Shown in pieces: positions 1 through 64,000 of a stretch of 64,000 bases of DNA. The position numbers and the translations under genes are program-made. Where the stretch lies: NCBI GenBank assembly GCA_009885795.1, contig VFKA01000063.1:1-64000 (forward strand), in the 5' to 3' direction. The stretch comes from Rhodospirillales bacterium. Its GTDB lineage: Bacteria > Pseudomonadota > Alphaproteobacteria > Dongiales > Dongiaceae. The notes under the pieces are model-generated. The model was given only the letters and a program-made list of their open reading frames with translations. It had not been told where the DNA came from and made no database searches. Positions within the stretch are counted from its first letter, which is position 1, and the number at the start of each line of letters is the position of its first letter.

Positions 1-124
1 GAATCGCGGCAAGGCGGCGTTGGACGCGTTCTTCGACCATATGGTGCGATTGTTTTCAGAGTCCGCGGGTAGGATCGATTGTATGGGCGCCACGTTGGCG
101 AGTCTATCGCGCCTCATGACCGCT

Positions 125-150
125 CCGGGTCGAACCGAGACACGACCCGG
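125..150 (-). terminator. Possible terminator hairpin after the small secreted protein gene
   Basis: An inverted repeat with 8-bp arms (CCGGGTCG / CGACCCGG) and a 10-nt loop lies just beyond the stop codon at 154. There is no clear T-run, so it could also be a stray palindrome. I see no gene in bases 1-153. Confidence 0.35.
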
Positions 151-153
151 TTC

Positions 154-528
154 TTACTGCCCTTCGAGGTCGCCGGGTACGAGGGTGCCGGAGCCGGCGA
201 GCGCGTCGTCATCGTCCAGGAACTGGACCGCGTCGCCTTTCAACACGATACGGAAACAGCCGAACGGCTCGCCATACTCAAGGCAGAGCCGGTCGTCGTC
301 GATCGTCCACTTGCCTTCATACCGGCCGTCCTGGCTGTCGCCGGCGATGGTGCCGTCGGGGTTGTAATGCTCGACGAAGGGCGTGCCCATCTCGCCGGAG
401 ATGGTATTGCCGATGACGAGCCGGACGATTTCCCCGCCGCTCAAGGGTTCGCCCTCTTGGGCTGCAACGGCGCCGCCAAGCCCGAGGATGAGCGTCATGA
501 CACCGGCCGAGGCGACGAGCCCGCGCAT
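154..528 (-). CDS. Small secreted protein of unknown function
   Basis: This 124-aa protein begins with a clear signal peptide (about residues 1-23, hydrophobic core followed by AVAAQ), so it is probably periplasmic. The mature part is acidic and reads like a small beta-rich domain: RYEGKW, a DDDRLCLEY stretch and a second cysteine in GCFRI, so two cysteines could pair. I do not recognise the family with certainty. It lies 26 bases downstream of leuC on the same strand, the place where leuD is often found, and is probably co-transcribed. A hairpin at 125-150 may end the transcript. Confidence 0.75.
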   Translation of the reverse strand: MRGLVASAGVMTLILGLGGAVAAQEGEPLSGGEIVRLVIGNTISGEMGTPFVEHYNPDGTIAGDSQDGRYEGKWTIDDDRLCLEYGEPFGCFRIVLKGDAVQFLDDDDALAGSGTLVPGDLEGQ

Positions 529-554
529 GGGATCATCCTAGCACGGATTTGGCT

Positions 555-1961
555 CTAGCCGAACTCCCGCACGTCGGCGATGCGCCCGGCGATTGCCGCG
601 GCCACCGCCATGGCCGGGCTCATGAGATGGGTGCGCCCGCCGCGGCCCTGGCGGCCCTCGAAGTTGCGATTGGAGGTCGAGGCGCAACGCTCGCCCGGCA
701 GCAGCTTGTCGGCGTTCATGGCGAGGCACATGGAGCAGCCGGGTTCGCGCCACTCGAAGCCCGCTTCGAGGAAGACGCGGTCGAGCCCCTCTTCCTCCGC
801 CTGATGCTTCACCAGGCCGGATCCCGGAACGACCATGGCCTGCACGTGTTCGGCAACCTTGCGGCCCTTGGCGATATGGGCGGCCGCGCGCAAATCCTCG
901 ATCCGCCCGTTGGTGCAGGAGCCGATGAAGACGCGGTCGATACGGATCGCATTCAACCTCGTGCCCGGCGCCAAGTCCATATAGGCGAGCGAGCGTTCCA
1001 TGGCGCGGCGCTTGTTCTCGTCCGGCGTGTCGGCGGGATCGGGCACCTTGCCGGTGATCGGCAGCACGTCCTCGGGGCTGGTGCCCCAGGTCACCTGCGG
1101 CGCGATGTCGGCCGCGCGCAAAACCACTTCGCGGTCGTAAGCCGCGCCGGGGTCGGAGGGAAGCGTGCGCCAATAGGCCACCGCCTGCTCGAAGGCGCCC
1201 GCCTTCGGAGCCAGCGGCCGGCCTTTGAGATAGGCGAAAGTCGTCTCGTCCGGCGCCACCAGGCCGGCGCGCGCGCCCGCCTCGATCGACATGTTGCACA
1301 CCGTCATCCGCCCGGCCATGTCGAGGGCGCGGATCGACTCGCCCGAATACTCGATGACATGACCGGTGCCGCCGGCGGTGCCGATCTTGCCGATGATGGC
1401 GAGGATGAGGTCCTTGGCGGTGATGCCCGCCGGCAGCGCGCCCTCGACCGCCACGCGCATGTTCTTGGCCGGCCGCATGATGAGCGTCTGCGTCGCCAGA
1501 ACGTGCTCGACTTCGGAGGTGCCGATGCCGAAGGCGAGCGCGCCGAAGGCGCCGTGGGTCGCGGTATGGCTGTCGCCGCACACGATGGTCATGCCGGGCT
1601 GGGTCATGCCCTGCTCGGGCCCGATGATGTGGACGATGCCCTGGCGCAGATCGTTCATCGAGAAATACTCGATGCCGAACTCGGCGCAGTTGCGCTCCAG
1701 CGTTTCCACCTGGATGCGCGATTCCTCGTCCTCGATGCCGCGCGCGCGGTCGGTCGTCGGCACGTTATGATCGGCGACGGCGAGCGCGGCACCCGGCCGG
1801 CGCACGCGCCGCCCCGCCATCCGCAGGCCCTCGAAGGCCTGCGGGCTCGTCACTTCGTGAACGAGATGGCGGTCGATATAGACGAGGCAGGTGCCATCGG
1901 CCTGGCGGTCGACCAGATGGGCCGCCCAGATCTTGTCGAAGAGGGTACGCGGCTCCGCCAT
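555..1961 (-). CDS. leuC: 3-isopropylmalate dehydratase large subunit LeuC
   Basis: LeuC isomerises 2-isopropylmalate to 3-isopropylmalate in cytoplasmic leucine synthesis, together with the small subunit LeuD, which is not in the window. The 468-aa length is usual for the family. Aconitase-type signatures are intact: CGDSHT (about 128-133), GSCTNGR with Cys349, and GCSMC with Cys409 and Cys412, which ligate the [4Fe-4S] cluster. The gene follows rplS by 10 bases and is the tail of the ribosomal/SRP operon, an order common in Alphaproteobacteria. Confidence 0.97.
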
Positions 1962-1971
1962 GGCGGCGGGA

Positions 1972-2367
1972 TCAGCTTTCGGCGGGCGTTTCGGGCGCCG
2001 CGTCGCCGCCGATCATGCCGGCGCGCTCGGCGATGCGCGCCGACTTGCCGCGCCGGCCGCGCAGATAATAGAGCTTGGCGCGGCGCACGTCGCCGCGGCG
2101 CACCAAATCGATGGCGGCGATGCGCGGGCTATAGAGCGGGAAGACGCGCTCGACGCCCTCGCCATAGGAAATCTTGCGCACCGTGAACGAGGAATTGAGG
2201 CCGGCGTTCTTGCGCGCGATGCACAAGCCCTCGAAGGCCTGGATGCGCTCGCGCGTGCCCTCGACCACCTTCACGTCGACGCGCAGCGTATCGCCCGGCG
2301 CGAAGTCGGGGATCTTGGCCTTCAGCTTCGCGATCTGCGCTTCTTCCATTTTACGAATCGTGGTCAT
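1972..2367 (-). CDS. rplS: 50S ribosomal protein L19
   Basis: L19 sits at the 30S-50S interface of the ribosome. The family core is clear from [11 protein letters not shown] through [16 protein letters not shown], the [10 protein letters not shown] loop and the basic [15 protein letters not shown] stretch. The start is the ATG at 2367, which overlaps the trmD stop codon in an ATGA arrangement and so suggests translational coupling. The reading frame stays open upstream through trmD, but that extension is not L19-like. The product is 131 aa, with a short extra C-terminal tail ([11 protein letters not shown]). Confidence 0.97.
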
Positions 2368-3080
2368 GGCTGCCCTTGTTCCTTCATGTAACGCGCCCAA
2401 AGATCGGGACGGCGGTTTCTCGTTGTCTCCCGCGCGGCCCCGAGGCGCCATTCGCGCACCCGCTCGTGGTGCCCCGACAGCAGTACCTCCGGTACGGCGC
2501 GGCCCTGCCATTCGGCCGGGCGCGTGTAGTGGGGGTATTCGAGCAGACCCCCTTCGAAACTCTCCTCCGCCAGGCCCTCCGGCGCGCCGACAACACCCGG
2601 CAGCAGCCTGACGATCGCGTCGAGCACGGCCAGCGCCGCCGGCTCGCCGCCCGACAGAACAAAGTCGCCGAGGCTCAACTCCTCGACCCGGCGCGCCTCC
2701 AGCACGCGTTCGTCCACCCCTTCATAGCGCCCGCACAGCAGGATGATTCCTGGGCCGGCCGAGTATCCACGCACCGCCGCCTGATCGACGAGGCGCCCGC
2801 GCGGACTGAGATAGATCATCGGCCGGGCGGGCGGCCCCGCGGCCAAGGCGGCGCCAAGCGCCGCATCGGCCACATCGGGGCGCATGACCATGCCATGACC
2901 GCCGCCGAACGGCGCATCGTCGACGGTGCGGTGTTTATCGCGCGCATGGTCGCGGATGTCCACTGTTTCCAGCGTCCACAGCCCCTCGGCCAGCGCCTTG
3001 CCGGCGAGCGAATGGCCGAGCGGGCCGGGGAACATCCCCGGAAACAAGGTGAGGACGGTGGCGGCCCAGGGAGTGCTCAT
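2364..3080 (-). CDS. trmD: tRNA (guanine-N1-)-methyltransferase TrmD
   Basis: TrmD methylates G37 of tRNAs that read CNN and other G36-containing codons, which prevents frameshifting. The SPOUT fold shows [10 protein letters not shown] at the N-terminus, the [13 protein letters not shown] loop, the knot region [15 protein letters not shown] and the [18 protein letters not shown] stretch. The ATG at 3080 gives 238 aa, matches the family start, and overlaps the end of rimM by 4 bases; the stop overlaps the rplS start. It sits in the conserved rpsP-rimM-trmD-rplS order. Confidence 0.97.
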
Positions 3081-3598
3081 GAATCCGGACCGGCTTCGAT
3101 CTCGACGGGCGGCTCGACCACCAGGCGACCTTTCGCGATATCCACGACCGGGACGGCGGCCTTGGTGAACGGGATCAGCATGGAACTCCCATTCGGCGCC
3201 TCGATCTCCAAGACATCGCCGCCGCCGTAATTGTGCACGGCCGCGACCTTGCCGGCGATGCCGCCATCGGCGCGGCAGGCCGTCAGGCCGACGAGATCGC
3301 CGCAATAGAACTCGCCCCCTTCCGGCGCCGGCAGCGCCGCGCGATCGACATGGAGCCGCAGCCCTTTGAGCGCGGCGGCGGCGTCGCGATCGCCGACACC
3401 GGCGACGCGGGCGATGACGACGCCTTTGGCGCCGGCGGCGGGGCGCATGACCGTGAGGGCAACGGGGCGCCCGGCATCGTCCACCAGCGGCCCATAGGCG
3501 CCGAGCGCGAGCGGGTCGGCGGTATAGCTCTTGACGCGCAACAGGCCGCGCACGCCATGAACGCCGGCGACGATTCCGAGGAGAACGCGCGCCGGCAA
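3077..3598 (-). CDS. rimM: 16S rRNA processing protein RimM
   Basis: RimM binds S19 and helps the 30S head mature. The N-terminal domain reads [20 protein letters not shown]; the C-terminal PRC barrel contains [10 protein letters not shown] and the [18 protein letters not shown] stretch. I chose the TTG at 3598, which lies 2 bases after the rpsP stop and gives 173 aa, a normal length. The open frame continues upstream through rpsP, but that portion is not RimM-like. Tight packing suggests translational coupling. Confidence 0.93.
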
Positions 3599-3600
3599 GC

Positions 3601-3966
3601 TTATTGCGCCGGCGGTGTAACGGCGGCCGGGGCGGCGGCGGCGGGCTTGTCGGCTTCCTCGCCCTTCTTCTTGCGCTTCAGGTGTTGATGGGTCTGCTCG
3701 CGGCGCTTGGGCGCTTCGACCAGCCCGGCCTTCGCCAGAAACAGGGTCACGCGATCGGTCGGCTGCGCCCCCATTTTCAGCCAATGCTTGAGCCGCTCCA
3801 GGTCGAGCAACACGCGCTTCTCGTCGCCCGACGGCAGCATGGGATTATAAGCCCCCACCTTCTCGATGAAGCCGCCGTCGCGGGGCTTCCGGGCATCGGC
3901 GATGACGATGTGAAAATACGGGCGTTTCTTGGCGCCGGCCCGCGCCAGGCGAATTTTCAAGGACAT
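3601..3966 (-). CDS. rpsP: 30S ribosomal protein S16
   Basis: S16 is a primary assembly protein of the small subunit. The signature [18 protein letters not shown] opens the protein at the ATG at 3966, and the [21 protein letters not shown] and [12 protein letters not shown] segments follow. At 121 aa it is longer than the roughly 80-90-aa minimum because of a Lys-rich then Ala/Pro-rich C-terminal tail ([12 protein letters not shown] and onward), a common alphaproteobacterial feature. It precedes rimM with only a 2-base gap. Confidence 0.97.
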
Positions 3967-4000
3967 GCCTTGGGGTCTCCTTCCAGGGGTAAGGGAAAAG

Positions 4001-4380
4001 TCATTCCGGTTGGTGGCAGACGGCCTCGACGAAGTGGCCGGCCGGGTCGATGACGAACGCGCCGAAATAATGGGCATGGTATTGCGGCCGCAAGCCGGGC
4101 TTGCCGTTGTCGCGCCCGCCCGCCTTCAAGGCCGCGCGGTGGAATGCCCGGACCGCAGCCCGGTTCGGGGCGGCGAAGGCGACATGGGTTCCGGGGCACG
4201 CATTGGCCCAGCGCCCGCCATCGGGGACACCCAGCCAGAATTGCGCCTGCTCCGGGCTCGGGCCGTAGCCGCAGCCGCCGGGAACATCCATCACCCGCTT
4301 CAGCCCGAGCGGCTTCAAGGCCGCGTCGTAGAAATCGCGTAAAGCGCCGAGGTCGTTCACGCCCAAGGAAACATGGTCGA

Positions 4381-4384
<4 letters not shown>
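4001..4384 (-). CDS. VOC (glyoxalase/bleomycin-resistance fold) family protein
   Basis: This 127-aa protein has the vicinal-oxygen-chelate fold: [12 protein letters not shown] at the start, an [18 protein letters not shown] helix and the C-terminal [23 protein letters not shown] stretch. His4 and the late Glu are candidate metal ligands. The ATG at 4384 overlaps the ffh stop (ATGA), so it is coupled to ffh and sits between ffh and rpsP. The substrate cannot be told from the sequence. Insertion of a small VOC gene into this essential operon is unusual. Confidence 0.9.
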
Positions 4385-5754
<1,370 letters not shown>

Positions 5755-5861
5755 GGGCGGGCCTCATGCTCCAAGCACATGCGCGCCCGTGCGCGACACT
5801 CGCGGACGGGCGGGGCCCCTCGGGGCCACGGGTTTAACGATCCGGGGTTAGACTGGGTGGG

Positions 5862-5891
5862 AAACTAGGCTAGGGGGCCGGCCTTGGTCAA
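5862..5891 (-). promoter_or_regulatory. Possible sigma-70 promoter for ffh
   Basis: Reading the minus strand, TTGACC (5891-5886) is separated by 18 bases from TAGTTT (5867-5862), about 110 bases before the ffh ATG. The -35 box is good and the -10 box weak. The location in front of a long operon is the main support. Confidence 0.4.
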
Positions 5892-5911
5892 GGTCAAGGC
5901 TGGTCCCGGCA

Positions 5912-6033
5912 ACCGCCCAGCGGATAAGGACAAAACCGAGCGATGCACCCCATGTCCAGCGGGAGCACCGCCCAGCGGAAAATATGGAAAACGAGCGATC
6001 GACCCCATGCAAAGCGGGAAACCCCGCTGGGCG
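5912..6033. repeat. Two tandem 55-bp repeat units plus an inverted terminal segment
   Basis: Positions 5912-5966 and 5967-6021 are imperfect copies of a 55-bp unit; both begin accGCCCAGCGG and share CGAGCGAT and CCCCATG. The segment at 6024-6033 (CCGCTGGGCG) is the exact inverse of CGCCCAGCGG at the start of each unit, so either unit can form a stem. The 5755-6318 gap has no credible gene. Besides this repeat it holds a heptad repeat at 6045-6081 and a small hairpin (GGCGGG/CCCGCC) near 6133-6151. Confidence 0.7.
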
Positions 6034-6044
6034 ATGGGTCGGTT

Positions 6045-6081
6045 GGCTGTCGGCCTTCAGCTGTCAGCTGTCAGCCGTCGG
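6045..6081. repeat. Degenerate heptad repeat (AGCTGTC units)
   Basis: Successive 7-base units related to AGCTGTC run through this stretch. The same heptad occurs in longer form at 14174-14213, so it is a dispersed family in this genome. Confidence 0.6.
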
Positions 6082-6318
6082 TCGGGATAGGTTACCCCAG
6101 GGCAAAAATCGGAGGTTCAATTCGGGAAGGGTGGCGGGAATATCCCCCGCCCCAATTTGGAGGAACAATTCCATCGCGCGCCGGGACGGCGTCGCGGGCG
6201 CAAACAGCATCTTCACGATGTCAAAGAACTTCGTGGAACATTACCGGAACAAGATCAAGAATGTCAAGCGATTTTTCGAGGCCGGCCGGGGCCGGCGGCG
6301 GCGCGCGGGCAATCGGGG

Positions 6319-6810
6319 TCAGTTCAGCGCGACGATGGCGCCGTTCAGCAACGCCGCGAACCCGACCCAGGCGAGGTAGGGCACGAGCATCCAGCCCGCC
6401 GGCCCGTCCACGGCAAAGAACCGCCGGACGGCGACCGCGAGCGAAATCAGGAGCGCCACGATCACCGCGAGGGCCAGGCGCGGACTTTCCAGGCCGAAGA
6501 AGACCGGCGTCCAAACGCCGTTGAAGGCGAGTTGAACGGCGAACCAGATCAGCGCCTGGCGGCGGGAAGCGGCCGCGGGCCGAAGCCAAACCCGCCACGC
6601 CGCCACCGCCATCAACACATAGAGAATTGTCCAGGCCGGGCCGAAGACCCATGGCGGCGGATTGAACCATGGCTTGGCCAGGGTCGCGTACCAACCCGGA
6701 ATCTTGTCCAGCGTGAAGACCGACCCCAGGGCCGAGACGGCGAAAACGAAGGCCAGGAACAGGCCAAGCGCGAGCCAATGCCGCCAGGTCAGAGTCGGCC
6801 GCGCGGTCAT
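6319..6810 (-). CDS. tspO: TspO/MBR family tryptophan-rich sensory protein
   Basis: TspO proteins are five-helix inner- or outer-membrane proteins that bind porphyrins and related ligands. This one has five hydrophobic segments and the family's Trp/Pro-rich signature: PGWYATLAKPWFNPPPWVFGPAW, LYVLMAVAAWRVWL and LAFNGVWTPVFFGL. I chose the ATG at 6810 (MTARPTLTW); an ATG four codons upstream (6822) is also possible. The product is 163 aa. The neighbours are unrelated, so it is probably its own transcript, and nothing in the context suggests a porphyrin pathway role. Confidence 0.93.
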   Translation of the reverse strand: MTARPTLTWRHWLALGLFLAFVFAVSALGSVFTLDKIPGWYATLAKPWFNPPPWVFGPAWTILYVLMAVAAWRVWLRPAAASRRQALIWFAVQLAFNGVWTPVFFGLESPRLALAVIVALLISLAVAVRRFFAVDGPAGWMLVPYLAWVGFAALLNGAIVALN

Positions 6811-6872
6811 GAGCGTCACCAAGCCTTGTTGCGCCGGGGCGACATTACCGCCGCGCGACCCGGGCGGAGCAA

Positions 6873-7382
6873 TCAGATTTTTCGGCTGTCATAGGCCCAA
6901 TGCAGGAGAGCCTGGCGCTGGCGCGGGCGGCAAGACCAATCGCAAGACTCGCAATGCCGGTGGAGTTGCCGGACGTGACGGCGCATCGCTTTCCAGCGCC
7001 CGATCTGGCGCCGGTCCTCCGCCGGCATCCGGCGGCCCCTGTAGTAACGGCAATACCACTGGAACCAGCCGCGCGGATCGTCGGGATGAATCCATCCCTT
7101 CGCGCGCCAGACCGAGAGCGGCTGGCTGGCGTCGACACCGAAACAGTTGAGGGACGGATCGCGGCGCCGGGGCGAAAGCCTGGCGCCCCGAAACCAGCTT
7201 TCGGGAAACTCGCCGGCCGAGTCGGTCATGTACTTGCCGCCGAAGACTCCGAGCCGCAGCATCTCCCTTGGCGTGAGGTCCGGCGTGAAGTCGGGGTCGA
7301 AGTTGCGGCCCGCGGGCTCGGTCAGCGCGTACCGGTACCCGCGCTGCATCCTGTCGTTCACGACGATCGTTCGCCGGGTCAC
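6873..7382 (-). CDS. Conserved protein of unknown function, coupled to a DUF488 gene
   Basis: The 169-aa protein is soluble, rich in Arg, Trp and Tyr, and contains striking conserved-looking blocks: RTIVVNDRMQRGYRYALTEP, GRNFDPDFTPDLTP, FGVDASQPLSVWRAKGWIHP, PRGWFQWYCRYYRGRRMP, and a C-terminus with RPRQRQALLHWAYDSRKI. I recall this as a widespread uncharacterised family but cannot name a function. Four Cys near the end (CESCDWSC) could bind metal. It starts at a GTG (7382) overlapping the stop of the upstream DUF488 gene (GTGA). A decayed copy of its first third is at about 8890-9052. Confidence 0.85.
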   Translation of the reverse strand: MTRRTIVVNDRMQRGYRYALTEPAGRNFDPDFTPDLTPREMLRLGVFGGKYMTDSAGEFPESWFRGARLSPRRRDPSLNCFGVDASQPLSVWRAKGWIHPDDPRGWFQWYCRYYRGRRMPAEDRRQIGRWKAMRRHVRQLHRHCESCDWSCRPRQRQALLHWAYDSRKI

Positions 7383-7732
7383 CGGGGGCCCTTCGATAGG
7401 GGCGCGCCGAGATAGTCGCGCAGGACCAAGGCGCTGTTCATCGCCGGGTCGCGCGCGGCATAGACGAAGGTGACGCGCCGGCCGGCACAGAGCGCCCTTA
7501 CCCGAGCGATGCCGGCGGCGTTCGCCGCGAGTTCGGCGCGGTATCGTTCCTGGAATTCCGGCCAGCGCGGCGGTTCATGCCCGAACCAACGCCGGAGCGC
7601 GGGGCTCGGCAATATTTCCTTGCACCAATGATCGATCCGCGCGCGTTCGCGGGCGAGGCCGCGCGGCCATAACCGCTCGACCAGGATGCGCAATCCGTCG
7701 GACGCCGCCGGCGGTTCGTAGGCGCGTTTCAG
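7379..7732 (-). CDS. DUF488 (YeaO-like) family protein; start uncertain
   Basis: Core motifs of the DUF488/YeaO family are intact: LKRAYEPP, DGLRILVERLWPRGL, WCKEILPSPALRRWFGHEP and VTFVYAARD. The function is unknown. The family normally begins right at the LKR block, but here no ATG or GTG lies there in frame. An AGGAG (7740-7744) is followed 7 bases later by CTG (7732), my chosen start, while an ATG immediately after the AGGAG is in another frame; removing one T would give ATG CGG CTG AAA. Longer in-frame starts exist at 7789 (GTG) and 7828 (ATG) but lack a ribosome binding site. It overlaps the following 169-aa gene. Confidence 0.8.
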   Translation of the reverse strand: MKRAYEPPAASDGLRILVERLWPRGLARERARIDHWCKEILPSPALRRWFGHEPPRWPEFQERYRAELAANAAGIARVRALCAGRRVTFVYAARDPAMNSALVLRDYLGAPLSKGPR

Positions 7733-7939
7733 ACCGCATCTCCTGGACGCCGCAAGACTTTGACGGGCGATGATCTCGCTGTTTCTCACAAAGGGCGGGC
7801 CGAAGCCCTCGCCGAGGCTGCCATCCATATGCTGGATCTTATATTACTTTGCGGGGCTCAGACCAGTCCGGCCACGGGCGCACAACAGATACAATGATCG
7901 TTCTCGAAGATCGGACCTGGGTTATCGCGGTGATTATGG

Positions 7940-8626
7940 TCAGCCGGCGAGGGAATCGAGAATGCCGGCGAGTTCCTGCGGTTTCGCGGCGAATACCGAG
8001 TGCTCCGAGGCAATCTCGATCGGGGCCACGCCAAGCGAGGCAGCGAAAGCACGTTGACGTTCAGGCGGAATGATCTGGTCTTCGGTACAGAGGATATAGG
8101 AGCGGGCGACGTCAGGTATGCCGGCGCCAGGCCAAGGCTGGTTCAAGGCCCGCATGCCCTGTTTTCGCTGGGTCGCTCGCAAGAAGGCCAGATAGGCTTC
8201 GCGCTGTTCCGGAGGCGCCAGCGAAGCGAGCAAGTCGCAATCGAAGGATCGCGTACCATCATAATTGTCGATGGATACCGACATGATCGCCGCCTGTGTC
8301 GCGGGACCCACGACCTCGAAGATCGATTGCCCTGGCATTGGCACGACAGCGGCGGCGAAGACGAGGCGGTCCACTGCAATCCGAGAGGCAACCAGGGGAA
8401 TCGTAGCGCCACCAGCCGAATGAGCGACGAGGATGCGGGGGCCTGAAGCACCCTCCATCTCCCGACCGACGGTGTTGGCGTAGTCGTCCAAGGTGGCATC
8501 AGGCCTCTCGCAGGGCAGGTCAACGTTTACGACCCGGTGCCCTTTGGATTCGAGATAGGGCGCCGTCGGAGCGAGTTCCGCCGGCGATCCGAATGCGCCA
8601 TGGACAAAAACGAACGTGGTAGACAT
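7940..8626 (-). CDS. Alpha/beta hydrolase (esterase-like)
   Basis: The 228-aa protein starts MSTTFVFVHGAFGSPAEL, with the oxyanion-hole HGAF motif, and has the nucleophile elbow VAHSAGG at about residues 77-83 and a late His in ASEHSVFAAKP, with Asp in TEDQIIPPE. This is the usual Ser-Asp-His triad of small hydrolases similar to the salicylate esterase/EstC group. The ATG at 8626 matches the family start. The same frame stays open to 9409, but that upstream part covers a decayed gene pair and is not a real extension. The substrate is unknown. G+C is lower than in the neighbouring operons. Confidence 0.88.
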   Translation of the reverse strand: MSTTFVFVHGAFGSPAELAPTAPYLESKGHRVVNVDLPCERPDATLDDYANTVGREMEGASGPRILVAHSAGGATIPLVASRIAVDRLVFAAAVVPMPGQSIFEVVGPATQAAIMSVSIDNYDGTRSFDCDLLASLAPPEQREAYLAFLRATQRKQGMRALNQPWPGAGIPDVARSYILCTEDQIIPPERQRAFAASLGVAPIEIASEHSVFAAKPQELAGILDSLAG

Positions 8627-8889
8627 GTCTGCTCTTATGAAGGGGGTGGTCCGAGCCCCTTTTACGATCCAGTATTTTGTACCGACATTCCCCAAACGAA
8701 CTCTGGAGCGGGTGAAGGATAGCAAGCGACGGGCTGCCGCGGAAGTCGGAGGCCGGGCTCCGCGTACTCCCGGCGTTCCGGCTGTCCGGAACAGCTCTCG
8801 ATGGACGGATTTGGGCCATTTTCCCTCGCATCCAAGCATACTCCTCCCGTCCTCATGACGCGGCCCGCGTCGCAGTCCTACGCTGGGGC

Positions 8890-9230
8890 CGGTCTTGGTC
8901 GCGGTCCGTCGATCAGCCGCGGCATATCCTTGGGCGTGAGGTCCGGCGTGAAGTCGGGATCGAAGTTGCGGCCCGGGGGTTCGGTCAGCGCGTACCGGTA
9001 GCCGCGCTGCATCCTGTCGATCACGACGATCGTTCGCCGGATCGCGCGCGGCATAGACGAAGGTGGCGCGCCGGCCGGCGCACAACGCAGCCACCCGAGC
9101 GATACCGGCGGCGTTTGCCGCGAGCTTCCGCCCGGTATCGTTCCTGGAATTCGGGCCAGCGCGAAGGTTCGTGGCCGAACCAGCGGCGTAGTTCGGGGCT
9201 CGGCGATGTCTCGGTTCGACCCGTTGCAGA
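8890..9230 (-). pseudogene. Decayed, fused copy of the DUF488 / 169-aa gene pair
   Basis: Bases 8920-9225 closely match 7261-7620 in the same orientation. On the minus strand one frame still reads RTIVVIDRMQRGYRYALTEP and GRNFDPDFTPDLTP, the beginning of the 169-aa gene, then diverges into GPRPRPAPA. Upstream of that is DUF488-derived sequence (AANAAGIARV-ALCAGRR-TFVYAARDP in another frame) with frameshifts. The stretch between them is missing: 70 bases that in the intact copy lie between two 10-bp direct repeats, TCGCCGGGTC at 7371-7380 and 7441-7450. Only one altered repeat (9033-9042) remains here. The rest of the 8627-9290 gap holds no gene. Confidence 0.85.
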
Positions 9231-9290
9231 CTCTTAAGCCTCGTCGCCGGGTCGGCTGGCGCGAGTTCCGGGAGCGGGCCCGAGTGCCCT

Positions 9291-9809
9291 TCACACCGGC
9301 TCGCGAAAGGGCATGTCCCCCAGATAGTTCTTCTTGCCGACCCCGACGCCGTTGTGACGCAGGATCGCGTATGCCGTTGTGACGTGAAAATAGAAGTTCG
9401 GGATGACATGCTGGATCAGGAACTCCTGACCCGAGAGTGTCTTTTCCTTCCAGCGAGGCTGGGAAATCCGCCGCTCGGCAGCGGTTGCAAAGTCCTCGGG
9501 CGAGAAACCGCGCAAATACGAGATAACGCTTTCGATGCGTGCCTTGACCTCGCTCAAGGTCTGCTCGGTATCGGCATGCACCGGGGCGTCTTTTTCGGTA
9601 TTGGCCAGCCGGGCGGCGCCAAGCTTTGCCGTGTCGCAGGCGACCTGCACCTGACGCATCAGGCTGAACTGGTCAGGCACCAGACGCGATTGCAGAAGAA
9701 CGCCGACATCGAACTGCTTCTCGCCCGCGTATTTTGCGGCCTCATCCAAGATGGCCAGCAGATTTCCGAGCATTTTGGTGAACTGGGAAACAACTAATTC
9801 GTAGAACAT
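9291..9809 (-). CDS. DUF1993 family protein
   Basis: The 172-aa protein reads MFYELVVSQFTKMLGNLLAILDEAAKYA and continues with VLLQSRLVPDQFSLMRQVQ, ESVISYLRGF and a C-terminal PNFYFHVTTAYAILRHNGVGVGKKNYLG, which is the DUF1993 (DinB-related four-helix) family. Its function is unknown. I chose the ATG at 9809 because the family begins at MFYEL; the open frame goes 22 codons further with unrelated residues. It stands alone, divergent from the solute-binding protein gene. Confidence 0.9.
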   Translation of the reverse strand: MFYELVVSQFTKMLGNLLAILDEAAKYAGEKQFDVGVLLQSRLVPDQFSLMRQVQVACDTAKLGAARLANTEKDAPVHADTEQTLSEVKARIESVISYLRGFSPEDFATAAERRISQPRWKEKTLSGQEFLIQHVIPNFYFHVTTAYAILRHNGVGVGKKNYLGDMPFREPV

Positions 9810-10061
9810 ATGGACCTCTGGTTGTGAGTGGTCTGGGCGTTCGATCCTGGACTCGGCCTCGAATGCCGCAAGCATGATCCAGGGCTTCGAATATCCTTAC
9901 CCGACATTCCCCGGATGAACCACGATTTCCGGCAATACGACAACCATCAGGGCCGCCCCAGTGGACATCCAGCGCCCGACTCGCCATAAATCCCGGGAAA
10001 GCCGGTCGGTCGAGCAAACGGCCGGTCCGGTGCCAAGAAATCCAAGGATAGGGTGACCGCA

Positions 10062-10895
10062 ATGAAAAAATCGCTCTACACGGCCGGCGCGCTGGCGCTC
10101 GGCCTCGCGCTCGCCGCGCCCGCCGCGCAAGCCGGCGAGGTCCTCGACCGGGTCATGGCGTCGAAGACGCTGACCGGCACCTATTCCGAGGGCTATCCGC
10201 CGGTGGCCTTCATCGACGAGAACAACGAGCTGACCGGCTTCGACGTCGAGGTGGGCAAGGAGATCGCCAAGCGCCTGGGCGTCGAGTTGAAGCCGATGAC
10301 CGCGTCATGGGAGGCGACGGTGGGCGGCCATTGGGGCACGCGCTTCGACATCGCGGTCGGCTCGATGACGCCGACCAAGGAGCGCGCCGAGGTGCTCGAT
10401 TTCCCCGGCATCTATTACTACACGCCGGCGTCCTTCGCCGTGCACAAGGACAATGCCGCGGTGCAATCGGTCGCCGATTTGAACGGCAAGGCGTTGGGGG
10501 CCTGCGCGGCTTGCACGTACGAGGCGTATCTGAACGGCAATCTGGTCATGGACGCCGAGGGCACGCCGCCCTTCGAGTTCCTGGTGAAACCCGGCAAGGT
10601 CGTGGCCTACGAGTCCGACGGCGCCGCGTTCGAGGATCTGAAGCTCGGCGACGGCGTGCGGTTGGACGGCGTGCTCTCCAACCTGCCGACGCTGGTCGAG
10701 GCGGTGAAGGCCGGCCTGCCGTTCCGGGTCATCGAGCCGCCGGTGTTCTACGAGCCCCTCGCGGTCGCGGTCGATAAGGGCGACCCGGAGTTCACGGCCA
10801 AGCTCGCCGAGATCATTGCCGCCATGCACGCGGACGGCACCTTGACCGCGCTGTCGGTGAAGTGGTTCGGGGTCGATCTGACCAAGGCGCAGTAG
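10062..10895 (+). CDS. Periplasmic amino-acid-type ABC transporter substrate-binding protein
   Basis: This is a family-3 solute-binding protein. It begins with a signal peptide, MKKSLYTAGALALGLALAAPAAQA, cleaved before GEVLD, and contains SEGYPPVAFIDENNELTGFDVEVGKEIAKRLG, DIAVGSMTPTKERAEVLDF and YEPLAVAVDKGDPEF, the usual ligand-cleft and hinge elements. I chose the ATG at 10062; a GTG three codons upstream is also open. No permease or ATPase gene lies nearby, so it is an orphan whose partners must be elsewhere. The ligand is probably a polar amino acid, but that is not certain. The ending is followed by a palindromic repeat (10903-10950). Confidence 0.92.
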   Translation: MKKSLYTAGALALGLALAAPAAQAGEVLDRVMASKTLTGTYSEGYPPVAFIDENNELTGFDVEVGKEIAKRLGVELKPMTASWEATVGGHWGTRFDIAVGSMTPTKERAEVLDFPGIYYYTPASFAVHKDNAAVQSVADLNGKALGACAACTYEAYLNGNLVMDAEGTPPFEFLVKPGKVVAYESDGAAFEDLKLGDGVRLDGVLSNLPTLVEAVKAGLPFRVIEPPVFYEPLAVAVDKGDPEFTAKLAEIIAAMHADGTLTALSVKWFGVDLTKAQ

Positions 10896-10902
10896 TGGGT
10901 TT

Positions 10903-10950
10903 CCTCGCCCTTCGAGACGCGCCCCTGGCGGGGCGCTCCTCAGGGTGAGG
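10903..10950. repeat. Dispersed palindromic repeat carrying the mtaB ribosome binding site
   Basis: CCTCGCCCT ... GAGACGCGCCCC tggc GGGGCGCTC CTCAGGGTGAGG forms a long imperfect hairpin of a repeat type common between alphaproteobacterial genes. Its right end runs into GAGGAGG, about 9 bases before the mtaB ATG. It may also attenuate transcription from the upstream gene. Confidence 0.7.
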
Positions 10951-10961
10951 AGGCGCGAAGC

Positions 10962-12338
10962 ATGATCGAACCGCGCGTCGTCAATTTCGGGTGCCGCCTC
11001 AACGCCTTCGAGGCCGAGGCGATGGCCGGCTTTGCCAGCGCGGCGGGGCTCGACGACGTGGTCATCGTCAACACCTGCGCCGTCACCGCCGAGGCCGAGC
11101 GCCAGGCCCGCCAGGCGATCCGCAAACTCCGGCGCGAGCGCCCGAGCGCGCGCATCGTCGTCACCGGCTGCGCGGCGCAGATCGATCCGGCGCGCTTCGC
11201 CGCCATGGCGGAGGTGGATCACGTCATCGGCAACAGGGAGAAGCTCGAACCCGCGACCTTCATGGCGCTGGCCGGGGCCGGCATGGCACGGGTGAGCGTC
11301 GGCGACATCGCGCTCGTGCGCGAGACCGCCGGGCACCTGATCGCCGGATTCCAGGGCCGTGCGCGCGCCTTCATCGAGGTGCAGCAGGGCTGCGACCACC
11401 GCTGCACGTTCTGCATCATCCCGTTCGGCCGGGGCCCCAGCCGCAGCGTGCCGGCGCCCGAGGTGGTGGCGCGGGTGAGGGCATTGGTGGAAGGCGGCAC
11501 GGCGGAGGTCGTGCTGACCGGCGTCGATATCACCCACTATGGCGCCGACCTGCCGGGATCGCCGACGCTTGGCGCCCTGGCGCGGCGAATCTTGCGCGAG
11601 GTTCCGGAACTGCCGCGCCTGCGCCTCTCCTCGCTCGATCCCATTGAGATCGACGGCGACCTCATGGCCGCGATCGGGGAAGAGCCGCGCCTGATGCCGC
11701 ATTTGCATTTGAGCCTGCAGGCGGGCGACGACATGGTGCTGAAACGGATGAAGCGGCGGCACACCAGCGCCGACGCGGTTCAGTTGTGCCGGCGGGTGCG
11801 GGATCTTCGCCCCGATGTGGCGTTCGGGGCCGACATCATCGCCGGCTTCCCGACCGAGACCGAGGCGATGTTCCGGCGCACCCTCGATCATATCGGGGAA
11901 TGTGGGATTACGTTCCTGCACGTGTTTCCCTTTTCGGCCAGGCCCGGCACGCCCGCCGCGCGCATGCCGGCGGTGAACGGCGCGGTCGTGCGCGAACGCG
12001 CCCGGCGCCTGCGCGAGCAGGGCCGCGCCGCGAGGCGGCGATTCCTAGAGGCACGCATCGGCGAGACCGTTTCGGTGCTGGTGGAGAAGTCGGAAAGCGG
12101 GTTCGCCGCCGGCCATTCGGAACACTTCGCGTTCGCGCGCGTCGCGGGCGAGGCCATGCCCGGCGCCATCGTCCGCGCCCGGGTCGAGGGCGCCGACGAC
12201 GAGGGGCTGCAAGCCCGGCTTGTCGATCCAGTCCGACACCCGTCTTCCACTATTGTCATGCCCGCGCTCGACGCGGGCATCCAGCACGGCGCCGAAAGGC
12301 GCGCAATTCCTGGATCGCCGGGTCAAGCCCGGCGATGA
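10962..12338 (+). CDS. mtaB: tRNA (t6A37)-C2 methylthiotransferase MtaB
   Basis: MtaB is a radical-SAM enzyme that adds a methylthio group to t6A37 in tRNA. The N-terminal methylthiotransferase domain has cluster cysteines Cys11, Cys39 and Cys70, and the radical-SAM domain has Cys144, Cys148 and Cys151 in QGCDHRCTFC. A TRAM-like segment follows near EARIGETVSVLVEKS. The ATG at 10962 has GAGGAGG upstream. The last ~28 residues (from about 431) are encoded by a palindromic repeat and are not family sequence; the stop overlaps the ftsY start (ATGA). Confidence 0.95.
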   Translation: MIEPRVVNFGCRLNAFEAEAMAGFASAAGLDDVVIVNTCAVTAEAERQARQAIRKLRRERPSARIVVTGCAAQIDPARFAAMAEVDHVIGNREKLEPATFMALAGAGMARVSVGDIALVRETAGHLIAGFQGRARAFIEVQQGCDHRCTFCIIPFGRGPSRSVPAPEVVARVRALVEGGTAEVVLTGVDITHYGADLPGSPTLGALARRILREVPELPRLRLSSLDPIEIDGDLMAAIGEEPRLMPHLHLSLQAGDDMVLKRMKRRHTSADAVQLCRRVRDLRPDVAFGADIIAGFPTETEAMFRRTLDHIGECGITFLHVFPFSARPGTPAARMPAVNGAVVRERARRLREQGRAARRRFLEARIGETVSVLVEKSESGFAAGHSEHFAFARVAGEAMPGAIVRARVEGADDEGLQARLVDPVRHPSSTIVMPALDAGIQHGAERRAIPGSPGQARR

Positions 12339-12339
12339 C
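12254..12339. repeat. Palindromic repeat (two hairpins) spanning the mtaB/ftsY junction
   Basis: Two stem-loops, ATGCCCGCG/CGCGGGCAT and ATCGCCGGG/CCCGGCGAT, flank a CGGCGCCG centre. The same family occurs at 61208-61329. Both the mtaB stop and the ftsY ATG fall inside its right arm. Confidence 0.85.
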
Positions 12340-13273
12340 AACGAGGGTGAGCGGCTGGTTCGGCCGCCTGAAAGACGGCCTGGCGCGGTCGGCGACGCGG
12401 TTGGGCGAGGGCATCGCCGGAATCCTCGCGAGCCGGCGGCTCGACAAGGACGCGTTGCGCGCGCTCGAGGAGTTGCTGATCGAAGCCGATCTCGGCCCCG
12501 CCATGGCGGCAAAGCTAACCCAGGAACTCGCGCGCAAGCGGCTCGACCAGGACGTGACGGCGACGGAGGTGCGCGAGCTGCTGGCGGCCGATATCGCGGC
12601 GGCGCTGGCACCCCTGGCGCGGCCGTTGGCGCTTGTGCCCGGCGCCAAACCGACGGTGGTGCTGGTGGTGGGCGTCAACGGTTCCGGCAAGACCACGACC
12701 ATCGGCAAGCTGGCGCGGCTCTTCGTGAACGATGGGCATTCGGTCCTGATGGCGGCCGGCGACACGTTTCGCGCCGCCGCCGTCGAGCAACTGAAAATCT
12801 GGGGCGCGCGGCTTGGCGTCGCCGTGGTGACGCGCGGGGCGGGGGCGGACCCGGCGGGGCTCGCCTATGACGCGTTCGCCGAGGCCAGGCGCGAGGGCAC
12901 CGACGTGCTGCTCGTCGACACGGCGGGCCGGCTGCACAACAAGACCAATTTGATGGCCGAGCTGCAGAAGGTCGTCCGGGTCTTGAAGAAGATGGACCCG
13001 GCGGCGCCGCACCACTGCCTTCTGGTGCTTGACGCCACCGTCGGCCAGAACGCGCTGCAGCAGGTCGAAACCTTCAAGGAGATGACCGATTTGACCGGCC
13101 TCGTCGTCACCAAGCTCGACGGCACCGCGCGCTGCGGCGTGCTGGTGGCGCTGGCCGAGCGCTTCCGCCTGCCGATCCATTGCATCGGCGTCGGGGAGGG
13201 CGCCGACGACCTCCGGCCGTTCGAGGCCGATGCCTTCGCCCGCGCGCTGCTGGGGTTGGCCGCAAGGGAGTAA
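12335..13273 (+). CDS. ftsY: Signal recognition particle receptor FtsY
   Basis: FtsY is the membrane-associated GTPase receptor for the SRP (Ffh is at 4381-5754). The 312-aa protein has the NG domain only: helical N region (1-100), P-loop GVNGSGKT (113-120), GDTFRAAAVEQL, DTAGRL (195-200) and TKLDGTARCG (259-268). No acidic N-terminal A domain is present, as in many Alphaproteobacteria. The last motif usually reads TAKGG, so Arg-Cys here is an oddity. The ATG at 12335 overlaps the mtaB stop; a GTG at 12347 is an alternative. Neither start has a good ribosome binding site, which suggests coupling to mtaB. Confidence 0.96.
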   Translation: MTTRVSGWFGRLKDGLARSATRLGEGIAGILASRRLDKDALRALEELLIEADLGPAMAAKLTQELARKRLDQDVTATEVRELLAADIAAALAPLARPLALVPGAKPTVVLVVGVNGSGKTTTIGKLARLFVNDGHSVLMAAGDTFRAAAVEQLKIWGARLGVAVVTRGAGADPAGLAYDAFAEARREGTDVLLVDTAGRLHNKTNLMAELQKVVRVLKKMDPAAPHHCLLVLDATVGQNALQQVETFKEMTDLTGLVVTKLDGTARCGVLVALAERFRLPIHCIGVGEGADDLRPFEADAFARALLGLAARE

Positions 13274-13329
13274 CCGGCGACAGGGGCGTGACGTTTCGGT
13301 TACAATCGCGAAACGGCCGCGGGTTACCC

Positions 13330-14175
13330 ATGATTCCCGAATTCGTCGTCACGCTGATGCTGCTGGGCGCGGCGGCGCTGCATGCGACCTGGAACGCGCT
13401 CATCAAGGGCAGCACCGACCGGACGGCGACGCTGCTGCTGGTGATGGCGGTCTCGAGCGTGCCGGCCATCGTGGCGCTGCCGTTCCTGCCGCTGCCGGCG
13501 GCGGCGGCTTGGCCCTATCTCGCCTTCTCGATCGCGATTCATTGCCTCTATCACCTGACGCTCATCGGCGCCTACCGCCACGGCGATCTCAGTCAAGTTT
13601 ATCCGATCGCGCGCGGCGCCTCGCCGGTGCTGGTGGCGGCCGGGGCCTATGTGGTCGCCGGCGAATCGCTCGGACCGGTCGAGATCGCCAGAATCGCAAC
13701 GGTCTCCTTGGGCGTCGCCAGCCTGGCCGGGGTGTGGCGCCCGAGCGCAAAAGACATGAAGGCGGTGGGGTTCGCCATCCTCACCGCCATCGGCATCGCG
13801 CTCTATTCGGTCGCCGACGGCATGGGCGTGCGCCGCGCCGGGCTGTCGTTCAGCTACATCGCTTGGCTGCTGGCGCTCGACGGGCCGATCGCGCTCGGCG
13901 CCGGCCTCTATCTGCGGCGGGGCCGTGTCGGCGCGGTGGTGCGGCGCCATATCGCCATGGCCAGCATCGGCGGCATCATCGCCGCGCTCGGCTATGGCGT
14001 CGTCATCTGGGCCATGTCGCGGCTGCCGATGGCGCAGGTCAGCGCCTTGCGCGAGACCAGCGTCATCATGGCGGCGCTCATCGGCACGCTGGTGCTGGGC
14101 GAACCCTTCGGGCGCCTGCGCATCGCCGCCGCCATCACGATCGTGGCCGGGAACGTGCTATTGCACTTGGCGTAG
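13330..14175 (+). CDS. DMT/EamA family membrane transporter
   Basis: The 281-aa protein has ten hydrophobic segments in two repeats, with the EamA pattern: LHATWNALIKGS early in repeat one, IGAYRHGDLSQVYPIARGASPVLVA in the middle, and VIWAMSRLPMAQVSALRETSVIMAALIG plus LGEPFGRLRIAAA in repeat two. It is an inner-membrane exporter or permease of unknown substrate. The ATG at 13330 gives the first transmembrane segment directly. It follows ftsY by 56 bases and may be co-transcribed. The stop lies at the edge of a heptad repeat. Confidence 0.9.
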   Translation: MIPEFVVTLMLLGAAALHATWNALIKGSTDRTATLLLVMAVSSVPAIVALPFLPLPAAAAWPYLAFSIAIHCLYHLTLIGAYRHGDLSQVYPIARGASPVLVAAGAYVVAGESLGPVEIARIATVSLGVASLAGVWRPSAKDMKAVGFAILTAIGIALYSVADGMGVRRAGLSFSYIAWLLALDGPIALGAGLYLRRGRVGAVVRRHIAMASIGGIIAALGYGVVIWAMSRLPMAQVSALRETSVIMAALIGTLVLGEPFGRLRIAAAITIVAGNVLLHLA

Positions 14176-14213
14176 CTGTCAGCTGTCAGCTGTCAGCTAT
14201 CAGCTATCGGCTA
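14174..14213. repeat. Heptad tandem repeat (AGCTGTC / AGCTATC)
   Basis: Five to six 7-base units lie between two convergent genes and cover the stop codons of both. The same heptad occurs at 6045-6081. Confidence 0.75.
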
Positions 14214-14756
14214 GCGGTCGCCGAACTCGCCGGGCGGGTTCCCGCGCGCGGCGAAGAGGGGCACGCCCTCGACGTCGCGGTAATGCGTCAGCACCCAGCG
14301 CACCGAGGGGAAGGCGAGATCGCTCCACGGAATATCGGCCCAGTCGAAGAGGCGCACGTCCTCGCTCTCGGCGCCGGGCGACACGTTGTCGTCGCGCAAG
14401 GCGGCGCGGTACATGATTTGCACCTGCGACAGGCGGGGAATCGAGTAGACGGCGAGGAGCGCGTCGATCTCGATCCTGGCATGCGCCTCTTCCCACGCCT
14501 CGCGCATGGCACCGGCGGCGGTGGTTTCGTTCTGCTCGAGAAATCCGGCCGGGATGGTCCAATAGCCGCTGCGCGGGTCGATGGCGCGCCGGCAAAGCAG
14601 CACCCGGCCGCGCCATGCGCAAACCGAGCCGACCACGACTTTCGGATTCTCGTAGGCGATGAAGCCGCACTCGCCGCACACCAGGCGCTGGCGGTTGTCG
14701 CCCTCGGGCACGCGGCGCGCGAAGCGGTGGGTCGGCGGATCGGGGTCATGGCTCAT
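14211..14756 (-). CDS. Nudix hydrolase with N-terminal zinc-ribbon half
   Basis: Nudix enzymes cleave nucleoside diphosphates linked to another group. The 181-aa protein has a CGECGF pair near residues 26-31, as in NudC-like proteins, then the Nudix box from GFLEQNE to REAWEE with the catalytic Glu residues in place. The ATG at 14756 (MSHDPDPP) is chosen; the frame is open farther upstream but overlaps the divergent gene's start. Its stop lies inside a heptad repeat. The substrate is not evident; ADP-ribose or NADH-type substrates are typical of relatives. Confidence 0.93.
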   Translation of the reverse strand: MSHDPDPPTHRFARRVPEGDNRQRLVCGECGFIAYENPKVVVGSVCAWRGRVLLCRRAIDPRSGYWTIPAGFLEQNETTAAGAMREAWEEAHARIEIDALLAVYSIPRLSQVQIMYRAALRDDNVSPGAESEDVRLFDWADIPWSDLAFPSVRWVLTHYRDVEGVPLFAARGNPPGEFGDR

Positions 14757-14859
14757 CGGGCGCGAGTCTCGCAAGGCCGCGCCAACCGCGCAAGGCCACT
14801 GTTGCCGCCGCGCGCGGATCGCATAGACTGGAGCGCTGTTGTCCAATTCGGAGAGAGCG

Positions 14860-15627
14860 ATGGCGGGATTGTTGGATTGGGCGAAGCGGGCGGCGCCGCG
14901 CCGGCGCATGGTCGAGGTCGGCTGGATTATCGATATCGACAGCGCCGGGTTCATCTACGACGCGCCCCACCCCTATCAGCGCCAGGCGCCGGCGCAGGCC
15001 TCGAACAAGGCGGTGGGCTATTGCCCGGCGATCCTCGACTACGAGGCGCGGCTGTTCGAAGTCCTGTGCCCGTTCGACCTTCACCTGCGGCTGGGCAAGA
15101 ACGAGCAAGGCGCCTTCAAGCTCAACTACCCGGACCAGTTCAACAGCGCGTCCAACCCCAAATTCACCAGCAAGCTCGTCGAGCCCACCCACCCGAACGA
15201 ATGGCGCGACCCGGCCATTCCCGTGCTGCAGATCCGCACGCCCTACCGGTTCGTCACCGACGAGACGGTGTTCATCAACATGATGCCGGCCTTCCACCAT
15301 TTCCGGCAGCCGCCGCTGCCGGGCCTGGTCATCGGCGGGCGCTTCCCCTTGCGCGACTGGCCGCGCGCGCTCAACTGGGCGTTCGAGTGGCATGACAAGA
15401 CGCAAGACCTCGTCTTGAAGCGCGGCGAGCCGTGGTTCACTTTGCGATTCGAGACCGAGGATCCGTCGCGGCAGGTGCGCCTGGTCGAGGCCGAGATGAC
15501 GCCCGAGTTGCGCCGATTCGCCCGGGGCATGGATGGGGTGACGAGCTTCGTCGACCAGACCTTCTCGCTCTTCGGCGTGGCGCGTAGCCGGCGCCCGAAG
15601 CGGCTTCTGGTCAAGGCGAAGCGGTAG
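14860..15627 (+). CDS. Conserved protein of unknown function
   Basis: The 255-aa protein (MAGLLDWAKRAAPRRR) contains several motif-like blocks: CPFDLHLRLG, DQFNSASNPKFTSKLVEP, EWRDPAIPVLQIRTPYRFVTDETVFINMMPAF and GRFPLRDWPRALNWAFEWHD. I recognise it only as an uncharacterised soluble protein that is probably conserved. No signal peptide or membrane segment is visible. The ATG at 14860 has GGAGAGAG upstream; a TTG at 14839 is open too. Its 3' end overlaps the convergent dehydrogenase gene by 17 bases. Confidence 0.82.
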   Translation: MAGLLDWAKRAAPRRRMVEVGWIIDIDSAGFIYDAPHPYQRQAPAQASNKAVGYCPAILDYEARLFEVLCPFDLHLRLGKNEQGAFKLNYPDQFNSASNPKFTSKLVEPTHPNEWRDPAIPVLQIRTPYRFVTDETVFINMMPAFHHFRQPPLPGLVIGGRFPLRDWPRALNWAFEWHDKTQDLVLKRGEPWFTLRFETEDPSRQVRLVEAEMTPELRRFARGMDGVTSFVDQTFSLFGVARSRRPKRLLVKAKR

Positions 15628-16867
15628 GCCGATAGCTGACCCGCCAGATCGTCTGGCCGAGATCGTCGGCGACGAGCAGGCTGCCGTCCTTGGCGATTGC
15701 GAGGCCGGCGGGCCGGCCCCAGACCCGCGCGGTGCCGGTGCCTTCGCTCCAAAAGCCGCTCAGAAAAGTTTCATAGTACCCGAGCGGCCGGCCGTTCTCG
15801 AACTTCACGCGCACGACCATGTAGCCGGTGGGCTTGGAGGCGTTCCACGAGCCGTGCAGCGCCACGAAGGCATCGCCGCGATAGTCGGGCGGAAAATGCC
15901 CGCCATCGTAGAACACCAGCCCGAGCGGCGCCGAGTGCGAGCGGAACAGCAAGTCGGGCACGAGCGCCGCGGCGACGCGTTCGGGGTCGGCGTCGAAATC
16001 GGGCTGCGGGTTGGGCCCGATGTAGGCATCGGGCCAACCATAGAACCCGCCGGGGGCAAGCCGCGTCAGATAGTCCGGCACCAGACCGTCGCCGAGGCCG
16101 TCGCGCTCGTTCACCACGACGTAGAGGTCGGCCGTGCCCGGATAGAAGGCGATGCCGACCGGATTGCGCAGGCCCTCGGCGTAAGTGGACTGGCCCGACC
16201 CATCGGCGTTGAAGGTTTGCACCGTCGCGTGGACCTCGGGATCGCGGCCGATGTTCGAGCGCGAGCCGACGGTGACGTGGAAGCGACTTCCGTCCGGGCT
16301 GAAGACGAGGTTGCGCGTCCAATGCCCGACGCCTTGCCCGAGCGCGCCCGTGGCCGTCACCGGTTCCTTGACGCCCGGCGCTTCCGCGGCGGCCGGATCC
16401 CAGCGCACGCGCCACACGCGCTCGATATCGGCGACATAGAGCCAATCGCCCTCGATCGCCAGGCCATGCCGGCCCTTGAAGCCCTCGGCGTAGGGGACGA
16501 TGGTTTCGGCGGCGCCATCGCCATCGGCGTCCCGCAACCGTGTGATCTTCCCCGCCCCGGGTTCGGCCAGCAGCACGTCGCCGTTCGGCGCCACCGTCAT
16601 CCAGCGCGCGTGCGCGAGGCCATCGGCGAAGACGTTGACGGCAAATCCCTCCGGCAACCGGAACGGCGGCGGCGATGGCCGGGCGATCTCTCGCGACGGG
16701 TTGCTCTCGACCGGCGTGGCGAAGGGCGCCGGCAGCGATTGCGGGTCGATTCGAATCCGCGTGCCGGGACTCTGCTCGCCACCCCATGAAACGGCCGAGA
16801 ACGAGAGGGAAATCGCCGCCGACACGGACATTATAACGATATATATCAAATAATTACCGAGAGACAT
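15611..16867 (-). CDS. PQQ-dependent sugar dehydrogenase family (sorbosone dehydrogenase-like) beta-propeller
   Basis: The 418-aa protein has a signal peptide (about residues 1-29) and then a six-bladed propeller of the soluble glucose/L-sorbosone dehydrogenase family: LPEGFAVNVFADGLAHARWMTVAPNGDVLLAE, GRHGLAIEGDWLYVADIERVWR, a WTRNLVFSPDG blade, and the late GRPAGLAIAKDGSLLVADD. It would oxidise sugars or related aldoses in the periplasm if PQQ is available; no pqq genes are in the window, so the cofactor is inferred from the family. A minus-strand AGGA precedes the ATG at 16867. Promoters for it and the divergent gene share the gap to 16970. Confidence 0.9.
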   Translation of the reverse strand: MSLGNYLIYIVIMSVSAAISLSFSAVSWGGEQSPGTRIRIDPQSLPAPFATPVESNPSREIARPSPPPFRLPEGFAVNVFADGLAHARWMTVAPNGDVLLAEPGAGKITRLRDADGDGAAETIVPYAEGFKGRHGLAIEGDWLYVADIERVWRVRWDPAAAEAPGVKEPVTATGALGQGVGHWTRNLVFSPDGSRFHVTVGSRSNIGRDPEVHATVQTFNADGSGQSTYAEGLRNPVGIAFYPGTADLYVVVNERDGLGDGLVPDYLTRLAPGGFYGWPDAYIGPNPQPDFDADPERVAAALVPDLLFRSHSAPLGLVFYDGGHFPPDYRGDAFVALHGSWNASKPTGYMVVRVKFENGRPLGYYETFLSGFWSEGTGTARVWGRPAGLAIAKDGSLLVADDLGQTIWRVSYRPTASP

Positions 16868-16904
16868 TAAGATTCCTGTTGATAATCGCCGACGCCCCTT
16901 TTAG

Positions 16905-16957
16905 GGTTAACGGCGTGGGGTGCGCGTTCCACCGAGCCGTTAACCAAAGTGGAACGC
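16905..16957 (+). promoter_or_regulatory. Two interleaved 9-bp palindromes (pseudoknot-like) before the DUF2336 gene
   Basis: GGTTAACGG (16905-16913) pairs with CCGTTAACC (16937-16945), and GCGTTCCAC (16924-16932) pairs with GTGGAACGC (16949-16957). The order is A-B-A'-B', so both stems cannot form as simple hairpins but could form an H-type pseudoknot in RNA, or be overlapping protein sites in DNA. It ends 13 bases before the ATG at 16971. A weak -10-like GATAAT lies at 16881-16886. Confidence 0.55.
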
Positions 16958-16970
16958 CGGGGGGAGGAGA

Positions 16971-18215
16971 ATGGGGGGCTTACTCGCAATTTCACGTCCC
17001 GTGGTGGCGCGTGATGGTGGGGCATCGGCAAGCCGCCCCGCCGACCGCCGCCCGCGACGAGGCGCGGGAGGAAGACTGTTGTCGCCGCCGATTGCCGCCG
17101 AGGTCAACGAGCTTTTGAGGGTCGCCCGCGACCGGTCGCTGGACAGCCGTCAGCGCCTGGTCGGCATGATCGGCGACATGTTCCTTGGGACCGACACCGA
17201 GCTGACCCGGCAAGAGCAGGCGCTGATGACCGACATCTTGCGCAAGCTCATCCACGAATTCACCGGACCGGTCCGGCGCCTCCTAAGCGAGAAGCTGGCC
17301 AAGATCGACGTCGTGCCGCGCGAAATCGCGGTGCTGCTCGCCAACGACGAATTCTCGGTGGCCGAGCCGATCCTGCTCGCCAGCACGGCGCTCCACGACA
17401 CGGACCTGATCGAAGTCATCCATCAGCGAACGCTTCAGCACCAGCTGGCCATCGCCATGCGCCGGGGTCTCGGCGACGTCGTCAGCGCCGCGCTGGTCGA
17501 GACCGGCCGCGTCGATGTCATTCGCGCGCTCCTCGACAACAAGGACGCCAAGATATCCCGCGCGACGATGAGCTACCTCGTCGATCAATCGCGCTCCGTC
17601 GATGGGTTCCAGGAGCCGATCCTGCGCCGCCACGATCTGCCGCCCGAGCTGGCCCGGCGCATGTACCATTGGGTATCGGCGGCGCTCCGGCAATACATCG
17701 TCTCGAACTTCGCCATCGACCCGACGACGCTGGACGGCGCCGTCGAAGAGAGCGTCGAGGAATCGATCGCGCGCCATGTCCGAGAACAGCCGGAATCGAG
17801 CGCGCCGGGCGTCTTGGCCCATCGTCTCATGGCCGCCGGCGCGATAACGCCGCAGCTTCTCATCCAGACGCTGCGCCAGGGCGAGGTCGCGCTGTTCGAG
17901 ACTCTCTTAAGCGAGATGTCGTCCCTGCGCCCGGTCCTCATCCGCCGCATGCTGTACGAAGCGGGCGGCGAGAGCATGGCGGTCGTCTGCCGGTCCCTCG
18001 GCGTCGAAAAGCCCACCTTCGCCTCGATCTATCTGCTGAGCCGAAAGGCGCGGCCCCGCTCGGCGGCGACCCGACCGGAGGAACTGGCCCATCTGCTGCA
18101 CTTCTTCGACAACATCGACCCGGCGGCGTCGCAGGCCGTGGTCGCGCGCTGGCGGCGCGGCGGCGATTTCCTGAATGCCGCGCGCGATATCGAGCCCGCG
18201 GGCGATGGTCGCTAA
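16971..18215 (+). CDS. DUF2336 domain protein
   Basis: The 414-aa protein is all-helical and soluble, with the DUF2336 pattern: LDSRQRLVGMIGDMFLG, KLIHEFTGPVRRLLSEKLAKIDVVPREIAVLLANDEFSVAEPIL, GDVVSAALVETGRVDVIRALLDNKDAKISR and VVCRSLGVEKPTFASIYLLSRK. DUF2336 proteins are HEAT-like scaffolds common in Rhizobiales and Rhodospirillales; their role is unknown. The ATG at 16971 sits very close to GGAGGA. A TTG at 17079 with GGAGGA 7 bases upstream is an alternative that removes an Arg-rich low-complexity lead. Its end overlaps the start of the histidine kinase, which suggests they work together. Confidence 0.88.
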   Translation: MGGLLAISRPVVARDGGASASRPADRRPRRGAGGRLLSPPIAAEVNELLRVARDRSLDSRQRLVGMIGDMFLGTDTELTRQEQALMTDILRKLIHEFTGPVRRLLSEKLAKIDVVPREIAVLLANDEFSVAEPILLASTALHDTDLIEVIHQRTLQHQLAIAMRRGLGDVVSAALVETGRVDVIRALLDNKDAKISRATMSYLVDQSRSVDGFQEPILRRHDLPPELARRMYHWVSAALRQYIVSNFAIDPTTLDGAVEESVEESIARHVREQPESSAPGVLAHRLMAAGAITPQLLIQTLRQGEVALFETLLSEMSSLRPVLIRRMLYEAGGESMAVVCRSLGVEKPTFASIYLLSRKARPRSAATRPEELAHLLHFFDNIDPAASQAVVARWRRGGDFLNAARDIEPAGDGR

Positions 18216-19740
18216 AAGACCCGAGCGCGGCGTGCGCGCGCGCGGCTCCGCCGGCGTCATCGGCGCCACGCTACCCGCCAGGATCGCCGCGCAGGCAAGC
18301 CTTGTCGCGCGGCTTCTCGATGCCGACGCGAAGACGCCGGCCATGTACCTGGCCGACCTTCAGGGGCGAATCCTATGGTCGACGCCGTCCTTTCATGCGC
18401 TGGCCGGCGAAAAGCTACCGGGAGCCCAAAGCAAAGGGCTGTCCTTGCCGGCAATCGCGGTCGAGTTGCTTCGCCTCGGGACGACGGTCGAGCGCGATCT
18501 GCGGGTCGGCGCCGGCAAAAAGGCTCACAGCGTGCACGCCCGCCATGTGCTGGTCCGCGGCGAGCTCGGCGAACCGGTGGCGATCGGCGGCCTCTTGCAA
18601 GAGCAGCCGAGCAAACCCATCGAGGACGCGGCCCTGTTGCGCGCGCGGCTCGACGACGTCGTGCGGCTCACCTCCGACTGGATCTGGGAGACCGATGCGC
18701 ATCTCGTGCTGACCTTGGTGGCCCCTCGCATCTTCGACGTTCTCGGGATTCACCCGCGCGAGGCCGTCGGCCGCGGCCTGCTGTCGCTTTCGGCCTGCGA
18801 TCTGCCGCCGGTGGCGCTGACGCAGGCCTTCGCCGGCTTGCGGCCGTTCCGCGACCAAGTCTTTGTGGCCAAAGCGGCCGCCGGCGAGACGCGCACGCTC
18901 ATGCTGAGCGCCGTTCCGGTGTTTGGCGCCGATGGCCGTCACGTCGGCTTTCGCGGCGCGGCGCGCGACGTGACGCAACTGCGCGAGCGAGAAGCAAGCC
19001 TGAAATCCGCCAAGGAGGCAGCCGAACTCGCGGACCGCGCCAAGAGCGAGTTCCTCGCCAATACCAGTCACGAGCTGCGCACGCCCTTGAATGCCATCAT
19101 CGGCTTTGCCGAGGTGCTTCAATTGGAAATCCTCGGGCCGCTCGGCAACGCGCAATACCGCGGTTACATCGACGATATCCATGCCAGCGCCCAACACCTT
19201 CTGGCCCTCATCACCGACGTTCTGGAAGTGTCGAGGATCGACGCCGGCAAGGCCGTGCTCGTCGAATCGCGGGTGATCATCGATGAGGTTTTCAAGTCGA
19301 CGTTGCGCATGGTGACCGAGCGCGCGGAGCGCTCGAATCTGCGCGTGAGTATGATGATCGACAGGTCCGTTCCCGCGATCCGCGCCGATGAAACGAAGGT
19401 GAAGCAGATCATCGCCAACTTGCTTTCCAACGCCATCAAGTTCACCGAACCAGGCGGCAGCGTGACGCTGTCGGCGCGCCCCGATCATGACGGCGATCTC
19501 CTGATCGCGGTCGCCGACACCGGCATCGGCATCGCCCAAGTCGACTTCGAACGCGTGTGGGAACCCTTCACCCAGGTGGACGGCAAGCATACACGAAAAT
19601 ACGAAGGCACCGGGCTCGGCCTGTCGTTGTCGCGCGCGCTGGCCGAACTGCATGGCGGCGCGCTTACCCTCGACAGCGAACTCGGCGTCGGCACGACCGT
19701 CACGTTCCGCCTGCCCTCGTCGCGGCTCATCCCGGGTTAG
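18205..19740 (+). CDS. PAS-domain sensor histidine kinase
   Basis: The 511-aa kinase has no clear membrane segment, so it is probably cytosolic. An N-terminal PAS-like region (about 35-135) is followed by a second PAS domain (about 145-260, DWIWETDAHLVLTLVAPRIFDVLG). The HisKA phospho-acceptor is His289 in NTSHELRTPLNAIIG; the ATPase domain shows NLLSNAIKF, DTGIGI and GTGLGLS. I chose the ATG at 18205, which overlaps the DUF2336 gene by 11 bases; an ATG at 18175 is also open. No response regulator is adjacent, so its partner is unknown. It meets pgk tail to tail. Confidence 0.93.
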   Translation: MVAKRPERGVRARGSAGVIGATLPARIAAQASLVARLLDADAKTPAMYLADLQGRILWSTPSFHALAGEKLPGAQSKGLSLPAIAVELLRLGTTVERDLRVGAGKKAHSVHARHVLVRGELGEPVAIGGLLQEQPSKPIEDAALLRARLDDVVRLTSDWIWETDAHLVLTLVAPRIFDVLGIHPREAVGRGLLSLSACDLPPVALTQAFAGLRPFRDQVFVAKAAAGETRTLMLSAVPVFGADGRHVGFRGAARDVTQLREREASLKSAKEAAELADRAKSEFLANTSHELRTPLNAIIGFAEVLQLEILGPLGNAQYRGYIDDIHASAQHLLALITDVLEVSRIDAGKAVLVESRVIIDEVFKSTLRMVTERAERSNLRVSMMIDRSVPAIRADETKVKQIIANLLSNAIKFTEPGGSVTLSARPDHDGDLLIAVADTGIGIAQVDFERVWEPFTQVDGKHTRKYEGTGLGLSLSRALAELHGGALTLDSELGVGTTVTFRLPSSRLIPG

Positions 19741-20936
19741 CCCCGCATCAGCGCCGCCACGCCCGGAAGCGTTCGTCCCTCGAGCCATTCGAGAAAGGCG
19801 CCCCCGGCCGTCGAGACATAGGAAAAATCGCCGAGTACGCCGGCATGCGCCAGCGCCGCGACGGTATCGCCGCCGCCGGCCACGCTCAGCAAGCGCCCCT
19901 CTCGGGTGAGGCGCGCGGCCGCGCGCGCCACGGCGTTGGTTCCGGCGTCGAAGGGCGGAACCTCGAAGGCGCCGAGCGGTCCGTTCCATACCAGCGTGCG
20001 GCAAGAGTCGAGGCGCCGGCCGATGTCATCGGCGCTGCGCGGACCGATGTCCAGGATCATGCGATCGGAGGGCACGGCCTCGATCGGCACCGTGCCGGTC
20101 TCGACATCCGCCGCCAGCTTGGCCGCGACCACGCCATCCACCGGCAGCACGACATCGCAGCGTCGCGCCGCCGCGCCCGAGAGGATATCGAGCGCGGCCC
20201 CGGCCATGTCGCGTTCGGCGAGCGAGCGCCCGATACCGACCCCGCGCGCGTGCAGGAATGTATTCGCCATGCCGCCGCCGATGATGAGGACATCGACCTT
20301 GGCCGTGAGGTGCCCGAGAAGCCGGAGCTTGGTGGAGATTTTTGCGCCGCCGACGAGCGCGGCCAAGGGGCGCGCCGGTGCCTCCAGCGCGCGGGCGAGA
20401 TGATCGAGCTCGGCTTGCATCAGGCGGCCGGCGGCGGCGGGCAGCAGCGCGGCCAGGCCCGCGGTCGAGGCGTGCGCCCGGTGCGCGCACGAGAAGGCAT
20501 CGTTCACGTAGATGTCGCCGAGGCGCGCGAGCGCGCGCGCGAAGTCGGGATCGTTCGCCTCCTCGCCCTTGTGGAAACGCAGATTCTCAAGGAGAAGGAT
20601 TCCGCCCGACCGGGTCTCGGCCGCCGCCTTTTCGGCGACCGGACCGACACAATCCTCGGCGAAGGCGACCTTGCGGCCGGGCAAGGCGTCGGCGAGCGCG
20701 ACGGCCACGATCTCGAGCGAGGCCGCCGGATCGCGCCGGCCCTCCGGCCGGCCGAAATGCGACAACACGATGACGCAAGCGCCGCGCCGGGCCAGCTCCT
20801 CGATCGTGACCGCGCCGCGCTCGATCCGCGTGCGGTCGCCGACCCGGCCTTCGACGAGGGGCACGTTCAGATCGGCGCGCACCAGGACACGCTTGCCGGT
20901 GACGTCGAGGTCGTCCAAGGTCGAGAAGCGCGGCAT
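19737..20936 (-). CDS. pgk: Phosphoglycerate kinase
   Basis: Pgk transfers phosphate from 1,3-bisphosphoglycerate to ADP in glycolysis. The 399-aa protein has MPRFSTLDDLDVTGKRVLVRADLNVP at the N-terminus, SHFGRPEG, the ENLRFHKGEE and NDAFSCAHRAHAST stretches, GGAKISTK, and a C-terminal VAGGGDT. The ATG at 20936 fits the family start; upstream ATGs at 20975-20978 would add non-family residues. It is alone on its strand here, without gap or fba. The stop overlaps that of the convergent kinase by a few bases. Confidence 0.97.
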   Translation of the reverse strand: MPRFSTLDDLDVTGKRVLVRADLNVPLVEGRVGDRTRIERGAVTIEELARRGACVIVLSHFGRPEGRRDPAASLEIVAVALADALPGRKVAFAEDCVGPVAEKAAAETRSGGILLLENLRFHKGEEANDPDFARALARLGDIYVNDAFSCAHRAHASTAGLAALLPAAAGRLMQAELDHLARALEAPARPLAALVGGAKISTKLRLLGHLTAKVDVLIIGGGMANTFLHARGVGIGRSLAERDMAGAALDILSGAAARRCDVVLPVDGVVAAKLAADVETGTVPIEAVPSDRMILDIGPRSADDIGRRLDSCRTLVWNGPLGAFEVPPFDAGTNAVARAAARLTREGRLLSVAGGGDTVAALAHAGVLGDFSYVSTAGGAFLEWLEGRTLPGVAALMRG

Positions 20937-21109
20937 CGCGGCGGGGGCGCCTGTCGTTGAGGGCGGGATCGCCATCATCCGCAAGACACGGGGCGAAAGC
21001 AACCGGCGTCCTCGCGATGCGACGCAAGGGTAGTTGACCCGACATCGTCGTCCAAGTTGCATGGTCGATCCATGAAACGCCGCGCCTTCAGAATTTCGTG
21101 CATTTCGGC

Positions 21110-21253
21110 ATTTCGGTGACAGTGCACTCAATTGAGGTCCTGCGATGGGCGCCGAAGCGGGGGCGCCTAATTAAGTGCACTGTCACCGAAATAGCTAATT
21201 AAGTGCACTGTCACCGAAATCTGTCACGAAATCCTGTCACCGAAATCCGAAAT
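21110..21253. repeat. Inverted and tandem copies of a 25-bp element around GTGCACTGTCACC
   Basis: The unit TAATTAAGTGCACTGTCACC plus GAAAT occurs at 21168-21192 and 21196-21220; an inverted copy lies at 21110-21133, and shortened copies (CTGTCACGAAAT, CCTGTCACCGAAAT) follow to about 21253. The inverted pair can form a long stem with a ~35-nt loop. The rest of the 20937-21363 gap between the divergent pgk and fadD genes holds only their presumed promoters; I see no gene in it. Confidence 0.85.
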
Positions 21254-21363
21254 CTGGCGCAACTTAACGGATAGTTATGGAGTTCTTTGGCATCCTGCGC
21301 CGTTAACCATATATCATCCCCGAGACCAATGGCGACGGAGCGCCCTTACCGTTGAGAGCCGAA

Positions 21364-23094
21364 ATGGCGCAAGCGAGCGAACATCCGAGCGTGGTGGAAC
21401 CTGACGGAGCCGGGGACCTAGCGTTACGGCCGTGGCTCGGGGCCTATCCGGCCGGCGTCGACTGGGCGGAGCCGATCGCGCCCATGCCGGTCTTCCGGCT
21501 GCTCGACGACGCCGTCGCCCGCCATCCGGAGCGCATCTGCATCGATTTCCTCGATAAGCGCTTGAGCTACGCGGAAGTGGGCGGGCTCGCCGACCGCGCG
21601 GCGAAGGGCTTGCAGGATCTCGGCGTCGGACCCGGCGTGAAGGTGGGCCTGATGCTGCCCAACTCGCCCTACTTCGTCGTTCTCTATTATGCCGTCCTCA
21701 AGGCAGGCGGCACGGTCGTCAACTTCAATCCGCTCTACGCCGAACGCGAGATCGAGCATCAGCTCGTGGATTCCGACACGGATATCATCGCGGCACTCGA
21801 CCTTGCCGCGCATTACGACAAGCTCGCGCCCCTGTTGAAGCGCACGCGCCTCAGCCGCGTGATCGTCTGCTCGCTAAGCCAGGCGCTGCCGTTTCCACGC
21901 AACTGGCTGATGGCGCTGGCCATGCGCGGGCAGCTCGCCACCGTGCCGAAAGACGACCGGCACATCGCCTTCGAGACGCTCATCGACAATGACGGGATTT
22001 TCGCGAGGCCCGCGATCGACCCGGAGCGCGCGCTCGCCGTGCTGCAATACACCGGCGGAACCACCGGCGTGCCCAAGGGCGCCATGCTGACCCACGCCAA
22101 CGTCCATGCCAACGCCGTGCAAGCCGGCCGCTGGTTCGCCGCCGCGCATGCGGGCGCCGACGGCGAAGGCCAACGCATGCTGGGCGTGCTGCCGCTGTTC
22201 CATGTCTTCGCCATGACGATCGTCATGAACTGGAGCCTCCATGCCGGCGCGGAGATGATCCTGCTGCCCCGCTTCCACCTCGACCAACTGGTCAAGACCA
22301 TCCACAAGAAGAAGCCGACCGCCATGGCGGTGGTGCCGACGCTGCTCACCGCGATCGCCGGCTATCCCAAGCTGAAGCGTTACGACCTCGGCTCGCTCAA
22401 GTTCTGCATGTCGGGCGGGGCGCCGCTGCCGGCCGAGCTGCGCCGCGAGTTCGAGCGGCTGACCGGTGCCCGCGTGGTCGAGGGCTACGGCCTTTCCGAA
22501 TCCTCGCCGGTCATCACCTGCAATCCGCTCGACCGCGACGGCAAGGCGGGCTCGGTCGGCCTGCCCTTCCCTCGCACCACGATCGAGATCGTCGATCTGG
22601 AGCCGCCTCGCCGGAAGCTGGGTGTCGGCCTGAAGGGCGAGATCTGCGCCGCCGGCCCGCAGATCATGGCCGGGTACTGGAAGCGACCGGAGGAAAGCGC
22701 CGTCACGCTCGCCAACGGGCGCCTGCACACGGGCGACATCGGTTATATCGACCCCGACGGCTTCGTCTTCATCGTCGACCGCCTCAAGGAGATCATCATC
22801 GCCTCGGGCTTCAAGGTCTATCCGCGCATCGTCGAGGAGGCGATCTATGGCCACCCCGCGGTGGCCGAGTGCGCCGTCGTCGGCATCAAGGACCCCTATC
22901 GCGGCGAGACCGTGAAGGCCTTCGTCGCGCTCAAAGCCGGGTTCGCGCTCGATGCCGGCGAGCTCGAACGCTTTCTCGCCGACAAGCTGTCGGCCATCGA
23001 AATACCGAAGGCGATCGAGTTTCGCGCCTCCCTGCCCAAGACCGACATCGGGAAGATTCTGAAACGGGCCTTGCTCGAGCCCTCGAAGGAGTGA
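21364..23094 (+). CDS. fadD: Long-chain acyl-CoA ligase (FadD-like)
   Basis: The enzyme activates fatty acids to acyl-CoA with ATP. This 576-aa AMP-forming ligase shows the P-loop-like YTGGTTGVPKGA, PLFHVFAMTIVMNW, the adenylate motif EGYGLSESSP, HTGDIGYIDPDGFVFIVDRLKEIIIASGFKVYP and the C-terminal PKTDIGKILKR with the catalytic Lys. The ATG at 21364 is chosen; a TTG four codons upstream is open. It opens a plus-strand run of beta-oxidation genes through about 29.6 kb and is followed by the thiolase gene after 7 bases. Confidence 0.95.
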   Translation: MAQASEHPSVVEPDGAGDLALRPWLGAYPAGVDWAEPIAPMPVFRLLDDAVARHPERICIDFLDKRLSYAEVGGLADRAAKGLQDLGVGPGVKVGLMLPNSPYFVVLYYAVLKAGGTVVNFNPLYAEREIEHQLVDSDTDIIAALDLAAHYDKLAPLLKRTRLSRVIVCSLSQALPFPRNWLMALAMRGQLATVPKDDRHIAFETLIDNDGIFARPAIDPERALAVLQYTGGTTGVPKGAMLTHANVHANAVQAGRWFAAAHAGADGEGQRMLGVLPLFHVFAMTIVMNWSLHAGAEMILLPRFHLDQLVKTIHKKKPTAMAVVPTLLTAIAGYPKLKRYDLGSLKFCMSGGAPLPAELRREFERLTGARVVEGYGLSESSPVITCNPLDRDGKAGSVGLPFPRTTIEIVDLEPPRRKLGVGLKGEICAAGPQIMAGYWKRPEESAVTLANGRLHTGDIGYIDPDGFVFIVDRLKEIIIASGFKVYPRIVEEAIYGHPAVAECAVVGIKDPYRGETVKAFVALKAGFALDAGELERFLADKLSAIEIPKAIEFRASLPKTDIGKILKRALLEPSKE

Positions 23095-23101
23095 TTGCGT
23101 C

Positions 23102-24238
23102 ATGAGAAACGTGGTGATCGCCGGCTATGCGCGTACGCCCTTCCACTTCGCCGGCAAGGGGGCGCTCGCCCGCGTGCGGCCCGACGAATTGGCTCAAGCC
23201 GCCGTCAAGGGCCTGATCGAGCAGACCGGGATCGCGCCCGAGGACATCGAGGACTTAATTCTCGGCTGCGCCTTCCCCGAGGGCGAGCAGGGCTTGAACG
23301 TGGCCCGCCTCGTCTGCTTTCTCGCCGGACTGCCGCTGTCGGTCGCGGGCGCCACGGTCAACCGGTTCTGCGGATCCTCGATGCAGGCGATCCATATCGC
23401 GGCGGGCGCCATCCAGATGAATGCCGGCGAGGCCTTCATCTGCGCCGGCGTCGAATCCATGAGCCGCGTGCCGATGATGGGGTTCAATCCGATGCCGAAT
23501 CCGGGCCTCGCCGAGCGCTATCCCGAAGCCTATATCGGCATGGGCACGACCGCCGAGAATCTGGCCAGGAAATACAAGATCTCGCGGCCGGCGCAGGAAG
23601 AGTTCTCGGTCGAGAGCCAGAAGCGCGCGGCCGGGGCGCGCGGCGCCGGCAAGTTCAAGGACGAGATCGTGGCCGTGGTCGAAGGCAACCAATCGGTGTC
23701 CGAGGATGGCTGCATCCGCCCCGAAACCACGGCGGCCGCGCTGGCCGAATTGAAGCCGGCCTTCGATGCCGCCGGCTCGGTGACCGCGGGCACCGCCTCG
23801 CCGCTGACCGATGGCGCGGCGGCGACGCTGGTGACCTCCGAGGAATACGCACGCGCCCACGGGCTGAAACCGCTGGCCAGGATTCGAAGCATCGCGGTGA
23901 GCGGCTGCGCGCCGGAGATCATGGGCATCGGCCCGGTGCTGGCGACGCAAAAGGCCTTGAAGCGGGCGAAGCTCGAGCTCAAGGATATCGATATCATCGA
24001 ACTAAACGAGGCGTTCGCGGCCCAAGCGCTGGCGGTCGCGCGCGAACTCAAACTCGATCTCGCCAAGACCAATATCGACGGCGGCGCGATCGCGCTCGGC
24101 CATCCCTTGGGCGCCACCGGTGCCCGCATCACCGGCAAGGCGGCGGCATTGCTGAAGCGCGAGGGCAAGTCGCTGGCGCTCGCCACCCAATGCATCGGCG
24201 GCGGCCAGGGCATCGCCACCATCCTGGAGGCGATGTGA
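23102..24238 (+). CDS. fadA: Acetyl-CoA acyltransferase (thiolase)
   Basis: The thiolase releases acetyl-CoA in the last step of beta-oxidation. The 378-aa protein has the nucleophilic Cys in VNRFCGSSMQAIH (about residue 87), the GGAIALGHPLGATGAR His motif and the second Cys in CIGGGQG near the C-terminus. NEAFAAQALAV is also typical. It lies between fadD and the FadN-type gene. It could equally serve acetoacetyl-CoA formation, but the context favours fatty-acid breakdown. Confidence 0.95.
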   Translation: MRNVVIAGYARTPFHFAGKGALARVRPDELAQAAVKGLIEQTGIAPEDIEDLILGCAFPEGEQGLNVARLVCFLAGLPLSVAGATVNRFCGSSMQAIHIAAGAIQMNAGEAFICAGVESMSRVPMMGFNPMPNPGLAERYPEAYIGMGTTAENLARKYKISRPAQEEFSVESQKRAAGARGAGKFKDEIVAVVEGNQSVSEDGCIRPETTAAALAELKPAFDAAGSVTAGTASPLTDGAAATLVTSEEYARAHGLKPLARIRSIAVSGCAPEIMGIGPVLATQKALKRAKLELKDIDIIELNEAFAAQALAVARELKLDLAKTNIDGGAIALGHPLGATGARITGKAAALLKREGKSLALATQCIGGGQGIATILEAM

Positions 24239-24271
24239 ACGCCCGCTCAACCCTCGTCGAGCCCGAGAGGC

Positions 24272-24343
24272 TGTTATTCCGGCGCAAGCCGGAATCCATC
24301 GAGCCGCGTCACCATGGGTCCCGGCTTTCGCCGGGACGACAGG
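24272..24343. repeat. Palindromic repeat, two-hairpin form
   Basis: Hairpins ATTCCGG/CCGGAAT and GTCCCGG/CCGGGAC are separated by CATCGAGCCGCGTCACCATG. It lies in the 181-base gap inside the fad run. A longer, three-hairpin form of the same family is at 37559-37652 and 45946-46037. Confidence 0.85.
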
Positions 24344-24419
24344 GGTGTGTACTTGGCAATGCTGGTGGTGATTGCGCTGGGGAAAAGTTCGGCGCCAGCG
24401 AACCGAAGGAGAATGGCCG

Positions 24420-26753
24420 ATGACGACCATCCGCAAGGCCGCGGTACTCGGGGCCGGCGTCATGGGCAGCGGCATCGCCGCCCATTTCGCCAATGCCGGG
24501 GTGCCGGTGGTTCTGCTCGACATCGTGCCCAAGGGCGCCGCCAACCGCAACGCGGTCGCCGAGGGCGCCATCCAGAGGCTGCTGGCGACCGAGCCCGCCG
24601 CGCTCATGCGAAAAGCCGACGCCGCGCTGATCACGCCCGGCAACATCGAGGACCATTTGAACCTGGTGGCCGATGCCGACTGGATCGTGGAGGCGGTGCT
24701 GGAGGATGTGGGCGTGAAGCAGGCGCTCTACCGCAAGCTCGACACCCATCGCCGGGCGGGCGCCGCCGTTTCGTCCAATACCTCGACCATTCCGCTGGCA
24801 CGCCTCATCGAGGGCATGCCGGAAAAGTTCGCGCGCGATTTCCTCATCACGCACTTCTTCAACCCGCCGCGCTACATGCGGCTGCTGGAGATCGTCGGCG
24901 GGGCCAAGACGGACCCTACGACGCTGGCCAAGGTGAGCGCATTCGCCGACGAGCGGCTGGGCAAATCGGTGGTGACGTGCAAGGACACGCCCGGCTTCAT
25001 CGCCAACCGCATCGGCGTCTTCTGGATGCAGGCGGCCGTGGGCGCCGCCATCGATCTGGGGCTGACGGTCGAGGAAGCGGACGCGGTCATGAGCCGGCCG
25101 GTGGGCGTGCCCAAGACCGGCATCTTCGGGCTGCTCGACCTCGCCGGGCTCGATCTGCAGCCCCATGTCGATAAGTCGCTGGCCGGGGCGCTCGGCCCGG
25201 ACGATCCCTACCAGCGGGTCAGGCGCGAATTCCCATTGATGCTGAAGATGATCGCCGATGGCTATACCGGGCGAAAGGGCAAGGGCGGATTCTACCGCCT
25301 GACCAAGGGGGCCGACGGCGCCAGGACTTTCGAGGCGATGGACCTGAAGACCGGCCAGTACCGGCCGAAGGAGGAGCCGCGGCTTGAAAGCGTCGAGGCC
25401 GCCAGGGCGGGCCTGCGCGCGCTCGTCACCCATGACGACAAGGGCGGGCGCTATGCCTGGCGGGTTCTGGCCGAGACGCTCTCTTACGCCGCGTCGCTGG
25501 TGCCGGAGATCGCCGACGACATCCTCGCGGTCGACGAGGCGATGCGCACCGGGTTCGCCTGGAAGCGCGGGCCGTTCGAGATGATCGACAAGATGGGCGC
25601 GGCGTGGCTTGCCGAGGCGCTGGCGGCGGAAAAAAAGCCGGTGCCGCCCCTGCTGGCGGCGGCGGCGAAGGCCGGAGCCTTCTATCGTATCGAGGGCGGG
25701 CGGGCGCAATATCTCAGGCCCGACGGGCGCTACGCCGACATCAAGCGGGCGCCGGGCGTGCTGCTGCTCTCCGACATCAAGCTGAAAGGGCCGCCCATCG
25801 CCAAGAACGGGTCGGCCAGTCTGTGGGACATCGGCGATGGCGTCGCCTGCCTCGAGTTCCACTCGAAGATGAATTCGATCGACACCGAGACCCTCGCCAT
25901 GCTGCGCCAGTCGCTCGACATCGTCGGCAAGAAGTTCAAGGCGATGGTGATCCACAACGAGGCCGAGCAATTCTCGGTCGGCGCCAATGTCGGGCTGGCC
26001 CTCTTCGCCGCCAACGTGGCGCTGTGGCCGATGATCGAGGACATGGTGAGCGAGGGGCAGGCCGCCTACAAGGCGCTGAAATACGCGCCCTTCCCCGTGG
26101 TCGGCGCGCCCGCCGGCATAGCGCTGGGCGGGGGGTGCGAGGTGCTGCTGCATTCGGCCGCCGTGCAGGCGCATGCGGAAACCTATATGGGGCTGGTCGA
26201 GGTGGGCGTCGGGCTGATACCGGCCTGGGGCGGGTGCAAGGAGATGCTGGCGCGCTGGTCGGCGCATACGGCGCGGCCGGGCGGGCCGATGCCGCCGGTG
26301 GTGCAGAGCTTCGAGACCATTTCGATGGCGAAGGTGTCGCGCTCGGCCCCGGAGGCTAAAGAGCTTCTATTCCTGCGCCCAGGCGACGGCATCACCATGA
26401 ACCGCGACCGGCTTCTTGCCGACGCCAAGGCCAAGGCGCTGGCGCTGGCCGCCGCCGGCTACAAGCCTGCGCAACCGGCGGAGCTGCGCCTTCCCGGGCC
26501 GACCGGGCGCACCGCGCTCAGGATGGCGGTCGATTCGTTCGTCACCGCCGGCAAGGCGACGGCGCACGACCGCACGGTGTCGCACGCGCTCGCCACTGTC
26601 TTGAGCGGCGGCGACACGGACGTGACCGCGGTATCGACGGAAGACGATTTGACCGCGCTGGAGCGCGCGGCGTTCATGACGCTCGTTCGCAATCCGGCGA
26701 CGCTGGCGCGCATCGAGCACATGCTGGATACCGGCAAGCCCCTGAGGAATTAA
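24420..26753 (+). CDS. 3-hydroxyacyl-CoA dehydrogenase / enoyl-CoA hydratase fusion (FadN-type domain order)
   Basis: The 777-aa fusion hydrates enoyl-CoA and oxidises the 3-hydroxyacyl-CoA with NAD. The N-terminal dehydrogenase has the Rossmann motif AVLGAGVMGSGIAAHFANAG, SSNTSTIPL and the catalytic His in ITHFFNPPRYMRLLEIV. The C-terminal half is a crotonase domain: QFSVGANVGL, then AGIALGGGCEVLLHS and YMGLVEVGVGLIPAWGGC with the two candidate Glu residues. This order (dehydrogenase first) is that of Bacillus FadN and is opposite to E. coli FadB. The ATG at 24420 follows the family; an upstream ATG at 24372 is less likely. Confidence 0.95.
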   Translation: MTTIRKAAVLGAGVMGSGIAAHFANAGVPVVLLDIVPKGAANRNAVAEGAIQRLLATEPAALMRKADAALITPGNIEDHLNLVADADWIVEAVLEDVGVKQALYRKLDTHRRAGAAVSSNTSTIPLARLIEGMPEKFARDFLITHFFNPPRYMRLLEIVGGAKTDPTTLAKVSAFADERLGKSVVTCKDTPGFIANRIGVFWMQAAVGAAIDLGLTVEEADAVMSRPVGVPKTGIFGLLDLAGLDLQPHVDKSLAGALGPDDPYQRVRREFPLMLKMIADGYTGRKGKGGFYRLTKGADGARTFEAMDLKTGQYRPKEEPRLESVEAARAGLRALVTHDDKGGRYAWRVLAETLSYAASLVPEIADDILAVDEAMRTGFAWKRGPFEMIDKMGAAWLAEALAAEKKPVPPLLAAAAKAGAFYRIEGGRAQYLRPDGRYADIKRAPGVLLLSDIKLKGPPIAKNGSASLWDIGDGVACLEFHSKMNSIDTETLAMLRQSLDIVGKKFKAMVIHNEAEQFSVGANVGLALFAANVALWPMIEDMVSEGQAAYKALKYAPFPVVGAPAGIALGGGCEVLLHSAAVQAHAETYMGLVEVGVGLIPAWGGCKEMLARWSAHTARPGGPMPPVVQSFETISMAKVSRSAPEAKELLFLRPGDGITMNRDRLLADAKAKALALAAAGYKPAQPAELRLPGPTGRTALRMAVDSFVTAGKATAHDRTVSHALATVLSGGDTDVTAVSTEDDLTALERAAFMTLVRNPATLARIEHMLDTGKPLRN

Positions 26754-26770
26754 GGGAAGAGGATCCGATC

Positions 26771-28555
26771 ATGCCGACCTACAAGGCGCCGCTCCGGGAC
26801 ATGCGCTTCGTGCTGCACGAGTTGTTGAACGTGGGCGAGGTTGCCTCGCTTCCCGGATACGCCGACGCGACGCCCGAGACCATCGACGCCGTCCTGGAAG
26901 AAGCAGCGAAGCTGACCGAGAACGAGCTTGCCCCGCTCAACCGATCCGGCGACGAGGAAGGCTGTCATTTCGACAACGGCGTGGTGCGCACGCCCAAGGG
27001 ATTCCGCGAGGCCTACACGACCTTCATCGAGGGCGGGTGGATGGGGCTCGCCTGCGATCCCGACCATGGCGGGCAAGGCCTGCCGAAGGTGGTGAACTTC
27101 GTGGTCGAGGAGATGATCTGCTCGGCCAATCTGTCGCTCGGGACCTATCCGGGCTTGAGCCAAGGCGCCTACAACGCCATCAACCTGCATGGCACCGAGG
27201 AGTTGAAGGCGCTCTATTGCCCCAAGATCGCGAGCGGCCTGTGGAGCGGCACCATGTGCCTGACCGAGCCCCATTCCGGCACCGATCTCGGCCTCATCCG
27301 CACCAAGGCCGAGCCCGGCGGCGACGGCGCCTGGCGCATCACCGGCAACAAGATCTTCATCTCGGCGGGCGAGCACGATCTGACCGAGAACATCGTGCAC
27401 CTGGTGCTGGCGCGACTGCCGGGCGCGCCCGAGGGCACGCGCGGCATCAGCCTGTTCCTGGTGCCGAAATTCCTGGCGAAGGAAGACGGGACCGTGGGGC
27501 CACGCAACGGCGCACACTGCGCCAGGCTCGAGCACAAGATGGGAATCAAGGCCTCGGCCACCTGCGAGATGCGTTTCGACGGCGCCGCCGGATGGCTGAT
27601 CGGCAAGGCCAACAAGGGCATGTCGGCCATGTTCACCATGATGAACACGGCAAGGCTCGCGGTCGGCATCCAAGGCTTGGGCCTCGCGGAAGCCGCCTAT
27701 CAGGGTGCCCGCGACTACGCCAACGACCGCCTGCAGGGCCGCGCGCTCGGCGGCGCCAAGTTCCCGGAGAAACCCGCCGACCCCATCATCGTGCACCCGG
27801 ACGTGCGGCGCATGCTGCTCACCATGCGCGCCTACAACGAGGCGGCCCGCGCGCTCGCCTATTGGGTCGGCATGAAAATCGACGTGGCGCAGAAGCACCC
27901 GGACGCGACCGCGCGCCAGGAAGCCGACGATTTCGTCGCCCTGATGACGCCGATCGTCAAGTCCTTCTACACCGATTACGGATTCGAGGCCGCCAATCTC
28001 GGCGTGCAGATCTGGGGCGGGCACGGCTACATCCGCGAGAACGGCATGGAGCAGTTCGTGCGCGACGCCCGCATCGCCCAACTCTATGAAGGCGCCAACG
28101 GCATCCAGGCGCTCGATCTCGTGGGCCGCAAATTGGGCCAGGGCACGGGGCGGCTGCTGCGGCAGTTCTTTCACCCGGTGTCGGCCTTCATCGAGGAAAC
28201 CGGCGCCGATCCGCGCATGGGCGAGTTCACCTTCCCGCTCGCCAAGGCCTTCGCCAAGCTGCAACAGGCGACGGCCTGGGTGGCGCAGGCGGGCATGAGG
28301 GATCCGGTCGAGGCGGGGGCCGCGGCCAGCGATTACTTGAAGCTCTTCGCGCTCGTCGCCTTCGCCTTCATGTGGGCGCGCATGGCGCGCCTCGCGCTCG
28401 ACAAGACCGCGGGCGAGGATGGCGAGTTCTACAAGGCGAAGCTGGCGACGGCGCGGTTCTTCATGACGCGCCTCTTGCCCCAGCACACGAGCGTCTTCCA
28501 GGCGATGATGGCCGGCGCCGCCCCGATCATGGAACTGAAGGCGGCGTCGTTCTAG
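26771..28555 (+). CDS. Acyl-CoA dehydrogenase, long C-terminal type
   Basis: This FAD enzyme makes the first double bond in beta-oxidation and passes electrons to ETF (etfBA lies at 47946-49636). The 594-aa length is that of the AcdH/FadE-like group with an extra C-terminal domain. Visible motifs are MCLTEPHSGTDLG, GNKIFISAGEHDLTEN, NTARLAVGIQGLGLAEAAYQGA and, at the active-site base, LYEGANGIQALDLVGRKLG. It begins 17 bases after the fusion gene. Confidence 0.95.
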   Translation: MPTYKAPLRDMRFVLHELLNVGEVASLPGYADATPETIDAVLEEAAKLTENELAPLNRSGDEEGCHFDNGVVRTPKGFREAYTTFIEGGWMGLACDPDHGGQGLPKVVNFVVEEMICSANLSLGTYPGLSQGAYNAINLHGTEELKALYCPKIASGLWSGTMCLTEPHSGTDLGLIRTKAEPGGDGAWRITGNKIFISAGEHDLTENIVHLVLARLPGAPEGTRGISLFLVPKFLAKEDGTVGPRNGAHCARLEHKMGIKASATCEMRFDGAAGWLIGKANKGMSAMFTMMNTARLAVGIQGLGLAEAAYQGARDYANDRLQGRALGGAKFPEKPADPIIVHPDVRRMLLTMRAYNEAARALAYWVGMKIDVAQKHPDATARQEADDFVALMTPIVKSFYTDYGFEAANLGVQIWGGHGYIRENGMEQFVRDARIAQLYEGANGIQALDLVGRKLGQGTGRLLRQFFHPVSAFIEETGADPRMGEFTFPLAKAFAKLQQATAWVAQAGMRDPVEAGAAASDYLKLFALVAFAFMWARMARLALDKTAGEDGEFYKAKLATARFFMTRLLPQHTSVFQAMMAGAAPIMELKAASF

Positions 28556-28636
28556 CGCATAAGTTCCGGGCTTGCATTCCGCCCGAACCCGCCGCATGAC
28601 TGGCCGGCCAGCCAGCACGACGGAGCCAGCCCCGAC

Positions 28637-29611
28637 ATGAGCTTCAAGATCATCGAGCCCGCGCCGGCGCGCCTCAATCGCAGCGAGCTGGCGGTACCTG
28701 GAAGCCAGCCCGCGCTGTTCGAGAAGGCGGCCAGATCCGCCGCCGACGTCGTGTTCCTCGATCTCGAGGACGCCGTGGCGCCCGGCGACAAGGCGCGGGC
28801 GCGGGAAAACGTCATCGCCGCCGTCGATGGCATCGACTGGGGCCGCAAGACCCTCTCGGTGCGCATCAACGGCCTCGACACGCACTACATGTACCGCGAT
28901 GTCGTCGATGTCCTGGAGCAAGCGGGCGAGCGCCTCGACCTCATCATGATCCCCAAGGTCGGGACGCCGGAGGACGTCTATGCCCTCGACATGCTGGCAA
29001 CGCAGATCGAGGCCGCCAAGGGGCGCAAGAAGCGCGTCGGGTTCGAACTCATCATCGAGACGGCGCTCGGGATGCAGAACGTGCACGCCATCGCCGCCGC
29101 CAGCCGGCGCAACGAATCTCTGCATTTCGGCGTCGCCGACTACGCCGCCTCGACCCGCGCCCGCACCACCAATATCGGCGGCGCCAACCCGGACTACACA
29201 GTCCTGACCGACGCGGCGGAGGGGGGGCGCGCGGTGCATTGGGGCGACATGTGGCATTACGCCACCGCGCGCCTGGTCGTGGCGGCGCGCGCCAATGGCC
29301 TTCGACCCGTGGACGGGCCGTTCGGCGATTTCTCGGACCCCGAGGGCTATCGCGCCGCCGCGCGGCGGGCGGCGGCACTGGGGTGCGAGGGCAAGTGGGC
29401 GATCCATCCCTCGCAAGTCGCGCTCGCGAACGAGGTCATGAGCCCGAGCGAGGTCGAAATCGACAAGGCCAGGCGCATCATCGCCGCCATGGACGAGGCC
29501 GCCAAGGCCGGCAAGGGCGCCGTCTCCCTCGACGGCCGGCTCATCGACTACGCCTCGATCCGCCAGGCCGAGGTGCTGGTGCGCAAGGCCGGCCAGATCG
29601 CCGGCGGGTAG
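28637..29611 (+). CDS. CoA-ester lyase of the HpcH/HpaI family, malyl-CoA lyase-like
   Basis: The 324-aa protein resembles L-malyl-CoA/beta-methylmalyl-CoA lyase (Mcl1): RLNRSELAVPGSQPALFEKAA, DVVFLDLEDAVAPGDKARAR, LSVRINGLDTHYMYRDVVDVLEQAGERLD, the metal-binding ELIIETALGM and GVADYAAS residues, and DGPFGDFSDPEGYRAAARRAA with GKWAIHPSQVALANEV. Reaction: reversible cleavage of malyl-CoA or a close analogue to glyoxylate or a similar acid plus acyl-CoA. It sits 81 bases after the acyl-CoA dehydrogenase gene, so it may be read through with the fad genes. The exact substrate cannot be told. Confidence 0.9.
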   Translation: MSFKIIEPAPARLNRSELAVPGSQPALFEKAARSAADVVFLDLEDAVAPGDKARARENVIAAVDGIDWGRKTLSVRINGLDTHYMYRDVVDVLEQAGERLDLIMIPKVGTPEDVYALDMLATQIEAAKGRKKRVGFELIIETALGMQNVHAIAAASRRNESLHFGVADYAASTRARTTNIGGANPDYTVLTDAAEGGRAVHWGDMWHYATARLVVAARANGLRPVDGPFGDFSDPEGYRAAARRAAALGCEGKWAIHPSQVALANEVMSPSEVEIDKARRIIAAMDEAAKAGKGAVSLDGRLIDYASIRQAEVLVRKAGQIAGG

Positions 29612-29613
29612 AA

Positions 29614-31203
29614 TCAGTTCACCAGCATTTGCGGCGGCAGCTGCGGCACGATCAGGCGCCGGTACGCCATCTGGTCGGCAAGGTTGAGGATCGAGAAGAT
29701 GTTGTACTCGTCCGTGACCGGCCTTGCGTCCCCGGCATCGGTGGTCGTGCCGATGCTGTCGAGGACCGCGACCAGGCCCGGCCGCAGCTCGCCGGGGACG
29801 CCGTCGAGGCGCACCGGGCCCGGGGCTCGCGGGGCCGCGCTGGCGACGAGATAGGCATTCAGGTTCGGCTCTGCTTCCGTCCCCGGCCGGTGGAAATCGA
29901 CCACGGCGCCGAAGACCGCGCGCAATGTCGCGAGGATATGGCGGTAATTGGCCGAGGCGCGCTCCGAGGCAAACGCATTCATGACCGCCACGCCGTCCGG
30001 GTTCATGCAAGCTCGAACGGCCGCGAAGAAATCGGCGGACAGCAGATAATCGGGCGTGCCGTCGCCATGAAAGAGGTCGATGACGACGAGATCGTAGCGC
30101 CGGCGGCATTGGCCGAGGAAAGTTCGCGCATCGCCGATATGCGTGGTCCAGGGTGGATCGGGCGTGACGAAGGCTCGCACCGCTTCCAGCATGTCGGGGT
30201 TGATCTCGACCGCATCCACGGCCATCCCGCTGGCGGCGAGGTCTCGCGGCACGATGCCGGCGCCCAGACCAAGCACCAGCGCCGTCCTGGCGCCGGGCGC
30301 GTACCCGGCGGCGAGAGCCTGGAGCGCGTAAGTGTATTCGCTGTGCGACGTGCCATCGGGCGCGAGCTTGTTCTGGACCAGGCCGTCGGTCAGAAAAAGC
30401 GTCAATGAGCGGCTGGTATCGCGGCGATCGGCCATATCGACGATCTTCAAATTGCCGAACATAGAGGAATACTCGGCTCGCAACGTGAATTGCAGGCCGC
30501 CGGCGGCGACGACACGGGTCTTGTCCAGGTATGCCGGCGCCAAAGCGAAGAGCGCCCCCGCCGCCAGCAAGCCGATGGCGGAAGCCGCGAGCAGGACCGG
30601 GTTATGGCGTTCGAGCGACGGCGGAACCAGCCCGGCGATAGGCATGGCGGCAAGACAAAGTGCCACCAGCAGCAGGCCGCGGAAATTGGTCATGTTGGGG
30701 ATGAGCAGGAAGGCCGTCGCCACCACGCCGGCAACCGAGCCGAGCGTGCTGACGAAGAAGACGGTGCCGGCGCCGGCATCGCCCTTCGCCGCCGGACGGA
30801 AGGAAATCAGCAGCGGGTTCATCGCCGACAGCACGACCAGCGGCACGGCCAGCAGAATCGTCGCCGCCGCGATGCAGCCAAATACCAGGTCCAAGGAAGC
30901 GAGCCATGGAAACAGCCAGGGATAAGCGAGGCAGGCGATGACGATGGCGAGGCACGAAATCGCCGGCGCCACATAAAAGGCGGCGTGACAGCGCACGGCG
31001 TCGATGCGCCCGGCCAACCAGCCGCCGGCGAAATAGCCGATGGCGAGAAAGGCGAGCGTGATCGAGAGAATGCTCGACCAGATGTAGAGGCTGACGCCGA
31101 AATAGGGCGTGAGTACGCGCGACGACAGCAGCTCGAGGGCGAGCGTGCCCGCGCCGGTGAGAAAGATGACGGCGTAATGGAGTGGCGAGGCCGCGCCGGT
31201 CAT
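29614..31203 (-). CDS. Fused MFS-like / spermidine synthase-like membrane protein
   Basis: The 529-aa protein has seven to eight membrane helices in the first ~230 residues (LHYAVIFLTGAGTLALELLSSRVL onward), then a SpeE-type Rossmann domain: ALVLGLGAGIVPRDLAASGMAVDAVEINPDMLEAV and YDLVVIDLFHGDGTPDYLLS. Such fusions are common in bacteria and their real reaction is rarely known; aminopropyl transfer is inferred only from the fold. It convergently faces the CoA lyase gene with a 2-base gap. Its start overlaps the stop of the upstream cupin gene (ATGA), so the two are coupled. Confidence 0.9.
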   Translation of the reverse strand: MTGAASPLHYAVIFLTGAGTLALELLSSRVLTPYFGVSLYIWSSILSITLAFLAIGYFAGGWLAGRIDAVRCHAAFYVAPAISCLAIVIACLAYPWLFPWLASLDLVFGCIAAATILLAVPLVVLSAMNPLLISFRPAAKGDAGAGTVFFVSTLGSVAGVVATAFLLIPNMTNFRGLLLVALCLAAMPIAGLVPPSLERHNPVLLAASAIGLLAAGALFALAPAYLDKTRVVAAGGLQFTLRAEYSSMFGNLKIVDMADRRDTSRSLTLFLTDGLVQNKLAPDGTSHSEYTYALQALAAGYAPGARTALVLGLGAGIVPRDLAASGMAVDAVEINPDMLEAVRAFVTPDPPWTTHIGDARTFLGQCRRRYDLVVIDLFHGDGTPDYLLSADFFAAVRACMNPDGVAVMNAFASERASANYRHILATLRAVFGAVVDFHRPGTEAEPNLNAYLVASAAPRAPGPVRLDGVPGELRPGLVAVLDSIGTTTDAGDARPVTDEYNIFSILNLADQMAYRRLIVPQLPPQMLVN

Positions 31204-31547
31204 CGGATCATGTAGACCTTGCGCACCGTCTCGTGCACGCGGGCCGTGCCCTTCCAGCCGGCGGGGAAGAAGGCGGCGGTGTCGGGCAAGATCTCGATCG
31301 TCTCGCCGGATTCATGGGTGTAGGTGCAGCGCCCGAGCAAGAAGTGGCAGAACTCGTCGCGCGTCACGTGGCAGGCCCAAGTGCCGGGCGTGCAGACCCA
31401 GATTCCGCACTCGTTCTCGCCGTTCGGCCCCTTATGCAAGAGGACGCCCGAAGTATGGGAGACCCCTTCGATCATGGTCGGGACCGGCCCCCAATCCTTG
31501 AGGCCGGCGATGGCGCGCGGGTCGCGAAGCGTAGGCGCGGTGGTCAT
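31200..31547 (-). CDS. Small cupin-domain protein
   Basis: The 115-aa protein is a single cupin of the DUF861-like group. Motif 1 is weak (GTWACHVTRDEFCHFLLGRCTYT) and motif 2 is near ILPDTAAFFPAGWKGTARVHETVRKVYMIR, which suggests a small-molecule-binding barrel rather than a defined enzyme. It precedes the MFS/spermidine synthase-like gene with a 4-base overlap and is probably co-transcribed with it. No clear metal triad is obvious, and the function is unknown. Confidence 0.85.
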   Translation of the reverse strand: MTTAPTLRDPRAIAGLKDWGPVPTMIEGVSHTSGVLLHKGPNGENECGIWVCTPGTWACHVTRDEFCHFLLGRCTYTHESGETIEILPDTAAFFPAGWKGTARVHETVRKVYMIR

Positions 31548-31597
31548 GGGGCGGGGGTCTTTCTTACGTGCGGGTGGGACATTTTTGTCCTAACTAG

Positions 31598-31744
31598 GCG
31601 CGTCGTGAGGGCAGCCACGGAACCCTCTATTACGGCGCCCGCAAGACCGCGGTCAAGGATCGGCGCAAGGAAATCGGCCATGGCTTGTTGACCGCGATGC
31701 TGAATCAACTCGGACTTACCAAGCGCGACTTGGACCGGGAATAG
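31598..31744 (+). pseudogene. hicA: hicA toxin remnant
   Basis: The frame ending in TAG at 31744 reads REGSHGTLYYG, KEIGHGLLTAMLNQLGLTKRDL, the C-terminal half of a HicA mRNA interferase, including the catalytic His. An in-frame TAG at 31595-31597 blocks it upstream and no ATG is available. In a neighbouring frame the bases just before read GWDIFVLTRR, resembling the strand that normally precedes GSH, so a frameshift is possible. The stop is 4 bases before the hicB ATG, the normal hicAB order. Confidence 0.75.
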
Positions 31745-31748
31745 AGCC

Positions 31749-32273
31749 ATGCAGACGACGCTGTACGCATTTCCAGCTACGCTAACGCGAGACCGCGGAG
31801 GGCGGTATGTCGTCCGATTTCCCGACTTGCCCGAGGCGTTGACCGATGGCGCGACGGAGGCGCGGGCGCTCATGGAAGCCGCGGATTGCCTGTCGGAAGC
31901 GTTGATGAGCCGCATCACCGACGGCGAGGACATTCCAGCGCCTTCGACCGTACGGCGGGGACAGTACCAGGTGGCGCCCGACCCCACCGTGGCTCTCAAG
32001 GCAGCGTTGCATGGGGTGGCCAGGGAACAATCCATCTCCGCCAGCGAACTGGGCCGGCGCCTTCGCGTCGATCAGAAGGAAGCCCGGCGCCTGCTCGATC
32101 CGCGCCATCCGAGCAAACTCCCGCGGCTTGCCGAAGCGCTTCGGGTGCTGGGGCATGGTGTCGCGATCACGCTCTATGACGCGTCTCGGCGCGATCGCCT
32201 GCTGGCCGTTCCGGGAAACCCGGACCGGCGAGCGATGAAGGTAGGCCGCGCCGCGAGGGTCGAGGCGCGCTGA
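31749..32273 (+). CDS. hicB: HicB-type antitoxin with C-terminal HTH
   Basis: The 174-aa protein begins with the HicB fold, YAFPATLTRDRGGRYVVRFPDLPEALTDG and the EALMEAADCLSEALM helix, then has a DNA-binding segment (SISASELGRRLRVDQKEARRLLDP) and a basic tail. In intact systems HicB neutralises HicA and represses its own operon. Here the toxin gene just upstream is truncated, so HicB is an orphan or a repressor only. No toxin-specific selection would hold it, and its retention suggests another use or recent decay of hicA. Confidence 0.9.
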   Translation: MQTTLYAFPATLTRDRGGRYVVRFPDLPEALTDGATEARALMEAADCLSEALMSRITDGEDIPAPSTVRRGQYQVAPDPTVALKAALHGVAREQSISASELGRRLRVDQKEARRLLDPRHPSKLPRLAEALRVLGHGVAITLYDASRRDRLLAVPGNPDRRAMKVGRAARVEAR

Positions 32274-32283
32274 AACGGCGGCG

Positions 32284-33669
32284 TCATGCCCCCTTCTCCG
32301 CCGTTTCGAGGATGAGGCGCGCGGCTTTCTCCACGCCCTTGGCGTTCTTCATGTGGCGCGATACGGCGGCGAGGCGCGTTTTCAGGGCCTTGTCCTCGAT
32401 CAGGCGGCGGATGGCCGCGGCGAGTTCGGCGTCGGTCCACTCGTAGCGCGCGAGTTTCTCGCCGTACTTCGTGTCGTGGATACGCTGGGCGTTGTCGAGA
32501 CCGTCCCAGCAGAACGGCATGATGAGCGCCGGCTTGCCGAAATAGAGCGCCTCGTTGAAGCTGTTGTTGCCGCCGTGGTGGATAAAGAGATCGACATGGG
32601 GCAGCACCGCCGGCTGCGGGAACCAGGATTCGAGCCGCACGTTCGCCGGCGGTTCCCCGTACTCGCCCTTGTAGTCGCCGACATTCATCAGGAATCGGTA
32701 AGGCAACCGGGCGAAGAGCGCGATCATGCGCCTATAGAGATCGATGTCCGCCGCGCCCAGGCTGCCGTAACTCACATAGACGAGCGGCTTGCCGTCATGG
32801 CCGGGGAAGGCCGGCACTTTGTAGGAGCCTTCATTCCGGACGCAGCCGTCGAGGTATTGAAAGCGCTTCGGGTCGAGCGGGCGGCGGCGCTTGAAGCGCA
32901 AGGGCTTGGGATAGAGCAGCAGGTTCATGTAAGGCGAGGCTTCGAAGAATTCGCCGAGCGCATAGGGCGGGTGGCCGACCTTGGCGAGGAAGGCGTTGAA
33001 GCGGGCGTGGACCGGCCCGACCAAGCGCAGGAATTCCTTCTCGAACGCCGCGAACCCCGCCTTGTCGTTCTCGGCGCAGCCCGAGAGATGCGGCGGCACG
33101 TCGGGGTCGGGGATCTCGTTCTCCGAGCAGGAGATGATGCGGATCCAGGGCGCGCCCGCGCGCTTGATCGCGGGGAAGAGGATGACGTTGTCGACGCACA
33201 CCACGTCGGGCTCGATGCGGTCGAGATGCGCCTTCAGGCCGTCCTCGGCGATGACGGCGCTGTCCACGATCGCCTCCCACACCGGCATGACGTAGGTCGA
33301 GAGCTGGCCGATCGGCGACAGGCGGAAATGCGGCAGATGGCCGGCGATGAAGTTGGCCCAGAACTTGGCGATCTCCTCGTCCGACATGCCGCCCGACATG
33401 TCGACCAGGTTTTCCTCGAAGCCGTATTTCTCGAACACGCCCTTGAAGCCCCGGTCGCAGACGAAGACCGGGTTGTGGCCCTGCGCCTTCAGCCGCTGGG
33501 CGATGCCGACGCAGTTGAGCGCCGGGCCGAACGCCGCCTCGGGAAAGAGGACGATGGTCTTGGCGCGGCCGCGCGCGGTCTTGGCGGACTTCGCGTTCGG
33601 GCGAGTCTTGGGCTTGGGTTTAGGCTTGGGCGTGCCCTTGCCTTTGGTCTTGCGCCCGATCGTTGCCAT
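32284..33669 (-). CDS. Glycosyltransferase, UGT/MGT-like (GT1-type)
   Basis: The 461-aa protein has an unusual Lys/Pro-rich lead (residues 1-40 with KPKPKPK), then a GT-B fold: TIVLFPEAAFGPALNCVGIAQRLKAQGHNPVFVC at the N-terminal lobe and a C-terminal donor site, WFPQPAVLPHVDLFIHHGGNNSFNEALYFGKPALIMPF and DGLDNAQRI, which matches the UGT signature. It transfers a sugar from a nucleotide donor to a small hydrophobic or macrolide-like acceptor; the acceptor is unknown. It is divergent from an MFS transporter gene 164 bases away, which may be related by function. Confidence 0.88.
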   Translation of the reverse strand: MATIGRKTKGKGTPKPKPKPKTRPNAKSAKTARGRAKTIVLFPEAAFGPALNCVGIAQRLKAQGHNPVFVCDRGFKGVFEKYGFEENLVDMSGGMSDEEIAKFWANFIAGHLPHFRLSPIGQLSTYVMPVWEAIVDSAVIAEDGLKAHLDRIEPDVVCVDNVILFPAIKRAGAPWIRIISCSENEIPDPDVPPHLSGCAENDKAGFAAFEKEFLRLVGPVHARFNAFLAKVGHPPYALGEFFEASPYMNLLLYPKPLRFKRRRPLDPKRFQYLDGCVRNEGSYKVPAFPGHDGKPLVYVSYGSLGAADIDLYRRMIALFARLPYRFLMNVGDYKGEYGEPPANVRLESWFPQPAVLPHVDLFIHHGGNNSFNEALYFGKPALIMPFCWDGLDNAQRIHDTKYGEKLARYEWTDAELAAAIRRLIEDKALKTRLAAVSRHMKNAKGVEKAARLILETAEKGA

Positions 33670-33832
33670 GCCATTCCCCTTTGCTTCCCCGCGCGATCCG
33701 ATGACGGCAATGTCGGCAACCCACCTGGGCAGGTCAAGAGAACACGGCGGTCGGCAATCGTCACAGCCGAATACTATTGTCGCTAGCTAGCCGGAAAACT
33801 AGGCTGCCTCGATCAAGTGTCCTGAGGTTTCG

Positions 33833-35227
33833 ATGACCGGTCGAGCGGGTGCAGCAGATAGCGAGACGACCGCGCGCGGGTTCCCTCCCGCCCTGCCGCG
33901 CACGGTGTGGATTTTGGCACTGGTCGCCCTGCTCATGGACACGACGTTGGGCGCGATGTTCGGCTCGATATCGCTGTTCCTGACTATTGGTATCGGCGTC
34001 ATCCGGCCGCTGAATTTTTCGACGACAGCGTTAATTTCTGGCGCGACGTTGATTGTCGCGACACTCATCGCCGCAGCCAGCGATCGACAACAGCGGCGCA
34101 AGGTACTGTTTCTTGTAGGCTGCGCCTTGAGTCTGGCGACCCCGGTGGTCTTTGCGGCGTCGGCGGGTTCCCTTGCTAGTGGGTACCTGGCCATGTTCAA
34201 CGGCTTTGCTTTCGTTCTGGGCCGCGCAATCCGCGATGTCGTGGGAGCGGCTTGGGTGTCCGAGGCGGCTCCGGTGGAGCGCAGGGGCGCGGCATTTGGC
34301 CTGTGGCTTGCGTTCAGCGGCTCTGGGTTGTTTGTCGGCTTAGGGGTGGTTGGTGCCCTTGCCAGGATTGTCGACCCGGCATTTGCCAAGGACGTTTTCC
34401 TGGATCCCGGACCACTCCTTTGGTTGGCGATCGCACCGGCGGTTGGCGCGGTTCTGTTACTGATCTTCGGTGTGCGGAATGAAAAGCAATCTGTTGCACA
34501 AGTGCGCGGTCCTCGCCGCCGGTTCCCGTTGCGCCGCGCGACCTTGTCCCGGCTGTTGTACGCATTCTTGCTCCGCCTGCGGCGCATTTGTTCGGCCATG
34601 CCCCGGTTTGAGCGCCCCTATTGGCTGTATTTGGGGGTTCTCATCGTCGTGATCGTTCCACTCGAAGGCGCGACGGTGGATTGGTTGATGTTCCCCATGG
34701 ATAGGCATCCGAACGCCGATGATTGGTCATTCTATTCCAAGGTTCAGGTCTTCGCTTGGGGGATCGCGGCGGCCCTCGCCTATCCCTTCGGCTGGTGGTC
34801 CGACCGCCTTGGGCGCTATCGCATGCTCGCTTGGAGCATGGCCCCGCTTGCCATTGCGCAGGTTTTTTTCTGCGCGGCACTCGTCCTGGCAAGGGCCTTA
34901 ACGCCATCATTCGGCATGACTTCAGCGGTCATTGCCGCTGCGCTCGTCGGATTGCATTGGGCGATGTTGCAAAGCGCCCTGGCGGCATTGGTGGCCGATC
35001 TTGCGCCGTCGGCGTGGCGTGGCACCGCCTACGGCGTTTTCTTCATGGCTTCGGCTGTCGGGATTTTCGTCTGGCGTTTTTTCTACTTGCTAAACCCGCT
35101 AAGGCCCGGCCCCGTGTATCACCTTGTTCTCGCCTTGCTGGCGATTGCCGCATTCATGTTGTTGCTACGCTTGGCGCGGCGAATGGACGCAGTTGAAGAC
35201 GCAACCAGGAACGCACTGATAACCTAG
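33833..35227 (+). CDS. MFS transporter
   Basis: The 464-aa protein has about 12 hydrophobic segments. After a short N-terminal lead come VWILALVALLMDTTLGAMFGSISLFL and the loop DRQQRRKVLF of the MFS type; the second half has WSDRLGRYRMLAW, the matching A-like loop, and MLQSALAALVADLAPSAWRGTAYG. The substrate is not evident. The base composition (more T and A, more TTG and GTT) differs from the neighbouring genes, which suggests transfer. GAGG lies upstream of the ATG. It is divergent from the glycosyltransferase gene. Confidence 0.9.
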   Translation: MTGRAGAADSETTARGFPPALPRTVWILALVALLMDTTLGAMFGSISLFLTIGIGVIRPLNFSTTALISGATLIVATLIAAASDRQQRRKVLFLVGCALSLATPVVFAASAGSLASGYLAMFNGFAFVLGRAIRDVVGAAWVSEAAPVERRGAAFGLWLAFSGSGLFVGLGVVGALARIVDPAFAKDVFLDPGPLLWLAIAPAVGAVLLLIFGVRNEKQSVAQVRGPRRRFPLRRATLSRLLYAFLLRLRRICSAMPRFERPYWLYLGVLIVVIVPLEGATVDWLMFPMDRHPNADDWSFYSKVQVFAWGIAAALAYPFGWWSDRLGRYRMLAWSMAPLAIAQVFFCAALVLARALTPSFGMTSAVIAAALVGLHWAMLQSALAALVADLAPSAWRGTAYGVFFMASAVGIFVWRFFYLLNPLRPGPVYHLVLALLAIAAFMLLLRLARRMDAVEDATRNALIT

Positions 35228-35380
35228 TCGAACCCGAAGAGGCCGGGGCAAGCAGGAACGCCATGAAAGCGTACTGGCGCGGCCATCCGTGTTGCTTTCC
35301 GCTGGGTCGGCGGCGCCGGCCTGCCGGCGGACCAGCCCCGATGTCTTATACCAAAGGACCTTGATCCCAACCCGTCGGTG

Positions 35381-35509
35381 TCCCCCTCACCCTCCCATCG
35401 CCTGCGGCGATGGGGCCCTCCCTCTCCCGCAAGGGGAGAGGGTAGGTCGTTGTCATCGCACCGTAATCCCCCTCTCCCCTCCGGGGGAGAGGGTCGGGGT
35501 GAGGGGGAG
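35381..35509. repeat. Multi-hairpin intergenic element with inverted ends
   Basis: CCCCCTCACCC at the left and its inverse GGGTGAGGGGG at the right enclose three hairpins: CCCATCGCC/GGCGATGGG, CCCTCTCCC/GGGGAGAGGG and CCCCCTCTCCCC/GGGGGAGAGGG. Another member is at 59683-59783. It fills most of the 325-base gap between the MFS gene and htpG; the remainder shows nothing notable. Confidence 0.85.
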
Positions 35510-35552
35510 CGCGTCAGCGCGTCGCATGAGTCAACGTCTGCCGCCGTTGGTA

Positions 35553-37433
35553 TTACTCTTCGTACGCCCGGCGCATGGTTTGGGTGAGGCGGCGCGCGAA
35601 GGCGGCGGGGTCGGCGACGGGCTCGCCCTGCATGATGCGCGCCTGTTCGAGCAGCAGCCAGGAGGCCTCCGCGATGTCGTCGGCGGCGCCTTCGAGGCCG
35701 AGGCGCCTGGCCAGGCCCGCCAGCAGCGGATGGCGGGCATTCACCTCGAGCACGCGCTTGGCGACCTCGTCCAACTGCCGGTGCTGGCGCAGCAGCCGCT
35801 CGATGTTGATGTCGATATCGCCCTCGTCGGCGACCAGGCAGACGGGGCTGTCGGTCAGGCGATCCGAGCGGCGCACGTCCTTGACCGCGTCCTTGAGCGC
35901 GAGCCGCATGAGGGCGATGAGGTTGTCGATGCCCGGCGCATCGCTAGGTTGACCGTCGGCACCGTTGGGCTTCGCGATCTTGTCGATGTCGGCGCCGCCG
36001 CGCGTTACCGACTTGAACGGCTTGCCCTCGAACACTCCGATCGCCGGAATCCAGAACTCGTCCACGGAATCCGTCAGCAGCAGGACTTCGACGCCCCGCG
36101 CCCGGAAGCCTTCGAGCTGCGGGCTTCGGCGCAAGGCTTCGAGGTTTTCGCCGGAAAGATAGTAGATCGCTTCCTGCCCGGGGCGCATGCGCTCGAGATA
36201 GGAGCCGAGCGTCGCCCAATCCTCGCCCGCGGTCGAGCGGAACCGCGCGAGGCCCAGCAGAGCCGCGCGCCGGTCCTTGTCCTCGTAGAGGCCTTCCTTG
36301 AGGACGGCGCCGAAATTCTCCCAGAACGCGATGTAGGCGGGCGCGTCGGACTCCGCCTTGCGGGCGAGCTCGGCCAGGATCTTCTTGGTGAGCCCCGAAC
36401 GGATTTTCGCCAGCAGCGGATTGTTTTGCAGCATCTCGCGGCTGACGCTCAAGGGCAGGTCCTCGGAATCGACGATGCCGCGCACGAAGCGCAGATAGCC
36501 GGGCAGAATCTCCGCGCAAGCCTCGCTCACGAAGACGCGCCGGACATAGAGCTTGACGCAGTTGTTGCGCTCGGGATTGAAGAGATCGAAGGGCCGGGAC
36601 GAGGGCACGAAGAGAAGTGCCGTATACTCGATCTTGCCCTCGGCGTGGGCATGCAGCACCGCCCAAGGCTCGTCGGCGGCATGCGCGTGATGGCGATAGA
36701 AATCGGCGTATTGCTCGGCGGCGATCTCGGCCTTGGGCCGCATCCACAGCGCCGAGGCGCTGTTGAGCGCGTGCGAGGCGCCGCCGTCCTTGAAGTGAAT
36801 CGGGAACCCGATATGGTCGGAATGCTTCACCACCAGCGCGCGCAGGTGCTCGGGCTCGAGATAATCGTCCTCGCCCTGCCGCAGATGCAGGGTCACCTTG
36901 GTGCCGCGCGCCGGCGCCTCGGCCGATTCAGACACCGCGAAATCGCCGCGGCCTTCGGAATGCCAGCGCCAGCCTTGCCCCTCGCCGGCCTTGCGGCTCG
37001 ACACCTCCACCGGCGCCGCCACCATGAACGCGGAATAGAATCCGATGCCGAATTGGCCGATGAGCGCCGGGTTCTTGGCCCCCGGGGCGCCGGGAGCGCC
37101 GCCATTGGCCGCCTCATCGAGGAAGGACGCGGTGCCGGAGCGGGCGATGGTGCCAAGGTGATCGATGAGTTCGGCGCGGTTCATGCCGATGCCGTTGTCG
37201 GCCACGCCGAGCGTGCGCTTGGCGCGGTCGATTTCGATGACGATGCCGAGCTTCGGATCGTCGGCCAGGATTTCCGGCCGGGTGATGGCAAGATAGCGCA
37301 GGCGGTCGCAGGCATCGGCCGCGTTGGAGACAAGTTCGCGCAGGAAGACCGATTTGTCGCTATAGATGGAATGGGTGACGATATCGAGGAGCCGCCCCAC
37401 TTCCGCCTGAAATCCATGCCGTTCCTCGGCCAT
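35553..37433 (-). CDS. htpG: Chaperone protein HtpG (Hsp90)
   Basis: HtpG is the bacterial Hsp90 dimeric ATPase chaperone. The 626-aa protein has a GHKL ATPase domain with VFLRELVSNAADACDRLR, LGVADNGIGMNRAELIDHLG and GQFGIGFYSAFMVA, the middle-domain Arg region (VRRVFVSEACAEILPGYLRFVRGIVDSEDLPLSVSREMLQ) and a C-terminal dimerisation part ending near RRLTQTMRRAYEE. No organellar features are present. A heat-shock-type promoter with a long palindrome is suggested at 37472-37501. It sits between unrelated genes. Confidence 0.98.
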   Translation of the reverse strand: MAEERHGFQAEVGRLLDIVTHSIYSDKSVFLRELVSNAADACDRLRYLAITRPEILADDPKLGIVIEIDRAKRTLGVADNGIGMNRAELIDHLGTIARSGTASFLDEAANGGAPGAPGAKNPALIGQFGIGFYSAFMVAAPVEVSSRKAGEGQGWRWHSEGRGDFAVSESAEAPARGTKVTLHLRQGEDDYLEPEHLRALVVKHSDHIGFPIHFKDGGASHALNSASALWMRPKAEIAAEQYADFYRHHAHAADEPWAVLHAHAEGKIEYTALLFVPSSRPFDLFNPERNNCVKLYVRRVFVSEACAEILPGYLRFVRGIVDSEDLPLSVSREMLQNNPLLAKIRSGLTKKILAELARKAESDAPAYIAFWENFGAVLKEGLYEDKDRRAALLGLARFRSTAGEDWATLGSYLERMRPGQEAIYYLSGENLEALRRSPQLEGFRARGVEVLLLTDSVDEFWIPAIGVFEGKPFKSVTRGGADIDKIAKPNGADGQPSDAPGIDNLIALMRLALKDAVKDVRRSDRLTDSPVCLVADEGDIDINIERLLRQHRQLDEVAKRVLEVNARHPLLAGLARRLGLEGAADDIAEASWLLLEQARIMQGEPVADPAAFARRLTQTMRRAYEE

Positions 37434-37471
37434 CGCTGCTTTCCCGACGCTTAAGAACTCTCCGCCGCTCT

Positions 37472-37501
37472 CATATGTGATGGCCGGCCCCGGCCATCAA
37501 G
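37472..37501 (-). promoter_or_regulatory. Candidate heat-shock promoter with an embedded palindrome before htpG
   Basis: On the minus strand CTTGAT (37501-37496) is separated by 18 bases from CATATG (37477-37472), close to alphaproteobacterial RpoH boxes though the spacing is long. A perfect inverted repeat, TGATGGCCGG-CC-CCGGCCATCA (37478-37499), fills the spacer and part of the -35. It could be an operator or a stable hairpin. Confidence 0.4.
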
Positions 37502-37558
37502 GGGCGTGCCGAGGTTCAAACTCGGCTAACCGGAAACAAGTTGCTTAGATCTCCAGTC

Positions 37559-37652
37559 TGTCATTCCGGCCCCGGCTTTTGCCGGGGTAAACTCCAGCCG
37601 GAATCCATCGAGGCCCACGTCGCGATGGGCCCCGGCTTTCGCCGGGGCGACA
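37559..37652. repeat. Palindromic repeat, three-hairpin form
   Basis: This matches the element at 45946-46037 and extends the two-hairpin type at 24272-24343 with a nested CCCCGG/CCGGGG hairpin plus TAAACTCCAG inside the first arm. It lies between htpG and the MORN gene, in a gap of about 256 bases that otherwise holds the htpG upstream region. Confidence 0.85.
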
Positions 37653-37689
37653 GAGGTGCACATTCGACAACGGCGCCGTCCGCCGCGGC

Positions 37690-38715
37690 CTATTGCTGTA
37701 TCTCGCCGTTGACGAACTGCCCGGTCCAGGTTTCGCCATTGGCCCAAGTGTAGGTGCCTTGCCCGGTCCGCTCGTCGTTCACGTACTCGCCCTCGTAGTA
37801 ATCGCCGTTGGCAAACCAAAACTTCCCGTAACCGTTGAAATTGTTGTCGACGAAGGGGCCCTGGTAGACGTCGCCGTTGGTGTACCAGAACGTCCCATGG
37901 CCGGCGAATTCTCCGTCAACGAAGGCGCCCTCGTAACGATTACCGCCGGTGTAAAAATACTTGCCGGTGCCGGTGCGGATGTCGTTGACGAAATCCCCCT
38001 CGTAACGGCTGCCGTCGGCGAACCAAAGCGTTCCAAAACCGTTGGGCGCGTTGTTGGTATAACCCCCTTCGTGGCGGTCGCCGTTGGCGTACCAGTACTT
38101 GCCGTTGCCAGCGCGCGCGTCGTTGACGTAATCCCCCTCGTAGCGGTCGCCGTTCGGCCACCACGTCGCGCCGGTGCCATGCTTTTTGCCGTCCAGGAAC
38201 TGGCCTTCGTAGCGGCCGCCGTCGTCGTAGGCGGTGACGCCGTAGCCGGAGAACTCGCCGTTCCGGTACTCGCCGCTGAAGCGTTTGCCTTCCCTGGTGA
38301 CGGTAACGGACACGCCATCCCACCGGCCGTCGACGAGATTGCCGTCTTCGCGGTCTCCCTGGGTGCTGTAATAGACGCCCGGGCCGTTCAGTACCGAGTC
38401 CTTGCACTGGCCCTCGGTGCGCGCGCCGCCTTCGTAATGTATCTTGCATGCACCCTGCATGCGGCCCGCGGCGAACTTGCCCTCGTAGCGGCCGTTGGGC
38501 TCGCCGTTTTGGAACCACTCGATGACGCCCTCGCCCGAGCCCTTGCCGCTCTTGCAGGCGCCGGTCCAGACGATGGTCTCGTTTTCCACCGGGAAGGGAT
38601 TCCACAGGGAGCAGCCGCTGCCCTTGTCCACGATCCAGTCGCCGGCCCATGCCGCCGGCGCCGCCAGCAGAAATGCCGCGAAAGCGGCTAACGCGAACAA
38701 TCGATGCAGATACAC
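37690..38715 (-). CDS. Secreted MORN-repeat protein
   Basis: The 341-aa protein carries a signal peptide (hydrophobic FALAAFAAFLLAAPAAWA, cleaved before GDW) and then around ten MORN-type repeats, each with a YEG-F or YEG-Y core (YEGKF, YEGQF, YEGDY, HEGGY, YEGDF, YEGAF, YQGPF, YEGEY, WTGQF). MORN repeats form an elongated beta-hairpin sheet and often bind lipids or proteins. I chose the GTG at 38715, preceded by GAGGGGG, over the ATG at 38745. It is divergent from the Suv3-like helicase gene; the frame beyond 38745 covers that gene's antisense and is not real. Confidence 0.88.
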   Translation of the reverse strand: MYLHRLFALAAFAAFLLAAPAAWAGDWIVDKGSGCSLWNPFPVENETIVWTGACKSGKGSGEGVIEWFQNGEPNGRYEGKFAAGRMQGACKIHYEGGARTEGQCKDSVLNGPGVYYSTQGDREDGNLVDGRWDGVSVTVTREGKRFSGEYRNGEFSGYGVTAYDDGGRYEGQFLDGKKHGTGATWWPNGDRYEGDYVNDARAGNGKYWYANGDRHEGGYTNNAPNGFGTLWFADGSRYEGDFVNDIRTGTGKYFYTGGNRYEGAFVDGEFAGHGTFWYTNGDVYQGPFVDNNFNGYGKFWFANGDYYEGEYVNDERTGQGTYTWANGETWTGQFVNGEIQQ

Positions 38716-38802
38716 TTGTGCCCCCTCGCCATGCTTCCTGTCCATTTTGTTCACCCTCGGGCCGATTGGCAAGAGGCCGTCCCCGGCGTTATCCTTGCGC
38801 GC

Positions 38803-41313
38803 ATGAGCCAGCGTCCCGACCGGCGCGTCATCGCGGTTCTCGGCCCCACCAACACCGGCAAGACCCATCTCGCGCTCGAGCGCATGATGGGGCACCGCTC
38901 GGGCATGATCGGCTTCCCGTTGCGGCTGCTGGCGCGGGAGAATTACGACCGGGTTGTGCGAATCAAGGGCGCCGGCGCGGTGGCGCTGGTGACCGGCGAG
39001 GAGCGCATCCTGCCGCCGCGCCCCGCCTACTACCTGTGCACGGCCGAGGCCATGCCGCTCGACCGGCCGGTGGATTTCCTGGCCGTGGACGAAGTCCAGA
39101 TGGCGGCCGATTCCGAGCGCGGCCACATCTTCACCGAGCGCCTGATGCACGCGCGGGGCGCCTCGGAAACCATGCTGCTCGGCGCCGATACCGTGCGCCC
39201 GCTGCTGCGAAGGCTGGTGCCCGAGGCCGAGATCGTCGCCCGGCCGCGATTCTCGACCCTTGCCTATACCGGGCCGAAGAAACTGACGCGGCTGCCGCCG
39301 CGCAGCGCCGTGGTCGCGTTCTCGCTCGCCGACGTTTATGCCATCGCCGAACTCATCCGCCGCCAGCGCGGCGGCACCGCCGTCGTCATGGGGGCCTTGA
39401 GTCCGCGCACCCGCAACGCCCAGGTCGAGCTGTTCCAGGCGGGCGAGGTCGACTATCTCGTGGCCACCGACGCCATCGGCATGGGGCTCAACATGGACAT
39501 CGACCATGTCGCCTTCGCCGCGCTCCGCAAGTTCGATGGCCGCGACGTGCGCCGGCTGGGCGCCGCCGAGCTTGCCCAGATCGCGGGGCGCGCCGGGCGG
39601 CACATGAACAACGGCACCTTCGGCACCACGGCCGAGGTCGGGCCGCTCGAGCCGGAGATCGTCGAGGCGGTCGAGAATCACCGCTTCCAGGCCTTGGGCG
39701 CGCTCTATTGGCGCAACACCGATCTCGACTTCCGCTCGCCGGAGCTTTTGTTGCGCAGCCTCGACCGCCGGCCGCCGCGCGAAGGCCTCATTCGCGTCCG
39801 CGAAGCGGACGACCGGATGGCTCTGGCCCAGCTCGCGCGCGAGCCGGAGGTAGCGGCGCTTGCCACGTCCAAGACCCGCGTGCGGCTGCTGTGGGAGGTC
39901 TGCCAGATCCCCGACTTCCGCAAGACCCTGAGCGACGCGCATGCGCGCCTGCTCGGGCAAGTGTATGTCCTCCTCGCCCAGCGCGGCCGCCTGCCGGCGG
40001 ATTGGATCGCGCGCCAGTTGACCCAGCATGACCGCACCGAGGGCGACATCGACACCCTGGTCGCGCGCATCGCCCATACAAGAACCTGGACCTATATCTC
40101 GCATCGCGCCGATTGGTTGGCGGAGCCGCTCGCCTGGCAGGAGCGCGCGCGCGCGATCGAGGATCGGCTGTCGGATGCGTTGCACGAGCGCCTCACGCAG
40201 CGCTTCGTCGACCGGCGCCATGCCATGCTGGCGCGGCGCCTCAAGGATGGCGGCGAGCTGGCCGCGTCGATCGGCGCCCAGGGCGAGGTTCTCGTCGAAG
40301 GTCAATCGGTCGGGCGACTCGAAGGCTTCCGCTTCGTGCCGGATGCCAGCGCCGGGCGCGAGGAGCAGCGCCGGCTGGCGGCAACCGCGCGCCGGGCGCT
40401 CGCCAGCCGCATGCCGGCATTGGTCGGCGCCTGCGCCAACTCGGAGGACGCCGAGTTCGCGTTGCTGCCGACGGCCGAGATCGCCTGGCGCGGCGCCGCG
40501 GTGGCGCGCCTGACGGGCGGCGATTCGCCCCTTAATCCGGGCGTCGAGATTCTGGCGGGCGATCTTGTCGAGGGGCCGGCGCGCGAAAGGTTGCGCCGGC
40601 GCCTTGCCGCCTGGCTTGGGCGCTGGCTCGCCGCCAAGCTGGCACCGCTGTGGCGGCTTCGCCAGGCGCCACTAACCGGCGCCGCAAGAGGCCTGGTCTT
40701 TCAACTGAGCGAGGCCTTGGGACTCTTGCCGCTGGCCGGCGCCACGGCGCAGATCGGCGCCCTGGCGCGCAGCGACCGGACCAGGCTCGCGCGCATGGGT
40801 GTGCGCATCGGCACCGAAAGCATCTGGGTGCCGGCCTTGGCGGAGTCAGGCGCGGCCGCCCTTTCGGCGTTGCTGTGGAGCACGCACCATCGGCGTCCGC
40901 CCACCGCGTTGCCGGCCGGCCGGCCGTTGAGCTTCGTGCTCCATGAGGGGGCGGAACCGGGCTTGTGCGCCGCCATCGGCTATCGCGCGTTGGGCCCGCT
41001 GGGGATACGCGCCGACGCGCTGGAGCGGTTCGCCAAGGCGGCGCGCGACTTGTCGGCGCAAGGGTCTTTCGCGGCCACCGAACATTTACGCGCGCTGGTC
41101 GATTGCGACGCCCCGGCCCTCGATCGCCTCATCGTGGCACTCGGATACCGCCGCCAACGCGACCAGGCCGGCCTCGGTTACACCAAGCCCGCGCCGGACG
41201 GCCGGGGCAGGCGGACCGGCAAGCAGCATCGGGACAGGCGCCGGCCGGGAGGCCACGGCCACCGGTCCGATTCGCCCTTCGCGCGCCTGCGCGATCTCGG
41301 CTTCAAGAAATGA
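38803..41313 (+). CDS. Suv3-type DEAD/DExH RNA helicase
   Basis: The 836-aa protein resembles mitochondrial Suv3 (SUPV3L1) and its alphaproteobacterial relatives. The helicase core shows [17 protein letters not shown] (Walker A), [40 protein letters not shown] and QIAGRAGRH. The long Arg-rich C-terminal half (from about residue 350) ends in a basic tail ([17 protein letters not shown]). In mitochondria Suv3 works with the exoribonuclease in RNA decay; here the partner is unknown. The ATG at 38803 fits the family. It overlaps the following S4 gene by 4 bases (ATGA). Confidence 0.93.
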
Positions 41314-41678
41314 CCGGGGATCCCAGCCTGCGCCTCGACAAGTGGCTGTGGCACGCCCGGTTCTGCAAGAGCCGCACGCTGGCGCGGCGGTTATGCCAGG
41401 CGGGCCGGGTGCGTACCGCCGGCAACCCCATCTTCAAGGCGCATCATTCGGTCCGGGCGGGGGACGTACTGACCTTCCGGCTGGGGCCCCATGTCCGGAT
41501 CGTGCGCGTGGTCGGCCTCGGCGTCCGGCGCGGCCCCTCGGCCGAGGCCCGCGCGCTCTACGAGGATCTGGCCCCGCCGGCGCCGATTGCGCCCGTTCAA
41601 GGCCGGCGCGAGCCGGGATTGGGCCGTCCGACCAAACAGGAACGGCGCGCCATCGACCGCCTGCTTGGCGGGGAGTAG
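41310..41678 (+). CDS. S4-domain RNA-binding protein (Hsp15/HslR-like)
   Basis: The 122-aa protein has an N-terminal S4 domain, [33 protein letters not shown], followed by a basic tail ([15 protein letters not shown]). HslR-like proteins bind 50S subunits carrying stalled nascent chains. The ATG at 41310 overlaps the helicase stop (ATGA), so the two RNA-related genes are coupled. The gap to fdxA is ~125 bases with no other gene. Confidence 0.93.
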
Positions 41679-41803
41679 GCTTGCCTCATTCGAGTTGCGG
41701 CGGCTGGGGTTGCCTCGCCTTGTCGGCGCATGATACGCACACGCCGTGCTTGAAGCCGCCTGGCCGTGGTCGGCCGGCGGATTCGAGACGATTGGAGAAC
41801 GCG

Positions 41804-42139
41804 ATGACCTATGTGGTGACCGAGGCCTGCATCAAGTGCAAGTACATGGACTGCGTCGAGGTCTGCCCGGTGGACTGCTTCTACGAGGGCGAGAACATGC
41901 TGGTCATCCATCCCGACGAGTGCATCGATTGCGGCGTGTGCGAACCCGAATGCCCCGTGGAGGCGATCCTTCCCGACACCGAGTCGGGCATGGAGAAATG
42001 GGTGGAGATCAACCGCCAGTACTCCGAAGCCTGGCCCAATATCACGCGAATCGGCGTGCCGCCGCCCGATGCCAAGGAGTGGGAGGGCGTCCCTGAGAAG
42101 TTCGAGAAGCACTTCAACCCCAACCCGGCCAAGCGCTGA
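41804..42139 (+). CDS. fdxA: Ferredoxin FdxA (7Fe/8Fe type)
   Basis: The 111-aa ferredoxin starts [29 protein letters not shown] and carries a second cluster motif [15 protein letters not shown], typical of FdxA with a [3Fe-4S] and a [4Fe-4S] cluster; electron carrier in the cytosol. The long C-terminal extension ([17 protein letters not shown] onward) is normal for this group. ATTGGAGAAC gives a ribosome binding site before the ATG at 41804. fdxA next to carD, with the S4/helicase genes upstream, is an order known in Alphaproteobacteria. A hairpin terminator follows. Confidence 0.97.
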
Positions 42140-42146
42140 ATTGATT

Positions 42147-42176
42147 CCCCGGCGGTTTCGCCCGCCGAAACCGGGG
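42147..42176 (+). terminator. Likely fdxA terminator hairpin
   Basis: Eight bases after the fdxA stop, CGGCGG and CCGCCG can pair with a 6-nt loop, extended by CCCC/GGGG on the outside. The right half also belongs to a second inverted repeat (42166-42231), so two alternative stems compete. There is no T-run directly after it. Confidence 0.55.
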
Positions 42177-42231
42177 TCTATATTATATTAAGGTAAATCA
42201 ATACGTTAACCATAGACCCCCCGGTTTTCGG
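42166..42231. repeat. Inverted repeat flanking an AT-rich stretch between fdxA and carD
   Basis: CGAAACCGGGGTCTAT (from 42166) is repeated inversely, with small gaps, by ATAGACCCCCCGGTTTTCG (42212-42230). The AT-rich centre reads ATTATATTAAGG. This may be a decayed mobile element or a protein-binding region. Confidence 0.6.
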
Positions 42232-42260
42232 TTGTGCGGGGGCGATTTTTTTGCTAGACT
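42232..42260 (+). promoter_or_regulatory. Candidate carD promoter
   Basis: TTGTGC (42232-42237) and TAGACT (42255-42260) are spaced by 17 bases, including a run of seven T. A 13-bp direct repeat, CATGTTGGAAAGT, lies downstream at 42311-42323 and 42407-42419, in the long leader before the carD ATG at 42436. Confidence 0.45.
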
Positions 42261-42435
42261 GTCCTTCGTTGCATCGGTAGCCGGCCGGTCGCGGTCGGTT
42301 GCCTCGGTTACATGTTGGAAAGTATGGCCTGCCCGCGGATTTGCGAGCGGTGGGAGCATGCGTGGTTTGGCTTGAGACTCGGGCCGGTTGGTGCGGCGGA
42401 CGGCCGCATGTTGGAAAGTCGAGGGGCACGTGAAA

Positions 42436-42987
42436 ATGGCGCGCAACAACGGGACGAAGGTCCAGAACGGGACAAAAGTGCAAAAAGCGGCGCAAAAAGA
42501 GCTCGGCTTCCGAACCGGCGATTTCGTGGTCTATCCGACCCATGGCGTGGGCAAGGTTCTCGGCATCGAGGCGCAGGAGATTTCCGGCCTTCGCCTGCAG
42601 CTCATCATCATTCATTTCGAGAAGGACCGCATGACGCTGCGCGTGCCGGTGACGAAGGCCAAGAATTCCGGCTTGCGGCGTCTGAGCTCGCGCAAGATCA
42701 TCGACACGGCGCTGTTGACGCTCAAAGGGCGCTCGCGCATCAAGCGCGTGATGTGGAGCAGGCGCGCCCAGGAATATGAAGCCAAGATCAATTCCGGCGA
42801 CCCCGTCTCGATCGCCGAGGTCGTGCGCGATCTCCACCGCGGCGCCGATCAGCCCGACCAGTCCTTCAGCGAACGGCAAATTTATCAGGCGGCTCTGGAC
42901 CGGCTGGCGCGCGAATTGGCGGCGGTCGAGGACATCGACGAGAAAGCGGCGTCGGACCGGCTCGAACAACTGCTGAAGGCGGCCTAA
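42436..42987 (+). CDS. carD: CarD family transcriptional regulator
   Basis: CarD-type proteins bind RNA polymerase beta through a Tudor-like domain and stabilise open complexes. The 183-aa protein has this domain, ELGFRTGDFVVYPTHGVGKVLGIEAQEI, then the C-terminal helical DNA-binding part, SRRAQEYEAKINSGDPVSIAEVVRDLHR and FSERQIYQAALDRLARELAAVE. The N-terminal ~18 residues (NNGTKVQNGTKVQK) are low complexity and contain a short repeat. The ATG at 42436 is preceded by GAGGGG. It has its own apparent promoter at 42232-42260. Confidence 0.96.
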   Translation: MARNNGTKVQNGTKVQKAAQKELGFRTGDFVVYPTHGVGKVLGIEAQEISGLRLQLIIIHFEKDRMTLRVPVTKAKNSGLRRLSSRKIIDTALLTLKGRSRIKRVMWSRRAQEYEAKINSGDPVSIAEVVRDLHRGADQPDQSFSERQIYQAALDRLARELAAVEDIDEKAASDRLEQLLKAA

Positions 42988-43083
42988 ACCGACGCGCGGC
43001 GCCACCGACCGAGTTCGGATCGCGCCCGAAGACGAGACCGGCCCCTAGTACCCGCGATCGTTGAAACGTGGGTCGGGCCTCTA

Positions 43084-43139
43084 TCCTTCGACAGGCTCAG
43101 GATGAGGCCCTCATGCCGAGCTTGTCGAAGCATGAGGGT
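43084..43139. repeat. Short palindromic repeat of the CTTCGACAGGCTCAGGATGAGG type
   Basis: CCTTCGACAGGCTCAG with GATGAGG, and CTCATGCCGAGCTTGTCGAAGCATGAGG, form two adjoining hairpins of a widespread intergenic family. The remaining 42988-43181 gap has no gene and no obvious promoter. Confidence 0.75.
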
Positions 43140-43181
43140 TGGGGCTGCGTAACACGCTTCCATGATTCCGGGTACTAGAGC

Positions 43182-43982
43182 ATGTCCGACAAGGACAAGT
43201 TCGCGGTGTTGCGCCGGTGCCGGCGGATATGGGCGGTCTCGTCGATCCATGGCGAGGCGGAGCGGCTGATCTTGCTGCACGAGGCGCTCGCACCGCGCTT
43301 TCAAGACGGCGACAGGTTCGTCTATCTCGGCAACTACCTCGGCAGGGGGCGCGGGATCCTGGGCGCGCTCGACGCGTTGCTGGATTTCCGCCGCCAGGCG
43401 ATCGCGCTTCCCGGCATGTTTGCGTCCGACGTCGTCCACCTGCGCGGCAGCCAGGAAGAAATGTGGCAGAAGCTGTTGCAGCTTCAGTTCGCCCCCAATC
43501 CGCGCGAGGTGCTGTCTTGGATGCTCGACCAAGGCGTCGGGCCGACGATCGAGGCCTATGGCAGCGACATCCGGCATGCGCGCGCGGTCGCCGGCCAGGG
43601 CCCGATGGCGATCACCCGCTGGACGGGCGCCCTTCGCGCCGCCATGCAGCGTTGTCCAGGGCATTTCGCGTTCATGTCCCATCTGCGCCGCGCCGCCTAT
43701 AGCGACGACACGGGCCTGCTGTTCGTGCATGCCGGGATCGACCCCGAACGGCCGCTGACAGCGCAGAGCGACAGCCTGTGGTGGAACACGGGCGGATTCC
43801 AGCGCCTCGACCGGCCGTTCGATGGATTCGCACGCGTCGTGCGCGGCTTCGATCCCAACCATGGCGGCATCGTCGAATGGCCCTACGCCTGGTCGCTCGA
43901 CGCCGGGTGCGGCTTCGGCGGCAAGCTGATCGCGGCCTGCTTCGATCCCGCCGGCGACGTCATCGACGCGATCGAGGTGTGA
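43182..43982 (+). CDS. PPP-family metallophosphatase homologue with altered metal-binding motifs (pseudophosphatase)
   Basis: The 266-aa protein is clearly of the PP2A/ApaH-like fold, but the metal and catalytic signatures are replaced. GDxHG reads SSIHG, GDxxDRG reads GNYLGRG, GNHE reads GSQEE, and the later GH reads GF. FVHAGIDPERPL and GCGFGGKLIAACFDPAGD, which are not metal ligands, are kept. With the Asp, Asn and His ligands gone it should not be an active phosphatase, so I infer a binding or regulatory role. I recall related Rhodospirillales proteins with the same changes, which would mean a conserved subfamily, but that needs an alignment. The downstream gene is a MarR-like regulator. 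Confidence 0.85.
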   Translation: MSDKDKFAVLRRCRRIWAVSSIHGEAERLILLHEALAPRFQDGDRFVYLGNYLGRGRGILGALDALLDFRRQAIALPGMFASDVVHLRGSQEEMWQKLLQLQFAPNPREVLSWMLDQGVGPTIEAYGSDIRHARAVAGQGPMAITRWTGALRAAMQRCPGHFAFMSHLRRAAYSDDTGLLFVHAGIDPERPLTAQSDSLWWNTGGFQRLDRPFDGFARVVRGFDPNHGGIVEWPYAWSLDAGCGFGGKLIAACFDPAGDVIDAIEV

Positions 43983-44062
43983 ACCCGCGATTGACAGCGG
44001 CGTTGTCAAGCCCACATGGTCAAGGCATTCTCCCGTCCCGCCTAGCCCGGAGTGCCGCCGCC

Positions 44063-44593
44063 ATGGCCACGCGCCGACCCACCCGCACCGCCGCCGGCGA
44101 AGCGCTATTCGCGGTCGTGATCGAGACGCTGGCGACCTTTTTTCGCCTGCGAGCGGCCGGCATCAAGTTCGGCGCGGTGACGCCTTGGGGCGGCGGCGCC
44201 TGGGGGTTCCTCAGAAGCTTGAAGGTCGATGGCCCGCGCACCGTCGCCCAGTTCGCCCGTAACCGGTCGGTCAGCCGCCAGCATATCCAGAAACTGGCCG
44301 ACGAGATGGAGGAAGCGGGGCTGATCGAGTTCCTAGCCAATCCCACCCACCGCCGCTCGCCGCTCATGCGGTTGACGGCGCGCGGCGACACGCAGCTACG
44401 CCGCCTCGGCGCCTTGGGCCGCGATTTCGCCGAATCGATCGTGGGCGGCATGAACGAAAAAGAGCTGCGGATCGCCGCCGGCGTGCTGCGCTCCTTGCGC
44501 GACAGGCTGGAGCATGGCGTGCCAAAGCAGAATGGCGGCCTGCGGGCGCGCACCAAGAGCGAGACCGCCCGCCGCCGCCGGCGCATGAACTGA
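44063..44593 (+). CDS. MarR/winged-helix-type transcriptional regulator
   Basis: The 176-aa protein has a central winged-helix segment, AWGFLRSLKVDGPRTVAQFARNRSVSRQHIQKLADEMEEAGLIEFLANP, with LMRLTARGDTQLR as the wing, and a C-terminal helix plus basic tail (TKSETARRRRRMN). It is related to MarR-type regulators and would act as a DNA-binding dimer. No ligand pocket residues can be named. The ATG at 44063 was chosen; the frame is open farther upstream over the phosphatase gene's end. It lies between the pseudophosphatase and cyclase genes. Confidence 0.85.
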   Translation: MATRRPTRTAAGEALFAVVIETLATFFRLRAAGIKFGAVTPWGGGAWGFLRSLKVDGPRTVAQFARNRSVSRQHIQKLADEMEEAGLIEFLANPTHRRSPLMRLTARGDTQLRRLGALGRDFAESIVGGMNEKELRIAAGVLRSLRDRLEHGVPKQNGGLRARTKSETARRRRRMN

Positions 44594-44621
44594 CCGCCTG
44601 ATTTTTCGCGGAGAGACTCGC

Positions 44622-45932
44622 ATGGCCCGAACCATCACCGCCTCGTCCAGCATCCTGGTGACGCGCGCCGCCGACTGGCTCATGGAGCAAGCGCTCAACG
44701 ACGCCGAGCTTGAGGTCACCGTACGCGGCGCTTGCGAGCGATTGCGGGCCGCCGGCATTCCGCTGGCGCGCGCGCAGTTCTCCTTCGCGGTGCTGCATCC
44801 GCTCTATGGCGCCGTCGGATTCACCTGGCGCAAGACCGAAGGGCTGAAGGTCGAGGGCTATCTGCACAACACGAACGACGTGGGATCGGATCGTTTCCGG
44901 CAGAGCCCGTACTACCATCTCGTGCACAATGGGCTGAGCCACCTGCGCCGCCGATTGGATACCGGCGACAAGGCGGAGTTCCCGATCTTCGAGGATCTGC
45001 GCAAGGAGGGTCTGACCGACTACCTCGCCTTCGTGAGCAGCTTCGCCGCCGGCCGCGCCCAGGGCATGCTGGGTTCGTGGGCGACGGATCAGGCCGGCGG
45101 CTTCGCCGAAGCGGAGATCGAGCATCTTCTCGACGTCCAGGGCGCGCTCGCCGTCGCCAGCAAGATGGCGATGCGCACCGGCCTCGCGAAGAGCGTGCTG
45201 ACGACCTATATCGGCGGCAAGGCCGGCGAGCGCGTCCTATCGGGCCAGATCAAGCGCGGCGACGGCGAAACCATCCGCGCCGCCATCGTCTGGGGCGATT
45301 TGCGCGGTTCGACGCAGATGGCCGAGACGCTGGGACGCCAAGCCTATATCGACAACCTCGACACGTTCTTCGACGCCACCGCCGGCGCGGTCGCCGACGC
45401 GGGCGGCGATATCTTGAGCTTCATCGGCGACGGCTTTCTCGCCATCTTCCCCTGCGGGAGAAATCACAAGGAATCGCAAGAAGCCTGCCGCCTGGCGCTG
45501 TCGGCCTCGCTCGAATCGGAGCGGCGGATGAGCGACGTCAACGGCGAACGCCGCCGCGGCGGCGATCCGGAGTTGGGCTATGGCGTCGGACTTCATATCG
45601 GCAACGTCATGTTCGGCAATGTCGGGCTCGCCGACCGGCTGTCCTTCTCGGTGTTCGGTTCGGCGGTGAATGAAGCGTCGCGGCTGGAGGCGCTGACCAA
45701 ATCCTACAAGACGCCGATCGTCGCCAGCGACGCCTTCAAGGATTATTGCGGCGGCGCCTGGGAACAGCTGGGCACAGAGCGCCTGCGCGGCGTGGCCAAG
45801 CCTGTCGCGATTTTTCGCCCGGCGCCGGGCGACGGCGCGTGGCGGCCGGCCGCCATCGCCAAGCGAAACGTCGCCCGCGGTCTCACCGATGCCGAGAACG
45901 TCGTCCTGCTGCACCGCGACCAGCCGGCTTAG
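44622..45932 (+). CDS. Class III adenylate/guanylate cyclase
   Basis: The 436-aa protein has a C-terminal class III cyclase domain (about residues 220-410). AAIVWGDLRGSTQMAE supplies the first metal Asp and LSFIGDGFLAIFPC the second; NVMFGNVGLADRLSFSVFGSAVNEASRLE and the substrate-side residues follow. The N-terminal ~200 residues contain no membrane segment and form a domain I do not recognise (FRQSPYYHLVHNGLSHLRRRL, ADLRKEGLTDYLAFV), which may sense a ligand; similar N-terminal regions occur in other rhizobial-type cyclases. It follows the MarR-like gene. Confidence 0.9.
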   Translation: MARTITASSSILVTRAADWLMEQALNDAELEVTVRGACERLRAAGIPLARAQFSFAVLHPLYGAVGFTWRKTEGLKVEGYLHNTNDVGSDRFRQSPYYHLVHNGLSHLRRRLDTGDKAEFPIFEDLRKEGLTDYLAFVSSFAAGRAQGMLGSWATDQAGGFAEAEIEHLLDVQGALAVASKMAMRTGLAKSVLTTYIGGKAGERVLSGQIKRGDGETIRAAIVWGDLRGSTQMAETLGRQAYIDNLDTFFDATAGAVADAGGDILSFIGDGFLAIFPCGRNHKESQEACRLALSASLESERRMSDVNGERRRGGDPELGYGVGLHIGNVMFGNVGLADRLSFSVFGSAVNEASRLEALTKSYKTPIVASDAFKDYCGGAWEQLGTERLRGVAKPVAIFRPAPGDGAWRPAAIAKRNVARGLTDAENVVLLHRDQPA

Positions 45933-45945
45933 TGTTCAAACAGTC

Positions 45946-46037
45946 TGTCATTCCGGCCCCGACTTTCGCCGGGGTAAACTCCAGCCGGACTCCATCGAGC
46001 CGCGTCCCGATGGGTCCCGGCGTTCGCCGGGACGACA
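45946..46037. repeat. Palindromic repeat, three-hairpin form
   Basis: This is nearly identical to 37559-37652 (CATTCCGG-CCCCG-CGGGGTAAACTCCAG-CCGGA and GGGTCCCGG/CCGGGAC hairpins). It lies between the cyclase gene and the convergent M55 peptidase gene. Confidence 0.85.
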
Positions 46038-46083
46038 AACCGGGGCAAGCCAGACCTGGGAATTATGTCAACCCAACCCCGCT

Positions 46084-46923
46084 CTACCCGTAGATCTTCT
46101 TCTGCCCGGCCTGGAGGCCCAGCATGAGTTCGGCGAAGATGAGCCCCATGGCCTCCGGCAGATTGCCGGTCGTGAACTCCGAGGTGCGCGAGTTCACCTT
46201 CTTGACGCCCGGAATGTAGGCGCAGGTCGAGGCGATCGTGGTCGTGTTCCACTCGATGCCGAAGCGGTACGGGCCCTTCATCTTGTAGGGTTTGCGCTTC
46301 TTGCCCTTGAGCGCGTGCCTGACGCCCTCGCGGATGCCCTTCTTCGTCACCTCGGGGTGCAGGCAGGTGGCGGTGAACATGTCGATGCCGTCCTTCACCG
46401 CATAGGTGGTGAGGTCGTTGCCGACGATTTTCTTGGCCTCGGCGCAGGCGGCCGTGTCGCCGGCGACGAAGACCACCGGAACGCCGAAATGGCCGGCCAT
46501 GAGCGCGTTCAGGCGCGCTTCCCCGATCGGTTCGTCGTTCAGCAGGACGTTGTGAATCTCCTTGCCGAGAAGTGTGTGGGCAAGGACGCCGCCTTCGGTG
46601 CCGGCGCAGGCGTGATAACCGATGAAGACGGCCGCGTCGTAGCTTTCGTCCAATCCCTGGACCATGCACATCGGTTTGTGAAAGCCCTTGATGAGCTTGG
46701 CGCGCGGGTCGAGCTGCTCCAGGAGGATATTGCGCATGACCCAGTGGGAATCGTTCACCAGGACTTCGGTGGCGCCGGCGTCGAAGGCGCCCAGGATCGC
46801 GGCGTTGGCGTCCTGGGTCATGAACACGCGCCCGCGCTGATAATCGGCGCCGTCGGTCAGCACGTCCTCGGGATCGGTGAGGCCGGTGATGCCTTCCATG
46901 TCGACGGAGATGAAGACTTTCAT
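46084..46923 (-). CDS. M55 family D-aminopeptidase (DppA-like)
   Basis: M55 peptidases are zinc enzymes that remove N-terminal D-residues from peptides. The 279-aa protein has the family start MKVFISVDMEGITGL with Asp8 and Glu10 of the metal site, VLVNDSHW with the next His, and IGYHACAGTEGGVLAHT with a further His. GDTAACAEAKKI and the C-terminal EAMGLIFAELML segment follow. The ATG at 46923 fits; 11 more codons are open upstream. It is divergent from the HIG1-like gene, with 70 bases between starts. In the cytosol it may recycle D-amino-acid peptides. Confidence 0.92.
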   Translation of the reverse strand: MKVFISVDMEGITGLTDPEDVLTDGADYQRGRVFMTQDANAAILGAFDAGATEVLVNDSHWVMRNILLEQLDPRAKLIKGFHKPMCMVQGLDESYDAAVFIGYHACAGTEGGVLAHTLLGKEIHNVLLNDEPIGEARLNALMAGHFGVPVVFVAGDTAACAEAKKIVGNDLTTYAVKDGIDMFTATCLHPEVTKKGIREGVRHALKGKKRKPYKMKGPYRFGIEWNTTTIASTCAYIPGVKKVNSRTSEFTTGNLPEAMGLIFAELMLGLQAGQKKIYG

Positions 46924-46993
46924 TGGCGTTTCCCCCTTATTGACTTTGAAATGCACCTTAATGCCGCCGGCCGGTTCGCGCTATAGTCATGCC

Positions 46994-47190
46994 ATGGATG
47001 GGGTATTTCTCGCGCTGCTGATCGCCGCCATGGTGGCGACGCTCGGGGTCTTGTTCGCGGGCCTCTTCGCCATGGCGCGGGCGGCGAGTTCAACCGGCGC
47101 CACGGCAACAAGATCATGCGCTGGCGCGTGGCGTTGCAGGCGGTGGCGATTCTTTTGTTTCTGCTGTTGGCGTTTTGGCTGAGCCGATAG
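46994..47190 (+). pseudogene. Frameshifted HIG1/twin-transmembrane protein gene
   Basis: The ATG at 46994 opens MDGVFLALLIAAMVATLGVL and FAGLFAMAR, the first membrane helix of the small HIG1/hypoxia-induced family. If one base is added at GCGCGGGCGGCG (about 47074-47085), the frame continues GGEFNRRHGNKIMRWRVALQ and AVAILLFLLLAFWLSR to TAG at 47188-47190, the conserved second half. From ATG to stop is 197 bases, one short of 66 codons. This gene usually precedes pduO in Alphaproteobacteria, as here. A sequencing or assembly error in a GC run is the alternative. Confidence 0.85.
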
Positions 47191-47198
47191 GAATTAGC

Positions 47199-47777
47199 AT
47201 GGTCCGACTGACGCGCATCTACACGAGAGGCGGCGACAAGGGCCTGACGTCGCTCGGCGACGGCCGGCGCGTGGCCAAGCACGACGCCCGCGTCGCCGCG
47301 ATGGGTTCGGTGGACGAAGCCAACGCCGCCATCGGCCTCGCGCGACTGCACGCCCAGGACCAAGCCCTGTCCGAGGCCGATGCGATGCTGGCGCGCATCC
47401 AGAACGATCTCTTCGATCTCGGCGCCGATCTCTGCCGGCCCCTGTCCCGCGCCAAGCAGAAGCACCCGGCCTTGCGCATGACGCAAGGCCAGGTCGAGCG
47501 CCTGGAGCGGGAGATCGATGCCATGAACGCGACGTTGAAGCCGCTCGATTCCTTCGTCCTGCCGGGCGGGCGGCCCGCTTCCGCCTATCTTCATCTCGCG
47601 CGAACGGTGGCGCGCCGGGCCGAACGCGACATGACGCTCCTTGCCAAGCGCGCCAAAGTGAACCCGGCGGCCATGCGTTACGCCAACCGCCTGTCCGACC
47701 ACCTGTTCGTGCTGGCGCGCTACCTCAATGACCGGGGCGCCGCCGATGTGCTATGGGTGCCTGGCGCCAACCGCTGA
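47199..47777 (+). CDS. pduO: PduO-type cob(I)alamin adenosyltransferase
   Basis: The enzyme adenosylates cob(I)alamin with ATP to give coenzyme B12. The 192-aa protein has the PduO signature TRIYTRGGDKGLTSLGDGRRVAKHDARVAAMGSVDEANAAIG, the LQNDLF-type helix (RIQNDLFDLGADL) and late NRLSDHLFVLARYLNDRG. The ATG at 47199 is taken, 8 bases after the HIG1-type stop. It precedes etfB and hbd, whose metabolism may need B12-dependent enzymes elsewhere. Confidence 0.96.
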   Translation: MVRLTRIYTRGGDKGLTSLGDGRRVAKHDARVAAMGSVDEANAAIGLARLHAQDQALSEADAMLARIQNDLFDLGADLCRPLSRAKQKHPALRMTQGQVERLEREIDAMNATLKPLDSFVLPGGRPASAYLHLARTVARRAERDMTLLAKRAKVNPAAMRYANRLSDHLFVLARYLNDRGAADVLWVPGANR

Positions 47778-47802
47778 GCGGGATTCGGGGTCAACCACGG
47801 CG

Positions 47803-47831
47803 TTGACAGAGCCAGGTCGGGCCAATATCTT
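47803..47831 (+). promoter_or_regulatory. Sigma-70 promoter for etfB
   Basis: TTGACA (47803-47808), a 17-base spacer and TATCTT (47826-47831) form a near-consensus promoter 115 bases before the etfB ATG at 47946. The gap 47778-47945 holds nothing else. Confidence 0.7.
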
Positions 47832-47945
47832 GGCGCGGCGCAACATGAGGGGAAGCCTTATTCTACCGAGACTCTCGGCGGCTGTTATTGCAACTGCGAA
47901 GGGCCATCCGCTCGGGCGGTCCTCGTCATCCACTAGGATAGAGCG

Positions 47946-48695
47946 ATGAAAGTGCTGGTCGCGGTGAAGCGCGTCATCGACGCCAACGTCAAGGTCCGGG
48001 TGAAGCCGGACGGCACCGGCGTCGAGACGGCGAACGTCAAGATGGCCATGAATCCCTTCTGCGAGATCGCGGTGGAAGAGGCTATCCGCCTCAAGGAGGC
48101 GGGCAAGGCGACCGAGATCGTGGCGGTCTCCTGCGGGCCGGCGCAGGCGCAGGAGACGATCCGCACCGCGCTCGCCATGGGCGCCGACCGCGGCATCCAC
48201 GTGCAGACCGACGTCGAGCTACAGCCGCTGGCGGTGGCCAAGTTGCTGAAGGCCGTCGTCGCCAAGGAAAACCCGCAACTCGTCATCCTCGGCAAGCAGG
48301 CGATCGACGACGATTGCAGCCAGACCGGGCAGATGCTGGCCGGGCTGCTCGACTGGCCGCAGGCGACGTTCGCCTCCAAGATCGTGGCCCAGGACGGCAA
48401 GCTCGAAGTGACGCGCGAGGTCGATAGCGGCCTCGAAACCGTGCGCGTCAACCTGCCGGCCATCGTCACCACCGACCTCAGGCTGAACGAGCCGCGTTAC
48501 GCCTCGCTGCCGAACATCATGAAGGCGAAGAAGAAGCCGATCGAACCGTTGACGCCAGAGGCACTCGGCGTCGACGTGGCGCCGCGCCTCAAGACCCTCA
48601 AAGTGATCGAGCCGCAAAAGCGCAAGTCCGGCGTCAAGGTGAAGAGCGTGGCCGAGCTTGTCGACAAGTTGCGCAATGAAGCGAAGGTGATCTGA
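47946..48695 (+). CDS. etfB: Electron transfer flavoprotein beta subunit
   Basis: ETF takes electrons from acyl-CoA dehydrogenases and passes them to ETF:ubiquinone oxidoreductase. The 249-aa beta subunit begins [23 protein letters not shown] and includes [38 protein letters not shown] and [30 protein letters not shown], the AMP-binding region. The stop TGA overlaps the etfA start. It pairs with the acyl-CoA dehydrogenase at 26771-28555. Confidence 0.97.
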
Positions 48696-49636
48696 TGGCG
48701 ATTCTGGTCCTCGCCGAACACGACAACGCGACCCTGAAACCCGCGACCTTGAATGCCGTCGGCGCCGCGGCGAAGATCGGCGGCGACGTGCATGTCCTGG
48801 TCGCGGGAAAAGCTTGCGGCCCGGCGGCGGCAAGTGCCGCCAAGATCGCCGGTGTCGCCAAGGTGCTGGTCGCCGATGACGGCGCTTACGAGCACGCGCT
48901 GGCCGAGAACCTGGCGGCGCTTCTGGTCAGGCTGGCGCCGGGCTATAGCCATCTTCTTGCCGCCGTCACCAGCGTCGGCAAGGGCGTGATGCCGCGCGTG
49001 GCGGCGTTGCTCGACGTGGCTCAAATCTCCGACATCAGCGCGGTCGAATCCGCCGATACCTTCGTGCGGCCGATCTATGCCGGCAACGCGCTCGCCACCG
49101 TGCAGTCGAGCGACAAGATCAAGGTCGTCACCGTGCGCGCCACCGCCTTCGAGCCGCCGGCCGGCGAGGGCAACGCGGCCATCGAGCCGATCGCCGGCGC
49201 CGGCGATACCGGACATAGCGTCTTTCTCGGCCAGGCGTTGAGCCGCACCGAGCGGCCCGAGCTCGCGTCCGCCCGCGTCGTCGTCTCCGGCGGGCGCGGC
49301 ATGCAAAGCGGTGAGAATTTCCCGATGCTGGAGAAGATCGCCGACAAGCTCGGCGGCGCCGTGGGCGCCAGCCGCGCCGCCGTCGATGCCGGCTTCGTGC
49401 CGAACGAGTACCAGGTCGGCCAGACCGGCAAGATCGTGGCGCCCGATCTTTATCTCGCCGTCGGCATTTCCGGCGCCATCCAGCATCTGGCCGGCATGAA
49501 GGACAGCAAGGTCATCGTCGCCATCAACAAGGACGAGGAAGCGCCGATCTTCCAGGTGGCGGATTACGGCCTCGTCGCCGATCTCTTCCAGGCGGTGCCG
49601 GAGCTCGACGCCGAGCTCGCGAAACTCAAGGCTTGA
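48695..49636 (+). CDS. etfA: Electron transfer flavoprotein alpha subunit
   Basis: The alpha subunit binds FAD. The 313-aa protein starts [22 protein letters not shown] and has the conserved FAD-binding C-terminal region: [83 protein letters not shown], with VVSGGRG and GQTGK as its key turns. TGATG overlap with etfB suggests translational coupling. hbd follows after 27 bases. Confidence 0.97.
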
Positions 49637-49663
49637 GACTCGAATGCGAGGGACCAGCGCGTC

Positions 49664-50536
49664 ATGATCAAGACCATCGGCGTCATCGGCGCGGGCCAGA
49701 TGGGCAGCGGCATCGCCCATGTGTGCGCGCTCAAGGGCTATGCGGTGCGCCTCGTCGATGTCGACGCCGGAGCGCTCGAAAAAGCTCTCAAGACCATCGA
49801 TCGTAACATAGGCCGTCAGGTGAAGCGCAGCGTCGTCGCCGATGCCGACCGCGCCGCGGCCTTGAAGCGCATCGCCACATCGACCGAATTGAAATCGCTC
49901 GCCGATTGCGACCTCGTGATCGAGGCCGCGACCGAGAACGAGGAGGTGAAGAAGCAGATCCTGCGCCAGCTCTGCCCGGTTCTCGGCAAGGACGCGCTCA
50001 TCGCGACCAACACCTCGTCCATCTCCATCACCAGGCTCGCCGCCGCCACCGACAGGCCGCCGAAGTTCATGGGCATGCATTTCATGAACCCGGTGCCGTT
50101 GATGGAGCTGGTGGAGTTGATCCGCGGGCTCGCCACCGACGACGCCACCTACACCGCCATCAAGGATCTGGCGGTCAAGCTCGGCAAGAAGCCTGCCTCG
50201 GCCGAGGATTTCCCGGCCTTCATCGTGAACCGCATCCTGCTGCCGATGATCAACGAGGCGGTCTATACGCTCTATGAGGGTGTCGGATCGGTCGAGGCGA
50301 TCGACACGGCGATGCGGCTCGGCGCCCACCATCCGATGGGGCCGCTCGAACTCGCCGATTTCATCGGCCTCGACGTCTGCCTCGCGGTGATGCAGGTACT
50401 CTACGAGGGCCTGGCCGACAGCAAGTACCGCCCCTGCCCGCTCCTCGTGAAATACGTGGAGGCCGGCTGGATCGGACGCAAGGCCGGACGCGGGTTCTAC
50501 GACTACAGCGGCGACAAGCCGGTGCCGACGAGGTAG
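49664..50536 (+). CDS. hbd: 3-hydroxybutyryl-CoA dehydrogenase
   Basis: The 290-aa NAD enzyme oxidises 3-hydroxybutyryl-CoA or reduces acetoacetyl-CoA. It has the Rossmann motif IGVIGAGQMGSGIAHVCALKG, TNTSSISI with the Ser, the catalytic His in MGMHFMNPVPLMELVE, and the C-terminal HHPMGPLELADFIGLDVCL. The E. coli PaaH/Clostridium Hbd families are the closest types. Following etfBA directly is a common alphaproteobacterial order, and a role in beta-oxidation or polyhydroxybutyrate turnover is inferred. Confidence 0.95.
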   Translation: MIKTIGVIGAGQMGSGIAHVCALKGYAVRLVDVDAGALEKALKTIDRNIGRQVKRSVVADADRAAALKRIATSTELKSLADCDLVIEAATENEEVKKQILRQLCPVLGKDALIATNTSSISITRLAAATDRPPKFMGMHFMNPVPLMELVELIRGLATDDATYTAIKDLAVKLGKKPASAEDFPAFIVNRILLPMINEAVYTLYEGVGSVEAIDTAMRLGAHHPMGPLELADFIGLDVCLAVMQVLYEGLADSKYRPCPLLVKYVEAGWIGRKAGRGFYDYSGDKPVPTR

Positions 50537-50559
50537 CGAATGTTGGAGTCGGAGTCGAA

Positions 50560-50754
50560 CTACTCCGCTTCGACTTCCCGAACATCCTCGCCGACAAGAG
50601 TCGCGGCAACGGCGGCCTGATATTCCGCGATGGCATCGCGGATGTTGCCGATGGCCTCGTTTTCGCTCCGCCCCTGGGACCAGCATCCGGGCAACCCCGG
50701 ACAGCTGACGCTAAAACCCTCATCGGTTTGTCTGACCACGACCTTGTATTTCAT
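50560..50754 (-). CDS. HicB-like antitoxin (solo)
   Basis: The 64-aa protein is the HicB N-terminal fold alone: MKYKVVVRQTDEGFSVSCPGLPGCWSQG, then an AIGNIRDAIAEYQAAV helix and a short acidic tail. No hicA is adjacent, so it is a solo or remnant. It lies downstream of a FitAB-type pair on the same strand, about 150 bases away. The ATG at 50754 matches the family start. Longer frames upstream to 50898 are not family sequence. Confidence 0.85.
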   Translation of the reverse strand: MKYKVVVRQTDEGFSVSCPGLPGCWSQGRSENEAIGNIRDAIAEYQAAVAATLVGEDVREVEAE

Positions 50755-50904
50755 GCCGATTGAACCCTTGGCTGTCCGGTACGGAATCGAACCCAGTCCA
50801 CAATACACGTCCAGCCCGGGTATTCCCCGGGGTTGGCGCCGACGGGGATGGCCTTTGGAAAAGGGGAAAAGAGGACGCTTCCCTTTTCCGGACGACATGC
50901 CGCG

Positions 50905-51324
50905 CTATCCCTCCCACGGGTCGATGACCGGAACTTGGCAATCGATGAAGTCGGCAACGTTGCGCGTGGCGATCGAAGCGTCCCTGGAGCGCGCGATCGC
51001 CGCGATCTGTGCATCGAATTGCGCGATGGGGCGGCCGGCCTTGCGGCGCTCCACGGCGATCGCGGCATAGGCGTGAGCCGCCGCGCCGTCGAACGGCAAT
51101 ATGCGGCCGGCGAAGTCCTCCTCGAACATCCCCTCGACCGCCAGCTCGAGGGCGGCGCGCCGCCTGCCCTCGGACAAGAGGCCGATGCCAAAGAGTATTT
51201 CGGCTTGGGTGACCGCCGTGGTGAACAAGCCGCCGATCGGCTGTCCGGCGAACCATCGCACCACGGGCTTGCCGGGCTCGGGGCGCATGAGTTCCGCCAA
51301 CACGTTGGTGTCAATCACGATCAT
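50905..51324 (-). CDS. fitB: PIN-domain toxin (VapC/FitB type)
   Basis: The 139-aa ribonuclease-type toxin has the PIN start MIVIDTNVLAELMRPEPG with Asp5, an acidic residue in TTAVTQAEILFGIGLL, FDAQIAAIARSRDASIATRNVADFIDC with the later Asp residues, and a C-terminal VIDPWEG. These acids bind Mg2+ for RNA cleavage. It overlaps the upstream antitoxin gene by 4 bases (ATGA), the usual antitoxin-toxin order. Confidence 0.94.
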   Translation of the reverse strand: MIVIDTNVLAELMRPEPGKPVVRWFAGQPIGGLFTTAVTQAEILFGIGLLSEGRRRAALELAVEGMFEEDFAGRILPFDGAAAHAYAAIAVERRKAGRPIAQFDAQIAAIARSRDASIATRNVADFIDCQVPVIDPWEG

Positions 51325-51569
51325 CGCTTGAAATCGGGCGGCTCGCGCATGGCGGCGCGCGGCGTTGCCGGCAAGTCGATTCCGCCGAGAGGCGAAAACC
51401 GTCGCCGGATGGCCGAGGCAAGATTGCGCGGCGGCTGCCGCTCGGTCGCCAACGCCGTCCGCAACATGTCGCGCGCCTCGTCTTCCATGGATCGCCCATG
51501 CTTCGCGGCGCGGACGCGCAGGCGCGCCTTGAGGCCGTCATCCAGATTGCGGATCGTGATGCTGGCCAC
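51321..51569 (-). CDS. fitA: FitA-type ribbon-helix-helix antitoxin
   Basis: The 82-aa antitoxin begins at a GTG (51569) with AGGAG 7 bases upstream: SITIRNLDDGLKARLRVRAAKHGRSMEDEARDML is a FitA/StbC ribbon-helix-helix for DNA binding, and the C-terminal tail (PRNLASAIRRRFSPLGGIDLPATPR) would wrap the toxin. A longer ATG start at 51608 would lie upstream of the ribosome binding site and inside the operator. Its promoter and operator lie at 51583-51615. The pair is probably self-regulated. Confidence 0.92.
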   Translation of the reverse strand: MASITIRNLDDGLKARLRVRAAKHGRSMEDEARDMLRTALATERQPPRNLASAIRRRFSPLGGIDLPATPRAAMREPPDFKR

Positions 51570-51582
51570 GTTTTTCTCCTGT

Positions 51583-51615
51583 GCAATCAATGATTGATAA
51601 TACATCAATGATTGC
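51583..51615 (-). promoter_or_regulatory. fitAB promoter/operator
   Basis: Two palindromic boxes, CAATGATTG at 51588-51596 and 51606-51614, lie 18 bases apart, centre to centre, on either side of TATTAT (minus strand, 51602-51597), a good -10 box with TGTATTAT context. GCAATCA...TGATTGC also forms an outer inverted repeat. This is the expected layout for a ribbon-helix-helix operator that blocks its own promoter. Confidence 0.7.
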
Positions 51616-51749
51616 AGACCGTCAAATCCCCCGGCAGGCGAGATGGGGGTGAGACGCTGGCGCCGGCCCGGCGAACCTCCTCGTGCCTAGAACCTGTCGA
51701 GAATATTGGGGTCAAAGTTGAATTGCCGAGAGTCGAACTACCCCCCGAA

Positions 51750-52355
51750 TCAAATCCCCGCGTTCTTGACGTCCGCCGCCAGTTCGCGCGCCGCCGCCGC
51801 GAGCGCAAGCGACAACGACTCGGCGAATCCCGCGCCGCTGGCGAGCAAGTTCGTGCCGGCGTTTTTCTGCGCGTCATAATTCTTGTTGAAGATTTCGTTG
51901 CCATCCTTCTTGATGACGGCGAGGAACGCGACGCGTCCGCGATAGGAACCTTTGGCTGTCGCTCGCACCAGGACGATACGGCATTCGAGTACCGGCGCGT
52001 TGCTTGCCTGTCCCCCCGCCGGCTCGGCCACGGCATAACCCGCCGCCTCGATCTCCATGCGAAGCGCCGTGGCGATCCATGCCGCCACGTCATTGTCGGC
52101 GATGACATCGGCCGTATGCCTGCCGTGGCCGTTTCTGATTATGCCGACAACCTGCTTCAACGTGCGAGTTTCGACCGGTGGCTGTAGAACGATGGTTCGA
52201 CCGTTTTTCGGGACCGCGGCCGGCGCTTCGGCCGCGGCGGCGGTGGCGGTCGATACTTCCACATTGGGAGCGGGTGGGTAGGCGAGCGTCACATGCCGGT
52301 CTCCGAACGCGCACCCGCCCAGCCAAAGCAAGAACAGAACGGCGGCGCCACGCAT
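51750..52355 (-). CDS. Lipoprotein of unknown function
   Basis: The mature part of this protein follows a lipoprotein signal, MRGAAVLFLLWLGGC, with the lipobox LGGC, so it is anchored to a membrane by a lipidated Cys. The remainder has VVPKNGRTIVLQPPVETRTLKQVVGIIRNGHG, an AAGYAVAEPAGG stretch and a C-terminal helix (FAESLSLALAAAARELA), which resembles small proteins of the YajG-like or GlnH-accessory type, though I cannot assign one. The ATG at 52355 gives the signal; upstream ATGs (52376, 52412) are possible. The gap from 51616 to 51749 holds no gene. Confidence 0.85.
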   Translation of the reverse strand: MRGAAVLFLLWLGGCAFGDRHVTLAYPPAPNVEVSTATAAAAEAPAAVPKNGRTIVLQPPVETRTLKQVVGIIRNGHGRHTADVIADNDVAAWIATALRMEIEAAGYAVAEPAGGQASNAPVLECRIVLVRATAKGSYRGRVAFLAVIKKDGNEIFNKNYDAQKNAGTNLLASGAGFAESLSLALAAAARELAADVKNAGI

Positions 52356-52392
52356 GACGGCGCCCGCCCCGATCATTGCGTCGGCACGGACT

Positions 52393-52794
52393 CTAAGAGC
52401 TTGGCTCGGCAACCACTGGTTGGAGCTTGACCGTGATGGCCTCGGGGTACTTGTTCAAAGCGCCCGTGGAATAATCGGTGATGCATAGATCGATAAGGAA
52501 ACACCCCACGACACCCCATCCAGATGCCGAGGATTCGATGTTTAGCGCCTGTCTTTCGTAACCTTCAGCCGTACATTCTAGGGCGAGGGCATCCTTGCTT
52601 TTCGGCACTAGAATTTGACCACCGCCGTCGTCGATTGTGGCGATTACCAAAGTTTTTTGAGATACCTTGCAAACGGCGGACTTGGGCTCGACCTGTACGT
52701 TTATTGTCTGGTCTGTTCCTTCGACTATTGTGGCGCACCCGGCGAGCGCGGCCAACGCCAGCACCGCCAGGCATAAGCGAGCAATTGTTCTCAT
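52393..52794 (-). CDS. Lipoprotein of unknown function
   Basis: The 133-aa protein starts with a type II signal, MRTIARLCLAVLALAALAGC, and the mature Cys in LAGC. The remainder is beta-rich: ATIVEGTDQTINVQVEPKSAVCKVSQ, LECTAEGYERQALNIES and GVVGCFLIDLCITDYSTGALNKYPEAITVKL, with further Cys that could pair. I do not recognise the family with certainty; the GTDQ and YPE/L patterns resemble a PEGA-like lipoprotein. G+C is lower than in neighbouring genes. The next lipoprotein gene begins 38 bases downstream and may be in the same transcript. Confidence 0.85.
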   Translation of the reverse strand: MRTIARLCLAVLALAALAGCATIVEGTDQTINVQVEPKSAVCKVSQKTLVIATIDDGGGQILVPKSKDALALECTAEGYERQALNIESSASGWGVVGCFLIDLCITDYSTGALNKYPEAITVKLQPVVAEPSS

Positions 52795-52912
52795 TGGTCC
52801 TCCCAAATCGCGGTTTGGCGCGGCGTCTCGACGAAGGTCTAGCGCACGCCTATTGTTATGGTCAGGAAACCATACGCCGCCGCCGGAAAAAAGTCCAACC
52901 GCGAACGCCGGC

Positions 52913-53803
52913 CTAGATTCCTGTCGGCCCCCTCGACCGCGCGGCGCCGATGATGGCCATGACGACGGCGCCGAGGATGACCGGCCCGCCGATGAAGACG
53001 GCCTCGCTTGGGCGTTCGCCGACGCCGATCCAGACCCAGAGCGGGTTCAGCACCACGTCCATCAGCGCTAGCAGCGAGAGATGGACCGCCGGCACATGGC
53101 GCACGGCGTAGGCGAAAAGCGCGATCGGCACCGCGAGCTGCACCACGCCCATGAGGGCCAACACCATCAGGTCATGGGCGTTGGGGGGTTGAAAACCGCT
53201 CAAGACACTCATGACCAGGAAGATCGCGGCGGCCCCGAGGCAGATCGGCGGTATCAGATTGCCGGCCCGGAAACGGCGCATGGCCACGGCCTGGGCGGCG
53301 AAGGTGAGGGCCACGAAGATGGCCAGGATGTTACCCACCATGCCGCCGGGACCGAGGTCCGGCAGCACGATGATGCCGATGCCGGCCAAGGCGACGACCG
53401 CCGCCGCCCAGGTTAGCGCGCCGGTCCGCTCGTGGACGAAGACATAGGCGAGGATCGCGGCGAAGATCGGCGCCGTACCCGAGATGAAAGAGACGTTGGC
53501 GACCGAGGTCAGCGTCAGCGAGATGACGTAACTGGACGAGCCGATCGCGAAGACGCCGGCAACGACGGCAAAGCCCGCCGGTTCGATTGCCGAGAACGAT
53601 CGAAACACATCGCGCCGATGGACGATGAGGAGAAAGACGAAGAGCGACAGCGCCGTCGAGCCGGCGCGCCAGCCGGCGATCTGCCACAAATCGGCTGCTT
53701 CCGTCAGGCGCACGAAGATGCCGGAGAGCGACCACAGGAGAGTGGCCGCGAGCGTTACGGCCGCGCCCTTCAAGTAGCGCCGGCTCTCAGGCGCCATCGA
53801 CAT
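52913..53803 (-). CDS. DMT/EamA family membrane transporter
   Basis: The 296-aa protein has ten membrane segments with the EamA pattern, TLLWSLSGIFVRLTEAADLWQIAGWRA, SYVISLTLTSVANVSFISGTAPIFAAILAYVFVHER in the first half and VVQLAVPIALFAYAVRHVPAVHLSLLALMDVVLNPLWVWIGVGERPS in the second. It would export or import an unknown small molecule at the inner membrane. It overlaps the 3' end of the TlpA-like gene by 17 bases, so the two are probably co-transcribed. It differs in sequence from the DMT gene at 13330. Confidence 0.9.
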   Translation of the reverse strand: MSMAPESRRYLKGAAVTLAATLLWSLSGIFVRLTEAADLWQIAGWRAGSTALSLFVFLLIVHRRDVFRSFSAIEPAGFAVVAGVFAIGSSSYVISLTLTSVANVSFISGTAPIFAAILAYVFVHERTGALTWAAAVVALAGIGIIVLPDLGPGGMVGNILAIFVALTFAAQAVAMRRFRAGNLIPPICLGAAAIFLVMSVLSGFQPPNAHDLMVLALMGVVQLAVPIALFAYAVRHVPAVHLSLLALMDVVLNPLWVWIGVGERPSEAVFIGGPVILGAVVMAIIGAARSRGPTGI

Positions 53804-54335
53804 AGTAACGGATGAGCGCTTCGGCCTCGGGCGTGTCCCACTCGGCGGGGCGGCGAAGTTCGCCCACGACGCGCCCCTCGCGGTCGAGGATGAAACTCGC
53901 CGGCAAGCCGATGGCGACGAGGTTGGCGAACAGCGCCATCGGAAGGTCGAGATAGATGTCGAGGGCGCGGATGGCGTGCTTGGCGTAAAAGGCCTTCACC
54001 ACCGCGACGCCCCCGCGATCGACCGAGACCGCGAGTACGGTGAAATCATCGCCGCCGAGCTTCGCCTGCAGCCGGTCGAGGCTCGGCATCTCGGCGACGC
54101 AAGGCCCGCACCAAGTGGCCCAGAAGTTCACCAGAAGCACCTTGCCGCGGAAATCGGCGAGAGAGCGCGTCCTCCCCGCCTCATCGACAAAGGCCGCTGT
54201 CGGCGCTGGCCGCGGCGGGTCGATCGCGATAAATTCGCCGACCGAGCCCATGGCCGGCGGCTCCGCGACCGCGGGTCCGGCGGCCGCCAGCAGCGCGACC
54301 GGCAACAGAAGCCAGAGGAACAGGAATTTGCCCAT
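53787..54335 (-). CDS. TlpA/ResA-type thiol-disulfide oxidoreductase
   Basis: The 182-aa protein has a signal or anchor segment, [20 protein letters not shown], and a periplasmic thioredoxin fold with the active site [35 protein letters not shown] contains the cis-Pro. It reduces disulfides, often in cytochrome c maturation; no ccm gene is nearby. The ATG at 54335 is required for the signal. The 5' end overlaps the probable argH start on the other strand by 8 bases. Confidence 0.93.
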
Positions 54336-55773
54336 TCGCAAGACCAGGCCCCGCAAACGCCCAGCGCGCAAGGGCAGCGTTTCATCGGCCGCCAATCCCC
54401 TGTGGGGCGGGCGTTTCGCCAGTGGGCCGGCCGAAATCATGCAAGCCATCAATGCCTCGATCGACGTGGATCGGGGGCTCTGGTCCGAGGACATCGAAGC
54501 CTCGCTCGCCCACGCCGCCATGCTGGTTCGCCAGGGCATCATCCGTCAAGCGGATGGGCGCAAGATCGCGCGCGGCCTGAAGCGCATCCGCAAGGAGATC
54601 GAGGAAGGCCGGTTCGAGTTCCGCGCCGATCTCGAGGACATCCACATGAACGTGGAGGCGCGGTTGAAGACCCTCATCGGCGCCGCCGCCGGGCGATTGC
54701 ACACCGCGCGCTCGCGCAACGACCAGGTGGCGACCGATTTCCGCCTGTGGGTGCGGGGCGCCATCGACCGGCTCGACGACCGGCTGAATCGGCTGATCGC
54801 CGCCCTGCTCGACCGGGCGGAGGAGCACGCCGCCACCGTCATGCCGGGCTACACCCACCTGCAGCCGGCGCAAGCCGTCACCTTCGGCCATCACCTGATG
54901 GCCTATGTCGAGATGTTCGGGCGCGACCGCGGCCGGCTCATGGACGCGCGCGCGCGGCTCGACGAATGCCCGCTCGGCGCGGCGGCGCTGGCCGGCACGT
55001 CGTTTCCGATAGACCGCGCCATGACAGCGAAGGCGCTTGGCTTCGCCCAGCCGATGAGGAATTCGATCGATGCCGTGTCGGATCGCGACTTCGCCCTCGA
55101 AACGCTGGCCGCGGGCGCCATCCTCGCCGTCCACCTCTCGCGCCTCGCCGAGGAACTGGTGTTGTGGACCAGTCCGGGTTTCGGCTTCGTCGCGCTCGGC
55201 GATGCCTTTACCACCGGCAGCTCGATCATGCCGCAGAAGCGCAATCCCGACGCGGCCGAGCTGATCCGGGCCAAGTCCGGGCGCGCCATCGCCGGCCTCA
55301 CCCAGCTTCTGGTGGTGCTGAAGGGGCTGCCGCTCACCTACGGCAAGGACATGCAGGAGGACAAGGCGCCGACCTTCGCCGCGCTCGCGGATTTGCAGCT
55401 TTCGCTCGACGCCATGACCGGCATGATCCGGAATCTAAAGGCCGATGCCAAGGCCATGCGCGCCGCGACCGCGGCCGGGTTCCTGACCGCGACCGACCTG
55501 GCCGATTGGCTGGTGCGGGTACTGGACCTTCCTTTCCGGCGCGCCCACCATGCCGCCGGCCGGCTGGTCAGGCTGGCCGAGGCCAAGGGTTGCGGCCTTG
55601 CCGACCTCGGTCTGCCCGACTTTCGCCGGGTAGTGCCAGGCATCGGGCCGGCGGTGTATAAGGTTCTCGATATCGACCGGTCGGTGGCCAGCCGCCGCGG
55701 CCTGGGTGGCACGGCGCCCAATCGCGTGCGGCAGGCAATCGCGGCGGCTCGCAAGCGGAGTATGAAACGATGA
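54328..55773 (+). CDS. argH: Argininosuccinate lyase
   Basis: ArgH cleaves argininosuccinate to arginine and fumarate. The protein has [21 protein letters not shown] near the start, [38 protein letters not shown] and the signature [16 protein letters not shown]. Only rare start codons are in frame: TTG at 54328 and ATT at 54334, with AGGA just upstream; later ATGs would delete the conserved N-terminus. I chose the TTG, giving 481 aa. It overlaps the divergent TlpA-like gene start by 8 bases. The stop overlaps the lptM start. Confidence 0.95.
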
Positions 55774-55928
55774 GCGATCAATCGAGGCGAATGGCGGTTA
55801 TCCTGGCTTTCCTGGCCTTGGCCATGGCTTTGCTGCCTTCGGCCTGCGGCAAGCGCGGCGATCTCGAACTGCCCGAGGGCCAGTCCGACCAGTTCCCGCA
55901 CCAATATCCGGACCCAAACGAGATATGA
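55770..55928 (+). CDS. lptM: LptM-like small lipoprotein
   Basis: This short gene encodes 52 aa with a type II signal ([18 protein letters not shown]) and the mature motif [12 protein letters not shown], which is the LptM/YifL signature and is known to aid maturation of the LptDE outer-membrane translocon. It overlaps argH upstream and lysA downstream by ATGA junctions, exactly the conserved argH-lptM-lysA order. It is too short for many gene-calling cut-offs. Confidence 0.9.
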
Positions 55929-57229
55929 GCGCATTCGCCTATCGCGGCGGCCGGCTGATGGCCGAGGACGTGCCGCTCTCCAGGCTCGCCGCCGAAATAG
56001 GCACACCATTTTATTGCTATTCGAGCAGCGCCATCGAGGCCCAGTACGCCGCCTTCGCCGGCGCCGTCGCCGACCTCGACCCGCTCATCTGCTACTCGGT
56101 GAAGGCGAACGGCAACCAGGCCGTCATCGCCACGCTGGCCCGGCAGGGGGCGGGCGCCGACGTGGTATCGGGCGGCGAGCTGAAGCGCGCGCTGGCCGCC
56201 GGCGTGCCGGCCGGGAAGATCATCTTCGCCGGGATCGGCAAGACGGCGGGCGAGATGGCGGCGGCGCTCGATGCCGGGATCCTGCAGTTCAATGTCGAGT
56301 CGGCGCCCGAGCTCGAGGAGCTGAACCGCGTCGCGCTCTCGAAGGGCGTGCGCGCCCCGGTCGCCATCCGTATCAACCCCGACGTGGACGCACTCACCCA
56401 CGCCAAGATCGCGACCGGCAAGGCGGAGAACAAGTTTGGCATCGACCTGCCTCACGCGCCCGAGGTCTATGCGCGGGCGAGGAGCCTTTCCGGTATCGAG
56501 ATCGTCGGCATCGCCGTGCACATCGGCTCGCAGCTCGCCGATCTTTCGCCCTACCGCACCGCCTTCACCCGCGTCGCCGATCTCGCCCGCGCGTTGAAGG
56601 CCCAGGGACACCCGATCCGCCGGCTGGCGCTGGGCGGAGGGCTCGGCATCGGCTACGGCTCGGAGCCGGCTCCGTCGATCGCCGAATACGCGAGCCTGGC
56701 CCGCTCCATCGCCGCGCCGGTCGGCGCCGCCCTCGCCTTCGAGCCGGGGCGCCTGCTGGTCGGCAACGCCGGCGTGCTGGTGACCCGCATCCTCTACGTG
56801 AAGCAGGGCATCACCCGGCGCTTCGTCATCGTCGACGCAGGCATGAACGACCTGTTGCGCCCCGCGCTTTACGATGCTTTCCACGCCATCATGCCGGTGG
56901 CGCAGCCGGTATCGGCCGAGCCGCCCCAACTGGTCGATGTCGTGGGTCCGATCTGCGAAAGCGCCGACGTCTTCGCGGTCCAGCGCCCGCTGCCGCCGCT
57001 GGCGGCCGGCGATCTCCTGGCGATCTGCTCGGCCGGCGCCTATGGCGCGGTCATGTCGTCGTTCTATAACGCGCGGCCGCCCGCGCCCGAAATCATGGTC
57101 CGAGGGTCCGATCACGCCATCGTGCGGCCTCGCGCCGACCTCGATGCCATCATCGCCGATGAACGGATCCCCGGATGGCTTGGCGGCGCGCCCGTCGCCG
57201 CTTCCCGCGCCGCCGGGTCGAAACGATGA
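55925..57229 (+). CDS. lysA: Diaminopimelate decarboxylase
   Basis: LysA makes lysine from meso-diaminopimelate with PLP. The 434-aa protein shows PFYCYSSSAIEAQ, ICYSVKANGNQAV with the PLP Lys, VHIGSQ, LALGGGLGIGY, FEPGRLLVG and GPICESADVFAVQRPLP with the active-site Cys. The ATG at 55925 overlaps the lptM stop. Its own stop overlaps the start of the TIGR02302 gene. It links arginine and lysine synthesis genes in one transcript. Confidence 0.98.
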   Translation: MSAFAYRGGRLMAEDVPLSRLAAEIGTPFYCYSSSAIEAQYAAFAGAVADLDPLICYSVKANGNQAVIATLARQGAGADVVSGGELKRALAAGVPAGKIIFAGIGKTAGEMAAALDAGILQFNVESAPELEELNRVALSKGVRAPVAIRINPDVDALTHAKIATGKAENKFGIDLPHAPEVYARARSLSGIEIVGIAVHIGSQLADLSPYRTAFTRVADLARALKAQGHPIRRLALGGGLGIGYGSEPAPSIAEYASLARSIAAPVGAALAFEPGRLLVGNAGVLVTRILYVKQGITRRFVIVDAGMNDLLRPALYDAFHAIMPVAQPVSAEPPQLVDVVGPICESADVFAVQRPLPPLAAGDLLAICSAGAYGAVMSSFYNARPPAPEIMVRGSDHAIVRPRADLDAIIADERIPGWLGGAPVAASRAAGSKR

Positions 57230-59658
57230 AGCAACGGAGCCAAAGACAGCGCGACCGCGCCGCCGGCCTTCCCGCGGGCCGGCTGACGATCGCGCGCTGG
57301 GCCTTGCGTTGGGAGAGTCTGTGGCCGGCGCTGTGGCCGGCCGTCCTCGCCTTGGGCGCCTTTCTCGTCGCGGCGCTGTCCGATCTGCTGCCGGTCTTGC
57401 CGGGCTGGCTGCACGCCGCCCTGCTGGCCGGATTCGCGGCGGCACTAGCGTTCGGGGCATGGAAGGCGCATGCCGATTACCGTGCGCCCGACGCATTGGC
57501 CGCGCGCCGGAGGCTGGAACAGGACAGCGGCCTAGCCCATCGCCCATTGACCGCCGTGTCCGATACCTTGACGGGCGGCCGCACGGCGCCCGAGACCGCG
57601 GCGCTGTGGCGGGCCCATCAGGAGAGCGCGCGCCATCAGTTGAAGCATCTTCGCCTGCGCTTGCCCCGCGCCGGGCTGGCGGCACGCGATCCCGTGGCGC
57701 TTCGCGCGCTCGTCGTCCTGCTGCTGGTCATCACCGGAATCGGCGCCGGCGGGCAAGCCCCGCAACGCGTCTTGCGCGCCTTGCAGCCGGATTTGAGCGG
57801 CCTTGGCGGCGGGGCTCCGGCGCGACTCGACGTCTGGATAACGCCGCCCGCCTATACCGGCATGGCGCCGGCCTTCCTCGGGGCCGAGGGGCCGAAGGTC
57901 GAAGCCCTGAGCGTGCCGTCCGGCAGCCTGGTCATGGCCCAGGTCAATGGCGGGCGCGGCGTGCCCAGCCTCTTCGTCGGTTCGGCCGAGAGCCCGTTCC
58001 TGGAAATCGATCCCGGCACCTTCCGCATCGAATCGAAGCTGGAGGAGGGCGACAGCCTGGCGGTGAAACAGAGCGGGCGCGAGCTTGGCCGCTGGCCGCT
58101 GCAAGTTCTGGCCGATCTCGCGCCCGTCGTGTCGTTCTCCCGGCCGCCGACGGAAACGCATCAATCGGTTCTCAGGCTGGATTACGGCGCCCGCGACGAC
58201 TATGGCATCGCCGGGGTCAAGGCCGTGATCCGCCGGTTGGATGGCGCCTCCGGACCGGCCGGCATGGAGAAGATCGAGCTCGCCCTGCCGCCGCCCCATC
58301 CCAGTCCCAAGCACGGCGGGGCCGCGAGCTTCCACGATCTCACGTCCCACCCCTGGGCCGGGATCCCGGTCGAGATCGTACTCGAGGCCCGCGATTCGCC
58401 CGGCCAGATCGGCCGCGGCGAGGTTCTTGCCATCATCATGCCCGAGCGCGATTTTCGCCATCCGGTCGCGCTTGCCGTCATCGAGCAGCGCCGCCACCTG
58501 ACGCTGCTGCCCAACGACCGCCTTGCCGTCATGCGCGCCCTCAACCGCATCGCCGGCAACCCGGCGGCTTACGACGATGACGTGGTCGTGGCGCTGGCGC
58601 TGCACATCGCCGGGCGGCGGTTGGTGAACGATCCGCGGCCCGAGACCGTCGCCGACGTTCAGTCTTTATTGTGGGATACGGCGCTCCGCATCGAGGAAGG
58701 CGAGTTGGCGATCCTGGCCCAGCGCCTGCGCGACGCGCAACAGGCGCTGCAGAACGCGCTCAACGGCGATGCCGGCGACGAGGAGATCGACCGCCTCATG
58801 GATCAGCTCCAGCAGCTCATGAACCAGTATCTGGAGGCGCTGCTGCAAGAGGCCGAACGCAACGCGGCCGAGGCGCGCGAGCAGGGCCTGACGCCCAACG
58901 AGGTCATGCCGGTCGAACGCCAGGATCTTCAGCGCATGCTCGACCGCGCCCGCGAGCTGGCCGAGGTGGGCGCGCGCGAGGCGGCCCGCGATCTCCTGGC
59001 CAGGTTGCAGGAGTTGCTGGAAAACCTGCGCGCCGCGCTCGAAGACGGCGGCGGCGACCAGGCCTCGCAGCAGGCGATGCAGATGATGCGCGACCTCGAC
59101 TCCCTGACCGAGCGTCAGCAGCAATTGCTCGAGCGCAGTTTCCGGCAGTCGCAGCAGATGCCGCCCGAAGGCGGGTTCGACACGCAAAGCGACGCGACCC
59201 AGCAGGAGATGCTGCGCCGGGAGCTCGGCGACATCATGCGCCGCTTCGGCGAGATCACGGGCGATATCCCGGCGCCGCTGGGACGCGGCGAGCGCGCCAT
59301 GCGCGACGCCGTGGGCGCGCTCGAGGAGGGCGAGCCCGCGGCGGCCGTCGACCCGCAGTCGCGCGCGCTCAATGAATTGCGCCAGGGCGCGCAGGCGATG
59401 CTGGAGAAATTGCTGCAGCAGATGGGCGAGAACGGCCAAGACGGCGCCGGGATCGACCGCTACGGACGGCTCGACGACCCGCTCGGCCGCGACGAGCGTG
59501 GCATGGGTCTCATGGACACCGGCGACGTGAGGATTCCCGAGGAAGCGGACGTCCAGCGGGCACGACAGATCCTGGATGAACTGCGCCGGCGCATGGGCGA
59601 ACCGGACCGGCCCCGGAGCGAGCGCGACTACATCGAGCGCCTGCTGCCGAGGTTTTAG
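57226..59658 (+). CDS. TIGR02302 (DUF4175) family membrane protein
   Basis: The 810-aa protein has two membrane segments near residues 35-75 and one near 155-180, then a periplasm- or cytosol-exposed region with beta-rich part (LDVWITPPAYTGMAPAFLG) and a long helical C-terminus rich in Gln, Glu and Arg (QDLQRMLDRARELAE, QASQQAMQMMRDLDSL). The family is conserved beside lysA in Alphaproteobacteria; its function is not established, and envelope-related roles are proposed. It overlaps the lysA stop, and the coupling points to joint expression. Confidence 0.93.
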   Translation: MKQRSQRQRDRAAGLPAGRLTIARWALRWESLWPALWPAVLALGAFLVAALSDLLPVLPGWLHAALLAGFAAALAFGAWKAHADYRAPDALAARRRLEQDSGLAHRPLTAVSDTLTGGRTAPETAALWRAHQESARHQLKHLRLRLPRAGLAARDPVALRALVVLLLVITGIGAGGQAPQRVLRALQPDLSGLGGGAPARLDVWITPPAYTGMAPAFLGAEGPKVEALSVPSGSLVMAQVNGGRGVPSLFVGSAESPFLEIDPGTFRIESKLEEGDSLAVKQSGRELGRWPLQVLADLAPVVSFSRPPTETHQSVLRLDYGARDDYGIAGVKAVIRRLDGASGPAGMEKIELALPPPHPSPKHGGAASFHDLTSHPWAGIPVEIVLEARDSPGQIGRGEVLAIIMPERDFRHPVALAVIEQRRHLTLLPNDRLAVMRALNRIAGNPAAYDDDVVVALALHIAGRRLVNDPRPETVADVQSLLWDTALRIEEGELAILAQRLRDAQQALQNALNGDAGDEEIDRLMDQLQQLMNQYLEALLQEAERNAAEAREQGLTPNEVMPVERQDLQRMLDRARELAEVGAREAARDLLARLQELLENLRAALEDGGGDQASQQAMQMMRDLDSLTERQQQLLERSFRQSQQMPPEGGFDTQSDATQQEMLRRELGDIMRRFGEITGDIPAPLGRGERAMRDAVGALEEGEPAAAVDPQSRALNELRQGAQAMLEKLLQQMGENGQDGAGIDRYGRLDDPLGRDERGMGLMDTGDVRIPEEADVQRARQILDELRRRMGEPDRPRSERDYIERLLPRF

Positions 59659-59682
59659 GGCGGCGTTCGATCAGATCGATCG

Positions 59683-59783
59683 CGCCCCCTCACCCAACTT
59701 CGGGTAAGGCGCGTCCTTGCGGACGCGCCAACCCTTCGTAACCCTCTCCCCCGATTCGGGGGAGAGGGATGGGTGAGGGGGCG
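59683..59783. repeat. MITE-like multi-hairpin element with 14-bp perfect inverted ends
   Basis: CGCCCCCTCACCCA (59683-59696) and TGGGTGAGGGGGCG (59770-59783) are perfect inverted ends. Inside are GGCGCGTCC/GGACGCGCC (59708-59729) and CCCTCTCCCCC/GGGGGAGAGGG (59742-59768) hairpins. A related member is at 35381-35509. No coding capacity. Confidence 0.85.
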
Positions 59784-59834
59784 GCGATTGGATTCGAACG
59801 GATGTGAGTCTAGGCGCAGGCCCGCGCCGATAAT

Positions 59835-60224
59835 CTAATGCCGCGTCGGGCCGCCGCGGTGCGTGCGATCGGGCAGGGATTCGCGCACCACGGAGCAGAT
59901 TTCCTTCAAGCTGAACGGCTTGGCCACGACACGCCGGACAAGCGTGTCCAAATTGTGGGCGCGCTGGCGTTCCGCGGCATAGCCGCTCATCAGCACGATC
60001 GGCATATCGGGATGAGTCTTGGCGACCTTCAGCGCCAGCGCGATGCCATCCATGCCGGGCATGACGATGTCGGTCAGCAAGAGGTCGAAGCTATCCTTCG
60101 CCAAGGCCTCGAGGGCCTGGCTCGCGTCTTCGACCGGCGTCACCTCATGGCCTTGGCGTGCCAGCGCGCGCACCACGAACTCACGCACCGCGCCGTCATC
60201 CTCGGCCACCAAAATCTTGTACAT
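59835..60224 (-). CDS. cpdR: Single-domain response regulator (CpdR-like)
   Basis: The 129-aa protein is a stand-alone receiver domain: MYKILVAEDDGAVREFVVRALARQGHEV with the acidic pocket, phospho-Asp in FDLLLTDIVMPGMDG, the Ser of IVLMSGYA and the conserved Lys in VVAKPFSL. CpdR directs the ClpXP protease in cell-cycle control and the family matches in length and motif order. The ATG at 60224 is preceded by a purine-rich tract. The frame upstream to 60329 is not family sequence. It is close to, and downstream of, the DUF3426 gene. Confidence 0.88.
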   Translation of the reverse strand: MYKILVAEDDGAVREFVVRALARQGHEVTPVEDASQALEALAKDSFDLLLTDIVMPGMDGIALALKVAKTHPDMPIVLMSGYAAERQRAHNLDTLVRRVVAKPFSLKEICSVVRESLPDRTHRGGPTRH

Positions 60225-60317
60225 GCAGACGCCGCCCTCTTGATCCGTCGAGATCCGATTTGTCTCATTCGCGCCGCGATTGTCACATACCCCAGGCGCC
60301 ACGAGTAACGGTACTCC

Positions 60318-60355
60318 CGGCAATCGCAAAGATTGCCGTCGAAAATATTGTCAAA
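60318..60355 (-). promoter_or_regulatory. Candidate cpdR promoter with CtrA-like half-site and hairpin
   Basis: A perfect TTGACA lies on the minus strand at 60355-60350; the -10 region is weak. TTAACGATTTG just upstream resembles half of a CtrA box (TTAA-N7-TTAA with mismatches). A hairpin CGGCAATC/GATTGCCG at 60318-60338 lies between them and the gene. A second GTTAACC-type inverse repeat is at about 60358-60403. Confidence 0.3.
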
Positions 60356-60434
60356 TCGTTAACCCGCCGCCACCGAGAACAGAAAAACTTAGGGGCGGTT
60401 AACCACGCCCATCGGAACGAAGCAAGGATCAATC

Positions 60435-61076
60435 TTATTGTTCGGTAAAAGTTATCAACAGGCGCTTGGCGTCCTTGGGCGGATTCTTCGTGGCGGTCTC
60501 GAATCGCAGCGATTCGCCGGGCTGGATCGTCGTCTCGTCGAGGCTGAACACCCAATCCGAGAGCCAATGATTTTGGTCGTTGCGCAACGTCGCCTTCAGC
60601 GCCGGCAGCGGTTGAGGCTCCGCCGTCTTGTTGGCGATTTCGCCTTCGACGGTCATCAGGGCTTCTCCGTCCACGTCGCGCAACACGAAGGTCACGTTGA
60701 CGAGTTCGAGCCCGTCGCCGATGGCCGTCGCGCGAACGCCGACCATCTCATAGAGCTGCCGGGTTTCCGGCCATGCGGCCACGATGCTCTCGCGCGCGAA
60801 AAAGCCGACCAACAGGGCGGCGCCGATGGCGGCGCCGGCCAAGGCCAACGCGCTCCGGCCGCCGAGCCCGCCCTTGGATCGCGGCCTGGCCACGAGCGCC
60901 GGCCGGCGCGGTTGGGGCTCGGGCGCCGGGACATCGACCTGCTTGGGCATGTCGGCGGGCGGAAGTTGAAGCCAGGAATGGCCGCACTTGGCGCAACGCA
61001 CCATCCGCCCGGAAGCGCCGAGCGCCTCCGGGTCGCCGACATAGCGGATCGAACAGGCCGGGCAGGTGATGATCAT
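60435..61076 (-). CDS. MJ0042 zinc-ribbon plus DUF3426 membrane protein
   Basis: The 213-aa protein starts MIITCPACSIRYVG and has a second pair CAKCGHSW, giving a four-Cys zinc ribbon of the MJ0042 type, then a Pro-rich linker, one membrane segment (LALAGAAIGAALLVGFFA) and a DUF3426 domain outside. Similar proteins lie next to ftsE in Alphaproteobacteria. Function unknown. The ATG at 61076 matches the family; the frame runs farther upstream without family sequence. It is divergent from ftsE, with 323 bases between. Confidence 0.92.
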   Translation of the reverse strand: MIITCPACSIRYVGDPEALGASGRMVRCAKCGHSWLQLPPADMPKQVDVPAPEPQPRRPALVARPRSKGGLGGRSALALAGAAIGAALLVGFFARESIVAAWPETRQLYEMVGVRATAIGDGLELVNVTFVLRDVDGEALMTVEGEIANKTAEPQPLPALKATLRNDQNHWLSDWVFSLDETTIQPGESLRFETATKNPPKDAKRLLITFTEQ

Positions 61077-61207
61077 GACCGCACCATATTCCCGACGGCC
61101 ATGCGGCGTGAAGGTTCTTTTCGGAAGGCCCGCCCGGGATACGCTCGAGCCCTCGCCCCGGGACGGTTCAATCCGATGATTCCTCCCCTTGCGAGTTCCG
61201 TCTCCCT

Positions 61208-61329
61208 TGTCATGTCCGGCCCCCGAGCCGGGCATCCATCCTTGCCGTTGATTCATGGATCGCCGGGTCGGAGCCCGGCGATGACATCCGGGGGATTGTC
61301 ATGCCCGGCCCCCGAGCCGGGCATCCATC
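61208..61329. repeat. Tandem palindromic repeat (one full and one partial copy)
   Basis: A full copy, TGTCATGTCCGGCCCCCGAGCCGGGCAT then GGATCGCCGGGTC/GAGCCCGGCGATGAC, is followed by a partial second copy to about 61329. The family is that of 12254-12339. It occupies much of the 61077-61399 gap; the rest shows no gene, only the presumed ftsE and DUF3426 promoters. Confidence 0.85.
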
Positions 61330-61399
61330 GCGTCGCCGCGCTAGCCCGTCAACTCAGGACGGTTCAATCCGGTTCGATCTTGCTCTAGGGTTTGGCGCC

Positions 61400-62125
61400 A
61401 TGGCCGAGTCGCGCACAGCGCAGAGCCCGAGCAGCGTCGTCGTCTTCGACGACGTGACCGTGCGGTATGGGGCCGGACCCAAGGTCTTGCGCAATGTGTC
61501 GTTCACGCTCGGCCCGGGCTCTTTCCATTTCCTCGTGGGCGCGAGCGGCGCCGGCAAGTCGACGCTTCTCAGCCTCATGTATCTGGCGATGGCGCCGGCC
61601 GGCGGGCGGGTGCGCATCTTCGACCGCGACTTGAGCACGCTGGCGCGGCGCGAGCTGCCGCCCTTGCGCCGGCGCATCGGCGTCGTGTTCCAGGATTTCC
61701 GCCTGCTCGAGCATCTGAGCGCCATGGACAACGTGGCCTTGCCGCTGCGCGTGGCGGGCGCGCCGGAAGTCGAAGTGCGCCAGCATGTCGGCGAGTTGCT
61801 CTCTTGGGTCGGTCTGGCCGATCAACTTCATGCGCTGCCCGCCACGCTGTCCGGAGGCCAGCAGCAGCGCGTCGCCATCGCCCGTGCCATCATCGCCAGG
61901 CCGCGGCTTCTTCTTGCCGATGAGCCGACCGGCAACGTGGACGACACCATCGCCATGCGCCTGATGTTCCTGTTTCAGGAACTGAACAAGATGGGTACGA
62001 CCGTGGTCATTGCCACCCACAGCGACGCCCTGGTCAACCGGTTCAATCATCGGCAGTTGCGGATCGTCGAGGGTTCGCTGCGCGTCATCGCCCGCGAGGA
62101 CGATGGCATCGCGGGGGCGGCCTGA
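61400..62125 (+). CDS. ftsE: Cell division ATP-binding protein FtsE
   Basis: FtsE is the ATPase of the FtsEX complex, which controls septal murein hydrolases. The 241-aa protein has [15 protein letters not shown] (Walker A), the Q-loop [27 protein letters not shown] (signature), [13 protein letters not shown] (Walker B) and [11 protein letters not shown]. The ATG at 61400 is chosen. It is followed by ftsX with a 1-base gap, so coupled translation is likely. It shares its upstream gap with the divergent DUF3426 gene. Confidence 0.97.
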
Positions 62126-62126
62126 T

Positions 62127-63008
62127 ATGCGGTGGATGCACGGCGATATTCCCTTGGGCCGCGACGCCACCGGGCGGTTCCTGCATTGGATCGTCGGCCT
62201 CATGGTTTATCTGGCCGCCTTGGCGCTCGCCGGCACGCTCGCGACCGAGCGCATGACGCAAGCCTGGCATCTGGAGTTGGCCGACAATCTTACCGTGCAG
62301 ATACCGGCGCCGGCCGAGGCCGCCTTGCGTGGCGTGCGTCTCGAAAAGGCTCTTGGCGTCTTGACCGATACGCCGGGCGTTCGCGGCGCCCGGGTCATCG
62401 ACGATGACGAGATGGCGCGATTGCTGGAGCCTTGGCTGGGTCCCGGCGGACTGGCCCTGGGGTTGCCGATCCCGGATTTGATCTCGGTCGCGTTGAAGCC
62501 CCGCGCCGCCGTCGACGTCGAGGCCCTGCGCCAGCGCCTGGGCGCGGATGTGCCGGGTGCCTTTGTCGACGATCATCGGGAGTGGCTCGAAAGCATCGAG
62601 CGCTTCGCGCGGGTCGTCAACATCGTCGCGGTCCTGATCGTCGCCTTGGTGTCGCTGGCGGCCATAGCGGCCGTCGTGTTCGTCACCCGCACCGGCCTTG
62701 CCATCCACCGGCGCATCATCGATTTGCTGCACTTGGTCGGCGCGCAGGACGATTACATCGCGCGCCAGTTTCAGGCTCAGGCCCTGCGCCTCGCCCTTCT
62801 CGGCGGCATGGCCGGCATGGCTTGCGCGCTGGTCACCATCCTGGCGGTGACCATGGCGCCGCGGCACATCGATCAAGGGTTTTTCCCGACCTTGTCGCTG
62901 GGCGCGCCGCAGTGGCTGGTCCTTGCCATGCTGCCGCTCGCCGCCGCTTCCATCGCCATGCTGACGGCGCGGGTGACGGTGTTTCGCGCATTGGCGCGCG
63001 TGCTTTAG
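62127..63008 (+). CDS. ftsX: Cell division protein FtsX
   Basis: FtsX is the membrane partner of FtsE. The 293-aa protein has an N-terminal membrane segment (WIVGLMVYLAALALAG), a large periplasmic loop and three C-terminal segments (VVNIVAVLIVALVSLAAIAAVVFV; ALLGGMAGMACALVTILA; QWLVLAMLPLAAASIAMLTARV). The motif GLAIHRRIIDLLHLVGAQDDYIARQFQ is typical of the FtsX cytosolic loop. The ATG at 62127 lies 1 base after the ftsE stop. Confidence 0.95.
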   Translation: MRWMHGDIPLGRDATGRFLHWIVGLMVYLAALALAGTLATERMTQAWHLELADNLTVQIPAPAEAALRGVRLEKALGVLTDTPGVRGARVIDDDEMARLLEPWLGPGGLALGLPIPDLISVALKPRAAVDVEALRQRLGADVPGAFVDDHREWLESIERFARVVNIVAVLIVALVSLAAIAAVVFVTRTGLAIHRRIIDLLHLVGAQDDYIARQFQAQALRLALLGGMAGMACALVTILAVTMAPRHIDQGFFPTLSLGAPQWLVLAMLPLAAASIAMLTARVTVFRALARVL

Positions 63009-63049
63009 AGGAACGGCATGAGCGCGCGGCGCAACGAGAGACCGAGCCC

Positions 63050-63697
63050 GTGAAGCGCCGCCGACGCCGGCCGCGCAGTGCCCTGCGCCATGTTCTTGCC
63101 GGTCTGGCGGGCGTCATCGCGTTCGCGGCGTTGACGTGGGCCGCGGGGTTCCTCTACTTCATCTCCCTCATCCCCAGCCAAGTCGAGGCGCCCGAAGCGC
63201 GCACCGATGCCGTCGTCGTGCTCACCGGCGGCAGCGAGCGGCTGGCGGAGGGCTTGCGACTGTTGAATGCCGGGCTGGCGGCGCAGCTGTTCATTTCCGG
63301 CGTGCCGGAAGGAATCGAATTGAAGGACCTGCTGGCGAACCTGGCGGAGCCGAATCGGCCGAGCGACATCGACAGCTTGCAATGCTGCGTGGTTCTGGGC
63401 CATGCCGCGAACAACACGGCCGGCAACGCCGCCGAGACGGCCTCCTGGTTGGCGCGGGAGAAGCTGCACTCGGTGCGCCTGGTGACCGCCGACTATCACA
63501 TGCCGCGCAGCCTGCTCGAGTTTCGCGAAATCGTCGATGGCACCTTGATCTTGGCCCATCCGGTCTTCCCGCAAGAGCCGGCGGCCGATGGTTGGCGAAG
63601 ATGGACGGGCATCGGCGCCCTTTTGCTGCGCGAGTACGCGAAATACAGCCTGTCGCTCGCGCGCGCCGCGCTCGGGCCAAGCGCCCAAGCCCCATGA
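63050..63697 (+). CDS. YdcF/DUF218 family protein
   Basis: The 215-aa protein has a basic lead and one N-terminal membrane segment (AGLAGVIAFAALTWAAGFLY), then a DUF218 domain: DAVVVLTGGSERLAEGLRLLNAGLAAQLFISG, NTAGNAAETASWL and VTADYHMPRSLLEFR, with the His-Met pair. Related proteins such as ElyC act in envelope biogenesis. It starts at GTG 63050, since no ATG is in frame nearby. An upstream ATG (63018) in another frame ends in the TGA overlapping this GTG. It lies between ftsX and plsC. Confidence 0.92.
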   Translation: MKRRRRRPRSALRHVLAGLAGVIAFAALTWAAGFLYFISLIPSQVEAPEARTDAVVVLTGGSERLAEGLRLLNAGLAAQLFISGVPEGIELKDLLANLAEPNRPSDIDSLQCCVVLGHAANNTAGNAAETASWLAREKLHSVRLVTADYHMPRSLLEFREIVDGTLILAHPVFPQEPAADGWRRWTGIGALLLREYAKYSLSLARAALGPSAQAP

Positions 63698-64000
63698 TCG
63701 AGGCCCGATCGCTGGCATTCAACGCGCTGGCCGCGATCTGGACCGTACTCATTCACGTTCTGGCTTTGCCTTGCCTAGTCCATCCCGCGGCGGTGTTTGC
63801 CGCTGGAAGGCTGTGGTCGCGGGTGATCCTGGCGCTGCTGGCCGGGACGGTTGGGCTGCGATACCGCGCCATCGGACTCGATCGCCGTCCCAAGGGCGCC
63901 GCGCTCTACGCGGTCAAGCATCAATCGACCTGGGAGACGCTGGCGCTACCGCTGCTGCTGGGCGAACCGATCTACGTGTTGAAGCGCGAGCTGATTTCGG
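63694..64000 (+). CDS. plsC: 1-acyl-sn-glycerol-3-phosphate acyltransferase PlsC, 5' part
   Basis: This partial gene runs off the window end. It encodes MIEARSLAFNALAAIWTVLI, two membrane segments, and the acyltransferase motif I as VKHQSTWETL, where the usual HX4D has Glu in place of Asp, as is common in Alphaproteobacteria. ELISG-type motif II may start in KRELIS at the end. It overlaps the YdcF-type gene's stop (ATGA). It would form phosphatidic acid in the inner membrane. Confidence 0.9.
   Translation, partial: MIEARSLAFNALAAIWTVLIHVLALPCLVHPAAVFAAGRLWSRVILALLAGTVGLRYRAIGLDRRPKGAALYAVKHQSTWETLALPLLLGEPIYVLKRELIS

Follow-up and report, generated by a model that had tools for sequence, protein, structure and literature searches.

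The 211-bp intergenic region upstream of a DUF2336 gene in a Rhodospirillales bacterium from the family of Dongia contains two perfect inverted pairs that are interleaved in the order A-B-A′-B′, and the question is whether this element acts in the transcript or on the DNA. An initial annotation of the 64,000-nucleotide stretch analyzed here (the window) read it as a cis-regulatory switch for the DUF2336 gene and the kinase gene behind it, in the form of an H-type RNA pseudoknot covering the ribosome binding site, with DNA sites for two regulators as the alternative. A literature search found no mention of DUF2336. The features discussed are collected in Table 1.

Table 1. Positions of the element, its arms and the surrounding genes in the window.
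Feature	Position	Strand	Description
Glucose/sorbosone dehydrogenase-like gene	15611..16867	-	Divergent; shares the intergenic region
Arm A	16905..16913	+	GGTTAACGG; lone TTAA half-site; read from the sequence
Arm B	16924..16932	+	GCGTTCCAC; perfectly complementary to B′
Arm A′	16937..16945	+	CCGTTAACC; contributes the first half-site of the CtrA-like box
Arm B′	16949..16957	+	GTGGAACGC; contributes GGAAC, the second half-site of the CtrA-like box in degenerate form (TTAA-N7-GGAAC)
CtrA-like box	16939..16956	.	GTTAACC-N5-GGAACG; two mismatches to TTAA-N7-TTAAC
DUF2336/SpbR-like gene	17079..18215	+	Likeliest start TTG 17079, Shine-Dalgarno GGGAGGAAG
PAS-HisKA-HATPase histidine kinase gene	18175..19740	+	Overlaps the DUF2336 stop; pair retained in relatives

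The DUF2336-Kinase Gene Pair and Its Start

The product of the gene downstream of the element has a DUF2336 domain above the Pfam cut-off (E 5e-67) and also matches the SpbR family model (NF052659, E 8e-50). SpbR is a cell-pole protein of Caulobacter and is placed by a survey among developmental regulators (PMC12700997). The likeness to SpbR of Caulobacter crescentus lies in the family-model match, which extends over 300 residues, and the difference lies in the score, which at 170 bits is under the curated cut-off of 400, which makes the protein a relative and not necessarily an SpbR orthologue. A PAS histidine kinase gene is found directly 3′ of the DUF2336 gene in seven of the eight relatives scanned, and the best NCBIfam match of the kinase in the window is DivJ, below cut-off. 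At 18175–18215 the kinase frame and the 3′ part of the DUF2336 gene overlap; ATG 18206 (ATGGTCGCTAA) may be the true start of the kinase, and this suggests translational coupling.

The initial annotation placed the start of the DUF2336 gene at ATG 16971, which is 13 bases downstream of B′, and this is probably wrong. Homologous frames in relatives begin at residues that match residues 1–2 of the protein started at TTG 17079, and at four loci (L003, L005, L006, and L007) in-frame stops rule out the 36-residue extension. A start at ATG 16971 would add 36 codons with a non-coding GC3, since in codons 16971–17078 (n = 36) GC3 is 0.58 vs 0.87 in the remaining gene, where it never falls below 0.75 in any 36-codon stretch. 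Homologue starts, in-frame stops, and GC3 all favor TTG 17079, which is most likely where the gene begins. With this start, the element is most likely located some 120 nt before the start codon and not over the ribosome site, where the initial annotation had put it. TTG 17079 has its own Shine-Dalgarno sequence.

The Interleaved Arms and Promoter Signals

Direct reading of the sequence confirmed the two perfect 9-bp pairs, interleaved with loops of 10, 4, and 3 bases, and arm A grows inward by one pair (C16914-G16936) to 10 bp. The self-complementary hexamer GTTAAC occurs inside both A and A′, and hence A/A′ is equally describable as a direct repeat, which also accounts in part for the pseudoknot-like look of the arms. 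The spacing from A to A′ is 32 bp (three helical turns) and from B to B′ 25 bp. The interleaved 9/9 layout (span ≤60) is a single case in the window, none was seen across 541 kb of related loci, and the element has one copy in the genome. In the dinucleotide-shuffled window, 36 such layouts arose in 96 Mb (0.37 per Mb), corresponding to 0.024 (2.4%) per window and about 1.3 per 3.46-Mb genome, so the layout is locally unusual, although about one would be expected when a whole genome is scanned.

The hexamer GATAAT, which had been proposed to place a transcript start just before the element, is present at 16881–16886, but a sigma-70 scan gave it no −35 partner and returned only 16825–16854; no clear −10 was placed. 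Promoters of the EcfG/general stress type have the consensus GGAAC-N16/17-CGTT. Such a promoter was considered and rejected by eye, there being no CGTT 16–17 bases past either GGAAC and a spacing of 13 on the minus strand.

CtrA Boxes Upstream of DUF2336 Genes

The binding motif of CtrA has been published as TTAA-N7-TTAAC (PMC7200025). It was searched for in the 300 bases before the gene at 80 homologous loci (L033–L112), and with at most one mismatch it was present in 50 of 81 regions vs 52 of 810 shuffles. Among the non-redundant upstream regions, 41 of 70 contain it at this mismatch level with the N7 spacer, while other spacers (3–6 and 8–12) gave 5–13 of 70 and the reversed pattern 10 of 70. 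The motif was present in 0 of 210 control segments from inside the gene and in 3 of 540 from other parts of the loci. The boxes of the homologues occur on both strands, which is expected of DNA sites and not of RNA. As a general statement, CtrA control of this gene family is well supported. Inverted GGTTAA-N12-TTAACC sequences, with a constant spacer of 12 bases, precede DUF2336 genes at four of the loci (L045, L073, L082, and L087); a GGTTAA/TTAACC pair is also found in the window, with 29 bases between.

The host genome encodes CtrA (NF045991, 411 bits vs a cut-off of 350) and has exact CtrA boxes in greater number than the control (7/8 vs 2/1), and these adjoin the gene for a ParA/MipZ-like ATPase as well as genes that CtrA typically targets, such as those for FlgI, an FlgB-like protein, a PAS kinase, and GGDEF proteins. 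About 105 nt before its ATG, a DUF2336 paralogue of the host carries GTTAACCGGCTCTTAACG (GTTAACC-GGCTC-TTAACG). Two further DUF2336 genes of this genome lie near each other (L150, G000:C59, at 511–1614 and about 3460–4767), the first of them with a perfect CtrA box at 390–407. The sequence GTTAACGGCG, as in arm A, recurs upstream of the host ctrA gene, 3′ of a GTAA-N7-TTAACC box; at 555–600 of this locus (L151, G000:C68:129000-130500) the box reads GTAA-GGGTCTA-TTAACC and GTTAACGGCG stands alone beside it. These sites suggest autoregulation of ctrA.

The CtrA-Like Box of the Window

In the window, A′ and B′ together form GTTAACCAAAGTGGAACG (GTTAACC-AAAGT-GGAACG), which ends 122 nt before TTG 17079. 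Its first half and its spacing are identical to those of the paralogue box, but its second half is degenerate. The counterpart in Dongia deserti is GTTAACCGCGAAGTAACG (GTTAACC-GCGAA-GTAACG), which was aligned with the window and paralogue boxes, and MAFFT aligns the window box with Dongia boxes, although in local alignments the upstream regions of Dongia were not above shuffles. With a matrix derived from the relatives, the window box scores best on the minus strand, and its 7.6 bits place it among the eight best matches in the 64 kb but under most of the relatives' sites. The two-mismatch level of this box is also reached by 41% of shuffled regions. A genome-wide search for GTTAACC-N5-GKAACG with one mismatch gave no enrichment (4 vs 7 in the control), and this exact string is thus no class by itself. 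Because this many mismatches often arise by chance and the exact string shows no enrichment, CtrA binding at the window copy is something that we infer, with roughly even odds. The genome has scarcely more pairs of GTTAAC sites within 36 bp than the control (3 vs 2). A search of 96 relatives and of the order for similar intergenic DNA gave nothing relevant, the sole short match (29 bases, in G001) falling on window positions 17039–17067, outside the element, and the search yielded no close relative in which the window copy could be seen to be conserved. A second GTTAAC pair in the window lies at 60343–60403, where TTGT-CAAATCG-TTAACC at 60343 is the top CtrA-matrix match of the whole window; this site is intergenic, next to a minus-strand response-regulator receiver gene (about 59883–60218).

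The window box shares with known CtrA boxes the TTAACC half-site, the 7-bp spacing, and a second half that ends in AAC, as well as its context, namely a polarity/kinase operon downstream, ctrA in the genome, and boxes before the homologues and the paralogue. It differs in having GGAAC in place of TTAAC, an extra lone half-site (arm A), and the complementary arm B. Degenerate CtrA sites with varied spacing are functional in the pilA promoter of Caulobacter (PMC11264516). The window resembles this promoter in its multiple half-sites, their degeneracy, and their irregular spacing, but the half-sites of pilA are arranged otherwise.

On balance, the region is probably a degenerate CtrA-controlled promoter region that has extra half-sites, serves the DUF2336(SpbR-like)-PAS kinase operon, and acts at the DNA level, a reading held with modest confidence. 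A′ and B′ would serve as the degenerate CtrA box, and arm A would provide an additional TTAAC half-site three helical turns (32 bp) away. Phosphorylated CtrA bound to these sites could then place the operon within the cell-cycle or motility program; the sign of this regulation is likewise something that we infer. Arm B probably either arose by coincidence or acts as a weak accessory site, and the B/B′ match is probably due to chance.

Alternative Explanations

The arms could instead be two overlapping operators for two regulators, one at A/A′ and one at B/B′, possibly serving the divergent dehydrogenase gene too. The region is common to the divergent genes, the spacing of A and A′ suits cooperative binding on one face of the helix, and inverted GGTTAA...TTAACC pairs recur at the four homologous loci named above. 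However, pairs of the B/B′ type number only 2 in the genome vs 1 in the control, and the two do not agree in spacing, so B is no recurring operator, and this arrangement is unlikely.

It is quite unlikely that the layout is without function and arose by chance, through the interleaving of two palindromic GTTAAC sites with an unrelated 9-bp match in an ordinary promoter region. The expectation of about one such layout per genome, and its being unique and unconserved, fit this explanation. Yet the chance per window is small, the layout falls inside a 211-bp intergenic region, and CtrA-type sites are expected at this locus from the homologues.

An H-type pseudoknot, or a pair of alternative hairpins, that controls DUF2336 translation from within the 5′ untranslated region is very unlikely. 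What it has in common with such pseudoknots in 5′ leaders is the A-B-A′-B′ order, with four perfect arms that could form two interleaved helices of 10 and 9 bp, and the layout is rare in shuffles. The bare single hairpins have energies of −11.9 and −13.2 kcal/mol. Against it, interleaved arms in the 80 homologue upstream regions are at chance level (19 vs 17.5 expected at 6 bp, 1 vs 0.9 at 7 bp, and 0 at 8 bp), and the refuting result that the initial annotation had named, a lack of covariation among relatives, was the outcome to the extent that the comparison could be run, no relative being above chance for the layout. In aligned Dongia upstream regions, the stretch in which arm B falls is absent. 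Folded alone, A gives a strong hairpin (−25.4 kcal/mol) whose loop takes up part of B; this hairpin excludes B-B′, whose pair probability in the nested ensemble is 0. The fold of the 98-nt region (z −1.0) is little better than shuffles, and an Rfam search gave no match. Judged by general geometry, a 3-nt loop that crosses a helix of 9–10 bp would probably be strained, and the 3-nt loop here would have to span just such a stem. Together with the distance of some 120 nt to the likely start codon, these differences leave the pseudoknot of the initial annotation unsupported. A single composite device of all four arms, in which CtrA on the DNA is combined with a pseudoknot or a hairpin exchange in the transcript that sets translation or attenuation of the operon, is highly improbable.

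Significance

The local element is ordinary cis-regulation. The view of the initial annotation that the DUF2336-kinase operon is regulated in cis from this region is supported by the CtrA boxes of the homologue upstream regions, and the alternative of DNA sites by the fit of A′ and B′ to a degenerate CtrA box. The most useful result is that, across many Rhodospirillales-type bacteria, DUF2336(SpbR-like)-PAS kinase operons are preceded by a CtrA box. This family-wide box puts the little-studied DUF2336-kinase pair into the CtrA network of cell-cycle and motility control, a prediction that is directly testable.

Follow-up and report, generated by a model that had tools for sequence, protein, structure and literature searches.

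The window considered here, a stretch of 64,000 nucleotides, encodes on its forward strand a 266-residue protein (43182..43982) with segments reminiscent of the PPP family of phosphatases and with unusual residues where the catalytic metals should be bound. The locus raises the question of whether this protein, referred to here as pPPP, is still a phosphatase and, if it is not, what role it might have. A sequence-only reading of the window had listed the segments SSIHG, GNYLGRG, GSQEE, FVHAG and GGKL and a late GF; all are present as described in an open reading frame of the extent given, GSQEE within RGSQEE and GF within VVRGF, and alignment places the motifs on the PPP signatures.

Overall fold and relationship to PPP phosphatases

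The AlphaFold2 model of pPPP is confident (pLDDT 94.2, pTM 0.92). A Foldseek search of the PDB with this model produced lambda PP as the top match (1g5b; E = 1.8e-10, probability 1.00), with 2qjc next and PP1, PP5 and PP2A after it. An intact PPP paralogue encoded in the genome of the window, modelled as a control, gave a TMq to 1g5b of 0.58–0.60, similar to the 0.53–0.57 obtained for pPPP, and a search of a viral structure library with pPPP matched only phage or viral PPP-type and calcineurin-like proteins. At the profile level, comparison of the pPPP family with intact paralogues using hhalign gave a probability of 99.8% (E = 1.2e-30), and a profile of 66 homologues searched against the PDB matched 2qjc, PnkP phosphatase and RLPH2 (E = 1.5e-5 to 4.5e-4). 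The descent of pPPP from PPP phosphatases is thus practically certain.

The Pfam search with the window protein produced no match; over the 66 members the calcineurin-like matches were weak (best E = 0.003), and none places the family in PF00149, PF12850 or PF14582. Identity as ApaH, the symmetrical Ap4A hydrolase, was considered and rejected, the score against NCBIfam NF001204 being 15.1 bits, far below the family cut-off of 176; the weak sequence match to ApaH (2qjc, NF001204) lies mainly in the C-terminal segment. Plasmid records were of no help for annotation, offering only PPP-like matches of <35% identity outside the pPPP family.

Residues at the former metal site

The correspondence of motifs was set by two alignments against intact alphaproteobacterial PPPs, one with MAFFT and one profile–profile (hhalign). 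The roles of the site residues are taken to be the standard ones of PPP enzymes (Asp64, His66, Asp92, Asn124, His125, His173 and His248 in PP1 numbering). On this basis the PPP/calcineurin-like fold is present in pPPP and the GDxHG, GDxxDRG, GNHE and C-terminal HGH motifs are all absent. In the position of GDxHG, SSIHG (43239..43253, forward strand) has Ser in place of the ligand Asp (D21 to S) and retains His23; among 127 distinct family members the first of these positions is Ala in 68, Ser in 46, Pro in ten and Cys in two, with Asp listed for none, while the His is kept in 110 and lost in 17. GNYLGRG (43329..43349, forward strand) replaces GDxxDRG, with the bridging Asp changed to Asn (D51 to N; Asn in 110, Gly in 14 and Asp in two of the 127) and the DRG Asp changed to Gly54 (Gly in 126, one gap, Asp in none). 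In RGSQEEMWQK (43443..43472, forward strand), aligned with RGNHE, the ligand Asn has become Ser (N90 to S; Ser, Ala, Gln or Gly across the family) and the catalytic His, the general acid, has become Gln91 (118 of 127), so that GNHE reads G-S-Q-E with both Asn and His lost and Glu kept; the segment continues as a near-invariant motif of the family's own, LRG-x-QEEMWxK. FVHAG (43722..43736, forward strand) is intact in the window protein, including His183, and this position is His in 51 and Asn in 52 of the 127 members. Finally, VVRGFD (43836..43853, forward strand) stands at the VVHGH position, with the ligand His replaced by Arg221 (Arg in 118 of 127) and the second His by Phe223 (Phe or Tyr in the family).

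The claim that all metal-site motifs had been replaced therefore slightly overstates the case: most ligands are changed, but His23, His183 and the Glu of GNHE remain. The reported change of the late GH to GF is correct, but the loss of the metal-ligand His that opens HGH had been missed.

The loss is shared throughout the family. Of seven site residues, none is kept in 12 members, one in 64, two in 49 and three in two, and at most one of the three catalytic residues survives in any of the 127. Among 22 intact paralogues, by comparison, all seven are present in 21 and six in the remaining one, with all three catalytic residues in every case. No intermediates with intact motifs were found among the 127 members; L013 and L046 retain the bridging Asp only. 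The replacements are themselves conserved (Gly54, Gln91, Arg221 and Asn51, in that order), 36 columns are invariant across 66 sequences, and residues that are near-invariant in pPPP and not in intact PPPs include Trp17, Arg70, Glu93, Lys97, Gly140, Trp147, Gly160 and Trp200. Purifying selection is strong, with dN/dS values of 0.01–0.03 between Kiloniella species and 0.03–0.18 for other close pairs; two comparisons with the more distant L061 (dN/dS 0.56, dN 0.40) are poorly aligned or saturated and are not relied upon. Because 127 distinct members share the altered state and the Kiloniella values are so low, chance or a broken gene can be excluded as its origin, and there is scarcely any doubt that pPPP is under selection for some function. 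As far as can be judged from its sequence, pPPP very probably lacks metal catalysis of the PPP type. The proposal that it is no longer a two-metal phosphatase is borne out at this level by the changes to both ligand and catalytic residues.

Distribution and phylogeny

One strong pPPP match each (E = 1e-127 to 9e-50) was found in 134 of 385 sampled alphaproteobacterial genomes, indicating a single-copy gene; the total was counted by hand from the match list with the cut placed in the gap between 9e-50 and 8e-20, and it depends both on this gap and on genome samples that are subsets of the class or phylum. The sequences retrieved from beyond the gap (from 8e-20) belong to ordinary PPPs whose motifs are intact. 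A single genome collection holds 68 pPPP loci, mostly in Rhodospirillales, and the carriers include Kiloniella, Pelagibius, Fodinicurvata, Azospirillum, Magnetospirillum and one assembly labelled Micavibrio. No match below 1e-20 was found outside Alphaproteobacteria in 398 genomes of the phylum, a sample in which the share of other classes is not shown. Within the family to which the window belongs, 16 of 17 genomes carry the gene. One member from this family, L081 (G008:C24:144134-144925), carries a TAG in frame close to the end of pPPP, which perhaps reflects a changed C-terminus or an error in the sequence.

In a tree of 54 pPPP members and 22 intact PPPs the two groups form separate clades with 100/100 support and approximately 2.3 changes per site between them, although the bootstrap is not fully settled. 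Close homologues with intact motifs, which would have spoken against a pseudoenzyme, were not found, the intact relatives forming the other clade. The expectation that related Rhodospirillales proteins share the changes as a conserved family is thus upheld, extends to relatives of this order, and concerns a family that has no Pfam model. With a phosphatase fold, lost catalytic residues and conservation as a family, pPPP has the features of a PPP-type pseudophosphatase.

Genomic context

Directly upstream of pPPP lies a gene for CarD, the CdnL-type RNA-polymerase-binding factor (42436..42987, forward strand, start assigned by eye; Pfam CarD_C 5e-24, CarD_TRCF_RID 1e-14), preceded by fdxA, encoding a ferredoxin (41804..42139, forward strand, named from its sequence alone). 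CarD occupies this position on the same strand at 114 of the 131 loci with enough flank (87%), and fdxA precedes CarD at 84 of 101; these and the following counts include near-identical pairs from different collections and are numbers of loci, not of independent events. An RpoH-type sigma factor follows within 700 nt on the same strand at 48 of 129 loci under a strict count, or about 51 if three early-starting frames are included, and is not adjacent in most loci. The downstream RpoH was identified as such by its match to NCBIfam NF005693, which at 368.7 bits (E = 1.7e-110) exceeds the cut-off of 315. In the genome of the window no RpoH exceeds the NF005693 cut-off, and RpoH-like matches occur only on other contigs and below it; in another genome of the same family (G016), pPPP is followed by RpoH. 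Measured up to the point where the aligned frame begins, the median distance between CarD and pPPP is 138 nt; in a dozen loci it shrinks to 10–34 nt, which suggests that the two genes are co-transcribed there.

The same neighbourhood exists in genomes that lack pPPP. All of 23 genomes without a strong match (L166–L188) have CarD, usually with fdxA before it, and in about ten of them RpoH comes immediately after CarD, so fdxA–carD–rpoH is the wider arrangement, in which pPPP takes the slot between carD and rpoH. Indeed, fdxA and carD are adjacent in nearly all sampled Alphaproteobacteria. The association of pPPP with CarD may therefore be positional only, synteny not being equivalent to interaction.

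Possible function

The safest statement is that pPPP is a pseudoenzyme and, by elimination, a binding protein; most likely it is a regulatory or binding protein without an earlier description. It is best explained as an old, vertically inherited PPP-fold protein of single origin, confined in the searches made to Alphaproteobacteria, in which the two-metal catalytic site disappeared and a new set of conserved residues (LRGxQEEMWxK, Arg70 and Arg221) was acquired on and near the former active-site loops. Rather than catalyse a reaction, it may work through binding and serve as a regulator or adaptor in a stress-transcription module comprising CarD, RNA polymerase and RpoH. Such a protein could bind CarD, RNA polymerase or a sigma factor or, alternatively, could be a sensor that takes up a small ligand or phospho-group into a metal-free pocket, where Arg221, in place of a metal-ligand His, might supply the positive charge formerly given by the metals. 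In Caulobacter, rRNA transcription is supported by CdnL, which binds RNA polymerase (PMC5324124). CarD or RNA polymerase is the best-supported partner, with synteny as the sole basis, and on the same basis the case for a functional link to CarD and RNA polymerase is evenly poised. The explanation as a whole, a PPP-fold pseudoenzyme with a binding role in this module, is given roughly an even chance. A more specific version, in which pPPP is a non-catalytic subunit or regulator of the CarD–RNA polymerase machinery in Rhodospirillales and relatives, possibly sensing a ligand and tuning rRNA or stress-sigma transcription, is put forward tentatively.

The strongest competitor, held to be rather improbable, is a binding-type pseudophosphatase unrelated to CarD, which would regulate or compete with another protein, for example for the substrate of an intact PPP paralogue, its linkage to CarD reflecting chromosomal inertia. 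Intact paralogues do coexist with pPPP in many genomes, including that of the window, the fdxA–carD pair is conserved even where pPPP is missing, and pPPP persists without a nearby CarD in several lineages (for example L046, L108, L112, L116, L119, L121, L125 and L128). This reading must nevertheless account for a CarD adjacency that is maintained across deep divergence, as well as for the many pPPP genomes with no intact paralogue among the matches listed, a set from which low-scoring paralogues may have been missed.

An enzyme re-purposed for metal-free or otherwise different chemistry, with a site rebuilt from Arg70, Arg88, Gln91, Glu92, Glu93, Lys97, Arg221, Asp240 and His161, is less probable still. 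Many near-invariant polar residues do lie on the former active-site loops, and Glu92, Asp240 and His161 are common to active PPPs; retention as part of the scaffold can account for these last three, however, Gln stands in place of the catalytic His and the acidic metal ligands have disappeared. That pPPP still works as a metal-dependent phosphatase, through a remodelled site, is very unlikely: although His23 and often His183 are left, nearly all of the 127 members lack both Asp residues, the Asn and the ligand His, His23 itself is not universal, and PfPPP8, with a single PPP motif lost, is already without activity (PMC10317984). The reading as a pseudogene in decay or as an artefact of sequencing, for which the stop codon in G008 could be cited, is refuted by more than 120 intact distinct open reading frames, the invariant columns and dN/dS values down to 0.01.

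Comparison with known proteins

With the PPPs of bacteria and phages (lambda PP, 1g5b; alphaproteobacterial paralogues such as L088) pPPP shares the fold, the order of motifs, the Glu of GNHE, the FVHAG region and a D-x-G segment near the C-terminus, but differs in its replaced metal and catalytic residues, its own invariant motif and its separate, fully supported clade. PfPPP8 of Plasmodium, experimentally characterized in 2023, was reported as the first PPP-family pseudophosphatase, and its lack of activity accompanies the loss of one PPP motif (PMC10317984). Both PfPPP8 and pPPP belong to conserved families with a PPP fold and have lost the GDxxDRG aspartates (GNLINRG in PfPPP8, GNxxGxG in pPPP); PfPPP8, however, is a eukaryotic protein of the basal complex with one motif lost, and the relationship is apparent at the superfamily level only. 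The kinetoplastid kPPPs, predicted earlier (PMC2175518), likewise have catalytic substitutions but are eukaryotic, uncharacterized and of a different lineage. In the open-access literature searched, PPP pseudophosphatases are described from protists only; no bacterial example was found, which, for a search confined to open-access papers, is weak evidence, and no report of a carD–pPPP–rpoH cluster was found in the same literature.

A bacterial family present in about one third of the sampled alphaproteobacterial genomes, lacking a Pfam model and often lodged between two RNA-polymerase-binding factors would exemplify the recruitment of an enzyme fold for regulation. It may also supply a component so far missing from CarD-dependent transcription in a large group of bacteria, Azospirillum and Magnetospirillum among them, and culturable relatives make direct testing possible.

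Other features of the locus

In the window, a MarR regulator and a same-strand nucleotide cyclase (44063-45932) lie where many relatives have rpoH. The suggestion that pPPP acts with one of these was not sustained, as MarR occurs in this position only in the window and the cyclases found downstream at 26 loci are on the opposite strand. In L105 and L116, two of the divergent members, a gene for an FtsK-like DNA translocase (named by eye) replaces rpoH directly downstream on the same strand. Between carD and pPPP in the window there is a 134-nt element (43045-43178) whose 26-nt ends are inverted with respect to each other, being 81% complementary and starting CTAGTACCCG. It contains a TTCGACAGGCTCAGGATGAGG palindrome and has the appearance of a REP or MITE insertion.
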